Below are positions 1 to 47,005 of a stretch of DNA of 47,005 nucleotides, piece by piece (positions within the stretch are counted from its first letter, which is position 1; each line of letters opens with the position of its first letter). The notes beneath the pieces were generated by a model, which saw nothing but the letters and a program-made list of their open reading frames with translations, did no database searches and had not been told where the DNA came from. This stretch comes from Thermoleophilaceae bacterium (GTDB lineage Bacteria; Actinomycetota; Thermoleophilia; Solirubrobacterales; Thermoleophilaceae). The translations under genes were made by a program, and so were the position numbers. The DNA lies in NCBI GenBank assembly GCA_030448005.1, contig JAUJNT010000008.1, positions 1-47,005 on the forward strand. Direction: 5' to 3'.

Positions 1-1
1 G

Positions 2-345
2 GCTCCGGATCTCGGGCCGGCGCTTCCGGATCTCGCGCCCGAGCCGGAGCCAGGGCCGATGCCTGAGCCGGAGCGCGAGCCAGAGCCTGAGCCGATCGCA
101 GAGCCCGAGCCGGTCGTGAAGTCTGACCCGGTCGCAGAGCCCGATCAGGTCGCCGACCGCGACCTGATCGCAGAGCCTGGGCCGGTTGCAGAGCCTGAGC
201 CGATCGCAGAGTCGGACCGGACCGCAGTGCCCGAGCCGATCCCTGACCTCATTCCCGAGCCCCAGCCGATCTCTGAGGCAGAGCTCGAGCCCGACCCGAC
301 CCCCGAGCCGGAGCCGATCTCGGAGTCTGAGCCCAGCCGTCTCGA
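2..345 (+). repeat. Degenerate Pro-Glu codon repeat inside the BON-domain gene
   Basis: The sequence is a run of imperfect 6- to 24-base units built on GAGCCG/GAGCCC (Glu-Pro), with variant units coding for IAEPEP, VAEPD and ISESEP. It encodes a low-complexity spacer and probably varies in length between strains. Confidence 0.7.
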
Positions 346-898
346 TCAGATTGTGGACGACGTCCCCTCACACGAGCAGACCACCACGGAGGTTCCCGCG
401 CTCTCGGAGGACCAGCTGAGGGGCGCGGACAATGTCGCGCCGGCGGATCAGGCTCCGAGCGTGACCGACATCGTCGATGACCTCCTGTCGCCCGCGGAGC
501 CCCAGCACGGGGAAATCGAGGACGCCACCGTCGTAGAGGGATCGGCTGAGGCCGAACGGTCGCCGGCGAAGGAGGAATGGTCGCCCTTCGCAGGACAGGA
601 CGAGCCGGCACAGGACGAGCCGGCGCCGGCCGAGCGCGAGTGGAGCGCACCGCCGCCGAGCGATGCCGAGTTGTCGCTCGCGGTGCGCTCGAAGCTTGCC
701 GAGCAGCCTGGCCTGTTGCCGGGGACCGTGGACCTGGAGGTGGTCTCGAGCGTCGTCATCCTGCGAGGCGAGGCCAGGCACGTCGAGACCATCGAGGAAC
801 TTGGGCGGCGCTCGGGAGCCGTCCCGGGCGTGCGCGAGGTGCAAAACCTCCTGCATTTGCCGGGGGAGAGCTCGCCTCCCGATCCGTCGCGCCAGTAG
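2..898 (+). CDS. Acidic Pro-Glu-rich protein with C-terminal BON domain (5' partial)
   Basis: The frame is already open at the left edge of the window, so the true start lies outside; the first ATG in view (59) is inside the repeat and is unlikely to be the start. The first ~110 visible residues are a low-complexity, strongly acidic run of Glu-Pro pairs, with interspersed Ala, Ser and Asp. A less repetitive acidic linker follows. The last ~75 residues resemble a BON domain: they begin SLAVRSKLAEQPGL, contain VVILRGEARHVE and end VREVQNLLHLP. BON domains are known from periplasmic or envelope proteins and bind membranes or ligands. No export signal can be judged because the N-terminus is missing. 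Envelope function is inferred from the domain and from the wall-hydrolase genes downstream. Confidence 0.75.
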   Translation, partial: APDLGPALPDLAPEPEPGPMPEPEREPEPEPIAEPEPVVKSDPVAEPDQVADRDLIAEPGPVAEPEPIAESDRTAVPEPIPDLIPEPQPISEAELEPDPTPEPEPISESEPSRLDQIVDDVPSHEQTTTEVPALSEDQLRGADNVAPADQAPSVTDIVDDLLSPAEPQHGEIEDATVVEGSAEAERSPAKEEWSPFAGQDEPAQDEPAPAEREWSAPPPSDAELSLAVRSKLAEQPGLLPGTVDLEVVSSVVILRGEARHVETIEELGRRSGAVPGVREVQNLLHLPGESSPPDPSRQ

Positions 899-996
899 GC
901 ATCTCGGCCGCCGCACAGAGCCAGATACGGGGTTCGTGCGACTTCCCGCCGCCAGATCTGCTTCCATTCCCCGCTGATTCATGAACCAGCCGAGTC

Positions 997-1134
997 CCTG
1001 GCGCTCAGTGCGGCGGGGAGCGGGGGAACCACCGGGCCCGGCACGTGTGTCGGTCCTCGGGGCGAATCGCCGTCAGTCTGCGGCGTAGCGCACTTTCCAG
1101 CGCGAGCCCGTCAGCTCACCCCGTAGGCGCCAGG
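997..1134 (+). promoter_or_regulatory. c-di-AMP riboswitch (ydaO/yuaA type), copy 1
   Basis: The segment carries the conserved blocks of the ydaO class in order: AGCGGGGGAACC near 1019, GGGGCGAATCGCCG near 1059-1072, GCGGCGTAGCG near 1080-1090, and GAGCCCGTCAGCTCACCCCGT near 1104-1124. The ends close with an exact 8-bp P1 stem, CCTGGCGC (997-1004) with GCGCCAGG (1127-1134). The class senses cyclic di-AMP and in actinobacteria commonly precedes wall-hydrolase genes, as here. The ribosome-binding site of the next gene lies directly after P1, so control could act on transcription or translation; no clear U-tract terminator is seen. Confidence 0.88.
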
Positions 1135-1152
1135 AAAGAGGGAGCACGGGAC

Positions 1153-1863
1153 TTGGGGTCTAACGCCGGGATTGGTCGGTCACGCGCGAGGGGGCATGCG
1201 CCGCGGCCCTCACGGGATCGCCGGAGCGCGGACGGGCAGCTTCGCCTGGGCTCGCGGCTGCGCACAGGTCTGCTGTCGCTGATCGCTGTGGCACTCCTCG
1301 GCGCAAGCGCCGGTGCCCAGGTGTCGCTGGCAGACGACCCGGTGGGTATGGCCGGCGCGGCAAGCGCGGAGGTCGTCCTGCGCCAGGGGGATCGGGGTCG
1401 CGCCGTGGCCGCCGTTCAGCGCAAGCTGCGGGTGGCCTCGGACGGCGTCTTCGGGACCCAGACACACCGGGCGGTCAAGCGCTTCCAGCGTCGAAAGGGG
1501 CTGACGGTGGACGGGATCGTCGGGCCTGTCACGCGCCGCGGGCTGCGGCTGCGGCCGTTCAGCCGCAGCAGCGTGGTGCACCCTCGCTCCAAGGGGCAGG
1601 GAGGCAGCCGCTCCGGAAAGGGGCTCCCCGGCCTCCCCACGGCACTCGCGCAGATCGCCGAGTGCGAGTCGGGCGGAGACCCGCGGGCCGTGTCGCCGAG
1701 CGGGCAATACCGCGGCAAGTACCAGTTCCTGAGGGCGACCTGGAAGGCCTGGGGCGGCCGCGGCGACGACCCCGCCGAGGCCTCGGAGGCCCACCAAGAC
1801 CGCGTGGCGCTGCGCCTTTACCGGGCGCGCGGAGCCGCGCCCTGGCCCAACTGTGGCAGCTGA
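1153..1863 (+). CDS. Secreted peptidoglycan-binding / Rpf-like transglycosylase
   Basis: This is a probable wall-cleaving enzyme. A TTG start at 1153 is chosen because it follows the riboswitch and has GAGGGAG eight bases upstream; the longest frame (GTG 1045) would begin inside the riboswitch. The N-terminus has a basic stretch, a hydrophobic core (LLSLIAVALLG) and a cleavage-like region, fitting secretion. Residues ~72-131 form a peptidoglycan-binding-1 domain (LRQGDRGRAVAAVQRKL, DGVFGTQT, VDGIVGP). The last ~75 residues match the resuscitation-promoting/transglycosylase-like fold: AECESGG holds the presumed catalytic Glu (E172), followed by the substrate-cleft segment YRGKYQFLRATW. It is shorter than multidomain Rpf proteins. 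The riboswitch ties expression to c-di-AMP, and the next gene is a second hydrolase under the same kind of control. Confidence 0.82.
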   Translation: MGSNAGIGRSRARGHAPRPSRDRRSADGQLRLGSRLRTGLLSLIAVALLGASAGAQVSLADDPVGMAGAASAEVVLRQGDRGRAVAAVQRKLRVASDGVFGTQTHRAVKRFQRRKGLTVDGIVGPVTRRGLRLRPFSRSSVVHPRSKGQGGSRSGKGLPGLPTALAQIAECESGGDPRAVSPSGQYRGKYQFLRATWKAWGGRGDDPAEASEAHQDRVALRLYRARGAAPWPNCGS

Positions 1864-1939
1864 GCCACGGGTCCCGGGAACACCGCACCTCTTGGCCCGG
1901 TGCCGTGTTCACAGGGCAGATCGCCGAATCCCCGTCACC

Positions 1940-2056
1940 AGATGACGGGGAGCGGGGGACCCATTGGGATCGGTCGCCGACCGGTCCCGGGGGCGAATCG
2001 CCGCCAGAGTGCGGCGTAGCGCGAGAGCGCGAGCCCGTCAGCTAACCCCGCAGGCC
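1940..2056 (+). promoter_or_regulatory. c-di-AMP riboswitch (ydaO/yuaA type), copy 2
   Basis: The same conserved blocks recur: GGGGAGCGGGGGACCC near 1947-1962, GGGGGCGAATCGCCG near 1989, GCGGCGTAGCG near 2012 and GAGCCCGTCAGCTAACCCCGC near 2031-2051. The element fills the gap between the transglycosylase-like gene and the M23 gene and stops just before GGAGGT (2064-2069), the Shine-Dalgarno of the latter. Exact 5' boundary uncertain by ~15 bases. Confidence 0.88.
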
Positions 2057-2074
2057 CGACAACGGAGGTATGAG

Positions 2075-3169
2075 TTGACCCGCGTTCTGCGTGCCGCAGC
2101 CTGCGCTGCGATCACAGGGAGCCTTGCCGCCGTCGGGCTGACGGCGATCATCGTGCCGGCCTCTGCCGCCGGGGAGCCGCGCGTGACAGAGGTCGACTGC
2201 CTCCGCTCCTGCGCCGGGGACCAGCCACGGGGCGGCAGCCTCGTGCTACTGCGCGGGCGCGACCTCGGCGGGGTCTTTCGCGCACTCTTTCCCGGCGGCG
2301 AGGGCGGCATCCGCAACCTGCGCGGAAGGGCCACTGCCGCCTCCGCCACGGGTGTACGCGTCCGCCTGCCATGGGAGGTGGTGAGCGGCCACTTCGTGGT
2401 CGGCACCACCAGCGGCCAAGTCTCGCGAGCCACGCGCATCGCGATCGCGCCGGTTCCAGTGGTGTCTCGCACCCGCTGCCTCACCCGCTGCTCGGCAGGA
2501 GGCAGGGCGGGCTCGGGCAGCCTCGTGCGCGTGCGCGGCGTGCGGCTCGACAAGGTCACCTCCGCCGTCCTCTACGGAGGCCGAGGACGAGCCGACGACC
2601 GGCGGGCGCGCGTGAGCCACCAGCGGTTTGCGAGCTTTCGGATGCGCGTGCCGGTCGGGGCGGTCGGCGGGAGCTTCAGTGCACGGGAAGGCCGCCGGAA
2701 AGGATCGCCCGTTCGCAAGCTGAGGCTCGTCGCGTCCCTCCCCCTCGCTCCGGACGGCGTCTTTCCCGTGGCCGGGTTGCACGACTACGGTGGCGACGGG
2801 GCCCTGTTCGGCAGGCCTCGATCCGGCCACAGCCACCAGGGGCAGGACATCTTCGCCCGCTGCGGGACGCCGCTCTTGGCGGCGAGGGCGGGCAGGGTGC
2901 GCTACGCCGGCTACCAGGCAGCGGCTGGTAACTACATCGTGATCGACGGAGCGTCCCCTGACATCGACTACGCCTACATGCACTTGCGCAACGCTGCTCT
3001 CTTCAGGACCGGTGCCGCGGTTGTCACCGGTGCGCGGATCGGCGACGTGGGCGAGAGCGGCAACGCGCGGGGATGCCACCTTCACTTCGAGATGTGGTCC
3101 GCGCCGGGGTGGTACGCCGGCGGCCGCCCGTTCGACCCGCTTCCCCAGCTGCGCGCCTGGGACCGCTAG
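2075..3169 (+). CDS. Secreted M23 (LytM-type) metallo-endopeptidase
   Basis: Likely a zinc endopeptidase that cuts peptidoglycan peptide bridges. The TTG at 2075 is the start: GGAGGT sits five bases upstream, and translation from it gives a classic signal peptide (LTRVLRAAACAAITG... ending ASAAGEP). Upstream in-frame starts fall inside the riboswitch. Residues ~35-225 contain two similar Cys-containing modules (each with a C-L-x-x-C core and a GGSLV or GSLV strand), probably a duplicated beta-rich domain of unknown role. The C-terminal ~120 residues are a complete peptidase M23 domain with HQGQD (zinc ligands H254 and D258), YAYMHL, and HLHFE (H335, H337). Length (~364 aa) is normal for a one-catalytic-domain M23 protein. 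It follows its own c-di-AMP riboswitch and is probably co-regulated with the upstream hydrolase. Confidence 0.88.
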   Translation: MTRVLRAAACAAITGSLAAVGLTAIIVPASAAGEPRVTEVDCLRSCAGDQPRGGSLVLLRGRDLGGVFRALFPGGEGGIRNLRGRATAASATGVRVRLPWEVVSGHFVVGTTSGQVSRATRIAIAPVPVVSRTRCLTRCSAGGRAGSGSLVRVRGVRLDKVTSAVLYGGRGRADDRRARVSHQRFASFRMRVPVGAVGGSFSAREGRRKGSPVRKLRLVASLPLAPDGVFPVAGLHDYGGDGALFGRPRSGHSHQGQDIFARCGTPLLAARAGRVRYAGYQAAAGNYIVIDGASPDIDYAYMHLRNAALFRTGAAVVTGARIGDVGESGNARGCHLHFEMWSAPGWYAGGRPFDPLPQLRAWDR

Positions 3170-3199
3170 GTCGCTCCGGGGTGTCGCCTCTCGGGGTGA

Positions 3200-3673
3200 T
3201 CAACGCGCGTCGGGCGCTTGAAGAGGCCGGGTCATCGCCACGCCGAACCAGCCGCGCCCGGAGCCGGCAACTCTGAAGCCGGTGCGTGTATAGAGACGCG
3301 CGGCGGGATTGCGGATATGAACGTTCAGGCTCAGCGCGCTGAAGCGCTTGGCCGCTTCATCGGCGAGTGCGTCCACCAATGCCGCTCCGATGCCCTGGCC
3401 GCGCTGTCCCTCCAGCACTGCCATGGCCAGCTCGGGTAGCGGTTCGCCGTTGGCATCGCGCAGCAGAGGCGGCTCGTGGAAATGCCACCAGCCAGCGCCC
3501 AAGGGCCGCCCGTCGTCATCGTCGGCGACAACGGCGGCGTCGGGCCCCGGCATGAGAGCAACGACATCGGGTGCGTCCGGGCCGGGGAGCGGGCGGTCCT
3601 CGAGCGTGCACGCAAGGCGCGCCATCTCGACAAGGAATGCTCTGTCCTCCGGTTGGGCGAGTCGTAGCTGCAC
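3200..3673 (-). CDS. GNAT-family N-acetyltransferase
   Basis: The 157-residue protein has the GNAT fold pattern. An N-terminal beta-alpha segment begins QLRLAQPEDRAFLVEMARLA. Motif A is AVLEGQRGQGIGAALVDAL, where Q-R-G-Q-G-I-G is the acetyl-CoA pyrophosphate loop. Motif B is NVHIRNPAARLYTRTGFR. These enzymes transfer acetyl from acetyl-CoA to an amine; the substrate cannot be read from sequence. The start is a GTG (minus strand, 3673) with GAGAG just upstream. It is convergent with the M23 gene (30-bp gap) and divergent from tadA, so it seems to be a single-gene unit. Confidence 0.85.
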   Translation of the reverse strand: MQLRLAQPEDRAFLVEMARLACTLEDRPLPGPDAPDVVALMPGPDAAVVADDDDGRPLGAGWWHFHEPPLLRDANGEPLPELAMAVLEGQRGQGIGAALVDALADEAAKRFSALSLNVHIRNPAARLYTRTGFRVAGSGRGWFGVAMTRPLQAPDAR

Positions 3674-3800
3674 GGTTCTCTCACGGTAGGACAGGGCGCC
3701 GCTCGGGGCCGAGACCTACCGAAGACGACCCACCTGCCATCGGCACGGCGCTAGCCACTCCGCGGCCGGTATCGAGCGACACGCGTGAGGGGGAGAGAAA

Positions 3801-3836
3801 CCTGCCCGGCGCAGGGGGGCGAAAAACCCGCCCCCC
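3801..3836 (+). promoter_or_regulatory. Paired GC-rich hairpins in the tadA leader
   Basis: Two adjacent inverted repeats precede tadA: CCTGC/GCAGG (3801-3805/3811-3815) and an exact 8-bp stem GGGGGGCG (3814-3821) with CGCCCCCC (3829-3836) closing an A-rich 7-base loop. They share G3814-G3815, so the two stems exclude each other at the base. There is no T-tract. This could be an attenuator or a structured leader; function is unproven. Confidence 0.4.
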
Positions 3837-3850
3837 GCCCTCCCCTCCTC

Positions 3851-5086
3851 ATGGAGCCGATCGAGGAGCTTGCCGGCGCCCTCCGCGAGCGGCTGATCGA
3901 GCGCGCGCGGTCGGGGGAGGCCTCGGGAGAGGGCGTGACGGAGCAGGTGAAGGCGCTCGTCGAGCGCGAGGCCATGTCCCTGCCCGAGCCCGAGCGGGCG
4001 GCGCTGTGTGAGCGTGTGCTCTTGCTGGCCACCGGCCTCGGCCCGCTCGAGCCGCTGCTCGGAGATCCGGCGGTCGACGAGGTGATGGTGAACGGCCCGG
4101 CGGCCGTCTACGTGGAGCGGCACGGGCGCCTCCAGCCCACCGAGGCGACCTTCGAGTCCGACGCCGATCTGATGCACGCGGTGGAACGGATTCTCGCCCC
4201 GCTCGGGCGGCGCGTGGACGAAGCCTCCCCGCTGTGTGACGCTCGACTGCCGGACGGCTCGCGGGTGAACGTGGTGATACCGCCGCTCTCACTCACCGGC
4301 CCATGCCTCACTATCCGGCGCTTCCGCCGGCAGGGTTTCTCACTGCGCGACCTGGTGGCCAACGGCACCCTGGCTCCAGGGGCCGCTGACCTCCTGGCGC
4401 TGGCGGTGGCGGCGCGGGCGTCGATCCTCGTGAGCGGCGGCACCGGCTCGGGCAAGACCACCACGCTCAACGCCCTCTCGGGCGCGATCCCGGGCGAGGA
4501 GCGCATCGTGACGATCGAGGACGCCGCCGAGCTGCGACTGCGCCAGCGCCACGTGGTACGCCTGGAGGCACGCCCGGCGAATCTCGAGGGCAGGGGGGAG
4601 GTCACGATCCGCCAGCTGGTACGCAACGCGTTGCGGATGCGGCCCGACCGGATCGTCGTGGGAGAGGTGCGCGGCGGCGAGGCGCTCGACCTCCTGCAGG
4701 CACTGAACACCGGGCATGACGGCTCGCTCAGCACCGTGCACGCGAACTCACCGACCGATGCCCTCCGGCGGGTGGAGACCCTCGCGCTGATGGCGGGCGT
4801 GGGCCTGCCTCACGACGCCGTGCGCGAGCAGGTGGCGAGTGCCGTCGATCTCGTGGTCCATCAGGCCCGAAGGCCGGACGGGTCGCGAGCCGTGCAGTCG
4901 GTCACCGAGGTGGTGCGGGTGGCCGGTGGCGTCGGCACGCGCGAGCTGCTGGTGAACGGTGCCGTTCGCAGGCCTCGCGAAGGGCGCCTTGCCGAGCGCC
5001 TGGACCAGGTCGGAGCAGCGCCCGACTCCGGAGCATCGCCCTGCACCGGAGCATCGCCCGGCTCCGAGGAGGCAGTCGCCAGGTGA
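3851..5086 (+). CDS. tadA: TadA/CpaF-type secretion ATPase
   Basis: This is the hexameric ATPase that powers assembly of tight-adherence (Flp-type) pili or related secretion at the inner face of the membrane. Start ATG 3851 gives MEPIEELAGAL; an upstream GTG-frame extension would translate the hairpin leader. The N-terminal ~110 residues match the CpaF N-domain (LGPLEPLLGDPAVDEVMVNGP). The Walker A motif is GGTGSGKTTT (196-205, K202). An Asp box (IVTIEDAAELRL), Walker B (RIVVGEVRGGEALDLLQAL) and the His box (GHDGSLSTVHANS) follow. All core motifs are present, so the protein should be active. It overlaps tadB by four bases and begins a three-gene operon. Confidence 0.92.
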   Translation: MEPIEELAGALRERLIERARSGEASGEGVTEQVKALVEREAMSLPEPERAALCERVLLLATGLGPLEPLLGDPAVDEVMVNGPAAVYVERHGRLQPTEATFESDADLMHAVERILAPLGRRVDEASPLCDARLPDGSRVNVVIPPLSLTGPCLTIRRFRRQGFSLRDLVANGTLAPGAADLLALAVAARASILVSGGTGSGKTTTLNALSGAIPGEERIVTIEDAAELRLRQRHVVRLEARPANLEGRGEVTIRQLVRNALRMRPDRIVVGEVRGGEALDLLQALNTGHDGSLSTVHANSPTDALRRVETLALMAGVGLPHDAVREQVASAVDLVVHQARRPDGSRAVQSVTEVVRVAGGVGTRELLVNGAVRRPREGRLAERLDQVGAAPDSGASPCTGASPGSEEAVAR

Positions 5087-5949
5087 GCTACGCGGCACTG
5101 CTCGGGCTGCTCGCGGGCGCGCTCGCCGCCTGGGGGCTGGCCGAGCTCGTGATCGCCGGCGGGGTGGCCGCGCGAGAGCGAGGCAGGGGCCTGGCCCTCG
5201 CGGTGAGCGGCCTGGCGGAGGTGGTGGTGCGGCTGGGAAGCGAGGGCCGGGCACCCGGGACGATCGAGCGCCGGCGCCTGCTGATTGCGGGTGCCGTGGG
5301 CGCCTTCGTGGCAGGGGCCGTCCTCGCCGGCCCCTTTCCCGGGGCGGCGCTCGCCGCGGCCGGGCCCTGGGGAGTCGCCCGTGTGCTGGCCGCCCGGCGT
5401 GAGCACTACCGACGCGCTGTCGACCGCGGCGCCGCGGCCATCGCCGTCGCGATGGCCGACGCGCTCGGGGCGGGGCACTCCCTGCGCGGTGCGCTGCTCG
5501 AGGCGGCAACCGGCGTGCACGGCGCCGGGGGACACGAGCTACGGCGGGTGGCGGCCGAGCTGTCGGCGGGGGCCCGCACCGACGATGCCTTCGAGGAGAT
5601 GCGCGCCCGTGTCCGGTCGAGTCGTCTCGACACGATCGTGGCGGCCTGCCTCGTGCAGCGTCGTGCCGGCGGAGACCTGGCCCGGCTGCTGCGGGAGTGC
5701 GCCGGGGCATTCGGGGACCAGGACCGCCTGGAGGACGAGGTGCGTAGCGCGACAGCCCAGGCGCGCTTCACCGGGCTGGTCGTGGTGCTGCTTCCCCTCG
5801 GAGGCGCGCTGCTAGCGGAGCTGGCCGCCCCCGGCTTCGTGACCGGCCTATGGAGCTCCTTTCTCACGGCATGGCTCGTGGGGCTCGCGCTCGCGCTGCA
5901 GGTGGTGGCGGGCGTCGTGATCCGGCGCCTCGGGCGGGTCCGCTGGTGA
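5083..5949 (+). CDS. tadB: TadB-type inner-membrane platform protein (T2SS F domain)
   Basis: The GTG start at 5083 overlaps the tadA stop (GTGA), indicating translational coupling. The protein (288 aa) has an N-terminal membrane segment (LLGLLAGALAAWGLAELVIAGG), a second hydrophobic pair near 65-100, a cytoplasmic T2SSF domain (AVDRGAAAIAVAMADALGAGHSLRGAL, LARLLRECAGAF) and C-terminal membrane helices (LVVVLLPLGGALLAELAAPGFV, AWLVGLALALQVVAGVV). This is the usual TadB layout. With TadC it forms the platform that couples TadA ATP hydrolysis to pilin movement. Confidence 0.88.
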   Translation: MSYAALLGLLAGALAAWGLAELVIAGGVAARERGRGLALAVSGLAEVVVRLGSEGRAPGTIERRRLLIAGAVGAFVAGAVLAGPFPGAALAAAGPWGVARVLAARREHYRRAVDRGAAAIAVAMADALGAGHSLRGALLEAATGVHGAGGHELRRVAAELSAGARTDDAFEEMRARVRSSRLDTIVAACLVQRRAGGDLARLLRECAGAFGDQDRLEDEVRSATAQARFTGLVVVLLPLGGALLAELAAPGFVTGLWSSFLTAWLVGLALALQVVAGVVIRRLGRVRW

Positions 5950-6812
5950 TCGCCGGCGGCCTTTCCTTCGCCGCCGCCGCGTGCGCGGTGGTGGGCGTGC
6001 TGACGCTGCTCGGCGACTATGCGCGGATCGGGCGCCGCCGGCGGGGAGCCGGCCGCGGGGCGCCCGGCCCGCGGTTGCTCCGCGGACTGGCGACGGTCGG
6101 CCGGCGAGCCGCGGGTGGGCGCGCGCCGCGTGAGCTCGAGGATCGGATCGCCGCGGCGGGCCGTCCCGGCGGCCTCGGCCCTCGTGAGGTGATGGCGGCC
6201 AAGATATCTGCCGCGACTGCCGGGGGCATAGGCGGTGCGATGCTCTCGGTGGCGCTGCCGGGGCGCCTCGGGATCGCGCTCATCACGCTGGCGCCGGCTG
6301 CCGGGTTCCTCGCCCCCGACCTGTGGCTGGGCCGGCGGGCGGCCCACCGCGCACGGGCGGTGCGCCGTGAGCTCCCTACCCTCCTCGACCTGCTGCGCGT
6401 GACCGTCGATGCGGGCGCTTCTCTCACCGCCGCCATGTCGGAGGTGGGCGACCGTGCGCGCGGCCCGTTGGCCCAGGAGTGGCGCGTGGTCGGCCGCGAG
6501 GCCGCTCTCGGGGTCCCGCTGTCCGAGGCGCTCGAGGCGATGGGCCGCCGGCTGCCCCAGCCCGAGGTCAGGACACTCGTCGGCGCGCTCGACAGGGCAC
6601 GGCGTCACGGCGCCCCACTGGGCTCGACGCTCGCCGCCCAGGCGCGCGACTCGCGGCTGGCCGTGCGCCGCGCCGTGCAGGAGGAGGCGGCAAAGGCCGG
6701 GCCCAAGATCCAGTTGGTGGTTGCCCTGCTGCTCGTCCCGTCGGTGCTGCTGATGGTGGCCGCGGGGCTGATGGTCGCGCTGCTCGATTCCGGCGGGCTG
6801 CCGGGGGTCTGA
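5946..6812 (+). CDS. tadC: TadC-type inner-membrane platform protein (T2SS F domain)
   Basis: Start GTG 5946 overlaps the tadB stop by four bases; a longer in-frame ATG at 5850 would lie inside tadB and is rejected. The 288-residue protein resembles TadB: an N-terminal membrane helix (FAAAACAVVGVLTLLG), hydrophobic segments near 80-125, a T2SSF domain (LPTLLDLLRVTVDAGASLTAAMSEV, GVPLSEALEAMGRRL) and a C-terminal helix pair (LVVALLLVPSVLLMVAAGLMVALL). No prepilin, prepilin peptidase or TadZ-like gene follows; the next gene is mraZ. The pilin genes, if any, are outside the window. Confidence 0.87.
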   Translation: MIAGGLSFAAAACAVVGVLTLLGDYARIGRRRRGAGRGAPGPRLLRGLATVGRRAAGGRAPRELEDRIAAAGRPGGLGPREVMAAKISAATAGGIGGAMLSVALPGRLGIALITLAPAAGFLAPDLWLGRRAAHRARAVRRELPTLLDLLRVTVDAGASLTAAMSEVGDRARGPLAQEWRVVGREAALGVPLSEALEAMGRRLPQPEVRTLVGALDRARRHGAPLGSTLAAQARDSRLAVRRAVQEEAAKAGPKIQLVVALLLVPSVLLMVAAGLMVALLDSGGLPGV

Positions 6813-6856
6813 GCACAAGGCGCCGGCGCCTCCGGGGCCCGGAGTATGAAAGTTCC

Positions 6857-6883
6857 ATTGCAGCCTGCCTCGCCGGCTGCAAT
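6857..6883 (+). terminator. Hairpin after the tad operon
   Basis: An exact 9-bp stem ATTGCAGCC (6857-6865) with GGCTGCAAT (6875-6883) closes a 9-base loop, 45 bases after the tadC stop. A palindromic GGCGCCGGCGCC lies at 6820-6831. There is no strong T-tract, as is common in GC-rich actinobacteria. It probably ends tadABC transcription ahead of the mraZ promoter. Confidence 0.5.
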
Positions 6884-7023
6884 CTCCCACCCACGATGGC
6901 GCGCTGCAACGGAAGGACCGCCCGGTCGCCTGAACCGTCCCACCCCGCTCGAGGGGCAAGCCCGCTCTGTCAGCGGGTTCCTGGCGGACCCGCTCGCACA
7001 TGCGTCCACGTCGGACGGAAAAG

Positions 7024-7068
7024 TGGGGCCAGATGTTGCACAGTGGGATGTAGTGGGCTAGAGTGGCG
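7024..7068 (+). promoter_or_regulatory. MraZ-type operator repeats
   Basis: AGTGG units recur at exact 10-base steps: TGGGA at 7044, TGGGC at 7054 and TGGCG at 7064. A further TGGGG at 7024 is two steps upstream. MraZ is known to bind several TGGGN direct repeats spaced 10 bp apart in its own promoter. Here they overlap the -35/-10 spacer and the -10 box, fitting autorepression of the dcw operon. Confidence 0.7.
7036..7064 (+). promoter_or_regulatory. Predicted sigma-70-type promoter of mraZ/dcw operon
   Basis: A TTGCAC -35 box (7036-7041) and a TAGAGT -10 box (7059-7064) are separated by 17 bases. The spacer contains the MraZ-type repeats described separately. No transcript start data are available; this is pattern evidence only. 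Confidence 0.55.
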
Positions 7069-7080
7069 GCCAGTCAACGA

Positions 7081-7123
7081 GGACCGGAGTGGCGGGGCTC
7101 CTCCCACTCCGCCACTTCGGTCC
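7081..7123 (+). promoter_or_regulatory. Long hairpin in the mraZ 5' leader
   Basis: A 15-bp stem (7081-7095 with 7109-7123, one G-T wobble at 7087/7117) closes a 13-base loop. It lies between the predicted promoter and the mraZ start, so it would be in the 5' untranslated RNA. No T-tract follows. It could be an mRNA-stability or attenuation element, or an operator; function unknown. Confidence 0.6.
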
Positions 7124-7167
7124 GAGTTGCCTTCCCCTTCTGCGGCTATGCGCCGAACCGAGCCACA

Positions 7168-7602
7168 TTGGCATTCAGAGGTCACTATGAGCACTCGCTG
7201 GACGCGAAGCACCGGCTCAGCATTCCGGCTCGCTTTCGCGCGGCCTTCTCCTCCGGCATCGTTCTCGCGAAGGACGCGGATGCCTGCATCTCGGTGTGGA
7301 CGCCCGAGGTGCACGAGGGCACCGTCGAGCGCGCGCTCGCGGGCAGGAACCCCTTCAGCCGCGAGTTCAAGCAGCTGCAGCGCTATTTCCAGGCGCATTC
7401 GTTCGACACCGAGCTCGACGCCTCCGGCCGTGTCACCCTGCCACCTCCGCTCCTTCAACACGCAGGCGTGGAGAAGGACGTCGTGGTGGCCGGAGTCGGT
7501 GACCACCTGGAGATCTGGGCGCGCGAGCGCTGGCGCGAGGAGCAGCCCGCGCTCGACGCCGACATCGAGGAGGTGACCCAGCTACTTGGCCATCCTTCTT
7601 GA
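7168..7602 (+). CDS. mraZ: MraZ, DNA-binding transcriptional regulator
   Basis: MraZ is an AbrB-fold ring-forming regulator at the head of dcw clusters. A TTG start at 7168 gives LAFRGHYEHSLDAKHRLSIPARFR, matching the usual N-terminus (M-F-x-G-x-Y-x-H-x-x-D-x-K-x-R). The longer GTG frame from 7063 would add 35 residues that overlap the leader hairpin. The second SpoVT/AbrB half is seen at AHSFDTELDASGRVTLPPPLLQHAG. About 144 aa is the normal length. No good Shine-Dalgarno is visible before the TTG, so translation may be weak. It overlaps rsmH. Confidence 0.9.
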   Translation: MAFRGHYEHSLDAKHRLSIPARFRAAFSSGIVLAKDADACISVWTPEVHEGTVERALAGRNPFSREFKQLQRYFQAHSFDTELDASGRVTLPPPLLQHAGVEKDVVVAGVGDHLEIWARERWREEQPALDADIEEVTQLLGHPS

Positions 7603-8557
7603 CATGACGCGCTCTCACGTACCCGTCCTGGCAGGTGAGCTGATCGACCTGACCGCGCCCGCCCCGGGTGAGAACGCCGTGGACTGCACCTTCGGCGCGG
7701 GCGGCCACGCCCGGCTGATCGCGGAGCGTATCGGCGCGGGGGGCACCCTCGTCTGCGTGGACCGCGATCCGGCGGCAGAGCATCGCTTCGAGCAGATCGC
7801 CGCGGAGGCTCCCTGCCGGACCCGCTTCCTGCGCATGGAGTACGGCGAGGCGCTCGAGCTCCTGCGGAGGGAGGGTTTCAAGGCCGATCTCGTGCTCCTC
7901 GACCTCGGCATCTCCTCCATGCAGATCGACGCGCGTGGGCGCGGGTTCTCCTATTCCTACGACGCGCCGCTCGACATGCGGATGGATCCGGGCCAGGAGC
8001 TCGACGCCCGGGCGGTCGTGAACGGCTACGACGAGCGGCAACTGGCGCGACTCTTCCGCCGCTACGGCGAGGATCCAAATGCCCGGGTGATCGCGCGCGA
8101 GATCGTGCGCCGTCGTGGGCACGCCCCGATCGAGACCACCGGCGAGCTGGTGGACGCCATCGAGACGGCGCTGCCCGCGGCCGTCCGCCGCCGCTTTGGG
8201 GGCGGCTCTCCCGCCAAGCGGGTGTTCCAGGCCGTGCGCATCGCGGTCAACTCGGAGCTGGATTCGCTCGACCGCGCGCTGCCGGTGGGATGGGACCTGC
8301 TGCGCGAAGGCGGCCGGCTGGCGGCGATCTCCTTCCATTCGCTCGAGGATCGCCGGGTCAAGCGCTTCCTTGCCGCCCGCGCCCGTGGCTGCGTCTGCCC
8401 GCCCGACTTCCCGGTCTGCGCATGCGGGCGTAGGCCCGAGGCGGAGGTGCTCACCCGGCGGGCGGTGGCGCCCACGCCCGGCGAGGTGGCCGACAACTCG
8501 CGCTCCAAGTCCGGTCGGCTGCGGGTGGCGCGCCGCATCGAAGAGGGAGAGGCCTGA
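7586..8557 (+). CDS. rsmH: 16S rRNA m4C1402 methyltransferase RsmH (MraW)
   Basis: RsmH uses S-adenosylmethionine to N4-methylate C1402 in the 16S decoding site. The sequence shows HVPVLAGELIDL at the N-terminus, the SAM loop VDCTFGAGGHARLI, DRDP, LVLLDLGISSMQID, and the C-terminal FHSLEDRRVKRFL and DNSRSKSGRLRVARR. Length 323 aa is typical. The TTG at 7586 is favoured over ATG 7604 because GGAGGTGA lies nine bases before it; the ATG would start MTRSHVPVL. The gene overlaps the end of mraZ, so the two are likely coupled. Confidence 0.93.
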   Translation: MAILLDMTRSHVPVLAGELIDLTAPAPGENAVDCTFGAGGHARLIAERIGAGGTLVCVDRDPAAEHRFEQIAAEAPCRTRFLRMEYGEALELLRREGFKADLVLLDLGISSMQIDARGRGFSYSYDAPLDMRMDPGQELDARAVVNGYDERQLARLFRRYGEDPNARVIAREIVRRRGHAPIETTGELVDAIETALPAAVRRRFGGGSPAKRVFQAVRIAVNSELDSLDRALPVGWDLLREGGRLAAISFHSLEDRRVKRFLAARARGCVCPPDFPVCACGRRPEAEVLTRRAVAPTPGEVADNSRSKSGRLRVARRIEEGEA

Positions 8558-9126
8558 TGGCCCGCACCGCCTCCGCCCCCGCTCGCCACGCCCCCGCCCG
8601 CCGCGTCCCCACGCGTTCGGGCGCCTCGGCCCCGCGCCGGGGCCGGCTCGAGGCGCCCAGACGGCGGCCCGCCCCACCGGTTCCACGCGGCGCCGCCGTG
8701 CTCGACGCGCTCCTTCAGGGGCGAGCGTGGATTGGGCTCGTCTTCGTGCTGCTCGCCGGCATCGTCTTCTTCAACGTGGACCTCCTTCGCATGAACCGCG
8801 AGATCGCCCTGACGGCCGATCGTGCCGCGGAGGTGAAGCGCGAGAACGCGCGCCTGCGCACCGACCTGGCGCGTCTGGGATCCAGTGAGCGGATCCAGCG
8901 GGTGGCCGCCGAGCGGGGCCTCGTGCTACCGGCGCCGGGCGAGGTCCGCTACCTGCGCTCCGACCCCGTAGTGGACGCCCGCCGCGCCGCCAGCCGGATC
9001 GACGCCGGTGAGGGGAGCGGCCAGGCGCCGGCTGCACCGCCCGCCGCGCCTTCCGGGCGCGCCGCAACCGCTGCACCCGCCTCGTCGCCGGGGCCCGTCG
9101 CGCCCGGCGTGCCGCCGCAGGGGTAG
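8557..9126 (+). CDS. ftsL: FtsL-like septum formation initiator protein
   Basis: Position (rsmH-X-ftsI) and architecture identify this as the FtsL-like divisome subunit. It has an Arg/Pro/Ala-rich basic cytoplasmic N-terminus of ~50 residues and one membrane helix (WIGLVFVLLAGIVFFNVDLL, ~53-72). A short coiled coil follows (MNREIALTADRAAEVKRENARLRTDLARL), then the RIQRVAAERGLVLPAPGEV segment shared with FtsL/DivIC. An Ala/Pro-rich tail of ~50 residues is added at the C-terminus. Its ATG shares one base with the rsmH stop. Sequence conservation in this family is low, so the name rests mainly on context. Confidence 0.82.
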   Translation: MARTASAPARHAPARRVPTRSGASAPRRGRLEAPRRRPAPPVPRGAAVLDALLQGRAWIGLVFVLLAGIVFFNVDLLRMNREIALTADRAAEVKRENARLRTDLARLGSSERIQRVAAERGLVLPAPGEVRYLRSDPVVDARRAASRIDAGEGSGQAPAAPPAAPSGRAATAAPASSPGPVAPGVPPQG

Positions 9127-9129
9127 ACC

Positions 9130-10773
9130 GTGCGACTCCTCGATCGCCGGATCGGCCTGCTCTTCGCCGTGTTCCTCGTGCTGATCGTGGCCGCAAGCAT
9201 GCGCGCCGCCTGGCTGGGCACGGTAAGGGCCGGCTCGCTCAAGGAGCGCGCGGTGACCCAACAGGTGGAGGACCTGAAGATCACCGCCCGCCGCGGGACG
9301 ATCACCGACCGCAACGGCGTGGAGCTGGCGGTGGCAGAGGACGCGGTGTCGGTCTTCGCTCACCCGTTCCTCATAGACGACCCGGCGTCGGCGGCGGCGA
9401 AGCTGGCTCCGGTCCTCGGACGAGAGCAGCAGGAGCTGATCTCCGAGCTCGGAGATCGGAAGACGGGGTTCCTCTACCTTCGCCGGAAGATGGACGCTGC
9501 GGCCGGCGAGAAGGTCGACAAGCTCGGGATCGAGGGCGTCGCCACGGTCGATGAGCCCCGGCGCACCTACCCGCAGGGGGCGCTCGCCGGTCAGTTGCTG
9601 GGCGCCGTGGGCACAGACAACGTCGGCCTGTCCGGGCTCGAGCAGCAGTACGAGGAGAGCCTGCACGGGTCCGATGGGCACCGTCGGCTGGTGAAGGATG
9701 CGATGGGCGAGCCGGTGAGCATCGTCGAGACCGATCGCAGCGAGCCGGGCGAGGACATGCGGCTGACGATCGACGCCGCGTTGCAGGAGCGCGTGGAGGC
9801 GGTGCTCGAGGAGGTGGGCCGCAGCCACAGTCCGCGGGGAGCGACCGCGATCGTGATGGACCCGCGCAACGGCGAGGTGCTCGCCCTGTCGAACTGGCCG
9901 CGCGTGGACCCCAATGACATCGGCAAGGGCTCGGCCTACGCGCGCACCAACAGGGTGGTCGCCGCCAGCTACGAGCCCGGCTCGACCTTCAAGGCCTTCA
10001 CCGTGGCGGCTGCGCTGGAGCAGGGGGTGGTGCGCCCGGAGACGAAGTTCAACCTGCCGCCCACGCTGCAGGTGGCCGACCGCGAGATCGGCGAGGCCCA
10101 CGACCGCGGAGCGGTAGAGCTCTCGGTCGCGGACATCCTCGCCCAGTCCTCAAACGTCGGGGCCGCCATGATCGGCCTCAAGCTGGGCGATCGCCGTTTC
10201 GCTCGCTGGGTCCGCCGCTTCGGCTTTGGCAGGCCGACCGGCGTCCGCCTGCCAGGCGAGGCTCCGGGCATCGTGCTCCCCCCTGAGCGCTACTCGGGCT
10301 CGACGCTCGGCAACATGGCGATCGGCCAGGGCCTCGCCATCACGCCGCTGCAGATGGGCGCCGCGTTCTCGGCCATCGGCAACGGGGGGATTCTCCATCG
10401 CCCGCACGTGGTCCTCGGGGAGAAGGACAAGGGCAGTAGGGTGGTCTCGCGGCGCACTTCCTCCCAGGTCATGAAGATGCTGGAAGGGGTGTTCGGGCCC
10501 GGGGGCACCGCGCAGGAGGCGCAGGTGCCCGGCTACAGGCTGGCCGGCAAGACCGGCACGGCGGAGAAGCCAGACCCGAAGGCCGGCGGCTACTCCAAGT
10601 TCAAGTTCTTCTCCTCGTTCATCGGCCTGGCTCCGGCCAACGCTCCGCGACTGATGGTGGCGGTGATGGTGGACGAGCCGAAGGGCGAGTACTACGGCGC
10701 GGCCGTGGCAGCTCCGGCCTTCGAGCGGATAGTGGAGTTCGCGCTGCCGTACATGCGCATCCCGCCACGCTGA
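9130..10773 (+). CDS. ftsI: FtsI-type septal peptidoglycan transpeptidase (class B PBP)
   Basis: This is the penicillin-binding protein that cross-links septal peptidoglycan. A GTG start at 9130 follows ftsL by three bases. An N-terminal membrane anchor (IGLLFAVFLVLIVAASMRAAWLG) is followed by a PBP dimerisation domain (ITARRGTITDRNGVELAVAED, RTYPQGALAGQLLGAVG) and the transpeptidase domain. Catalytic motifs are all present: S285-T-F-K288 in YEPGSTFKAF, SSN (340-342) in AQSSNVGA, and KTG (474-476) in AGKTGTAEKP. Length 547 aa is on the short side for FtsI; there is no PASTA domain. It partners FtsW, encoded downstream. Confidence 0.93.
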   Translation: MRLLDRRIGLLFAVFLVLIVAASMRAAWLGTVRAGSLKERAVTQQVEDLKITARRGTITDRNGVELAVAEDAVSVFAHPFLIDDPASAAAKLAPVLGREQQELISELGDRKTGFLYLRRKMDAAAGEKVDKLGIEGVATVDEPRRTYPQGALAGQLLGAVGTDNVGLSGLEQQYEESLHGSDGHRRLVKDAMGEPVSIVETDRSEPGEDMRLTIDAALQERVEAVLEEVGRSHSPRGATAIVMDPRNGEVLALSNWPRVDPNDIGKGSAYARTNRVVAASYEPGSTFKAFTVAAALEQGVVRPETKFNLPPTLQVADREIGEAHDRGAVELSVADILAQSSNVGAAMIGLKLGDRRFARWVRRFGFGRPTGVRLPGEAPGIVLPPERYSGSTLGNMAIGQGLAITPLQMGAAFSAIGNGGILHRPHVVLGEKDKGSRVVSRRTSSQVMKMLEGVFGPGGTAQEAQVPGYRLAGKTGTAEKPDPKAGGYSKFKFFSSFIGLAPANAPRLMVAVMVDEPKGEYYGAAVAAPAFERIVEFALPYMRIPPR

Positions 10774-10797
10774 GCGCGGGTCTAGGATGCCTACACC

Positions 10798-12231
10798 TTG
10801 ACCCTTCGCGAGTTGATGGGGGATGGGGCGCCCGAGGTGCCCATCACCGGCCTTGCCCTCTCGAGCCGAAGCGTCGCTCCGGGCACCCTCTTCTTCTGCG
10901 TGCCGGGCTTCAAGAGCGACGGACACGACTTCGCCCCCGATGCCGTCGAGCGTGGCGCGGCGGCGCTGGTCTGCGAGCGGCCCCTCGGGCTCGGGGTCCC
11001 CGAGGTCGTCGTTCCCGACGTGCGGGCGGCCATGGGCCCGCTGGCGGCGCGCTTTCACGGCGACCCGACCGCCACGTTGCGGGTTGTGGGCATCACCGGC
11101 ACCAACGGCAAGACCACCACCGCGTTCCTCCTGCGGGAGATACTCGAGGCGGCGGGCATACCGACGGGGCTGCTGGGAACGGTGAAGCAGGTGGTCGGCG
11201 GCACCGAGGAGACCGTCGAGCGCACCACCCCCGAGGCGGTCGACCTGCAGGCCACCTTCCGCCGGATGGCCGACTCGGGTGACGAGGCCTGCGTCATGGA
11301 GGTCTCCTCCCACGCCCTCGAGCTGGGCCGGGCGGCGGGGATCCACTTCGCGTGCCGGATCTTCACCAACCTCACGCAGGACCATCTCGACTTCCACGAG
11401 ACGATGGACGCCTACTACGTGGCCAAGCGGCGGCTGTTCGAGGCTCCGGGCCCGGCGGTGGTGAACATCGACGACCCCTACGGACGGCGCCTTGCGGGCG
11501 AGGTCGACGCGGTGAGCTTCGGCGTCGAGTCCCCGGACGCGGACCTGCGCGCCACGCACGTCGAGTTCGACGTGAGCGGCGCCTCGTTCAGCGTCGAGAC
11601 GCCGGACGGGCCACTTGAGCTCGTCACGCGACTGCCCGGGCTGTTCAACGTACAGAACGTGCTGGGCGCGCTCGGGGCCGCGCGGTCACTCGGCGTGGAT
11701 TTTGAGGTCGTCCGCTCCGCCCTCGCTCGAGCGGAGCGGGTTCCGGGTCGGATGGAACCTGTGCAGGAGGGGCAGGACTTCGGCGTGCTGGTGGACTACG
11801 CCCATACCCCCGACTCGCTCGAAAACGTGCTGCGCGCCGCTCGCGAGCTAACCGACGGCCGCCTGCACGTGGCCTTCGGGGCCGGCGGAGACCGGGACCG
11901 CGGCAAGCGCCCTCTGATGGGCGAGGCGGCCGCGCGTATGGCGGACCGGGTGATCGTGACCTCCGACAACCCGCGCTCGGAGGCCCCGGAGGCGATCATC
12001 GAGGAGATCGTGGCCGGCGCCGGAGCGGGGGTCGACCGCGAGCCCGACAGGCGCCGGGCGATCGCGCTTGCGATTGAGGGAGCGCAGGCGGGGGACGTGG
12101 TGGTGATCGCCGGCAAGGGCCACGAGCAGGGTCAGGAGCTCGAGGGCGGGCGCAAGGAGCCCTTCGACGACGTGACCGAGGCGCGCCAGGCGCTGCGCCG
12201 GCGGCTCGCCGCGGAGCGCGGCGGACCGTGA
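10798..12231 (+). CDS. murE: UDP-MurNAc-tripeptide synthetase MurE (meso-DAP type)
   Basis: MurE adds the third stem residue to UDP-MurNAc-L-Ala-D-Glu using ATP. TTG 10798 is the start, with AGGAT nine bases upstream. The ATP loop is GTNGKTTTA (101-109, K105). The central ligase domain carries VMEVSSHALELGR and FTNLTQDHLDFHETMDAY. The substrate signature DNPR (390-393, in SDNPRSEAPEAI) is known to select meso-diaminopimelate over lysine. Length 477 aa is typical. The next gene, murF, overlaps by four bases. Confidence 0.94.
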   Translation: MTLRELMGDGAPEVPITGLALSSRSVAPGTLFFCVPGFKSDGHDFAPDAVERGAAALVCERPLGLGVPEVVVPDVRAAMGPLAARFHGDPTATLRVVGITGTNGKTTTAFLLREILEAAGIPTGLLGTVKQVVGGTEETVERTTPEAVDLQATFRRMADSGDEACVMEVSSHALELGRAAGIHFACRIFTNLTQDHLDFHETMDAYYVAKRRLFEAPGPAVVNIDDPYGRRLAGEVDAVSFGVESPDADLRATHVEFDVSGASFSVETPDGPLELVTRLPGLFNVQNVLGALGAARSLGVDFEVVRSALARAERVPGRMEPVQEGQDFGVLVDYAHTPDSLENVLRAARELTDGRLHVAFGAGGDRDRGKRPLMGEAAARMADRVIVTSDNPRSEAPEAIIEEIVAGAGAGVDREPDRRRAIALAIEGAQAGDVVVIAGKGHEQGQELEGGRKEPFDDVTEARQALRRRLAAERGGP

Positions 12232-13610
12232 GGGAGCAGGGCGCGGCATGGGTGGCCGAGGCCGCGGGTGCCCGCCTCGTATCCGGAGACCCCGCCTCGG
12301 AGGGGCCCCGGCGCGCCGTCGTGGACACGCGTGAGCTGGCCGAGGGCGACCTCTTCGTAGGCCTCCGCGGCGAGCGGGCGGACGGGGGCGAGTTCGCAAG
12401 CGAGGCGGTGCGCGCGGGCGCTTGGGGGGTGCTGGTCGGAGCTCAGCACGAGAAGCGCGCGAAGGTGGCGGCGGCCGCCGGGCGAGGTGCGGCATCCGGC
12501 GGGGCGGGCCCCGGGGCGGCATCGGCTGCTGGCACTCCGGTTGTCCTCACCGCGGCCGATCCGCTCCTCTCCCTTCAGGCGCTCGCCCGTGCATGGCGGC
12601 GGGAGCTCGGGTGCCGCGTGGTTGGCGTGACCGGCTCGACCGGCAAGACCTCCACGAAGGACATCCTGGCCGCGCTGCTGGCGAGCCACCTGCGAACGCA
12701 CGCCAATCGGGAGAACCTGAACACCGAGATCGGGCTGCCGCTCACGATCCTCGAGGCGGGGGAGGACACGGAGGTCATGGTGCTCGAGATGGCCATGCGC
12801 GGGGAGGGGCAGATAGCAGAGCTGGTGGCCGTTGCAGAGCCCGACGTGGGCGTGATCGTAAACGTTGGCCCGGTGCACCTGGAGCTGCTCGGCACGATCG
12901 AACGAGTGGCGGCGGCCAAGGCCGAGCTGATCCGCGACCTGCGCTCGGGCGCCGCGTGCGTGGTCCCCGCCAGCGAGCCGCTGCTCGAGGCCCACCTGCG
13001 CCAAGACCTCGACACGATCACCTTCGGCCCCGGTGGCGAGGTGATGCTGCTGAGCATGGACAGGGGTCGCGCGGAGATCGAGTCGCGGGGCCGGCTCATC
13101 GAGCTCCAGCTGCCCTACGCCGAGCCGCACAACCTGCTCAACACGCTCGCAGCGGTGGGCGCGGCCACGGCCCTCGGGGTGCGCCCCGGCGGACGCGTGG
13201 CGGTGCGCTTTTCCTCCCTACGGGGGGAGGTGATGGAGCTGCCCGGCGGCGTGACGGTCGTGAACGACTGCTACAACGCCAACCCGATGTCGATGAAGGC
13301 AGCCCTCCAGCACCTGGCAGAGATGCCTGCAGAGCGCCGGCTCGCGGTGCTCGGCACGATGGCGGAGCTGGGGCCGGCCTCGGCTGACTTCCACCGAGAG
13401 ATCGGCGAGGAGGCCGCAGCGCTCGGGATCGACGTCCTGGTCACCGTGGGGCAGGAGGCGGTGAGCTACTCGGAGGGCTTCGACGGCGACACCTACGCGG
13501 CCGGGACGCCCGAGGAGGCGGGGGCGCTGCTCGAGGAGCTGGCGCTGCCCGGCGACCGCGTGCTGGTGAAGGGCTCCCGCTCGGCGGGCCTGGAACGGGT
13601 CCTGTCCTAG
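12228..13610 (+). CDS. murF: UDP-MurNAc-pentapeptide synthetase MurF
   Basis: MurF adds D-Ala-D-Ala to the UDP-MurNAc-tripeptide, finishing the soluble precursor. The GTG start overlaps the murE stop (GTGA). The N-terminal domain shows VVDTRELAEGDLFVGLRGERADGGEF. The P-loop is GSTGKTSTK (136-144, K140), followed by THANRENLNTEIGLPLTIL, which is typical of MurF. The C-terminal domain has NDCYNANPMSMKAAL and VLGTMAELG. An Ala/Gly-rich insertion (~86-105) lies before the central domain. It is the last gene before the mobile element that separates it from mraY. Confidence 0.94.
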   Translation: MREQGAAWVAEAAGARLVSGDPASEGPRRAVVDTRELAEGDLFVGLRGERADGGEFASEAVRAGAWGVLVGAQHEKRAKVAAAAGRGAASGGAGPGAASAAGTPVVLTAADPLLSLQALARAWRRELGCRVVGVTGSTGKTSTKDILAALLASHLRTHANRENLNTEIGLPLTILEAGEDTEVMVLEMAMRGEGQIAELVAVAEPDVGVIVNVGPVHLELLGTIERVAAAKAELIRDLRSGAACVVPASEPLLEAHLRQDLDTITFGPGGEVMLLSMDRGRAEIESRGRLIELQLPYAEPHNLLNTLAAVGAATALGVRPGGRVAVRFSSLRGEVMELPGGVTVVNDCYNANPMSMKAALQHLAEMPAERRLAVLGTMAELGPASADFHREIGEEAAALGIDVLVTVGQEAVSYSEGFDGDTYAAGTPEEAGALLEELALPGDRVLVKGSRSAGLERVLS

Positions 13611-13638
13611 TGCTCCACCGAGCTGCGAGGACGGACCA

Positions 13639-13661
13639 CCACTAGGAGGGTCCGGCGAAAC
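13639..13661 (+). repeat. Left terminal inverted repeat with target half-site
   Basis: CCA-CTAG-GAGGGTC-cg-GCGAAAC matches the complement of 16079-16101 at 21 of 23 positions. A second TAGCGAAAC follows at 13665-13673, and CGGCG/CGCCG (13653/13672) form a subterminal inverted repeat, possibly transposase-binding sites. Confidence 0.85.
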
Positions 13662-13700
13662 GACTAGCGAAACGCCGTAGTATGATTGCTCTGGGCTTCA

Positions 13701-13886
13701 ATGATCCCTCTACGCGTCATGGTTGCGGTCTTCGCCGCCTACGGTGCCGCCTACGGAGTGGCGGTTCCGGACGATTGGCCTTTCGTTGCTCACATGGCCG
13801 TTGCCCCGGCAGGGAGCATGGCAGTCGCGGCGGCGCTGATTCTCTGGCAGCGACTAAGCCGCGAGGGGAACGGCTCGCGCTCGTGA
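13701..13886 (+). CDS. Small putative two-helix membrane protein (hypothetical)
   Basis: A 61-residue frame from ATG 13701 (a longer TTG start exists at 13686). It has two hydrophobic stretches, RVMVAVFAAYGAAYGVAV and MAVAPAGSMAVAAALILW, then a short polar tail. It lies just inside the left end of the IS and converges on the transposase, overlapping its last 33 bases. There is no clear Shine-Dalgarno and no family is recognised. It may be a passenger gene or a chance frame. Confidence 0.35.
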   Translation: MIPLRVMVAVFAAYGAAYGVAVPDDWPFVAHMAVAPAGSMAVAAALILWQRLSREGNGSRS

Positions 13887-14972
13887 GAGCGCGCAAGCGA
13901 GCTTTGCGAGGATGGTCAGGTCGGCGTGTAGCCGTACCCGCTCAAGGCCGCGCACGCGGAGGGGAAGTAGTGCCCATTCGTGCTTCAGACGGCCGAACTC
14001 CCGCTCGACGGCACCGCGAGAGTGGTAGAGCTTGCGTGAGCGCGCAGTCTCTCGCGGGATCAGCGGGTGGAGGCGATCGGCCTTGACCCAGCGGGAGGCG
14101 GGCTTGCACTCGCCGGTCGGGCAGCGCCACTTGGTTGCCCTGCGCTTGTAGTCGGCCCCGGCAAAGGTCCACTCGCCGTGCTCGCACGATGGCGGCTTGT
14201 GCTCGCCGCGCTTGACTCGCTCAGTCTTGCGAAGTGCCGTGACCGGGGCCACGTCGCGGTCCATGCACCCGTCGTGGATTGGGCCGTTGTCGTACCCCTT
14301 GTCCATGATCGCTGTCTTGACCTGAAAGCCGCGCTCGCGTGCCTTGTCGATCAGCGCGAGCGCGAAGGGGGACTCGGCCGCGCTCGCCGTTTCGACCGTC
14401 CACGCGATCGGGAGGCCGGTAGCGGTGTCAACGGCGGCGTGGACCTTGTAGCCGTAGTAGCCGCCTCCCTTGCGCGTCGAGACGGCGGAGCGGTGGCCCC
14501 AAGAGGCGTCCGGGTCGGAGAACCGCTCGCGCTCCGGGCCGTCCTTAGAGACGTAGCGCTGACCGTTCGCGTAAGCGGGGAGGTCCGACCCGTCGATAGC
14601 CACGTCTGCGCCCATCCCGGGGTGCTCGGCCCGGAGCGACTCCAGCACGCCAGCGATGCAGGCGTCGAGCAGATTGGCGTAGGCGCGGAGCTTCGCGCCG
14701 AAGCGATAGCAGGCGTAGACACTCGGAACCTCGCCGCCGATGGCCTCGCGGAGCGCCGCGTGTTCGGAGACGAGCCCCACGGTGCGCGTCCACGTCGGGA
14801 TGCTGTAGAGCGACTTGGCGAGCGCCATGCCGACCATCGCCCGGATTGGGTAGCCGGGGCGCCCGGTCCAGCGGGTCGCCTCAAGCTCGGAGACGAGCCT
14901 CGCTATCTCGGGCGAGTCGAGTAGTCCTGCAAGCTCGGCAGCCGAGCGCCGTGGTACCTTCGTACCGTCCAT
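13854..14972 (-). CDS. DDE transposase (IS4/IS5-like, DDE_Tnp_1)
   Basis: This is the 372-residue transposase of the element. The N-terminus has the DUF772/IS5-type helical region (WTGRPGYPIRAMVGMALAKSL). The RNase-H-like catalytic core shows the first Asp in VAIDGSDLPAYA, the second in IMDKGYDN, and the Glu in RGAVEREFGRLKHEW, so the DDE triad appears complete. The GYKVHAAVDTATGLPIAW strand is typical. A Cys-rich insert (SCEHGEW, RCPTGECK) may bind zinc. The reading frame is intact, so the copy could be active. It is transcribed against the dcw genes. Confidence 0.88.
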   Translation of the reverse strand: MDGTKVPRRSAAELAGLLDSPEIARLVSELEATRWTGRPGYPIRAMVGMALAKSLYSIPTWTRTVGLVSEHAALREAIGGEVPSVYACYRFGAKLRAYANLLDACIAGVLESLRAEHPGMGADVAIDGSDLPAYANGQRYVSKDGPERERFSDPDASWGHRSAVSTRKGGGYYGYKVHAAVDTATGLPIAWTVETASAAESPFALALIDKARERGFQVKTAIMDKGYDNGPIHDGCMDRDVAPVTALRKTERVKRGEHKPPSCEHGEWTFAGADYKRRATKWRCPTGECKPASRWVKADRLHPLIPRETARSRKLYHSRGAVEREFGRLKHEWALLPLRVRGLERVRLHADLTILAKLACALSRARAVPLAA

Positions 14973-15115
14973 GGAGGTGCATCTCCGTGGTCCGGGCCCC
15001 CGGAAGCTCCAACTTCGCGGGGGCCACTTTTCGCTTTCTAGAGCCTAATGTACAGGGGTGGTCGGACGGAATCGCCGCCGCTATCCTGTCCGGTAGAGCA
15101 ACTTTCGGCTCAAGC

Positions 15116-15145
15116 TTGCGTTCTTTCCGCCGAATCGGTTATAAG
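15116..15145 (+). promoter_or_regulatory. Predicted promoter of the DUF3800 gene, reading towards mraY
   Basis: TTGCGT (15116-15121) and TATAAG (15140-15145) are separated by 18 bases, in a less GC-rich stretch than its surroundings. A small hairpin GGAGCC/GGCTCC (15191-15196/15202-15207) lies in the leader. With no terminator seen after DUF3800, transcripts could run into mraY. Confidence 0.45.
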
Positions 15146-15231
15146 ACCATCAGTAACTTAGCGGCCGGGAGGGCTCGTGTTCGGGTCCGCGGAGCCTTTA
15201 CGGCTCCCCCGGCTGCTTTACTTCCTCGGCC

Positions 15232-16020
15232 GTGTACCTCCTGTACTCAGATGAGTCGGGCAACATCGCCAATCCTGATGACGCTGCTGTCGTGGTCGGG
15301 GGCGTCGCCGTGCATGAAGACGCGGTACGACCGCTGGCGGGCGAAATCAACGGCACCCTCACGAACTTCATCGGTGCAACGCGAGCGAAGGAACTAGAGA
15401 TCCACGGAAGCCCTCTGCGGAGGGGTCGGGAAGGGTGGCGCGATATCGGAGCCGGAAAGCGACATGGCCTAGCGCACGCCCTCCTGAGGCTGGTGGACGA
15501 GTGGGAGCACGAGGGGTCCAGTTCGGTTGTGCAGCCTTTCGTCGTGGCCATCGATCGGAACCACTCCCAGTCGCCGATGGAAACCGCCTACGGGGAACTC
15601 CTGTTCATGTTCGATCACTACCTGCGGGAAGGGCGACGTAAGGGCAATCCCCACAATGGGGTTCTCGTCGCAGATCGAAGCAACTACGAACGCGCGCTGG
15701 CCGCGTGGGTAGAAGTAGCACGGGCGCGATACCGGCGTCCAAGCCAGGATGCCCGCCGCCTTTATGCCCTCGCTGAGACGCCCTTCTTTGTGGACTCGCA
15801 GACCACTCGACTGATGCAGGTTGCAGACCTTGTAGTCCATGCCCTCTTCCGCGCCTACAACGTCGGGGACTGGCGATGGGCTGAAACCCTGCGCCCAGCC
15901 CTGACGCTGGCGGGCGATAGGCGCCTGTTACACCTGACGGGCACCGATCCGTGCTCGTGCCTCGCATGTGACCCCAGCACCGCCGTGACGGTTGACAGCG
16001 CTGGGGTAGGAACGCAGTAA
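15232..16020 (+). CDS. DUF3800 domain protein (IS passenger)
   Basis: The GTG start at 15232 gives VYLLYSDESGN, the hallmark N-terminal motif of DUF3800 (Y-x-D-E-S-G). Further family features are the late segment FVDSQTTRLMQVADLVVHALFRAYN, where the Asp of VADLV is conserved, and VVAIDRN in the middle. The acidic residues and strand pattern suggest an RNase-H-like fold; biochemical function is not established. DUF3800 genes are often seen on mobile elements. Length 262 aa is typical. It lies between the transposase and the right IS end, in the same direction as mraY and 77 bases upstream of it. Confidence 0.8.
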   Translation: MYLLYSDESGNIANPDDAAVVVGGVAVHEDAVRPLAGEINGTLTNFIGATRAKELEIHGSPLRRGREGWRDIGAGKRHGLAHALLRLVDEWEHEGSSSVVQPFVVAIDRNHSQSPMETAYGELLFMFDHYLREGRRKGNPHNGVLVADRSNYERALAAWVEVARARYRRPSQDARRLYALAETPFFVDSQTTRLMQVADLVVHALFRAYNVGDWRWAETLRPALTLAGDRRLLHLTGTDPCSCLACDPSTAVTVDSAGVGTQ

Positions 16021-16078
16021 TGGCGGGGTAGTCGTACGTGCCCATCCAGTCAATCCCGCACCACGACTGGCCTAGCGA

Positions 16079-16101
16079 GTTTCGCTAGACCCTCCTAGTG
16101 G
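16079..16101 (-). repeat. Right terminal inverted repeat with target half-site
   Basis: This is the mirror of 13639-13661. It also contains an internal palindrome (CTAGCGA 16072-16078 with TCGCTAG 16082-16088). The last base of the duplicated CTAG plus TG forms the mraY GTG start codon. Confidence 0.85.
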
Positions 16102-17072
16102 GCGAGATCCTGATCGGGGGGATGGCCTCCCTTCTCATCTGCATCTTCCTGGGGCCGAGGTTCATCGCGTGGCTTCGCAGGCGTGAGTTCGGCCAGCACA
16201 TCCGCGAGGAGGGGCCCGAGGGCCACCACGAGAAGGCGGGCACGCCCACGATGGGGGGGCTCGTGATCTTCCTCGCCGTCTCGGTGCCGTTCCTCATCCT
16301 GAGCGACTATCGGGCGGTCTCGCTGGCGGTCTTCGGCACCGCCATCGCCGCCGCCGCCCTCGGCTTCGCCGACGACTGGACCAAGGTCTCCAAGCGACGC
16401 TCGCTCGGCGTGTCGGGGCGCACGAAGCTGGCGGTGCAGGCGCTGATAGCCGTCGGCCTGTGGCTGGCCGCCACGGAGTACGTCGGGCTCAACGACACGC
16501 TCCGGCTGCGAATCGTGGACGTGTCGGTGGACCTCGGCTACTTCTACCCCCTGCTGATCCTGCTCGTTCTGTTGGGAGCCACCAACGGCGTCAACCTCAC
16601 CGACGGCCTCGACGGCCTGGCAGCCGGCTGCAGCGCCATCGTCCTGCTGGCATTCACCGCCATGACCTTCATCACCACCGGGCCGGGGCAGACCGACCTC
16701 GCCCTGCTGTGCGCGTGCCTGGTGGGCGCCTGCGTCGGCTTCCTGTGGTTCAACTCGTTCCCCGCCTCGATCTTCATGGGCGACACGGGCGCCCTGGGTC
16801 TCGGGGGGGCCATCGCGGCGCTCGCGGTGATGACCAAGACGGAGGTGCTGCTCCTCATCATCGGCGGGATCTTCGTCATCGAGGCCCTGTCGGTCCTCAT
16901 CCAGGTGTTCGCCTTCCAGCGCTTCCGCCGCCGGGTGTTCCTGATGGCCCCGCTTCACCACCACTTCGAGATGCTCGCCTGGTCGGAGACCAAGATCATC
17001 CTGCGCTTCTGGATCGTCGCGGCCATCTGTTCGGCGATCGGCTTCACGCTGTATCAGCAGTCGATCGCATAG
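16098..17072 (+). CDS. mraY: Phospho-MurNAc-pentapeptide transferase MraY
   Basis: MraY is the integral membrane enzyme that links UDP-MurNAc-pentapeptide to undecaprenyl phosphate (lipid I). About ten hydrophobic segments are visible. Key motifs are GTPTMGGL, DDWTKVSKRR (D92, D93, Mg-binding), NLTDGLDGLA, NSFPASIFMGDTGALGLGG and the LHHHFEMLAWSETK loop. The GTG start at 16098 uses the final G of the CTAG duplication at the IS end; an ATG at 16122 behind GGGGGG is the alternative but would shorten the first membrane helix. The insertion separated this gene from murF and its native upstream sequence, so its ribosome-binding context has changed. Confidence 0.93.
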   Translation: MGEILIGGMASLLICIFLGPRFIAWLRRREFGQHIREEGPEGHHEKAGTPTMGGLVIFLAVSVPFLILSDYRAVSLAVFGTAIAAAALGFADDWTKVSKRRSLGVSGRTKLAVQALIAVGLWLAATEYVGLNDTLRLRIVDVSVDLGYFYPLLILLVLLGATNGVNLTDGLDGLAAGCSAIVLLAFTAMTFITTGPGQTDLALLCACLVGACVGFLWFNSFPASIFMGDTGALGLGGAIAALAVMTKTEVLLLIIGGIFVIEALSVLIQVFAFQRFRRRVFLMAPLHHHFEMLAWSETKIILRFWIVAAICSAIGFTLYQQSIA

Positions 17073-17089
17073 GGGGCGATACTGCCGGG

Positions 17090-17482
17090 ATGAGTGAACG
17101 CAATGTCCTCGGCGGGGAGCTCGAGCTCTGCGGCACCGACCCGGTCACCGGCTTCTACCGGGACGGGTGCTGCAGCACCGGCCCCGAGGACCTGGGGAGC
17201 CACACGATCTGTGCCGTGGTGACCGCCGAGTTCCTCGAGCACCAGCGCTCGATAGGCAATGACCTCAGCACGCCGGTGCCGCAGTACCTCTTCCCCGGCC
17301 TGGTGCCCGGCGACCGCTGGTGCGTGACCGCGACGAACTGGCTGCGGGCCCATGAGGACGGCGCGGCCGCCTACGTGGTGCTGGCATCCACGCACGAGGC
17401 GGTCCTCGAGCTGGTGCCGTTGGCGGCGCTGCGAGAGCACGCCGTGGACGTCCCCGGCGATCCGGGCGTTCTCGAGGACTGA
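17090..17482 (+). CDS. DUF2237 family protein
   Basis: The 130-residue product begins MSERNVLGGELELCGTD and contains the hallmarks of DUF2237: GFYRDGCCSTG, EDLGSHTICAVVT, GNDLSTPVPQY, FPGLVPGDRWCV, and ATHEAVLELVPL. Conserved cysteines and a histidine suggest a metal or redox role, but the biochemical function is unknown. The start is the ATG at 17090, 17 bases after the mraY stop; the longer frame is a shadow of mraY. It is probably co-transcribed with mraY. Confidence 0.85.
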   Translation: MSERNVLGGELELCGTDPVTGFYRDGCCSTGPEDLGSHTICAVVTAEFLEHQRSIGNDLSTPVPQYLFPGLVPGDRWCVTATNWLRAHEDGAAAYVVLASTHEAVLELVPLAALREHAVDVPGDPGVLED

Positions 17483-17535
17483 GCGAGGAGGGTCCGCGTC
17501 CGCTGCGGCGAGCGGTCGACGGTCGAACGCCGGCT

Positions 17536-18897
17536 CTACGCCACCTCGGCGTGGCGCCCGGCCGCCGCGTCCACGATCCGCCATGGTGCCGTGTCCGGAC
17601 CGTCGAGGGCGAGCGTCCAGTGCTCGGTGAAGGTCCTGGCGGCATCGCGGCTGCCCGAAAGGACCTCCGCGGTGTCGCGATCCTCGACGTAGCGGCGGCC
17701 GCCGAGCTCCACGGCGATCCTCATGGTGCTCGGCTCCGAGGCGGCGTCGAGCGCCTCGATCCGGATCTGTCTGACGCGTGGGCCGCGCACCACGAGCCGC
17801 GTCTTGGCCGACGCGTCACCGGCGTGAAGCAGCTGGTGGACCGCCTCCGAGCTGGCGAGCGCCTCGAGCGCGGCGTCGTCGCCGTCGACTGCCTCGGCCC
17901 ACGCCTCGACGGCGCGGCGGGCCGCTGCCTCGAGCACGTCGGGTGCAAAGCGTGGGTCCGCCACGCTCAGGTCGAGGGCGGCGGTACGGGCGTGGCCGTC
18001 GAAGTCGAGGTCGGCGACGTCCGCCGGCGTGAAGCCCTCCGGCAGCTTGTCTGCCACGGCGGTCTCCACCAGGGCGTCGTCGGCCACGCGGGAGTCAGCC
18101 CACGGCGATGCCACGATCTCGGCGTCGAGGTGATGGAGCCCCTCCGTGGCCTGCTCGATCGAGACGACGATCCAGCGCCCGTCGCGCTTTGCGAGCGTCC
18201 AGTACTCGTGGAGGCTCGTGGTCCTGTCGGTTTCGCCGGTCTTCGCGATCTCCTCGCCATGCTCGTCGACCACGTAGTCGTCGAGCGTCGCCTCCACCTC
18301 CACCACCACCCGATCATGCTCGTCCTCCTCGCGATTCACGAGACCGATGTAGGTGCATCGCGGCTCACCGTGGACACGTACGCGGTTGTGCCAGCCCTTG
18401 CCGGCGAAGTCGCGCAGCCGACGCTGCCACTCGACGAGCAGGTCGGCTCCCACGAGCCGCTCGATCGCCGCGTGGTCGCGGGCATCCCAGGCCCGTTGCG
18501 CGGCAAGGAAGAGCTCGCGCGCGTCGCTCTCCACCCGCTCGGCGGCAAACGCAGCGTCGTCCTCCGCCGCCTCCGCTGACGCAAGCCGTACGCGCTCGAT
18601 GCGCGCCGCGCGGCGCCGGCGAACGCGCCGCGCCGACAGGGCCCCAGCGAGCACGAGTGCGAGGACGAAGATCGCGAAGACGCCGAGGAACCAGCCGCCG
18701 CCCCCGAGGCCTCCGCCGCTGCCGCCTCCGCCGGAGAAGCCGCCGCCGCCCGAGCTGCCGCCTCCGCCCGAGCTCCCGCCGCCGCCGCCGAACCCGGAGC
18801 TGCCGCCGCCCGCGGCGGCCAGGGCGTCGGCTGCGCCAGCCACCGCCAGGACAAGCAGCGCAAGGAGTGCAAGCGAGGGGCGGAGCATCGTTCCCAT
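17536..18897 (-). CDS. Membrane protein with duplicated Tim44-like domains
   Basis: A signal peptide or membrane helix (LALLALLVLAVAGAADALA) leads into a ~40-residue Gly/Ser-rich stretch and then a membrane helix (FLGVFAIFVLALVLAGALSA). An Arg-rich turn and a long soluble part follow. The soluble region has a Tim44-like pattern (LFLAAQRAWDARDHAAIERLVGADLLVEWQRRL, then strands ending TTSLHEYWTLAKRDGRWIV). A similar module recurs near the C-terminus (TFTEHWTLALDGPDTAPWRIVDA). Such proteins are found beside envelope genes in actinobacteria; function is unknown. Start at 18897 or the next ATG at 18888. It faces the hydrogenase block and converges with the DUF2237 gene. Confidence 0.7.
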   Translation of the reverse strand: MGTMLRPSLALLALLVLAVAGAADALAAAGGGSSGFGGGGGSSGGGGSSGGGGFSGGGGSGGGLGGGGWFLGVFAIFVLALVLAGALSARRVRRRRAARIERVRLASAEAAEDDAAFAAERVESDARELFLAAQRAWDARDHAAIERLVGADLLVEWQRRLRDFAGKGWHNRVRVHGEPRCTYIGLVNREEDEHDRVVVEVEATLDDYVVDEHGEEIAKTGETDRTTSLHEYWTLAKRDGRWIVVSIEQATEGLHHLDAEIVASPWADSRVADDALVETAVADKLPEGFTPADVADLDFDGHARTAALDLSVADPRFAPDVLEAAARRAVEAWAEAVDGDDAALEALASSEAVHQLLHAGDASAKTRLVVRGPRVRQIRIEALDAASEPSTMRIAVELGGRRYVEDRDTAEVLSGSRDAARTFTEHWTLALDGPDTAPWRIVDAAAGRHAEVA

Positions 18898-19080
18898 GTT
18901 ACGACGCTTTCGTCGATCCGCTCGACGTTCGCTTCGAGGACCTCGTCGAGGACAAGGAGGGTGAAACGCTCCGGGTCTTGCGGTTTCTCGGCATCGAGTT
19001 GCCCACTAGCGCCGTGGTCGCCGGGCGGACGGTGAAGACGGGTGACGCGGCGTCCCGTTCCATCGCTACTTATCCGCCGC
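18898..19080 (+). pseudogene. C-terminal remnant of a sulfotransferase-like gene
   Basis: One frame reads YDAFVDPLDVRFEDLVEDKE and then TLRVLRFLGIELP. This resembles the C-terminal part of Stf0/PAPS-type sulfotransferases (R-Y-E-D-L-V-x-D-P-E-G-x-x-x-x-V-L-x-F-L-G). Nothing upstream supplies the PAPS-binding N-terminus; the segment starts abruptly at the start codon of the divergent Tim44-like gene. The frame loses similarity after about 19080. It is most likely debris from a recombination event at this junction. Confidence 0.5.
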
Positions 19081-19130
19081 CTTTGGCGGCTGCTGCGAGT
19101 GGCCGCGGGCTACTCACACATCAAGGGTGG

Positions 19131-19156
19131 CCGCCCGCCGCTGGGCCGGCGGGCGG
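19131..19156 (-). terminator. Hairpin downstream of the hydrogenase operon
   Basis: An exact 9-bp stem, CCGCCCGCC (19131-19139) with GGCGGGCGG (19148-19156), lies 145 bases past the end of the minus-strand hydrogenase operon. A second smaller stem (GTCCCTG/CAGGGAC, ~19163-19185) lies next to it. It lacks a T-tract, so termination is inferred. Confidence 0.4.
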
Positions 19157-19300
19157 TGAGGAGTCCCTGCCAGGGATGCAGGGACAAGTCTTCGACTCTT
19201 TCCTCCCGGCCGTCCGCCGGCGCCATGGCTGACGGTTGGAAAGAGGCTACCGGCTGCTCCCCGCGCCGAACCTGAACCGTGAGCCCACCGTATGAAGGCC

Positions 19301-19663
19301 TCAGATCTGCCACGGGGAGGGGACCAGCAGCCGGGGCTGAAGTCCCAGTAGTTGTAGGTCGGTCAGGATCGAAGCGAGCGCGATGTCTTCCTCGAGCGGG
19401 ACCGCGCGGTCTCGCAGGTCGACCTCTACAAGCCAGTCCGCATCCTGTCCATCGCGTGCCGGCGTGAGGTGACCAAGCCGCAGCCCACGGGAGCCGGCCT
19501 GGTCGCGCTGCAGGTCTACCTGCTGCTTGACCCACCGCTCGATCTTCGAGCTCGATACGGGCGCCACGAGGGAGATCGTCACTTCGTCGACCGAGCGCAG
19601 GGAGCGAGCCTGCGGCGCTCGCGCCCTCTGACTGGCTGATTTCTGCTGCTGGCTAGTGCTCAT
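19301..19663 (-). CDS. Small hydrogenase-linked protein (hypothetical)
   Basis: The start is the ATG at 19663 (MSTSQQQKSASQRARAP), overlapping the last 11 bases of the hydrogenase gene, so the two are surely co-transcribed and probably co-translated. The 120-residue protein has a polar, basic N-terminal ~30 residues, then an alpha/beta-looking core (VDEVTISLVAPVSSSKIERWVKQQVDLQ, ADWLVEVDLRDRAVPLEEDIALASILTDLQLLGLQPRLLV). No membrane helix, no Cys cluster and no family I recognise. The coupling suggests an assembly factor or partner subunit of the hydrogenase; this is inference. The longer frame to 19762 would add residues read from the hydrogenase gene in another frame. Confidence 0.65.
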   Translation of the reverse strand: MSTSQQQKSASQRARAPQARSLRSVDEVTISLVAPVSSSKIERWVKQQVDLQRDQAGSRGLRLGHLTPARDGQDADWLVEVDLRDRAVPLEEDIALASILTDLQLLGLQPRLLVPSPWQI

Positions 19664-21563
19664 GGGAGCCCTCCGCCCCGCAGGCGCAGCTGACGATCTC
19701 GCGGGAGATGATCCGGCCGTTGCCGGTGTGCACGTGAGTAGTGCACGGCATGCAGGGGTCAAAGCTGCGAATGGCCCTCAGGACGTCAATGCCCTTGAAG
19801 TCCTCCGGTTTCTCGTAGTTCTCGAGCAGCGGCGTGGACATCACGGCCTCCTCGTAGGGGCCCGGGTTGCCGAAGGGATCCTTCGGCGAGGCCATCCAGG
19901 TCGAGGGCGTTAGGATCTGGTAGTTCTCGAGGATGCCGTTGTCCATCTCCATGTGATGGGTGAGGAACCCACGGGAGGCACTCCAGAAGCCGACGCCCAG
20001 GCGGTGGTCCTTGGGGACCTTGTAGGGCACCGACATCCTGGCCTCGGGCCCGCCCTTTCGCAGCAGGTCGTAGGCGATCAGCATGTTGTCGTAGGCGATC
20101 GCGGCGGTGTAGATGATGCTGTATGCGCGCCCGCGGTTGCGCTCAAAGGCACCCCAGGTCTCCGGGATCTTCCACTCGACCAGGTCGTTGGGAAGCTCCG
20201 CCTTCGGCAGGTCGATTTGGAGGCTCTTTCCGGTCGGCTCGATAAAGCGCCCCTGGCTGTATGCGGAGGCCTGGGCGGCCGCCCAGAGCCGCCCGTAGGC
20301 GCCCGTTTCCATCGCCTGCCGGTCCCAGCGGGGAGCAGTCGACCAGGAGTACTTCTCCTTCCAGCTCGTCCCTCCCGGCCTTGGCAGGGTCTGCTTGTTC
20401 CAGGGGTGATAGGGCGAGAGCGGGTTTCCTGACGGGTCGGTCTTGAAGGGGGCGGCGCCGTTTCCGACCCACTCGTCATAGAAGGCGTGCTCGACGAACT
20501 CCTCGAGACCCGCGTTCTGCATCTTGAGGCTCGTGGTAACGAGCTCGCCGTCGACTACCACTCCGGGCGGCGCCCACCGCTTGGGCCCCCACTCGTCGCA
20601 GTTCTCATAGGTCCCGTCGTAGGCGTAGGGGTCATCCCACTGCCCCGGCTCGAGCATGCTCTTCGGGCGCGTGCCGACGTCGCGGTACTTGGGGTTCACC
20701 TCGTAGAAGAAGTCGCAGAGGTCGTTCCAGATCGCCACGACCTTGCGCCCGTAGTCGAAGTACTTGACGATCCGCAGCATCATCTCGTTGAGGTCTGAGG
20801 TGTCGATCGTGGTGCTCACCCCGCCGGGCACGACCGTCTGGGGGTGCGGGAACTTGCCGCCGATCAGCACGTAGGCCTCGCGCGCCACGCGGGTGTAGTG
20901 CAGGCCCTCAAGGTAGAGCTTGCCGGTGAGCGGGGTCAGGTCGCTCATCAGCTCGGACATGAACTCGTAGCCGTGGGCCGCGCGGCTCCGGAGGCGCGTG
21001 GTCAGTGCGCGCTCCCAGATCTCCGGGTTCGTGTCTCTGATGGCGGGCTCTGAGAAGTCGGGACCGGCTAGCAGCGACAGGTGGATCGGGTGGTCGTAGA
21101 GGTACTCGATCGCCTGCAGCAGGTTGCGGGCCACGATCCCCATCGGGGGCGGGTGGATGCCAAAGGCCATCTCGATCCCGAGCGCTGCCGTGTTGGCATG
21201 AACGCCGCCGCACACACCACAAGCGCGGCTTGAGATGAAGATCGCATCGCGCGGGTCGCGTCCCTGGAGGATCACCTCGTAGCCGCGGAAGAGGGTGGCC
21301 ATCGAGGCCGTCTCTAGCACCTCCCGGTTCTCGAGATCGACCACCGTGTGAAATGCGAGCGCCCCGGCGACACGGGTCACCGGATCGAAGTCGACCCGCC
21401 GCACGGCCCCGTTGCGGGCGAACAGCTCCTGCATCCGCTCCGGGTCGTCCTCGATCGGGGTCTGAAGCTCGGTCTCGTTGTACGAGTACGGGTCAGGGAC
21501 ACCCTCTTTGAGCGTCGCGTTGCCCTGGGCGTCGAACTCGATCGGCAGGTTCTTAAAGCACAT
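19653..21563 (-). CDS. [NiFe]-hydrogenase large (catalytic) subunit, orphan
   Basis: This is the catalytic subunit of an uptake-type [NiFe] hydrogenase. Start ATG 21563 (MCFKNLPIEF) has GGAGGAGC upstream; the much longer frame to 21971 is a shadow of the divergent gene. Both nickel-binding motifs are present: L1 RACGVCGGVH (C115, C118) and L2 DPCMPCTTH (C604, C607, H610). The C-terminal ~26 residues after H610, ending SCACGAEGSHEH, look like the extension removed by a maturation protease. Length 636 aa is large, in the range of aerobic high-affinity actinobacterial enzymes (group 1h or 2a; not resolved by eye). No small subunit, maturation (hyp) or protease gene is in the window, although the small subunit normally lies just upstream. 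Confidence 0.9.
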   Translation of the reverse strand: MCFKNLPIEFDAQGNATLKEGVPDPYSYNETELQTPIEDDPERMQELFARNGAVRRVDFDPVTRVAGALAFHTVVDLENREVLETASMATLFRGYEVILQGRDPRDAIFISSRACGVCGGVHANTAALGIEMAFGIHPPPMGIVARNLLQAIEYLYDHPIHLSLLAGPDFSEPAIRDTNPEIWERALTTRLRSRAAHGYEFMSELMSDLTPLTGKLYLEGLHYTRVAREAYVLIGGKFPHPQTVVPGGVSTTIDTSDLNEMMLRIVKYFDYGRKVVAIWNDLCDFFYEVNPKYRDVGTRPKSMLEPGQWDDPYAYDGTYENCDEWGPKRWAPPGVVVDGELVTTSLKMQNAGLEEFVEHAFYDEWVGNGAAPFKTDPSGNPLSPYHPWNKQTLPRPGGTSWKEKYSWSTAPRWDRQAMETGAYGRLWAAAQASAYSQGRFIEPTGKSLQIDLPKAELPNDLVEWKIPETWGAFERNRGRAYSIIYTAAIAYDNMLIAYDLLRKGGPEARMSVPYKVPKDHRLGVGFWSASRGFLTHHMEMDNGILENYQILTPSTWMASPKDPFGNPGPYEEAVMSTPLLENYEKPEDFKGIDVLRAIRSFDPCMPCTTHVHTGNGRIISREIVSCACGAEGSHEH

Positions 21564-21640
21564 GGATTCTCCAGCTCCTCCGGGGCTAGCCCGTCGTCTC
21601 AGGGCGCTCCCACCTCGTCGGAGATGAGCCACCCGTCTCA
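21564..21640. promoter_or_regulatory. Divergent promoter region, hydrogenase versus regulator
   Basis: Only 77 bases separate the two divergent starts, so promoters must lie here or within the regulator's first codons. A TATGCT -10-like box occurs at 21698-21703 inside the annotated regulator, which may mean its true start is further downstream. No clear operator palindrome was found. Confidence 0.35.
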
Positions 21641-22891
21641 GTGATCCGCGGCACCGACCGTAGTGCGCATGGAACAAAACCGAGAGATCTTGGAAGCTAT
21701 GCTTTAGGGATCGCGCGACAGGGCCCCGAACCCACAGCCGGGCTTGACGGCGATGTCGCCGCCACCGGCGTCGCCGAGCTCGACGAGGTCCTCGGCGGGC
21801 TCTTCTGGGGCGACAACGTCGTCTTCGACGTGGCTGAGAGCGCGACGGCGGAGCCCTTCTACAGGGCCGCAGCCGCCAGCGGGGTGAACTACGACCGCCG
21901 CCTGCTGGTTCGCCTGGAGAACCACTCCCCGTCGTATGACGGCTTCGATGTCCTCGATGCCCGCCCGGCAAGCAAGCTCGCGCAGCCGGCTCCTCTGCTC
22001 CACGCCGTCTTCGAGGCCTGCGCGGGCACGGAGCGAAACCTCCTCCTGTTCGACGGTCTGGAGCCCATGGCCGAGCGGTGGGGAGCCAACGTCGCGGCCG
22101 GTTTCTTTGCCCGCTGCTGCCCGCAGCTGCTCGAGGTCGGTGCGATCGCCTACTGGTTCATGCCGGCCGGCGACGACTACCTCGTCCTGCGCCGCACCGT
22201 GGAGGAGGTCACCCAGTGCGTCTTTCGGCTCGAGCAGGGGCGCCTGCGGGTCGCAAAGGCAGACGGACGGCCACCCGGGGTCGAGGGCAGCGTGTTCCAC
22301 TGCTCCGAGGTCGACGGCCTCCCGGCGCTCACTGCCGCACCGATCGTGGCGCGTATCGGCGCGGCACTGCGGGCGGCGCGACTGCAACGCAACCTCAGCC
22401 AGTCCGCACTGGCGCGCCTTGCCGGCGTCTCACCGAGCGCGATCTCGCAGTCAGAGCGCGGACAGCGCGGACTCTCGCTCGAAACCGTGCTGCAACTCGC
22501 AACAGGACTCAACGTCACCCTCGACGAGCTTCTTCGTGGTGAGGTTTCAAGCGGGTACCGCCTCGGCCGTCGCCGCTACCCGCCGCGCCGGCGCGCCGCC
22601 ACGCGCGGCGAGCCACTGCCGCTGCTCGATGACCCCGAGGCGGGACTGCGCGCCTACCTCGTGCGACTGCCGCGACGCGGATCAGGCGAGCCCCACATCA
22701 GCCACAAGGGAGTCGAGCTCATCACTGTCGCCAGCGGGCTCGTGCAAGTCCTGCTCGGAACCGGCCGACCGGTGCTCAGAACCGGCGAGGCACTCGTGGC
22801 CGACGAGACGCCGATCGCCGGCTGGCGCAACCTCGGTGTCGGGGAAGCGGCGCTCTTCTGGATCCTGCGCGACCCCCGGCACGACGCATAG
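21641..22891 (+). CDS. KaiC/RecA-like + XRE HTH + cupin regulator
   Basis: This is a 416-residue three-part protein. Residues ~35-210 resemble a KaiC/RecA-family core: GVAELDEVLGGLFWGDNVVFDV matches the family's GG-x-x-x-GDNVVW start. The P-loop is degenerate (no GKT/S), while later strands are kept (LLLFDGLEPMAERWG, GAIAYWFMPAGDDY). Residues ~237-300 are an XRE-type helix-turn-helix (RAARLQRNLSQSALARLAGVSPSAISQSERGQRG). Residues ~345-412 form a small cupin barrel (HISHKGVELITVASGLVQVLLG, GEALVADETPIAGW). It is divergent from the hydrogenase operon, so it probably controls it in response to a ligand bound by the cupin or the dead ATPase fold. Start GTG 21641 is the only upstream start in frame. 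Confidence 0.75.
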   Translation: MIRGTDRSAHGTKPRDLGSYALGIARQGPEPTAGLDGDVAATGVAELDEVLGGLFWGDNVVFDVAESATAEPFYRAAAASGVNYDRRLLVRLENHSPSYDGFDVLDARPASKLAQPAPLLHAVFEACAGTERNLLLFDGLEPMAERWGANVAAGFFARCCPQLLEVGAIAYWFMPAGDDYLVLRRTVEEVTQCVFRLEQGRLRVAKADGRPPGVEGSVFHCSEVDGLPALTAAPIVARIGAALRAARLQRNLSQSALARLAGVSPSAISQSERGQRGLSLETVLQLATGLNVTLDELLRGEVSSGYRLGRRRYPPRRRAATRGEPLPLLDDPEAGLRAYLVRLPRRGSGEPHISHKGVELITVASGLVQVLLGTGRPVLRTGEALVADETPIAGWRNLGVGEAALFWILRDPRHDA

Positions 22892-22981
22892 CCGTTCACC
22901 AGCCTTGCTCCCAGTTGACCGGAGGGCAGCTCGAGGGTAGCGGCCCTGGGTTCTCCGTTTGGATGCCAACCTAGACGCAGG

Positions 22982-23926
22982 GTGACCGGACCGGCGCGCA
23001 TGGCACTCGAGGAGCTCCGAGGCGAGCTGGCCGCATTCCTCGGCTTCGCCGTGCCGCCTGCGCCGGTGGTCGAGTGGCTCGAGCGCTCTGCCGAGCCGGG
23101 CTACACGCGCACTCTCCTTAGGTACCGCAGCGGAGACGGTGACGTGATCCCTGCCTTGCTGCTCGTGCCCGAGGGGGATGGACCCTTCCCGGCAGTGCTC
23201 GTCCATCACCAGCACAACAGCGAATACCACCTCGGCAAGAGCGAGCCGGCCGGGGTCGCGGGTGAACCGCTGCAGGCGTTTGGATCGGCTCTGGCAGCGC
23301 GGGGAGTCGTGGTGCTGGCGCCCGACTCCATCTGTTTTGAGGATCGCCGCCGCCAGCGGGGTGGGCTGGCGCCCGACGAGGTAGCGGATCCGTTGCAGCA
23401 CCACAACGAGTTCGCTTATCGGCTCCTTACCGGCGGCCTGCTCTCGCGCAAGGTCCTCGCAGACTCCGCGCTTGCGGTCTCGCTGTTGGGCTCCCTCCCG
23501 GCGGTCCGGAGCGATCGAGTCGGCATGCTCGGGCACTCCTACGGGGGAAGCACGGTTCTCTTCCACGCCCCACTTGACGCTCGCATACGGTTCGCCGGCG
23601 CGAGCGGCTCGGCCTGCACCTACCGGGCAAGGATGGCCGCCGGCACCGGGATCGAGCTCGCTCAGGTGATCCCCGGCTTCGCGCAGCGCTTCGATCTCGA
23701 AGACCTCGTCCGATGCATGGCGCCGCGACCGCTGCTCTTGGCCTCGGCAACGCGCGACCCCTACTCCCAGGACGCCGATGTGATTGAGACCGCCGCGCGT
23801 GAGGCCTACGAGGCGCTCGCTGCGCCTAAGGCCCTCGAGCACCTGCGAGCAGACGCCGGACACCGGCTCGACGCCGGGCGGTTCAGGCAGATCATCGAGT
23901 GGACCTGGGCACAGTGCATGGCCTGA
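22982..23926 (+). CDS. Alpha/beta hydrolase (dienelactone hydrolase / acetyl-esterase-like)
   Basis: The nucleophile elbow is GHSYGG (S186). Upstream are the oxyanion-type segment AVLVHHQHN and a strand VVVLAPDS. Candidate acid and base residues are Asp in SATRDPYSQD and His in AGHRLD, giving a full triad. Length 314 aa fits the DLH/abhydrolase_7 group; substrate unknown. The start is GTG 22982 or ATG 23000; neither has a good Shine-Dalgarno, and a TAGACG -10-like box eight bases before the GTG could make the mRNA leaderless. It follows the regulator and precedes murD, with which it may be co-transcribed. Confidence 0.82.
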   Translation: MTGPARMALEELRGELAAFLGFAVPPAPVVEWLERSAEPGYTRTLLRYRSGDGDVIPALLLVPEGDGPFPAVLVHHQHNSEYHLGKSEPAGVAGEPLQAFGSALAARGVVVLAPDSICFEDRRRQRGGLAPDEVADPLQHHNEFAYRLLTGGLLSRKVLADSALAVSLLGSLPAVRSDRVGMLGHSYGGSTVLFHAPLDARIRFAGASGSACTYRARMAAGTGIELAQVIPGFAQRFDLEDLVRCMAPRPLLLASATRDPYSQDADVIETAAREAYEALAAPKALEHLRADAGHRLDAGRFRQIIEWTWAQCMA

Positions 23927-23964
23927 CCTGCGCCTCTCAGACGCATGGGGCTAGCGTCCCCGGC

Positions 23965-25224
23965 GTGCGCGTGCGCCCGGAGCTCCCGGCAGGACCCTAC
24001 CTCGTCGTCGGTCTGGCACGCTCGGGCACCGCGATCGCCCGGGCCCTGAGAGCCCACGGAGAGGTGATCGGCTGCGATACCGGCGAGCCGGAGAACGCTG
24101 CAGGCCTCGAGCGCCTCGAGCTTCACCCGCGCTCTGGCGGCCTCGACCTGCTCGACCGGGTGCACACCGTGGTCAAGTCCCCCGGTGTGCCGCGCGAGGC
24201 CCCGGTGGTGGCCGCCGCTCTGGACCGCGGGCTCGAGGTCACCGGCGAGCTCGAGCTGGCGTGGCGCCTGCTGCCCAACCCCTTCGTCGCGGTCACCGGC
24301 ACGAACGGCAAGACGACGACCGTCGAGCTGCTGGGCGAGATCTACCGCGCCGCCGGCATTCGGGCGGTGGTGGCCGGAAACGTGGGCACCCCGCTCGCGG
24401 CGCTCGTGGGCGAGATCCCCCCCGAGGTCGTCGTGGTCTGTGAGTGCTCGAGCTTTCAGCTCGAGGACTCCTGCGCCTTCTCACCGGAGTGCGCCGTGCT
24501 GCTCAACCTCGAGGAGGATCACCTCGACCGTCACGGGGATGTCGCCTCCTACCGTGAGGCGAAGATGCGCATCTTCGCCAACCAGCTGCCGGGCGATCAC
24601 GCGATCGACCCGGCCCTCATCGCCGCGGAGACCGCGGTCACCGAGGGCGTGCTGTCGGTACGCGGTGAGAGCCTGCTGCCGGTTGCAGAGATCCGCCTGC
24701 GCGGCGCCCACAACCTCGAGAACGCCCGGGCGGCCGCCCTGGCGGCCAGCGTGACGGGGGTCCCGGGCCAGGCGATCGCCCAGGCCCTTCGCGCATTCGC
24801 CGGCGTGCCGCACCGGTTGGAGGAGGTGAGGACCCTGGGCGGCGTGCTCTACGTGAACGACTCGAAGGCCACGAACGTGGCGTCCGCCGTGAAGGGGATC
24901 GAGGCGTTCGAGGGCGGGGTGCACGTGGTGCTCGGCGGCAGCCTCAAGGGCGGAGGGTTCACCGGCCTGCGCGAGGCGGTGCGCGAGCGCTGCCGCGCCA
25001 CCTACCTGATCGGCGAGGCGCAGGAGCGGTTGGCATCGGACCTGGCGGGCACCGTGCCGCTGCGCCGGTTTGGCACCCTCGAAGACGCCGTCGGCCAGGC
25101 CGCGGGAGCTGCGCGCCCCGGTGAGATCGTGCTGCTCTCGCCCGCCTGCGCGAGCTTCGACGCGTTCCGGGACTACGAGGATCGCGGCGACCGCTTCCGC
25201 GCCCTCGTGGAGGGTTTGGAATGA
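23965..25224 (+). CDS. murD: UDP-MurNAc-L-Ala:D-Glu ligase MurD
   Basis: MurD adds D-glutamate to UDP-MurNAc-L-Ala with ATP. A Rossmann-type N-terminal domain (PYLVVGLARSGTAIARAL, VKSPGVPREAP) is followed by the ATP loop GTNGKTTTVELL (K116) and CECSSFQLEDS. LLNLEEDHLDRHG and the C-terminal HRLEEVRTLGGVLYVNDSKATN, VHVVLGGSLKGGGF and LLSPACASFDAFRDYEDRGDRF are typical. Start GTG 23965 gives about 419 aa; the frame is open to GTG 23899, inside the hydrolase gene, but the family alignment favours the later start. A second GTG at 23971 is also possible. Confidence 0.93.
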   Translation: MRVRPELPAGPYLVVGLARSGTAIARALRAHGEVIGCDTGEPENAAGLERLELHPRSGGLDLLDRVHTVVKSPGVPREAPVVAAALDRGLEVTGELELAWRLLPNPFVAVTGTNGKTTTVELLGEIYRAAGIRAVVAGNVGTPLAALVGEIPPEVVVVCECSSFQLEDSCAFSPECAVLLNLEEDHLDRHGDVASYREAKMRIFANQLPGDHAIDPALIAAETAVTEGVLSVRGESLLPVAEIRLRGAHNLENARAAALAASVTGVPGQAIAQALRAFAGVPHRLEEVRTLGGVLYVNDSKATNVASAVKGIEAFEGGVHVVLGGSLKGGGFTGLREAVRERCRATYLIGEAQERLASDLAGTVPLRRFGTLEDAVGQAAGAARPGEIVLLSPACASFDAFRDYEDRGDRFRALVEGLE

Positions 25225-25254
25225 CTCCGGGCCCCCGCGTCGAAGGAGGCGCGG

Positions 25255-26502
25255 ATGTCTTCGATCCGCGCGCGCAGGCAGCGACCGATCGAGTACTCGA
25301 TCCTCTACAGCGCCACGCTCTGCATGCTGGCCCTGGGCGCGGTGATGGTGTACTCCGCGAGCTCTGCCGAGTCACTGCTGAACGGCTCGCAGGACCCCTC
25401 CTTCTATCTCAGGAGGTATGTGGTCTTCGGACTGGCGGGCCTGTTCGTGCTGCACGTGGCCTCGCGCTACGGCCTGGAGCTCGTCGAGCGGGTCACCCCG
25501 CCGCTGCTCCTGGCCGGATTCCTGCTGACCGCTGCCGTGATGGTGCCGGGGGTGGGCGTCACCGTGAACGGCGCGACCCGCTGGCTCGGCGCCGGCCCGC
25601 TGCAGTTCCAGCCCTCGGAGCTGCTCAAGCTCGCCCTGGTGCTGTATGCCGTCCGACTGCTGGCGGCGCGACCGGATTCGGTGCTGCGCCTCGTCGATCT
25701 CGTACGGCCCCTGCTGTTGGTGGTCGGTGCGGCATGCACGCTCCTGATGGCGCAGCCCGACATGGGCACCTCTCTGGTCATCTGCTTTGCCATCGGGGCG
25801 CTGCTGATAGCGGCCGACACCCCGCTGCGGCATCTCGGCACGATGGGCGGCTCGCTGGCGGGGCTGGCCCTGATCCTCACCGCCATCGAGCCCTACCGGA
25901 TGGCGCGGCTCACCGCGTTCCTCGACCCCTTCGCAGATGCCGAGAACACGGGCTTCCAGACGGTGCAGGCGCTCACCGCCATCGGCTCGGGAGGGCTGCT
26001 CGGGGTGGGTCTCGGCGAGTCGGTACAGAAGATCTTCTACCTCCCGGAGGCTCACACCGACATGATCCTGGCGATCATCGGCGAGGAGCTCGGCCTCTTG
26101 GGCATCCTCGCGGTGGCGGTTCTATACGGCATGATCGGCTACGCCGGCCTGCGCGCCGCCAAGGCCGCCGTCGACCGCTACTCCAAGCTGCTCGCCGCCG
26201 GGATCACCTCGCTCATCCTGTGCCAGGCAACGCTGAACTTCTTCGCCGTCCTCGGGATGGCTCCCCTCACCGGCGTGCCGCTGCCCTTCATCTCATACGG
26301 CGCCACCAACCTCGTCGTGTTGCTCGCGGGGATGGGCCTGCTGCTGGGGGTGGCCGGCGGAGGGCGCGTGCGCAGGGAGCAGGCCCGGCCGCGCCTGCGC
26401 GCGATCGAAGGGGGTGGCCGTGCCGAGGGTCGTGATCGCGGCGGGCGGGACGGCGGGGCACGTGGTGCCGGCGCTGGCCGTCGCGGAGGCGCTCGCGGAT
26501 AG
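25255..26502 (+). CDS. ftsW: FtsW septal peptidoglycan polymerase (SEDS family)
   Basis: FtsW is the SEDS glycosyltransferase that polymerises lipid II at the septum with FtsI. ATG 25255 follows GGAGG closely. Around ten membrane helices are visible. Family motifs include MVYSASSAES, VNGATRWLGAGPLQFQPSELLKLALVLY, QPDMGTSLVI, TGFQTVQALTAIGSGGLLGVGLGES, AHTDMILAIIGEELGL, and PLPFISYGATNLVVLLAGMGLLL. The last ~30 residues are a Gly/Arg-rich tail that lies wholly within the start of murG. Confidence 0.93.
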   Translation: MSSIRARRQRPIEYSILYSATLCMLALGAVMVYSASSAESLLNGSQDPSFYLRRYVVFGLAGLFVLHVASRYGLELVERVTPPLLLAGFLLTAAVMVPGVGVTVNGATRWLGAGPLQFQPSELLKLALVLYAVRLLAARPDSVLRLVDLVRPLLLVVGAACTLLMAQPDMGTSLVICFAIGALLIAADTPLRHLGTMGGSLAGLALILTAIEPYRMARLTAFLDPFADAENTGFQTVQALTAIGSGGLLGVGLGESVQKIFYLPEAHTDMILAIIGEELGLLGILAVAVLYGMIGYAGLRAAKAAVDRYSKLLAAGITSLILCQATLNFFAVLGMAPLTGVPLPFISYGATNLVVLLAGMGLLLGVAGGGRVRREQARPRLRAIEGGGRAEGRDRGGRDGGARGAGAGRRGGARG

Positions 26503-27502
26503 CGGAGCGCACGTCGAGTTCATAGGCGGAGAGCGCGCCGAGGCCGAGCTCGTGCCCGCCGCCGGCTACCCGTTTCACCGGCTGGCGATGGCCGGCATCG
26601 ACCGGCGCAACCCGCTCCGGGCGGCTCGCGCCGCCATGCTAGCCCTGCGCGCCACGGCCAGCGCAAGGGGCATCCTCCGGCGTGTCCGCGCCGAAGTGGT
26701 GATGGGCGGCGGCGGCTATGTGGCGGGCCCGGTGGGGCTCGCCGCCCGGTCGCTCGACCTCCCGCTGGCGCTCACGGAGGCCGACAGCCATCTCGGGGTT
26801 GCAAACCGCCTGCTCGCACCGCTCGCCTCGCGCGTGTTCCTCGCGTTTCCGCTCGAGGACCGGGCCGGAGACAAGTACCAGGTGGTGGGGCGACCGATTC
26901 CGAGCGGGACCGCCGCGGGTGACCGCGTCAGCGCGCGGCGGCGGTTCGGGATCGCGGCCGGCGAGCGCTGTCTGCTCGTCTTCGGCGGCTCGCTCGGCGC
27001 CAAGCGCCTCAACCGGGCCACCATCGACGCCTTCGGAGACGCCGCACCGTGTGCGGTCCTCCACGCGTGCGGCAGACGCGACCATCCCGACCTGGCAGGG
27101 CGCCTTGCGCAGAAGGGAGACCCGCCGCACTACCACCTCCACCCCTACATCGAGCCATTTGCCGATGCCCTCGCGGCGGCTGACCTCGTGGCCGGCCGCG
27201 CAGGCGGCTCGGTGCTCGAGGTCGCGGCCGCCGGCCTGCCCGCGATCCTCGTGCCCTACCCGCACGCCACCGGCGACCACCAGAGCGCCAACGCGCGCTA
27301 CATGGCGCAGGCGGGGGCGGCCGTGGTGGTGCCGGACTCAGGGCTCGACGGGGCCCGCCTCCATCTCGAGGTTTCCGGCCTTCTGGGCTCGCCCGCGCGC
27401 ATGCGCGCGATGGCAGATGCCGCCCGCGCGGCCGCCAGGCCGGACGCCGCTCAGCGGATCGCCCGGGAGGTCCTGGCGCTCGCGCCTAAGGGCAGCGGCT
27501 GA
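26414..27502 (+). CDS. murG: UDP-GlcNAc:lipid I transferase MurG
   Basis: MurG makes lipid II from lipid I and UDP-GlcNAc at the inner membrane face. The N-terminal domain has VIAAGGTAGHVVPALAVAEAL and VVMGGGGYVAGPVG. The C-terminal UDP-GlcNAc domain has VFGGSLGAKRLN, the RAGGSVLEVAAAGLPAILVPYPHA signature and DHQSANARYM. Start is GTG 26414 or GTG 26420. Both fall within ftsW, giving an overlap of 83-89 bases, far longer than the four-base overlaps elsewhere in the cluster. The end overlaps the opposing Ig-like gene by 17 bases. Confidence 0.93.
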   Translation: MAVPRVVIAAGGTAGHVVPALAVAEALADSGAHVEFIGGERAEAELVPAAGYPFHRLAMAGIDRRNPLRAARAAMLALRATASARGILRRVRAEVVMGGGGYVAGPVGLAARSLDLPLALTEADSHLGVANRLLAPLASRVFLAFPLEDRAGDKYQVVGRPIPSGTAAGDRVSARRRFGIAAGERCLLVFGGSLGAKRLNRATIDAFGDAAPCAVLHACGRRDHPDLAGRLAQKGDPPHYHLHPYIEPFADALAAADLVAGRAGGSVLEVAAAGLPAILVPYPHATGDHQSANARYMAQAGAAVVVPDSGLDGARLHLEVSGLLGSPARMRAMADAARAAARPDAAQRIAREVLALAPKGSG

Positions 27503-28562
27503 GCTTGCGGGCGCCTGGCATCAGGCAGGCATCCCTGCGGCTCGGCACGCTCCGCCGCCGGACCTTGAGGCGGGTGAACTTCCCGATCGCGCCGCGCCTG
27601 GTGACGCGGATCTCGATCGTGGTGCCGGGACCGTAGATGCGCTGGAAGCGCTTGAGGCGAAGCGCGCCCCTGCGATTGAGCTTCCCGCGAAAGGCGCCCT
27701 TCGGGCACCCGCGACCACGGCAGCGCACGGACACGCCGGCGCCGCTGGGGCCACTGCGGACGACGAGAGCCGAGATGAAGGTCAGCCCGCGCGCCACTCG
27801 GCCGGCAACCACGACCTTCGGGAATGGGCGCAGCTTGCGCGGGGTCACCGGGGGAGGTGTGCTGCCCGTGCTGCCCGGACCCGTTCCGGAGCCACCTCCT
27901 GGGTCGCCGCCGGAACCACCTCCGGGGCCGCCGCCCGGAGCGGGCGGGGCGGGGATCGGCCCGAAGGGCGCCGATGCCACGCTCCTGGCGCCGAGGCCCT
28001 CCGCGGACACGACCACGCGGATGAACTTGTCGGCATCCGCGGCGCTGAGGGCGTAGGTGGCGCCCGACTGGCCGGCCACGTCCTCGCAAGTGAGCCCGCT
28101 GCCCCCCGAGCAGCGCTGCCAACGGCGGGTGTAGGACAGGCTCGCGGGGCTGGGGTCGCTCCAGGTGCCGAGGGTGGAGGTGAGGGTCGGGCCGTTGCCT
28201 GTCACCACGGGCGGCACCATGTTCAGCGGCGGTGAGGCCACGATGGGATCGGTGGCATCCGAAGGTGCGGAGCTCGGGCCGAGCGCGCCGTTGCTCGCGG
28301 TGACGATCGAGCGGATGCGCCGCCCGATGTCCGCGGTCGTGAGCAGGTAGCTCGAAGCGGTTCGGCCGGGCACCACGGCGCATCCGCCGGCACCGCAGCG
28401 CTCCCAGCGATACGTGTATGAGTTGCCGGATGGCAGCCACGACCCATTGCTGGTGTAGAGGGTGCGACCGAGCCTGGTCAGCTCGGGCGCGTCCACGAGC
28501 AGGGGCCCGGCCGTGGCCGGCGCCACCTCGCTGAGGACGGCAAGCGTCACGGTCGCGCACAA
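27486..28562 (-). CDS. Secreted protein with two Ig-like repeats and basic C-terminal domain
   Basis: A hydrophobic signal (ATVTLAVLSEVAPATAGP) is followed by two repeats of ~85-90 residues. Each has the pattern LGRTLYTSNGSWLPSG or PTLTSTLGTWSDPSP, then YRWERCGAG or RRWQRCSGG, then SSYLLTTADIGRRIRSIV or ATYALSAADADKFIRVVV. These repeats are common in secreted Solirubrobacterales proteins. A Gly/Pro linker leads to a basic beta-rich domain with C-R-G-R-G-C-P. The only canonical in-frame start is TTG 28562, which removes the positive N-terminus of the signal peptide. An upstream in-frame CTG (28617-28619) would restore it (LNAEQT...RARRRRVALL). It is antisense between murG and murC. Confidence 0.7.
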   Translation of the reverse strand: MCATVTLAVLSEVAPATAGPLLVDAPELTRLGRTLYTSNGSWLPSGNSYTYRWERCGAGGCAVVPGRTASSYLLTTADIGRRIRSIVTASNGALGPSSAPSDATDPIVASPPLNMVPPVVTGNGPTLTSTLGTWSDPSPASLSYTRRWQRCSGGSGLTCEDVAGQSGATYALSAADADKFIRVVVSAEGLGARSVASAPFGPIPAPPAPGGGPGGGSGGDPGGGSGTGPGSTGSTPPPVTPRKLRPFPKVVVAGRVARGLTFISALVVRSGPSGAGVSVRCRGRGCPKGAFRGKLNRRGALRLKRFQRIYGPGTTIEIRVTRRGAIGKFTRLKVRRRSVPSRRDACLMPGARKLSRCP

Positions 28563-28736
28563 GAGCGCGACCCGCCTCCGGCGCGCCCTCGGGGCGCGCG
28601 CTGTCTGCTCTGCGTTCAGTGGCGCCGCCCTGTCGTCTTGGGGTCTGGGTGAGGGTGCTGCGCGAGCTCCGGTAACCCAGGGTAGCCAGCGCTCCCGGCG
28701 CCCACAAGGGGGACCCGCGCACTATGGTGGCCCTCG

Positions 28737-30095
28737 ATGAGCGGTGGACCTCTCGCCCGGCGCAGGCTCCATTTCATCGGCATCGGCGGCGCCGGAATGA
28801 GTGGCCTGGCGCTGGTGGCGCGGGCGCTCGGGGCCCGGGTCAGCGGCTCCGACGACACGGACACCTCCTACCTGCCCCGGCTGCGCGCCGAGGGCATGCA
28901 GCCGGTGATCGGCTACAGCGCCGCCAACCTGCCCGGGGACGCGGAGATCGTGGTCTCGACCGCCATCTCGCAGGACAATCCGGAGCTCGCGGCGGCGCGC
29001 GCGGCAGGCGCCGGCGTGTTGCACCGGGGAGAGCTGCTGGCCGAGGTCTCGACCATCAAGCGCTCGATCGCGGTGGCCGGCACCCACGGCAAGACCACCA
29101 CCTGCGCGATGATCGCGCACGCCCTGCTTGCCTGCGGGCGAGACCCCGCCTACCTCGTCGGGGGCCGGCTGCGATCGACCGGTGCCAACGCGGCGTGGGG
29201 GGCGGGCGAGTGGGTGGTGGTGGAGGCCGATGAGTCCGACCGCTCGTTTCTCGGGCTGCGGCCGGACGTGGCCGTCGTGACCAACGTCGAGCTCGACCAC
29301 CACGCCAGCTACCGCTCCCTCTCCCAGCTCGAGGAGGCCTTTGGCCAGTTCGCGTCCGCTGCGGGCGTCCGCGTCGTCGGCGAGGGGGTCCGACTACCGG
29401 GCGGCGGTGTCGCGGTGAGCTTTGGGATCGGCGTCGGGGACCTGCGCGCGGAGGCCCTCGAGCTTCGGCCGCTCGGCTCCCGCTTCGAGGTCCAGGGCAT
29501 GGCCGTGGAGCTGAACGTGCCAGGCGAGCACAACGTGCTGAACGCGCTCGCGGCGCTTGCCGCGTGCCGGGCCGCGGGCGTCGAGCTCAGCGAGGCGGCT
29601 CCGACCCTCGCGGGGTTCGCCGGCACGGGCCGGCGCTTCGAGGGGCGCGGGCGCGCAGCGTCGGGAGCGCGGATCTTCGACGACTACGCGCACCACCCCA
29701 CCGAGGTCCGGGCGACGCTCGAGGCGGCCCGCACGCTGGGGGCCAGGCGGATCGTGGCGTGCTTTCAGCCGCACCTCTTCTCCCGCACACTGAAGCTCGC
29801 GCGGGACTTCGGCCGGGCGCTTGCCCTGGCCGACCTCGTGGTGGTGCTCGACGTGTACCCCTCGCGCGAGCGTGCCGAGGACTTCCCGGGGGTGAGCGGG
29901 CTCATGGTGGCCGCCGCCGCTGCCGACGAGGCGGGCGGGCGGCCGGTCTGGTGGCTCCCGTCCATGGCTGAGGCTGAACAGATGCTCCGCGAGAAGCTGC
30001 GGGAGGGAGACGTGCTGCTGACCCTCGGCGCGGGCGACGTCGACCGGCTGGCGGGGATGTTGGCGGTCGAGGCGCCGGCGGCGGCCTCCCAGTGA
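28737..30095 (+). CDS. murC: UDP-MurNAc:L-Ala ligase MurC
   Basis: MurC attaches the first stem residue, L-alanine, to UDP-MurNAc. The N-terminus shows RLHFIGIGGAGMSGLALVARALG and VVSTAISQDNPEL. The ATP loop is GTHGKTTTCAM (115-125, K119), typical of MurC. VVEADESDRSFLGL, NVELDHHASY, FDDYAHHPTEVRATL and VACFQPHLFSRT follow. Length 452 aa is typical. The ATG start overlaps no gene; about 175 bases separate it from the divergent Ig-like gene, so a promoter for murC-murB-ftsQ is likely here (TATGGT at 28718-28723 is a weak -10 candidate). Confidence 0.94.
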   Translation: MSGGPLARRRLHFIGIGGAGMSGLALVARALGARVSGSDDTDTSYLPRLRAEGMQPVIGYSAANLPGDAEIVVSTAISQDNPELAAARAAGAGVLHRGELLAEVSTIKRSIAVAGTHGKTTTCAMIAHALLACGRDPAYLVGGRLRSTGANAAWGAGEWVVVEADESDRSFLGLRPDVAVVTNVELDHHASYRSLSQLEEAFGQFASAAGVRVVGEGVRLPGGGVAVSFGIGVGDLRAEALELRPLGSRFEVQGMAVELNVPGEHNVLNALAALAACRAAGVELSEAAPTLAGFAGTGRRFEGRGRAASGARIFDDYAHHPTEVRATLEAARTLGARRIVACFQPHLFSRTLKLARDFGRALALADLVVVLDVYPSRERAEDFPGVSGLMVAAAAADEAGGRPVWWLPSMAEAEQMLREKLREGDVLLTLGAGDVDRLAGMLAVEAPAAASQ

Positions 30096-31003
30096 GCCTG
30101 CCCGAGGGGCTCGAGCGCGACTACCCGCTCGCCCGCCTCACAACGGTCCGAACGGGCGGCTGGGGCGACTACTTCGCCCGGCCCGACTCGGCAGAGCGTC
30201 TGGCGGAGCTGCTGGCCTGGAGCCGGTCGGCCGGGGTCGAGGTAGGAGTGGTGGGCTCCGGATCGAACCTTCTGATAGCCGATGACGGATTCCGAGGACT
30301 GGTCTTGAAGCTCGACGGGCTGCTCGCCTCGATCGAGCGCGAGGGAACGCAGCTGCTCTGCGGGGGAGGCGCCCGCCTGCCCCAGGCCTCGGCGCGCGCG
30401 GCGCGCGACGGGCTGACCGGCCTCGAGTTCGGGGTGAACATCCCCGGCACGGTGGGCGGCGCGGTCAAGATGAACGCGAACGCCTACGGAGGCGACCTGG
30501 CCGAGGTGCTCGAGTGGGTCGAGGTGACCACCCCCACGGGCACCGACGTGCGCACCCCTGCCGACCTCGGGTTCTCCTACCGCCGCTCGAACCTGCGCGC
30601 TGACGAGATCGTCGCGCGCGCCTCCTTCGCGCTGGCCCCGGCCGAGCCCGAGACCGTCAAGGCCGCCCTCGCCGACATGCGCGCGCGTCGCCGGGAGGCG
30701 CAGCCGTCCGGGATCAAGACCTTCGGCTCCACCTTCAAGAACCCTGACGACCCCCGGGCCGAGGGAAAGAGCGCGGGGATGCTGCTCGATCAAGCCGGCT
30801 GCCGGGGCCTCGCGGTCGGCGGCGCACGCTTCTCGCAGAAGCACGCGAACTTCGTGGAGAACAGGGGGGACGCTAGCACCGCGGACGTGATCGCCCTCAT
30901 GGCGGAGGGGCGGCGGCGCGTCCGCGAGCGCTTCGGCGTGGTGCTGGAGCCCGAGGTGCAGCTCCTCGGCCAGGTCGACGCCGCACCCATCTTCGAGGCG
31001 TGA
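30092..31003 (+). CDS. murB: UDP-N-acetylenolpyruvoylglucosamine reductase MurB
   Basis: MurB is the FAD-dependent enzyme that reduces enolpyruvyl-UDP-GlcNAc with NADPH. The GTG start overlaps murC by four bases. The FAD domain has GSGSNLLIADDGFRGLVLKL, LEFGVNIPGTVGGAVKMNANAYGG, and the active-site FSYRRSNLR. The C-terminal part has FGSTFKNP and GMLLDQAGCRGLAVGGARFSQKHANFVEN. Length 303 aa fits type II MurB. Confidence 0.93.
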   Translation: MSLPEGLERDYPLARLTTVRTGGWGDYFARPDSAERLAELLAWSRSAGVEVGVVGSGSNLLIADDGFRGLVLKLDGLLASIEREGTQLLCGGGARLPQASARAARDGLTGLEFGVNIPGTVGGAVKMNANAYGGDLAEVLEWVEVTTPTGTDVRTPADLGFSYRRSNLRADEIVARASFALAPAEPETVKAALADMRARRREAQPSGIKTFGSTFKNPDDPRAEGKSAGMLLDQAGCRGLAVGGARFSQKHANFVENRGDASTADVIALMAEGRRRVRERFGVVLEPEVQLLGQVDAAPIFEA

Positions 31004-32031
31004 GTGCCACGGGAGCCACCGCGGCAGGAAGGCCGAGGCAGAGGGGCCGGGCGATTCGAGCCGCCCTGCTGCCGGGCCCGCGGATGGCACGCCGGCTGGT
31101 GGCGCTGGGCGCAGCGGGCTGCATCCTCGTGGCGGGGTATCTGTTCTGGCTGCGCGACTCGTCCCTCGTGCAGGTCGAGACGGTCGCGGTCACTGGCCTC
31201 GGTGGCGCCCACGCGGACCGGGTCCGCACCGCTCTTGCCTCCAAAGCGAAGCGGATGACCACGCTGCATGTAAGTCGACGGCAGCTCGAGCGTGCCGCCG
31301 CTGCCTTCCCGGTCGTCCGCGCGATCGAAGTGGCTCCCGACTTCCCCAACGGGATGCGAATCCACGTGGTGCAGCACCGCCCGGCCGCGTTGCTCGCGTC
31401 CGGGTCCCGCCGCCGCGTGCCGGTCGCCGGGGACGGCACCGTGCTGGCCGGCTTGGAGGTGAGGGGATCCCTGCCCCTGGTGAACCTGGCCGGAGCGCTG
31501 CCCGCCAAGCAGGTGCCGGCCGGGGCCGCGCTTCAGGCCGTCCGCGTCGCCGGCGGCATACCCGCCGCCCTCAGGGCGCGCGTCCGGGCGGTCCGTCTTG
31601 AACGTGGCAAGGGTATGGTCGTCCTGCTCGAGGGTGGACCGCGCGTTATCTTCGGCGACGTCACGCGGGTGGCGGCCAAGTGGGCTGCGGCGATCCGGGT
31701 GCTGGCCGATAGGGACGCAGCCGGGGCCGCATACGTGGACGTGCGGCTTCCGGAGCGCCCCGCGGCCGGGGGCCTGCCGGTGGAGACCGTGACGCCGGTT
31801 GCACCCGCCGCAGCGCCGGCTGCAAAGGAACCCACCCCCGCGGACTCGGTGCCCGCGGCCGGGCCTCCGGCATCGGCGTCCGCCCCCTCGGCGCCCGCCC
31901 CAACCGCGCCGGACCACTCCGTCGGCTCTGGGGCGCCGGCGGGGCTTGAAGGGGCGAGCCGACCCTCGCCACCCGCGCGTCGGGCCCCTGCCGCCGAGGG
32001 CGGTGGCGCTACCCCTAACCCTCGACCTTGA
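31000..32031 (+). CDS. ftsQ: FtsQ-like divisome protein with POTRA domain
   Basis: The order murB-X-ftsZ and the architecture identify FtsQ. There is a basic cytoplasmic N-terminus of ~30 residues and one membrane helix (RLVALGAAGCILVAGYLFWL). A POTRA domain (LVQVETVAVTGLGGAHADRVRTAL, AFPVVRAIEVAPDFPNGMRIHVVQHRPAALL) is followed by an FtsQ beta domain (GDGTVLAGLE, LPLVNLAGALP). A Pro/Ala-rich tail of ~80 residues is unusual. The GTG start overlaps the murB stop by four bases. FtsQ links the cytoplasmic and outer parts of the divisome. Confidence 0.87.
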   Translation: MSATGATAAGRPRQRGRAIRAALLPGPRMARRLVALGAAGCILVAGYLFWLRDSSLVQVETVAVTGLGGAHADRVRTALASKAKRMTTLHVSRRQLERAAAAFPVVRAIEVAPDFPNGMRIHVVQHRPAALLASGSRRRVPVAGDGTVLAGLEVRGSLPLVNLAGALPAKQVPAGAALQAVRVAGGIPAALRARVRAVRLERGKGMVVLLEGGPRVIFGDVTRVAAKWAAAIRVLADRDAAGAAYVDVRLPERPAAGGLPVETVTPVAPAAAPAAKEPTPADSVPAAGPPASASAPSAPAPTAPDHSVGSGAPAGLEGASRPSPPARRAPAAEGGGATPNPRP

Positions 32032-32038
32032 GTCGAGG
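32020..32038 (+). terminator. Hairpin spanning the ftsQ stop codon
   Basis: CCTCGAC (32020-32026) and GTCGAGG (32032-32038) form a 7-bp stem whose 5-base loop contains most of the ftsQ stop codon. A related half-site, AAGTCGAGG, recurs near 32061. It could be a weak terminator or a binding site upstream of the ftsZ promoter. Confidence 0.4.
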
Positions 32039-32098
32039 TTCGCATCGGCCCTCAGGTTCAAGTCGAGGGTGAGCGTGCACGATTCCTTGCGAGGTGTG

Positions 32099-32128
32099 TT
32101 GACATAGACGCCGAACTCCCCGTACAGT
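32099..32128 (+). promoter_or_regulatory. Predicted strong sigma-70-type promoter of ftsZ
   Basis: An exact TTGACA -35 (32099-32104) and TACAGT -10 (32123-32128) are separated by 18 bases, in the 218-base gap before ftsZ. About 115 bases of leader follow, including a GTCCGG/CCGGAC-type inverted repeat near 32180. ftsZ therefore probably has its own transcript. Confidence 0.65.
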
Positions 32129-32249
32129 GGGGACTTTGCAGGCGGTTCGGAGCGGCATGAAACCCTCAATGATCGCTTGACCTCCGGACGGAGGACCGTC
32201 CGGGGCACGCAGCACAACGACACAGGGACCCGAGGCGAGGATCGAAGCG

Positions 32250-33338
32250 ATGGACACGGGCAGCTACCTGGCGGTCATCAAGGTCGTCGGCGTCGGCGGG
32301 GGCGGCACGAACGCCGTCAACCGAATGGTCGATGCAGGGCTGAAGGGCGTGGAGTTCATCGCGGTGAACACGGACGCCCAGGCGCTCGCGATGTGCGACG
32401 CGGACATCAAGCTTCAGATCGGCGATCAGCTCACCCGCGGTCTCGGCGCGGGTGCGAACCCCGAGGTGGGCTTCGGCGCGGCCAACGAGAGCCGTGACCA
32501 GCTCAAGGAGGCCCTGAAGGGCGCCGACATGGTCTTCGTCACGGCCGGCGAGGGGGGCGGCACAGGCACCGGCTCGGCGCCCGTGATCGCCGAGGTGGCC
32601 AAGCAGGAGATCGGTGCGCTGACCGTCGGCGTGGTCACGCGACCGTTCGACTTCGAGGGAAGCCAGCGCCGTCGTCAGTCCGACGAGGGGATCAACCGCC
32701 TGCGCGAGCAGGTCGACACGCTCATCGTCATCCCGAACGAAAAGCTCCTGGCCGTGGTGGAGCGGCGCACGAGCATCCTCGAGGCGTTTCGCGAGGCGGA
32801 CAACGTGCTGCGCCAGGGCGTTCAGGGCATCACCGACCTGATCACCATCCCGGGGCTCATCAACCTCGACTTCGCCGACGTGCGAACGATCATGCAGGAC
32901 GCCGGCTCTGCCCTGATGGGGATCGGCGAGGCCAGCGGCGAGAACCGGTCGGGCGAGGCCGCCAAGAACGCGATCTCGAGCCCGCTGCTCGAGCAGTCCG
33001 TGGAGGGGGCCACCGGCATCCTGCTGAACATCACCGGCGGGACCGACCTCGGCCTCTTCGAGGTGAACGAGGCGGCGGAGATCATCCAGAGCGCCGCCGA
33101 CCAGAACTCCAACATCATCTTCGGCGCCGTGGTGGATGACGCGCTGGGCGATGCGGTGCGGGTGACCGTGATCGCCACCGGCTTCGACGGCCGCTCGGGG
33201 GGCCCGCTCTTCACCGAGGACACGACCGGCCGACGCCGAGAGCCCCGGCGGAGGGACGTGTCGATGGATGACCGCCAGCGCTCCTCGCTCGAGATCTCAG
33301 AAGACGAGATCGACATCCCCTCGTTCCTGAAGGACTAG
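32250..33338 (+). CDS. ftsZ: Cell division GTPase FtsZ
   Basis: FtsZ is the tubulin-like GTPase that forms the Z ring. Start ATG 32250 follows GAGGATCGAAGCG. The GTP-binding part has [25 protein letters not shown] and the tubulin signature GGGTGTGS (102-109; the last residue is Ser rather than the more usual Ala). The T7 loop [20 protein letters not shown] supplies the catalytic Asp. The C-terminal linker is short (~40 residues) and basic. The conserved tail is [11 protein letters not shown], the partner-binding peptide. Length 362 aa is compact. A terminator hairpin follows directly. Confidence 0.96.
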
Positions 33339-33346
33339 GGAGACCA

Positions 33347-33375
33347 CCGGGGGCTCCCGCCCCCGGAGCCCCCGG
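33347..33375 (+). terminator. Terminator hairpin after ftsZ
   Basis: A perfect 11-bp GC stem (33347-33357 with 33365-33375) closes a 7-base loop, starting eight bases after the ftsZ stop. It has no T-tract, as usual in GC-rich actinobacteria. Confidence 0.7.
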
Positions 33376-33568
33376 GCCGCGCTTGACCTACGGCTCCGGT
33401 GGTCGGGCCCCGGTGGTGGAGGGCTCCGGCTCCCGCTGCGATCTCCGGCCCCTGCGGGGCCGGCGTCGCCCGAGGGAGCTCCCCCGCCTCTTCTCGGTGC
33501 GTGCACGTCGGTGCCCGATGCGCCACTCGCCGGCTCCTGCTTGAGGATCGGGCCCCGATGGCCGATCC

Positions 33569-35239
33569 TTGTGCGGAGTGATCGGGCCGAGCCGCATCGG
33601 GAGCCTCCTGTTTGCCGCCGGCTGCGTCTGCCTGCTCGCGCTCGCGCCTGCGCCTGCCGCTGCGCAGTCGCCGTCCCTTACGCCGGTGGGTGGGACGTTC
33701 TCCGCGCCGGTGTATACCACGGCGCCACCGGGGGACGGGCGCCGGCTGATGGTCGTGGAGCAGGGCGGCACCGTTCGGGTGATCCGCGACGGTGTCACGC
33801 TTACCGACCCGTTCCTGACCGTGACTGCGGACTTCACCACCGGCGGCGAGCGGGGACTGCTGGGGCTTGCGTTCAGCCCGGACTACGAGCAGTCGCGGCT
33901 GCTCTACGTCTACTTCACCGACGCGGAGGGAGACATCCGGGTGGACGAGCTCCGACGCGCTGAGGACAGCAGGGACCGGGTGGAGCCCGAATACCGCAGG
34001 CCCGTGATCGAGATCCCGCACCGCGAGGCGGGCAACCACAACGGCGGTACGGTCGCCTTCGGCCCCGACGGCCGGCTCTACATCGGCACCGGGGACGGCG
34101 GCAACGGCTACGACCAGCCCGTCCGCGACGCCCGCGACCGCACTTCCCTGCTGGGAAAGCTGCTTCGCATCGCGCCGACCCCGGGCGGGGGCTACACGAT
34201 CCCCGTCGACAACCCCTTCGCCGGCCCGGCCGAGCCGGGCCGCGACGAGGTGTGGTCCTACGGTTTGCGAAACCCGTTCCGCTTCTCCTTCGACAGCCTG
34301 ACCGGCGACCTCTTCATCGGCGACGTCGGCCAGAACACGATCGAGGAGGTCAACCACGCGCCGTTCGCGACGGGCGGTGCGGGCCGGGGGGCGAACTTCG
34401 GCTGGGACGACTGCGAGGGGAACCTGGCCGCCGAGCCGAGCACCGGGACCGCCCCGTGCGAGCTCGTCGGCGACCAGCGACCGGCGATATCCCTTCCCCA
34501 TGCCAGCCGGTACTGCTCGGTGATCGGCGGCGTGGTGGTGCGCGACGCCTCGGTCGCGCAACTCGCAGGCCGGTATCTCTACGGCGACCTCTGCCAGGCC
34601 CGGCTGCGCTCCTACGTGTCGGGCGCGCCGGAGACCGACCGCGAGGAGCCGACGCTCGCCGTCCGTCAGCTCGCGGGCATCGGTGAAGACGCCTGCGGCC
34701 GCGTGCACGTGGTCCAGCTCGGCGGAGCGGTGTCGCGCCTCGATGGCGGGTCCCCCGGCGACTGCGCGCTGCGCGTGCCCGAGCCCGGGGGCGGCGGAGC
34801 ACCCGCGGGCGCCGGACCGCCGGGCGGTGCGTCGGTCATAGGCGGTGCGACGGGCAGCGGGCGCTCCCCGATCGCCGCGCCTGTGACCCTGCGACTGCGC
34901 CTCGGTGGGCCCCGCCGCCAGCGGCTCACGCGCCGTGGGCTGCTGGTTCGAGCCCGTTGCAGCGAGCCATGCCGGCTGCGAGCGCTGGGTGCTCTCAACG
35001 TTCGGCGCGGCGAGAGGCAGATCCGGCTGCCTGTGCCCGCAAGGGTGCGCCAGGTGCACCGGCGCCTGCTCGCCGGCCGGCCGGCCGCCCTGAGGCTGAA
35101 GGTCTCGGGCGCCTCGCGAGCCGTGGTTAGGAGGGCGCTGGCGCGAGGGAGGCGGGTGCTCGCCGCGGTTACCGTGCGCGTGCGCGACGCCCGGGGCAAC
35201 CTCCGCAGGGCCCGACGCACCATTCGCCTGCGGCTCTGA
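33569..35239 (+). CDS. Secreted PQQ-type glucose/sorbosone dehydrogenase
   Basis: A signal peptide (IGSLLFAAGCVCLLALAPAPAAAQ) precedes a six-bladed GSDH propeller of ~370 residues. Visible family elements are MVVEQGGTVRVIRDG, GERGLLGLAFSPDY, NHNGGTVAFGPDGRLYIGTGDGG, SLLGKLLRI, EVWSYGLRNPFRFSFD, FIGDVGQNTIEEVN and ANFGWDDCEG. These enzymes oxidise sugars using PQQ outside the membrane. A Gly/Pro linker and a basic, beta-rich C-terminal domain (~110 residues) follow; the latter resembles the tail of the Ig-like protein at 27.5-28.5 kb. Start TTG 33569 or GTG 33578; either keeps the signal peptide. It stands alone between ftsZ and gcvT. Confidence 0.85.
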   Translation: MCGVIGPSRIGSLLFAAGCVCLLALAPAPAAAQSPSLTPVGGTFSAPVYTTAPPGDGRRLMVVEQGGTVRVIRDGVTLTDPFLTVTADFTTGGERGLLGLAFSPDYEQSRLLYVYFTDAEGDIRVDELRRAEDSRDRVEPEYRRPVIEIPHREAGNHNGGTVAFGPDGRLYIGTGDGGNGYDQPVRDARDRTSLLGKLLRIAPTPGGGYTIPVDNPFAGPAEPGRDEVWSYGLRNPFRFSFDSLTGDLFIGDVGQNTIEEVNHAPFATGGAGRGANFGWDDCEGNLAAEPSTGTAPCELVGDQRPAISLPHASRYCSVIGGVVVRDASVAQLAGRYLYGDLCQARLRSYVSGAPETDREEPTLAVRQLAGIGEDACGRVHVVQLGGAVSRLDGGSPGDCALRVPEPGGGGAPAGAGPPGGASVIGGATGSGRSPIAAPVTLRLRLGGPRRQRLTRRGLLVRARCSEPCRLRALGALNVRRGERQIRLPVPARVRQVHRRLLAGRPAALRLKVSGASRAVVRRALARGRRVLAAVTVRVRDARGNLRRARRTIRLRL

Positions 35240-35339
35240 CCGGGCCCGAAGCGGACCGCCGCCTACCCCTGGGTGTCCGGCGTCGGCCGTGTGCCGCCGG
35301 CGCTCCCTCTCAGCACCGATCATCTAGCCTGCGAGCGGC

Positions 35340-36410
35340 TTGGGACCCGCCGCCGACACCCTGCGCAGGACGCCGTTGTTTCACCGCCACCGGGCGGCCG
35401 GCGGCAGGGTGGTGCCCTTCGCCGGGTGGGAGATGCCGGTTCAGTACGAGGGCATCCGGCAAGAGCATCTCGCGGTCCGCCGCGGCGCCGGCGTCTTCGA
35501 TGTCTCCCACATGGGCCAGATCGAGACGGGCGGGCCCGCAGCGGAGGCCTTCTTACAGCAGATCCTGTCGAACGACGTCACGAAGCTGGCTGACGGCGGG
35601 GCCCAGTACTCGCTGCTCTGCCGCCACGACGGCGGAGTCCTCGACGACCTCTTCACCTACCGCATCGGCGACCGCTTCCTGACCGTCACGAACGCCTCGA
35701 ACCACGCGCGCGACCACACGTGGTTCACCGAGCAGGCGGCCGCGTTCGACGTGGAAATCGGCGATGCCCGCGACCGTTACGCGATGCTGGCGGTGCAGGG
35801 CCCGCAGGCCAGGGGGATCGTGGCCCGGTTGGCCGACGGGGAGCTTCCGGGCAGGATGCGGACCGCGACCTTGCCGGTGGCGGGCTCCGAGTGCCTGGTC
35901 TGCGGCACGGGCTACACCGGGGAGGACGGCGTCGAGCTGCTGATCGCCCCCGAGGACGCCGCGGGCGTATGGGACGCGCTGCTGGCCGAGGGCGTGACGC
36001 CGGCGGGTCTCGGCGCACGGGACACCCTGCGCCTCGAGGCATGCTTTCACCTCTATGGAAACGACCTCTCCGTGGATCGAACCCCGATCGAGGCGGGTCT
36101 CGGCTGGTGCTGCAAGCTCGACACGGGCTTCATCGGCGCGGATGCGCTGCAAGACGCGACGCCCGCGGAGACCCTCGTGCCGTTTGCCTTCACCGGCCCC
36201 GGGATCCCGCGGCAGGGAAACGGCGTGCAGACGGAGGCGGGACCCGGGACGGTGAGCAGCGGGACTCTCTCGCCGTGCCTGGATACCGGCATCGGGATGG
36301 CTTACGTTCCCCTGGGCGCCGCGCCGCCGGGGACCCAGATCGAGGTGGACGTCCGCGGAAAGATGCGCGCCGCGGAGGTCCGCGAGAAGCCCCTGTACTC
36401 CAAGAGCTGA
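35340..36410 (+). CDS. gcvT: Glycine cleavage system T protein (aminomethyltransferase)
   Basis: GcvT moves the one-carbon unit from aminomethyl-lipoyl GcvH to tetrahydrofolate and releases ammonia. The sequence shows LRRTPLFHRHRAAGGRVVPFAGWEMPVQY, GVFDVSHMGQIE, RYAMLAVQGPQA, CLVCGTGYTGEDGVELL, GLGARDTLRLEACFHLYGNDL, and IGMAYVP. Length 356 aa is typical. A TTG start (35340) is used; GAGCGGC is a weak ribosome site. It opens the gcvT-H-PA-PB operon. No glycine riboswitch was found in the 100-base gap upstream. Confidence 0.93.
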   Translation: MGPAADTLRRTPLFHRHRAAGGRVVPFAGWEMPVQYEGIRQEHLAVRRGAGVFDVSHMGQIETGGPAAEAFLQQILSNDVTKLADGGAQYSLLCRHDGGVLDDLFTYRIGDRFLTVTNASNHARDHTWFTEQAAAFDVEIGDARDRYAMLAVQGPQARGIVARLADGELPGRMRTATLPVAGSECLVCGTGYTGEDGVELLIAPEDAAGVWDALLAEGVTPAGLGARDTLRLEACFHLYGNDLSVDRTPIEAGLGWCCKLDTGFIGADALQDATPAETLVPFAFTGPGIPRQGNGVQTEAGPGTVSSGTLSPCLDTGIGMAYVPLGAAPPGTQIEVDVRGKMRAAEVREKPLYSKS

Positions 36411-36422
36411 GAGAGGACGCGA

Positions 36423-36809
36423 GTGGCTGAGAGCTACCCGGAGGACCTGAGGTACCACCCAGATCACGATTGGGCGCGCGTCGAGGGGGATGAGGCCGTC
36501 TTCGGCATCACCTGGTACGCCCAGGACGCCCTCGGCGAGGTCGTGTTCTTCGACCCGCCCAAGGTGGGCGCGTCGGTGACCAAGGACCAGGCCTACGCTG
36601 AGGTGGAGTCTGTCAAGGCGGTCTCCGACGTGTTCGCGCCGCTCTCCGGCGAGATCCTCGCGGTGAACGAGGGGCTGTCCGACGGCCCCGAGACGATCAA
36701 CGCCGACCCCTACGGAGAGGGTTGGCTTGTGAGGGTGAAGCTGTCTGACCCCGGCGAGCTCGATTCCCTGCTCGACGTGAACGCCTACAGGGACCTGCTG
36801 AAATCGTGA
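36423..36809 (+). CDS. gcvH: Glycine cleavage system H protein (lipoyl carrier)
   Basis: GcvH shuttles the aminomethyl group between P, T and L proteins on a lipoyl arm. The N-terminal DLRYHPDHDWARVEGDEAVFGIT and the lipoylation segment AEVESVKAVSDV (K65) are both present. Length 128 aa is typical. GTG 36423 lies 13 bases after gcvT, with AGAGAGGA as ribosome site. No GcvL (lipoamide dehydrogenase) is nearby, as is common. Confidence 0.95.
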   Translation: MAESYPEDLRYHPDHDWARVEGDEAVFGITWYAQDALGEVVFFDPPKVGASVTKDQAYAEVESVKAVSDVFAPLSGEILAVNEGLSDGPETINADPYGEGWLVRVKLSDPGELDSLLDVNAYRDLLKS

Positions 36810-36819
36810 TGGGAACCCC

Positions 36820-38166
36820 ATGAGCCGCTACACCTCCGCAACCGACGCCGACACGCGGGCGATGCTCGACGCCATCGGCGTGGGCTCGCTAAACGACCTA
36901 TTCGCCGAGATCCCGGACGGTGTGCGCCTGAAGCGCCCGCTCGACCTGCCCGACGGCCGCCCCGAGCAGGAGGTCTTCGAGCACCTCTCGGAGCTCGCGG
37001 CCCGCAACCGGCACGCCGACGAGGAGGTCACGTTCCTCGGGGCCGGGATGTATGACCACTACGTGCCGGCGATCGTCGACTCGATCACCCTGCGTTCGGA
37101 GTTCCTCACGCCCTACACGCCCTATCAGCCGGAGATCTCACAGGGCGGCCTGCAGGTGATGTTCGAGTTCCAGACGGCGATCTCCGAGCTGACGGGGCTC
37201 CCGGTGTCGAACGCCTCGGTGTACGAGGGCCCCTCCGCGGTGGCGGCGGCGGGCTATCTGGCAAGGAACCAGACCGGCCGCGGCAAGCTCGTGGTCTCCC
37301 GCGGGATGCACCCCCACTCCCGTGAGACGCTTGCCACCCACGCCGTGGGGTACGGGATGGGCACCGCGGAGGCGGGGCTGACCCCCGAGGGGGCGACGGA
37401 CTTGGACACGCTCGCCTCCCTGGTCGACGAGGACACCGCGGCGGTCTTCGTACAGCAGCCCAACTTCCTCGGCACCGTGGAGGAGCTCGGCGCCCTCGGC
37501 GAGGCCGCCAAGCGCACCGGCGCCCTCTTCGTGGTGGCCGCCGACCCGCTCGCGCTCGGGATCCTCAAGCCCCCCGGGGAGTTCGGCGCCGACATCTGCG
37601 TCGGAGAGGGTCAGACGCTCGGAAACCGGCTCGACTTCGGCGGGCCGTCCTTCGGTTTCTTCGCCGCGGACGAGCGCTTCATCCGGAAGATGCCCGGCCG
37701 CATCGCGGGCCAGACGCGCGACATGGATGGCAAACGCGGCTTCGTGCTCACGCTCCAGACCCGCGAGCAGCACATCCGGCGCGAGAAGGCCACCCATAAC
37801 ATCTGCACCTCGCAGGCGCTCAACGCGCTCGCCGGGGTCATCTACCTCTCCTGGCTTGGCAAGCGTGGCCTCGTGGAGCTTGGCCAGCTGATGGCAAAGC
37901 GCACCCACTACGCACGCGCAGTCCTCGGACTCGATGCGATCAACCCCGGACCCGTTGTGCGGGAGTTCGCGGTGCGGGTGCCCGACCTGGACGGCCTTCT
38001 CACCCGCGCGCGTGCCGAGGGCATCAACCCCGGATACCCGCTGCGCGACACCTACCCCGAGTACGGCGACGGGCTGCTCGTGGCGATCACCGAAAGGCGC
38101 ACCCGCGCCGACATCGATCGGCTTGCCGCCCTGACCGCGCCCTTGCGCGAGGAGGTGGCCGCCTGA
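36820..38166 (+). CDS. gcvPA: Glycine dehydrogenase (decarboxylating) subunit 1
   Basis: This is the N-terminal half of split P protein, which decarboxylates glycine using PLP. Family marks are YTSATDADTRAMLDAIG, PDGVRLKRPLDLP, FLGAGMYDHYVPAIVDS, RSEFLTPYTPYQPEISQGGLQVMFEFQT, LPVSNASVYEGPSA and RTREQHIRREKATHNICTSQAL-type residues (LQTREQHIRREKATHNIC). 448 aa is the normal length for the two-subunit type. ATG 36820 follows gcvH by 10 bases and shares one base with gcvPB. Confidence 0.94.
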   Translation: MSRYTSATDADTRAMLDAIGVGSLNDLFAEIPDGVRLKRPLDLPDGRPEQEVFEHLSELAARNRHADEEVTFLGAGMYDHYVPAIVDSITLRSEFLTPYTPYQPEISQGGLQVMFEFQTAISELTGLPVSNASVYEGPSAVAAAGYLARNQTGRGKLVVSRGMHPHSRETLATHAVGYGMGTAEAGLTPEGATDLDTLASLVDEDTAAVFVQQPNFLGTVEELGALGEAAKRTGALFVVAADPLALGILKPPGEFGADICVGEGQTLGNRLDFGGPSFGFFAADERFIRKMPGRIAGQTRDMDGKRGFVLTLQTREQHIRREKATHNICTSQALNALAGVIYLSWLGKRGLVELGQLMAKRTHYARAVLGLDAINPGPVVREFAVRVPDLDGLLTRARAEGINPGYPLRDTYPEYGDGLLVAITERRTRADIDRLAALTAPLREEVAA

Positions 38167-39791
38167 TGGCCGCGCTCGACCCCCGCGCGGGCGAGGAGAC
38201 CCTCACGATCTACGAGCGCTCGGTGGCGGGCCGGCGCGCATTCACGGCGCCCGCGCTAGACGTGCCGGACGTGCCGATGGAGGAGATCCTTCCCGCGTCC
38301 GCCCTGCGGACCCGGCCGGCGGAGCTGCCCGAGGTCTCAGAGCCCGAGATCGTGCGCCATTTCAACGGCCTGTCCAAGAAGAACTTCGACCTCGACACCG
38401 GCTTCTACCCGCTCGGGTCCTGCACGATGAAGTACAACCCCAAGCTCCACGAGCGCGTAGCCGCCCTGCCCGGGCACGCCCGGCTTCACCCGCTCCAGGA
38501 CCCGGAGTACGCGCAGGGGGCACTCGAGCTGATGTGGAACCTTCAGGAGGCGCTCGCCGAGATCGCCGGCCTGCCGCACGTGTCCCTGCAGCCGAGCGCC
38601 GGCTCACACGGGGAGCTTGCCGGCCTGCTGCTCACGCGCGCCTACCACGAGGGCCGGGGCGAGCAGCGGCACAAGGTGCTCACACCCGACACCGCACACG
38701 GCACGAACCCCGCCACCGTGACCATGGCGGGATACGAGGTCGTCAAGGTGGGCACCGACGAGCACGGCGGCGTTGACATCGCGGACCTGCGCGAGAAGGC
38801 AACCGACGACATCGCCTGCCTCATGCTCACAAACCCCAACACGCTCGGCCTCTTTGACCGCAACATCGAGGAGATCGCGGCGATCGTGCACGGCGCCGGG
38901 GCCACGCTCTACTACGACGGGGCCAACCTGAACGCCGTCATGGGCATCTCCCGTCCCGGCGACATGGGCTTCGACATCGTCCACTACAACCTGCACAAGA
39001 CCTTCACCCAGCCCCACGGCGGCGGTGGCCCGGGAGCCGGGCCGATCGCGGTGTCCGACCGCATCGAGCCCTACCTGCCGCGTCCGCAGGTGGTGCGCGT
39101 CGCGCGCGAGGGCGAGGGCGACGCGCACGCGGGCAACGGCCGCGCCGGCGAGCGGCCCCGCTTCGGGCTCGAGCACGACCGGCCGAGGTCGATCGGCAGG
39201 CTGCGGGGCTTTCAGGGCAACTTCGGGGTCTTCGTGCGCTCGTATGCCTACATCTGCTCGCTCGGCGGTGACGGCCTCAGAGAGACCTCGGAGACCGCGG
39301 TCCTGAACGCCAACTACCTGCGCGCACGGCTCGCCGAGCCGGGCGTGGCCGAGTACCTGCCGATCGCCTTCGATCGTCTCTGCATGCACGAGTTCGTGCT
39401 CTCGGGCAGGGGCGCGCGCGACAAGCTCGGCATAAGGACGCTCGACATCGCAAAGCGCATGCTCGACCACGGCGTGCACCCGCCGACCGTCTACTTCCCC
39501 CTGCTCGTGGAGGAGGCGCTCATGATCGAGCCCACCGAGACCGAGCCCAGGGAGCGCCTCGACCACTTCGCCGGCGTCGTGCGCTCGATCCTCGAGGAGG
39601 CCGGCGAGGATCCGGAGATCGCGCGCAACGCCCCGTACACCACCCCGGTGCGCCGCCTGGACGAGGCGGGCGCGGCCAAGCGGCCGGTGGTGCGCCAGCC
39701 CTCCGCCGACGGAGGCGGGGGCGCCGAGCAGAACCCGGGTGACCCTCGGCGTGCCGCCGAGAACCCGGCGGGCGCCACCGGCGCCATCTGA
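38166..39791 (+). CDS. gcvPB: Glycine dehydrogenase (decarboxylating) subunit 2
   Basis: This is the PLP-binding half of split P protein. Visible: EPEIVRHFNGLSKKNFDLD, FYPLGSCTMKYNPKLHE, LQPSAGSHGELAGLL, DTAHGTNPATVTMAGYEVV, and the PLP lysine K278 in DIVHYNLHKTFTQPHGGGG. DRPRSIGRLRGFQGNFGVFVRSYAY follows. At 541 aa it is longer than usual (~480-500). It has an Arg/Gly-rich loop (VAREGEGDAHAGNGRAGERP) before DRPRSIGR and a disordered C-terminal tail of ~30 residues. Confidence 0.94.
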   Translation: MAALDPRAGEETLTIYERSVAGRRAFTAPALDVPDVPMEEILPASALRTRPAELPEVSEPEIVRHFNGLSKKNFDLDTGFYPLGSCTMKYNPKLHERVAALPGHARLHPLQDPEYAQGALELMWNLQEALAEIAGLPHVSLQPSAGSHGELAGLLLTRAYHEGRGEQRHKVLTPDTAHGTNPATVTMAGYEVVKVGTDEHGGVDIADLREKATDDIACLMLTNPNTLGLFDRNIEEIAAIVHGAGATLYYDGANLNAVMGISRPGDMGFDIVHYNLHKTFTQPHGGGGPGAGPIAVSDRIEPYLPRPQVVRVAREGEGDAHAGNGRAGERPRFGLEHDRPRSIGRLRGFQGNFGVFVRSYAYICSLGGDGLRETSETAVLNANYLRARLAEPGVAEYLPIAFDRLCMHEFVLSGRGARDKLGIRTLDIAKRMLDHGVHPPTVYFPLLVEEALMIEPTETEPRERLDHFAGVVRSILEEAGEDPEIARNAPYTTPVRRLDEAGAAKRPVVRQPSADGGGGAEQNPGDPRRAAENPAGATGAI

Positions 39792-39821
39792 GACCTGCCG
39801 GCGCCCATAGACTGCGCCGCC

Positions 39822-40811
39822 GTGCGCATCTTCAGCGGCATCCAGCCCACCGGCCGCAAGCACCTCGGCAACCACATCGGAGCGGTCCGGGGCTATCTGG
39901 AGGGTCAGGATCGCGGCGATCCGGCGATCCTCTGCGTGGTCGACCTGCACGCGATCACGGTGCCCTACGAGCCCGCCCGGCTTCGCTCCCTCGTGTACGA
40001 CACCCTCGCCATGCTGATCGCATCCGGCCTCGATCCCGACCGCTCGATCCTCTTTCGCCAGAGCGACGTCCACGAGCACACCGAGCTCTCCTGGCTCCTC
40101 TCGTCGGTGACCGCTCACGGGGACCTCAACCGGATGACCCAGTTCAAGGAGAAGTCGGCAGCGCAGCGCGAGCTGGTGTCAGCCGGCCTCTTCCTCTACC
40201 CGGTGCTGCAGGCCGCCGACGTGCTGGCCTACCGCGCGCACGAGGTGCCGGTGGGCGATGACCAGCGCCAGCACGTGGAGCTCATGCGCGACATCGCCGA
40301 GCGCTTCAACACGGCCTACGGGGAGGTCCTCGTGGTGCCCGAGCACCGAATTCCCTCCGTCGGCGCGCGCATCATGGACCTGCAGCAGCCGGGGCGCAAG
40401 ATGTCGACCACCGGCAGCGAGGAGCGCGGGCTGATCTTCGTGGACGACGAGGAGAAGGCGATCGTCAAGAAGGTCAAGAGCGCGATCACGGATTCCGGGG
40501 GGGAGGTGCGCCGCGGCCCGGACAAGCCGGGCATCACGAACCTGATCGACATCCTCGCCGTCATCCGCGGCGTCTCGCCGGAGGCGGTCGAGCGGGAGTT
40601 CGAGGGGCAGGGCTACGGATCCTTCAAGGAGGCGGTGGCCGAGGCCGTTGTCGACGTCCTGCGCCCGGTGCGCGAGCGCTACCTCGAGCTGCGTCCCGAC
40701 GAGGGTGCGCTCGAGGCCGTTCTCGGCGAGGGTGCGGACAGGGCCCGCTCGCTGGCCGCGGAGACGCTTGCCGACGTGCGCCGCGCCATGGGCGTCGGGC
40801 CGCCCGCGTAG
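39822..40811 (+). CDS. trpS: Tryptophanyl-tRNA synthetase
   Basis: A class I synthetase charging tRNA-Trp. The N-terminus MRIFSGIQPTGRKHLGN contains the HIGH-like HLGN (14-17). VLQAADVLAYRAHEVPVGDDQRQHVELMRDIAERFN binds Trp and ATP. The KMSKS counterpart is KMSTT (193-197). Length 329 aa is typical of bacterial TrpRS. GTG 39822 lies 30 bases after gcvPB; it may share the operon. Confidence 0.95.
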   Translation: MRIFSGIQPTGRKHLGNHIGAVRGYLEGQDRGDPAILCVVDLHAITVPYEPARLRSLVYDTLAMLIASGLDPDRSILFRQSDVHEHTELSWLLSSVTAHGDLNRMTQFKEKSAAQRELVSAGLFLYPVLQAADVLAYRAHEVPVGDDQRQHVELMRDIAERFNTAYGEVLVVPEHRIPSVGARIMDLQQPGRKMSTTGSEERGLIFVDDEEKAIVKKVKSAITDSGGEVRRGPDKPGITNLIDILAVIRGVSPEAVEREFEGQGYGSFKEAVAEAVVDVLRPVRERYLELRPDEGALEAVLGEGADRARSLAAETLADVRRAMGVGPPA

Positions 40812-40821
40812 GCTTCCCGCG

Positions 40822-41610
40822 ATGTCCGTGCCCGCCCCCCTCGAGCTCGAGATGGACCTCGAGGTCTTCCAGGGGCCCTTCGACCTGCTCCTCACCCTCG
40901 TTCTGCGCGAGGAGGTCGATCTGCTCGAGGTGCAGCTCGCAGACGTGGTGCTCGCCTACGTAGACCACCTGGAGCGCACGAGCGAGCTCGACCTCGAGGC
41001 CGCCACCGAGTTCCTCGTGCTGATCGCGGCGCTGCTCGAGCTCAAGTCGCGGCTCATGCTGCCCGGAGAGCAGGTGGAGGGCGAGGCGCTCGAGCCCGGC
41101 GAGGCCGCGGACGAGTTGCTTGCGCGCATGCTCGAGTACAGCCGCTACAAGTCCGCCGCGGCGTATCTGCGCATCCGGCTCGAGGCAGAGAGCGGGTTTC
41201 GCTACCGCGCGGCGCCGCTGCCCCCGCCGCTGCGGCGGGTCTCGGTGGACCTGGCCGAGCCGGTGTATGACCCGGCGCTGCTGGGGGAGGCGATCGGGTC
41301 GCTGCTGCGCACCCCGCCGCGGCTCGAGCTCGCCCACATAGCGCAACCGCAGGTGTCGATCGAGCAGAGGCTCTCCCACATGCGCTCGTTGCTCGGCCGG
41401 GGCAGCTTCGTCTTCGACGAGGCGGTGAAGGGTGCCGACCGGCTGACCGAGGCGGTCACCCTCTTCGCGTTGCTCGAGCTCTACAAGGCGGGCGAGGCGG
41501 AGTGGGACCAGCCCGAGGCCTTCGGCGAGATCACGGTACGGGCCGGTGGCAGCTCCGCGCGGGAGACGGTGCGGGCCAGCGATCAATCTGCGCGGGAGGT
41601 GGACGGTTGA
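40822..41610 (+). CDS. scpA: Segregation and condensation protein A (kleisin)
   Basis: ScpA bridges SMC heads in the bacterial condensin that organises and segregates chromosomes. Start ATG 40822 (MSVPAPLELEMDLEVFQGPFDLLLTLVLREEVDLLEV) lies ten bases after trpS; the longer frame is a shadow of trpS. The kleisin N-domain is followed by TEFLVLIAALLELKSRLMLPG and a winged-helix C-domain (LTEAVTLFALLELYKAGEAEWDQPEAFGEITV). About 262 aa is typical. The stop overlaps the scpB start. Confidence 0.93.
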   Translation: MSVPAPLELEMDLEVFQGPFDLLLTLVLREEVDLLEVQLADVVLAYVDHLERTSELDLEAATEFLVLIAALLELKSRLMLPGEQVEGEALEPGEAADELLARMLEYSRYKSAAAYLRIRLEAESGFRYRAAPLPPPLRRVSVDLAEPVYDPALLGEAIGSLLRTPPRLELAHIAQPQVSIEQRLSHMRSLLGRGSFVFDEAVKGADRLTEAVTLFALLELYKAGEAEWDQPEAFGEITVRAGGSSARETVRASDQSAREVDG

Positions 41611-42179
41611 ACGAGCTCGCGCGGATCGTCGAGGCGCTGCTCTTCCTGTCGGCCGAGCCCGTCTCCCTGGACCGGCTCGCGGATGCGTGCGAGTCCTCGG
41701 AAGGAGAGGTGATCGAGTCGCTCGCCCGTCTGCGCGAGCACTACGCGGAGGGGTACCGCGGGGTGGTGCTGAGGGAGGTGGCCGGAGGGTTCACCCTGGC
41801 CACGGACCCGGTGGCCGAGCACGCGGCGCGCCGGCTGCTGTCAAGGCCTCGCACCCCGCCGCTCACCCCCGCCCAGGCCGAGTGCCTCGCGATCGTGGCC
41901 TACCTCCAGCCCGTCTCGCGCCCGGAAGTCGCGCGCGTGCGCGGGGTATCCTCGGAGTCTGCCGTGGGCACCCTGCTCGAGAGCGGGCTGATCGAGGAAT
42001 CGGGTCGGTCTCGATTCGGGGCCGTGCTCTACCGCACGACCGAGCTGTTCCAGAAGCTCTTCGGGCTCGAGGCGCTCGACGCGCTGCCCGACGTGTCCGG
42101 CTTCGACCCCTCCCCGGACGAGGAGGGCCGGCTCCGGGAGCGGCTGCTGAAGGCCGGCGAGGCGCGCGCGCAGGCCTGA
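41607..42179 (+). CDS. scpB: Segregation and condensation protein B
   Basis: ScpB dimers stabilise the SMC-ScpA complex. The TTG start (41607) overlaps the scpA stop by four bases and has GGGAGGT seven bases upstream. Two winged-helix domains are visible: LARIVEALLFLSAEPVSLDRLADACESSEGEVIESLARLREHY, and PLTPAQAECLAIVAYLQPVSRPEVARVRGVSSESAVGTLLESGLIEE. The YRTTELFQKLFGLEALDALP segment near the end is typical. About 190 aa. Confidence 0.93.
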   Translation: MNELARIVEALLFLSAEPVSLDRLADACESSEGEVIESLARLREHYAEGYRGVVLREVAGGFTLATDPVAEHAARRLLSRPRTPPLTPAQAECLAIVAYLQPVSRPEVARVRGVSSESAVGTLLESGLIEESGRSRFGAVLYRTTELFQKLFGLEALDALPDVSGFDPSPDEEGRLRERLLKAGEARAQA

Positions 42180-42618
42180 GTTAGCGGGAGCCGGGCGGCC
42201 CCTTGCACTTCTCTCCGCCGCATTGAGCGCGTCCGCGATAGACGCCTTCTACGGATCCGTGCAACACAGCGCATTGCACCGCAGCCTTGTCTCTATGCGG
42301 GTGGGCCGAGAATCGAACGGCGCGCTACACAAACGAGTTGTCGAAGTCTTCGAGGTGCCGTTTGGCGTGCCAGACTGGGGATCGACGGAGACGATCAGCT
42401 CTTGGGCGGCTCTACCGAGGAGATCGTCGACGTGACCTCAACGCAATGTGGCTGCGCCGGTGACACGAGTTCTCCCTGCCATGGACCCGGCGCCGATGCC
42501 CGGAAAGGCCGCCAGCTGGTACTGGCGAGCTGGACCGGCGGGCCGACTACGGTGGCCAGGTGGACAGGGATCGACCCGCTTTCGGCCGGCCGGCGTCGTC
42601 GGCCCCTGGGGACTTCTG
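42180..42618. other. Intergenic stretch between scpB and the protease gene
   Basis: 439 bases without a convincing gene. A short frame at 42223-42435 has no recognisable family. In-frame starts for the protease at 42448 and 42481 exist but give a non-coding-looking Pro/Trp/Arg-rich extension. GGGTGGGCCGAGAATCGAAC at 42299-42318 resembles, in reverse, a tRNA T-arm and acceptor end but does not fold. This is where the conserved backbone of the window ends. Confidence 0.5.
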
Positions 42619-43449
42619 ATGGGCTCCAAGGGACCCGGCCTGCGATCGGCCCTCGCCGGTGCGCTGGGCTCGGCTATAGCGGTGTTAGCGGTCCTGTTCG
42701 CGACGGGCAACCTCTATGAGGAGGATCGGGAGAGCACTGGCATCAGCGCCTCGGCGAAGCCGGCCCGAACCGCCGCCGCCCTACCTGACGTATACGAGCG
42801 CTCGCGCCGGAGCGTGGTCCTGATCGACCACCGCCCACCGGGCGTCCGGCCGAGAAGGGGCCCGCCACGGCGCAACGACGGAATCGCGACGGGCTCTGGG
42901 CTCGTGATCGACGCGAAGGGACATATCGTCACCAACCACCACATCGTCGCCGGCCGGGGCAAGACCACCGTCCGGTTGGACGCGGATGCCGGCCCTGTGG
43001 ATGCCACGGTCGTCGGACGCGATCCGGGCACCGACCTCGCGCTGCTGAAGATCGCACCTGCTGATGACGCCAGGCGGCTGAACCCGCTCCGGCTCGGTGA
43101 TTCCGATGCCGTTCGCGTCGGTGATGCGGCGATCGTGATCGGCAACCCGTTCGGGCTCGAGCGCAGCCTGACCGCGGGCGTCGTCTCGGCCACCGACCGC
43201 AGGATCGACGCCCCGAACGGCTCCAAGATCGCCGATGCCGTCCAGACGGATGCGCCGATCAACCCGGGCAACTCCGGCGGCCCGCTTCTCGACGCGGCGG
43301 GACGAGTCATAGGGGTCATCTCACAGGCTCGCGGCGACGGAATCGGATTCGCCGTGCCGGTCGACACGGTGAAGCGAGTCGTTTCGAAGCTGCGGCGCAA
43401 CGGACGGACTCCGGGTCGGCCGCCCCGAGGACCTCGAGCAGCCGACTGA
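42619..43449 (+). CDS. Membrane-anchored trypsin-like (HtrA/DegP-type) serine protease without PDZ
   Basis: Start ATG 42619 (MGSKGPGLRSALAG) gives an N-terminal membrane anchor (GALGSAIAVLAVLFATGNLY) with the protease outside the cytoplasm. The trypsin fold carries a complete triad: His in VTNHHIVAG (H108), Asp in GTDLALLKI (D139), Ser in NPGNSGGPL (S219). IGNPFGLERSLTAGVVSATDR is the usual S1C segment. The protein ends soon after the protease domain (276 aa), so the PDZ domain usual in HtrA is missing. A ~40-residue basic/Pro-rich linker (RPPGVRPRRGPPRR) lies before the fold. The target is unknown; the acidic repeat protein 630 bases downstream is one candidate. Confidence 0.85.
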   Translation: MGSKGPGLRSALAGALGSAIAVLAVLFATGNLYEEDRESTGISASAKPARTAAALPDVYERSRRSVVLIDHRPPGVRPRRGPPRRNDGIATGSGLVIDAKGHIVTNHHIVAGRGKTTVRLDADAGPVDATVVGRDPGTDLALLKIAPADDARRLNPLRLGDSDAVRVGDAAIVIGNPFGLERSLTAGVVSATDRRIDAPNGSKIADAVQTDAPINPGNSGGPLLDAAGRVIGVISQARGDGIGFAVPVDTVKRVVSKLRRNGRTPGRPPRGPRAAD

Positions 43450-43596
43450 AGCGCCGACGCCCCGGCGCGGCAGAGAGGGCCCCGCGAAGTGGGCGACGAC
43501 TGGCGCAGCCGCCGACGCCTCCGGGAAGGCCGAGATCGCGGTGATGAGCGCGTGGTCCTACCCGGGGTCGACGCGCGCCTGCGTCGAGGGCCACGC

Positions 43597-43938
43597 CTAA
43601 AGGTCCTCGCCGGGGTGCTCATCGGGTCCCAGCACGAAGGCTATCCAGAGCATCACAGGGGCGGTTGCCAGGGCCGCGCCGCCGTAGAATGCGAGCAGCA
43701 TGTGCGGCGCCAGCGGGCCGAAGAAGCCCGCAAGGGCTGCGAGCGGCACAGCGACCAGGACGTACACCAAGGGCCCTGACTCGTTGTAGACCTGCTGGCG
43801 CTCAGGGTCCCTCGCACGGCGCAGGATCAACCGTCCCTGTCCGTGGCGGTGGAGCATTAAGGCAAGTATGGGACAAAACCCGGCCAAGAAGGCCCCGGCA
43901 AACGACAGCCCATCGCCCGCAGCGCCGTGGCGATGCAT
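43597..43938 (-). CDS. Putative multi-helix membrane protein, probably 5'-frameshifted
   Basis: From ATG 43938 the frame gives ~113 residues with three hydrophobic helices (GLSFAGAFLAGFCPILALML, LVYVLVAVPLAALAGFFGPLA, LLAFYGGAALATAPVMLWIAFVLG) and an acidic end (GPDEHPGEDL). Immediately upstream on the same strand, a different frame carries a matching polar start and helix (SEDDQHERLYLASFFGAVLLAVVADA, ~43945-44030). Joined, they would make a four-helix protein, which suggests a frameshift near 43940 (mutation or sequencing error). No family recognised. Confidence 0.5.
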   Translation of the reverse strand: MHRHGAAGDGLSFAGAFLAGFCPILALMLHRHGQGRLILRRARDPERQQVYNESGPLVYVLVAVPLAALAGFFGPLAPHMLLAFYGGAALATAPVMLWIAFVLGPDEHPGEDL

Positions 43939-44081
43939 CGGCCACGACCGCCAAGAGTACCGCCCCGAAGAACGACGCCAGATAGAGCCGCTCGTGCTGG
44001 TCGTCCTCGCTAGTCTCGCCCTGAGGTTGCCCGTGGCCGGAGCAGAGCCGACGGTAGGATCGTCCAACGAGAGGAGTCCAG

Positions 44082-44327
44082 ATGAACGAACCCCACGGAG
44101 CTTCGGACGCGGACGTTCGAGGCGAGGAAACCCTCACGGACGACGAGATACAGACGCGACCTTTCGGTTCGGCGGCGAGTCCCTCGCTCGACGACGACAC
44201 TGATACCGGAGATGTCGCGGACAGCGGCGACGACAGCGGCGACGACTCGGACACCGGAGACGACAGCGGGGACGACTCGGACACCGGAGACGACTCGGGA
44301 GACGACAGCGGCGACTCGGACTCGTAG
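44082..44327 (+). CDS. Small acidic repeat protein (possible oxygenase substrate / RiPP-like precursor)
   Basis: An ATG at 44082 is preceded by GAGGAG with a five-base spacer, the best ribosome-binding site in this part of the window, so translation is likely. The 81-residue product has a leader-like first half (MNEPHGASDADVRGEETLTD, then EIQTRPFGSAASPSL). The second half is built only from Asp, Ser, Gly and Thr, with a repeating 10-residue unit DTGDDSGDDS. The DNA there is a 30-base direct repeat. There is no Cys, no Lys and no membrane segment. Third-codon positions in this frame are almost all G or C, supporting coding. It directly precedes and overlaps the frame of a JmjC oxygenase. Function unknown; calcium-binding or a simple disordered protein are alternatives. 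Confidence 0.72.
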   Translation: MNEPHGASDADVRGEETLTDDEIQTRPFGSAASPSLDDDTDTGDVADSGDDSGDDSDTGDDSGDDSDTGDDSGDDSGDSDS

Positions 44328-45534
44328 GGAGCCCGCTAAGCGGCCGGGCGGCACTCCTGGCGAGCGCCGCGGTGCGGTCGAGCTGACGCTCGGTCCGATA
44401 CCGCTGGAGGCGTTTCGCGACCAGCACTGGGAACGTCAGCCGCTGCTTGTCGGGCGCGCGGAGAGCGGGCGCTTCGACGGCGTCCTCTCGACGGCTGACG
44501 CCGAGCGGCTCGTCTGCACCACGGGGATCCGGGCGCCGGCGTTCCGCCTTGTGAGAGACGGCCGCCAGATCACGCTTCGCGATTACACCGAGAGCATCCC
44601 TTGGCGGCCGGGTAGCTTCAGCGACCGGGCGATCGTCAGTCGCGTTGCCGAGGAGTTCGAGCAGGGGGCGACGATCGTCCTGCAGGGGCTCAACCTTCAT
44701 TGGCATCCGGCGGCGCTCTACTGCAGGGAGCTCGAGGCCCGCCTCGGGTGTCCAGTCCAGGCGAACGCGTACTACACGCCGGCGGCGGCTCAGGGGTTCG
44801 CTGTGCACCACGACACCCACGACGTGTTCGTGCTCCAGGTTTCGGGGCGCAAGCGATGGCGCATCTACGAGCCGCTGCTCGAGCTGCCGCTGAAGACGCA
44901 GCGCTGGTCACCGGACCTCGGGGACGTCGGTGACCCCGTTGAAGACTTTGTGCTCGAGGCGGGGGACACGCTCTACTTGCCGCGGGGTTGGCCCCACGAG
45001 GCGGCGACCTCTGACGAGGACTCGCTTCACATCACCGTCGGCCTACACCCACAGACCCGACTCGACGCGCTCCGAGCGGCGCTCGAGAGCTGCGCTGACG
45101 ACGTCGAATTCCGCCGCTCCGTGACGGGCGACGGCGTCCTGTCCGACGAACTCCTCGAACGCCTGGCCGCGCGCCTTGACCCAGATCAAGTGCTCCGACG
45201 GGCGCGGCGACGCTTCGTGTCAACTCGGCGTCCCGTGCTCGATGGCCAGCTCGCGCAGGTGCGGGCGCTCGCGGGCCTCACCGTGCGCCACGAGCTCCTG
45301 CCGCGGCCCACGGTCGTTGCCGACCTGGAGGTCCGGGAGGCCGGCGTCGCCCTCATCTTCGATCAGAAGGAGGTCGTCTTTCCCATCAAGGCACGCGCTG
45401 CCATCGAAGCGCTCTACGCCGCGCCGGAGCCCATCACCGCGGAGGAGCTGCCCGGCCCGCTTGACGAAAGTGGGCGCCTCGTGCTCGTGCGGCGGCTCGT
45501 CCGCGAGGGATATCTGCGAATCCCCGGCGTCTAG
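44212..45534 (+). CDS. JmjC/cupin_4 ribosomal-oxygenase-like hydroxylase
   Basis: This protein resembles the ROX family (YcfD, MINA53, NO66), Fe(II)/2-oxoglutarate enzymes that hydroxylate protein side chains. The fold begins at about residue 58 (LGPIPLEAFRDQHWERQPLLV). Iron ligands are complete: H199 and D201 in VHHDTHDVFVLQVSGRKRW and H262 in LYLPRGWPHEA. A dimer helix region and a C-terminal winged helix (VVFPIKARAAIEALYAAPEPITAEELPG, LVRRLVREGYLRI) match ROX architecture. The only canonical in-frame start is ATG 44212, inside the acidic repeat gene in another frame. It would add ~55 Thr/Arg-rich residues, so a later non-canonical start (CTG 44383) or an indel is possible. Confidence 0.85.
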   Translation: MSRTAATTAATTRTPETTAGTTRTPETTRETTAATRTRREPAKRPGGTPGERRGAVELTLGPIPLEAFRDQHWERQPLLVGRAESGRFDGVLSTADAERLVCTTGIRAPAFRLVRDGRQITLRDYTESIPWRPGSFSDRAIVSRVAEEFEQGATIVLQGLNLHWHPAALYCRELEARLGCPVQANAYYTPAAAQGFAVHHDTHDVFVLQVSGRKRWRIYEPLLELPLKTQRWSPDLGDVGDPVEDFVLEAGDTLYLPRGWPHEAATSDEDSLHITVGLHPQTRLDALRAALESCADDVEFRRSVTGDGVLSDELLERLAARLDPDQVLRRARRRFVSTRRPVLDGQLAQVRALAGLTVRHELLPRPTVVADLEVREAGVALIFDQKEVVFPIKARAAIEALYAAPEPITAEELPGPLDESGRLVLVRRLVREGYLRIPGV

Positions 45535-45827
45535 GTCGTTTCGGGGTTTGATAGCGCAGAAACTCCCCTCATTTCAGCGCGCGCCGCTTCGGTCGCTCTT
45601 CCGGAGCGCCACCGATCCGCAGGCAGCTCCTTGGCGGAACGCTCCACGTCCGCTCAGCGCGGTGGCTCGCGCGCCACGATGGCCGCAAGGCGAGAGTGCT
45701 CGTGAACGGCGGAGAGCAGCCCGTCGGAAGCACTCGTGACAGCGGCGGGACCCACCGAGCGCCCCTGTCCGGTTCATCGAGCTCGCGGGCGCACGTCCGC
45801 TCTGGTCGGTTACTTCCAGCTGCTGGC
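45535..45827. other. Intergenic stretch after the oxygenase gene
   Basis: About 290 bases; frames on both strands look non-coding, and no hairpin with a T-tract or RNA motif was seen. Confidence 0.5.
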
Positions 45828-46025
45828 TCACGCCGCTGCAGCGTCGAGGATCGAGGCGAGCAGGCCCGGAAAGCGCGCTTCCAGATCCTCGGTGCGAAGC
45901 GTGTTACGGCGTGCGGTCCCCTCCTGGCGCTGGCGGATGACGCCGGCCTCGCGCAGCACCTTGAAGAGGTGCGTGCAGGCAAGAGTGCCTCGTGCCACGG
46001 GCTCGTCACGTCCTCGTCCTCGCAC
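45828..46025 (-). pseudogene. ArsR-type HTH regulator remnant
   Basis: The frame carries the second half of an ArsR-like winged helix: THLFKVLREAGVIRQRQEGTA matches S-x-HLKVLREAGLV-x-x-R-x-EGR, followed by RTEDLEARFPGLLASILDAAAA. The first half of the domain, with the start of the recognition helix, is not in frame upstream. It is probably a truncated or frameshifted regulator gene. Confidence 0.5.
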
Positions 46026-46035
46026 TCGAAGGCGC

Positions 46036-46260
46036 CAGTCGCTCGACGTGCTAGGCCCGGTAGAGGTCTTCTACGTCGCCTCAAGCCGCGGTCGACGATG
46101 CAGGAGTTGTCAACTGGGTGGCGCGGGCGGCGGCGCCAGGCCGAGCGTACCGCCTCGGTTTGTACCGGCTCCTACGTGCTCGCGGCGGCCGGCCTGCTAG
46201 ATGGCCGCCGGGCAATCACGCACTGGCAATTCTGTGACGACCTCGCGCAGCAAGCTGCCG
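46036..46260 (+). pseudogene. Decayed GlxA-type (DJ-1/PfpI + AraC) regulator fragment
   Basis: Three pieces of one protein family occur in order but in three frames: LDVLGPVEVFYVAS (46042-46083), GVVNWVARAAA (46103-46135) and AERTASVCTGSYVLAAAGLL followed by DGRRAITHWQFCDDLAQQ (46139-46253). These match the N-terminal DJ-1/PfpI domain of GlxA-type AraC regulators (S-V-C-T-G-A-x-x-L-A-x-A-G-L-L-D-G-R-R-A-T-T-H-W). Most of the domain and the whole AraC part are missing, so this is a pseudogene. Confidence 0.7.
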
Positions 46261-46490
46261 TCCCGGCGTTGCGGGAGCTTCGCGCTCGCTGCTCGACTGC
46301 TGGTCGTCAGCCGCAGGCGACCGTCGAGGACGTAGAGCCACTCTCGTGTCCCGCGTACGGGTAGCGGATCGGGCGGGGTGAGCCGCCGTGCGCTGAGATT
46401 GATCTAGCGAAGACTTTCAGCGGCGCGCCGGAGGCTGCCGCTTTCGATGAGAGGAGGAGCCGCCTGTGCTGCGAGGAGCTCCTGATTCGA
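46261..46490. other. Non-coding stretch after the GlxA remnant
   Basis: The frame continuing from the remnant shows no similarity to the family. Nothing else is recognisable here. Confidence 0.4.
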
Positions 46491-47005
46491 CTAGTTGAGG
46501 AGCGCCGCGCGGAGCCTGCCGGCCCTGCGCCAATAGACGACGGTGTCGCGCAGCCGGAGTGACCCCGGTGCGATGTCGCGCCCGCCGTCGAGCAGCGTCT
46601 GCCCGACTTGGTCTGCCTTGCGGACCTCGTAGAAGTGGAGGTAGTCGATCGGCATGGCGTAAGGCTTGAGGGCCACGTCGATCGGCTGTGCCGTCACGAT
46701 CCACGCGACCGAGCCGTTACCCGCCAGCCTGACATCGGTGATGAACTCGAATGGGCCGACGCGACCGGCCTCGGCGTCGTGGATCATCCGTCCCCGCCGC
46801 AGCTCCTTCACCCTGACCCTCCTCCCCGAGGACCGATGCAGGCTGTATGCGACAAACCGCCCCCGCAGGGCCAAGTTCGCGATCCCGTCGTCACCAAAGG
46901 GCCCGTCGCGACCCCCAAGCCGGAAGGCACGCCGCCCGCGTCGCAGGCAGGCATAGAACTGGCCGCGGTGCTTGAAGGCGCGCGCGTCCCGCGTGGCAAG
47001 GAGGG
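46491..47005 (-). CDS. Uncharacterised protein, C-terminal part (5' partial at window edge)
   Basis: The frame is open through the right edge; the first in-view start (TTG 46874) is internal, because conserved-looking sequence continues upstream (RGQFYACLRRGRRAFRLGG). The visible ~170 residues read as short beta strands: FYACL, RRAFRLGG, NLALRGRFVAYSL, RVRVKEL, FEFITDVRLAGNGSVAWIVT, YLHFYEV and DTVVYWRRAGRLRAALLN. This resembles beta-propeller-like secreted proteins of Thermoleophilia with a V-x-D-L-x-L-x-x-N-G-S-V-A-W pattern. No catalytic motif or family name can be given. Confidence 0.6.
   Translation of the reverse strand, partial: LLATRDARAFKHRGQFYACLRRGRRAFRLGGRDGPFGDDGIANLALRGRFVAYSLHRSSGRRVRVKELRRGRMIHDAEAGRVGPFEFITDVRLAGNGSVAWIVTAQPIDVALKPYAMPIDYLHFYEVRKADQVGQTLLDGGRDIAPGSLRLRDTVVYWRRAGRLRAALLN

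Follow-up and report, generated by a model that had tools for sequence, protein, structure and literature searches.

Is the small, aspartate-rich protein encoded just ahead of a JmjC oxygenase gene in a Thermoleophilaceae bacterium the dedicated substrate of that enzyme? A first-pass annotation of the window (the whole stretch of 47,005 nucleotides that was analyzed) had proposed a RiPP-like set made up of a substrate, a modifier, and a processing peptidase. We conclude from the comparative analysis described here that the oxygenase is very likely a modifying enzyme dedicated to the peptide, with the peptide as its substrate, and that a leader-guided, RiPP-like pair of this kind is probably the best explanation of the locus.

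An Asp-rich peptide next to a JmjC oxygenase

The 81-residue Asp/Ser/Gly protein that had been described as well translated is indeed encoded by an open reading frame (ORF) with a good Shine–Dalgarno sequence, and a G-rich site comparable to AGGAG also precedes the start of the peptide in the relatives that we checked. With an Asp content of 32%, it is the sole ORF of at least 25% Asp among the 260 ORFs of 40–160 amino acids in the window. Its features are as follows.

44072–44076, plus strand: Shine–Dalgarno sequence AGGAG of the peptide gene, 5 nucleotides ahead of the ATG
44082–44327, plus strand: Asp-rich small protein of 81 amino acids, the presumed precursor and substrate
44133–44156, plus strand: leader motif LTDDEIQT, residues 18–25
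44190–44324, plus strand: Asp/Ser/Thr/Gly repeat tail, residues 37–81, the presumed modified region

The ORF that ends at 45534 matches the JmjC_2 family (PF08007, E = 5.5e-31), and the following features were recognized in it.

44377–45534, plus strand: conserved JmjC oxygenase core of 385 amino acids with the NO66/ROX fold (AF2 pLDDT 93)
44806–44814, plus strand: HxD iron ligands H199 and D201
44995–44997, plus strand: third iron ligand, H262
45322–45504, plus strand: C-terminal segment of RRE-like order (strands at 316–319, 323–328, and 331–336 and a helix at 337–348 in the model, then two more helices)

All three of the iron ligands that the annotation had named exist, and H199, D201, and H262 (in the numbering of the 440-residue ORF, corresponding to H144, D146, and H207 of the core) are invariant in 26 aligned relatives. 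The full-length fold matches that of human NO66 (Z 31.6, rmsd 4.4 over 364 residues, 28% identity), the next structural matches being MINA53, YxbC of B. subtilis, and YcfD (Z about 19 for the last of these). The enzyme thus combines the PF08007 match, the HxD...H triad, and the fold of a JmjC 2-oxoglutarate oxygenase. The C-terminal domain of the AF2 model shows a β3–α3 order like that described for RRE-like domains (PMC12710340); no PqqD or RRE match to the enzyme was found in Pfam.

Recurrence of the pair and proposed recognition of the leader

A survey of JmjC genes for small Asp-rich ORFs upstream bore out the pairing that the annotation had postulated. We considered a locus testable if its JmjC protein scored at least 290 bits and at least 330 nucleotides of upstream sequence were available, and after removal of duplicates an Asp-rich ORF ended directly upstream of the JmjC gene in all 89 such loci, mostly from Actinomycetota. 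No Asp-rich ORF was present upstream of five more distant JmjC homologues (L078, L124, and L126–L128, scoring 152–230 bits), four of which (L124, L126, L127, and L128, at 188–230 bits) came from the search of the phylum. Three loci have aberrant upstream peptides that may represent further precursor types: L120 (MTDPTRSDDPTATDTDRVFDQEQQG...), L045 from an acidobacterium (Acidobacteriota, ...GSWVEIDSDYADVDDGNDSTD), and L047 from Dokdonia, whose peptide has a lipoprotein-like start and an acidic, Cys-containing tail. The enzyme was found in 46 loci in GTDB contigs, in 28 of 399 genomes of the class, and in 58 of 396 sampled genomes of the Actinomycetota (about 15%). Among near relatives, only 3 of 61 genomes contain it, and it is therefore an accessory gene.

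The peptides themselves divide, as had been supposed from the single sequence, into a leader-like part and a tail of repeats, of which the former proves to be conserved and the latter to vary. Most contain the motif L-x-D-[DE]-[DE]-I-x-T, and the consensus shared across the peptides is L-x-[DE]-[DEN]-[DEQ]-[IMV]; a strict pattern of the leader matches 65 of the 89 peptides as compared to 4 of 2,875 background ORFs, and a looser pattern matches 75 of the 89. The motif is followed by a tail of D, G, S, T, and A repeats whose type varies by lineage (DTGDDSGDDS, DADADDTDA, GGDADQGDSNETQVDPAGSDPAG, DGDATDGTDGDA, and GEGPADGGSNPGGHDGGADGTA are examples), and Asp alone is shared by every type. The tail changes rapidly (260 nonsynonymous versus 29 synonymous codons) and keeps its composition. 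The family therefore displays two features by which RiPP systems are recognized, namely a conserved leader joined to a variable core and, at every testable locus, a short, genetically encoded precursor adjoining a tailoring enzyme.

A clue to how the leader might be recognized comes from locus L070, in which peptide and oxygenase lie in the same frame, separated by a single TAG, so that the two could be modeled by AF2 as one joint chain with the stop read as Ser. Residues 1–10 of this chain (MTLGDEEIKT), which are homologous to the leader motif of the window, had a mean pLDDT of 96, and a strand was predicted at residues 9–12. The Asp tail (residues 15–52) was disordered, with a pLDDT below 50, and the enzyme was mostly above 90. 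A short peptide beyond a disordered linker normally scores lower unless it is docked, and we infer from the model that the leader of L070 is docked on the enzyme. With a single known exception, the leaders of RRE systems bind in the form of a strand (PMC12710340). We propose that the segment T-L-T-D-D-E-I-x-T would be the recognition sequence of the small protein and that it would dock as a short strand on the oxygenase, the docking surface probably being the C-terminal winged-helix or RRE-like domain.

Taken together, the recurrence of the pair, the combination of leader and variable tail, and the L070 model make the assignment of substrate and modifier well founded, and the comparative evidence argues strongly for the pairing.

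How the oxygenase is translated

Where translation of the oxygenase begins is less straightforward. Two features of the window bear on this question.

44212–45534, plus strand: longest JmjC ORF, from the sole in-frame ATG, overlapping the peptide gene by 116 nucleotides; its true start is uncertain
44325–44328, plus strand: peptide stop codon TAG and the next G, a candidate +1 shift site at which the JmjC frame reads AGG after the T

The ATG at 44212 lies inside the peptide gene and directly adjoins a GGAG sequence, too close to it for a normal ribosome-binding site, and the JmjC frame has no ATG, GTG, or TTG between the peptide stop and the conserved core. The annotation had described a complete ROX-type enzyme directly after the peptide; the PF08007 domain and the NO66 fold are indeed complete, but an ordinary start after the peptide stop is missing.

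The same peculiarity is seen in relatives. The JmjC frame is +1 with respect to the peptide in 22 of 26 Thermoleophilia loci, across 10 different distances from stop to core, all of which equal 1 modulo 3. Twelve of these 22 loci, the window included, have no ATG, GTG, or TTG from 60 nucleotides ahead of the stop up to the core, and in seven of the 12 (L009, L011, L013, L014, L019, L065, and L068, of which L065 is cut by the end of a contig) the open frame lacks such a codon throughout; the peptides, meanwhile, have Shine–Dalgarno sites. Downstream of the stop, the GC content of the three codon positions (0.78/0.63/0.89) matches that of the core (0.80/0.46/0.92), and substitutions there favor third positions (59/70/126, p = 2.5e-7), from which it follows that the JmjC frame is translated from the stop onward. 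In L019 and L014, an AGC codon that overlaps the TAG of the peptide, beginning at its second nucleotide, supplies the Ser that opens the conserved SALxRC (SALARC) start of the enzyme. Finally, the peptide gene ends in TAG in 23 of 26 cases, the JmjC gene at the same loci in 11 of 24 (Fisher p = 0.002), and the Suc_Fer gene in 4 of 19, part of which bias may simply reflect the AGC Ser codon of the overlapping frame. We rejected assembly error as an explanation, given that 22 separate loci show the +1 frame. The anomaly is real.

The pattern in Thermoleophilia suggests, as its simplest explanation, a +1 shift at the peptide stop, with re-initiation at an unusual codon about equally likely. According to the first account, which would add to the leader-guided pair and not contradict it, the enzyme of Thermoleophilia is made only by a programmed +1 slip at the TAG or TGA stop of the peptide, a proposal that we consider plausible, if a little short of an even chance. 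It draws on the constant frame, the lack of starts, the signs of coding from the stop onward, the Ser codon, and the bias toward TAG. Shifts of +1 at a stop codon are known for prfB and antizyme, often with a C after the stop, and C is likewise enriched after the stop in the +1 loci (15 of 22). Against this account, no slippery P-site codon is conserved at the peptide stops of the +1 loci, where the codons vary, no RNA structure surrounding the stop proved to be conserved, and the downstream fold is weak (mean z −0.92 vs −0.15), so that a downstream frame that is coding, startless, and fixed in its relation to the peptide is seen in the Thermoleophilia clade but a conserved slippery site with a stimulator is not. 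The window itself is ambiguous in that it carries the in-frame ATG at 44212. In other clades, moreover, the enzyme has ordinary starts in all three frames, often in GTGA or TTGA overlaps, and fusion is not required there; and a test of frame class over all loci gave a modest p value (Fisher, 0.014) from related loci that are not independent.

The second account, coupled re-initiation, would yield a separate enzyme whose start is either a non-AUG codon close to the peptide stop or an in-frame codon within the peptide gene; we regard it, too, as nearly an even proposition. It is favored by GTGA and TTGA overlaps (L085, L094, L104, L111, and L119–L121), by an overlapping ATG or GTG in L005–L007, L025, and L081, and by the ATG at 44212, which provides an ordinary alternative in the window. 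In L035, L040, and L096 the JmjC frame, which has no canonical start, overlaps the stop as CTGA, raising the possibility of a CTG start by coupling. It is opposed by six loci (L012, L014, L015, L016, L017, and L019) whose JmjC frame has no ATG, GTG, TTG, CTG, ATT, ATC, or ATA from 24 nucleotides ahead of the stop up to the core, and it leaves the constancy of the +1 frame across 10 gap lengths unexplained. We also note that four Acidimicrobiia-like loci (L024, L028, L032, and L039) have a JmjC frame in +1, a TGA stop, no canonical start nearby, and a CTG close to the stop, on one side of it or the other.

If the shift takes place, it would generate much free peptide and little peptide–oxygenase fusion, thereby setting the ratio of substrate to enzyme and attaching the leader in cis. 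No locus that we examined encodes peptide and enzyme as an uninterrupted, single-frame fusion, an absence consistent with a requirement for free peptide in excess. The full version of this proposal, in which a programmed +1 frameshift at the precursor stop gives rise to a minority precursor–oxygenase fusion that β-hydroxylates the free Asp-repeat peptide, itself present in large excess, is a tentative one that we judge rather doubtful as a whole.

Neighboring genes, chemistry, and known systems

We return to the leader-guided pair and to its neighbors. A Suc_Fer-like protein (PF06999) is encoded directly downstream of the JmjC gene in 68 of the 86 loci with enough sequence (for example, at 5127–6029 on the minus strand in L010). 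Its gene is co-directional at 50 of these loci, as it is in most Actinomycetota, and convergent at 18, in Thermoleophilia. The five members of the clade in which the tree places the window (L005–L008 and the window) lack this gene, and the genome of the window has no match to PF06999 at all. The Suc_Fer-like protein may be an electron or iron partner, and in most other lineages this [2Fe-2S] protein would complete the cassette; the organism of the window lacks it.

The membrane-anchored serine protease that had been noted nearby was also found.

42448–43449: HtrA-like serine protease (Trypsin_2, E = 1.8e-34) with an apparent N-terminal membrane segment

It has no homologue at the other loci examined, and we therefore rejected the idea that it is the processing peptidase and do not count it as part of the system. 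Of the RiPP-like set originally envisaged, then, substrate and modifier stand and the peptidase falls away. No conserved peptidase or exporter adjoins the pair within flanks of 1.5–4 kb, and such genes may lie elsewhere. Further upstream, the region 36820–42179 appears from its sequence to contain housekeeping genes (subunits of glycine dehydrogenase, a tryptophanyl-tRNA synthetase-like gene, and scpA- and scpB-like genes).

How might the enzyme act on its partner? The disordered, Asp-rich tail would enter the Fe(II)/2-oxoglutarate site and be oxidized at repeated positions. Because Asp is the residue shared by all tail types, the most likely modification would be β-hydroxylation of Asp, a chemistry extrapolated from relatives whose closest solved members hydroxylate His or Arg of ribosomal proteins. 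That the product is a metal-binding polyanion is a guess. Alternatively, the tail may undergo macrocyclization instead of hydroxylation; 2-oxoglutarate-dependent macrocyclization reportedly occurs in RiPPs.

Several known systems resemble the pair in part. FIH and the bacterial and eukaryotic Asp/Asn β-hydroxylases are 2-oxoglutarate oxygenases that act on the β carbon of Asn or Asp in proteins; the present enzyme is likewise a 2-oxoglutarate oxygenase but is not a member of these groups at the level of sequence, and its Asp target is putative. In borosins such as OphMA, the precursor is fused in one frame to its own modifying enzyme. A real +1 shift would likewise place substrate and enzyme in one chain, but here the fusion would arise by recoding, and as compared to prfB and antizyme, which also shift by +1 at a stop, the present loci have no conserved slippery codon or stimulatory element that we could find.

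With NO66 (RIOX1), MINA53 (RIOX2), and YcfD the enzyme shares the JmjC fold, the HxD...H triad, an architecture of dimerization and winged-helix domains, and, in the case of NO66, 28% identity. Those enzymes act on ribosomal substrates (His of Rpl8 and Rpl27a and Arg81 of L16), whereas the present enzyme invariably comes with an acidic peptide of its own. That it is nonetheless an ordinary ribosomal oxygenase of the NO66/YcfD kind, with the peptide an unrelated or regulatory upstream ORF, is very unlikely, the similarity of fold and full-length architecture being outweighed by the universal pairing with a conserved leader, by a patchy occurrence that argues against a housekeeping ribosomal oxygenase, and by the placement of the leader in the L070 model.

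The closest precedent is the report that RRE-like domains are fused to PF08007 JmjC domains in eukaryotes and that bacterial homologues occur in RiPP-like contexts (Bregman et al. 2025, PMC12710340). The present pair resembles these fusions and RRE-dependent RiPPs generally in having a small precursor with a conserved leader beside a PF08007 enzyme, a C-terminal β3–α3 order, and a leader predicted as a strand, and it differs in having no conserved protease or exporter in the flanks covered. The annotation had held a ROX-type enzyme with a dedicated small partner to be new. The link of this class to RiPPs had been anticipated in that report and is thus not wholly new, but we found in it no mention of an Asp-repeat precursor, of a Suc_Fer partner, of the present leader motif, or of the oddity of reading frame. 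Nor did the literature that we searched for the combination of peptide and JmjC enzyme or for frameshifted RiPP precursors contain such a system, and NCBIfam has no model for either protein.

In sum, the analysis provides a concrete candidate for the dedicated substrate of a bacterial relative of human NO66, a JmjC oxygenase that about 15% of the sampled Actinomycetota genomes encode. If the tail is multiply β-hydroxylated, the product would be a ribosomally made, metal-binding polyanion, and if the frameshift is real, it would represent an added way of setting the ratio of substrate to enzyme and an uncommon role for bacterial recoding.
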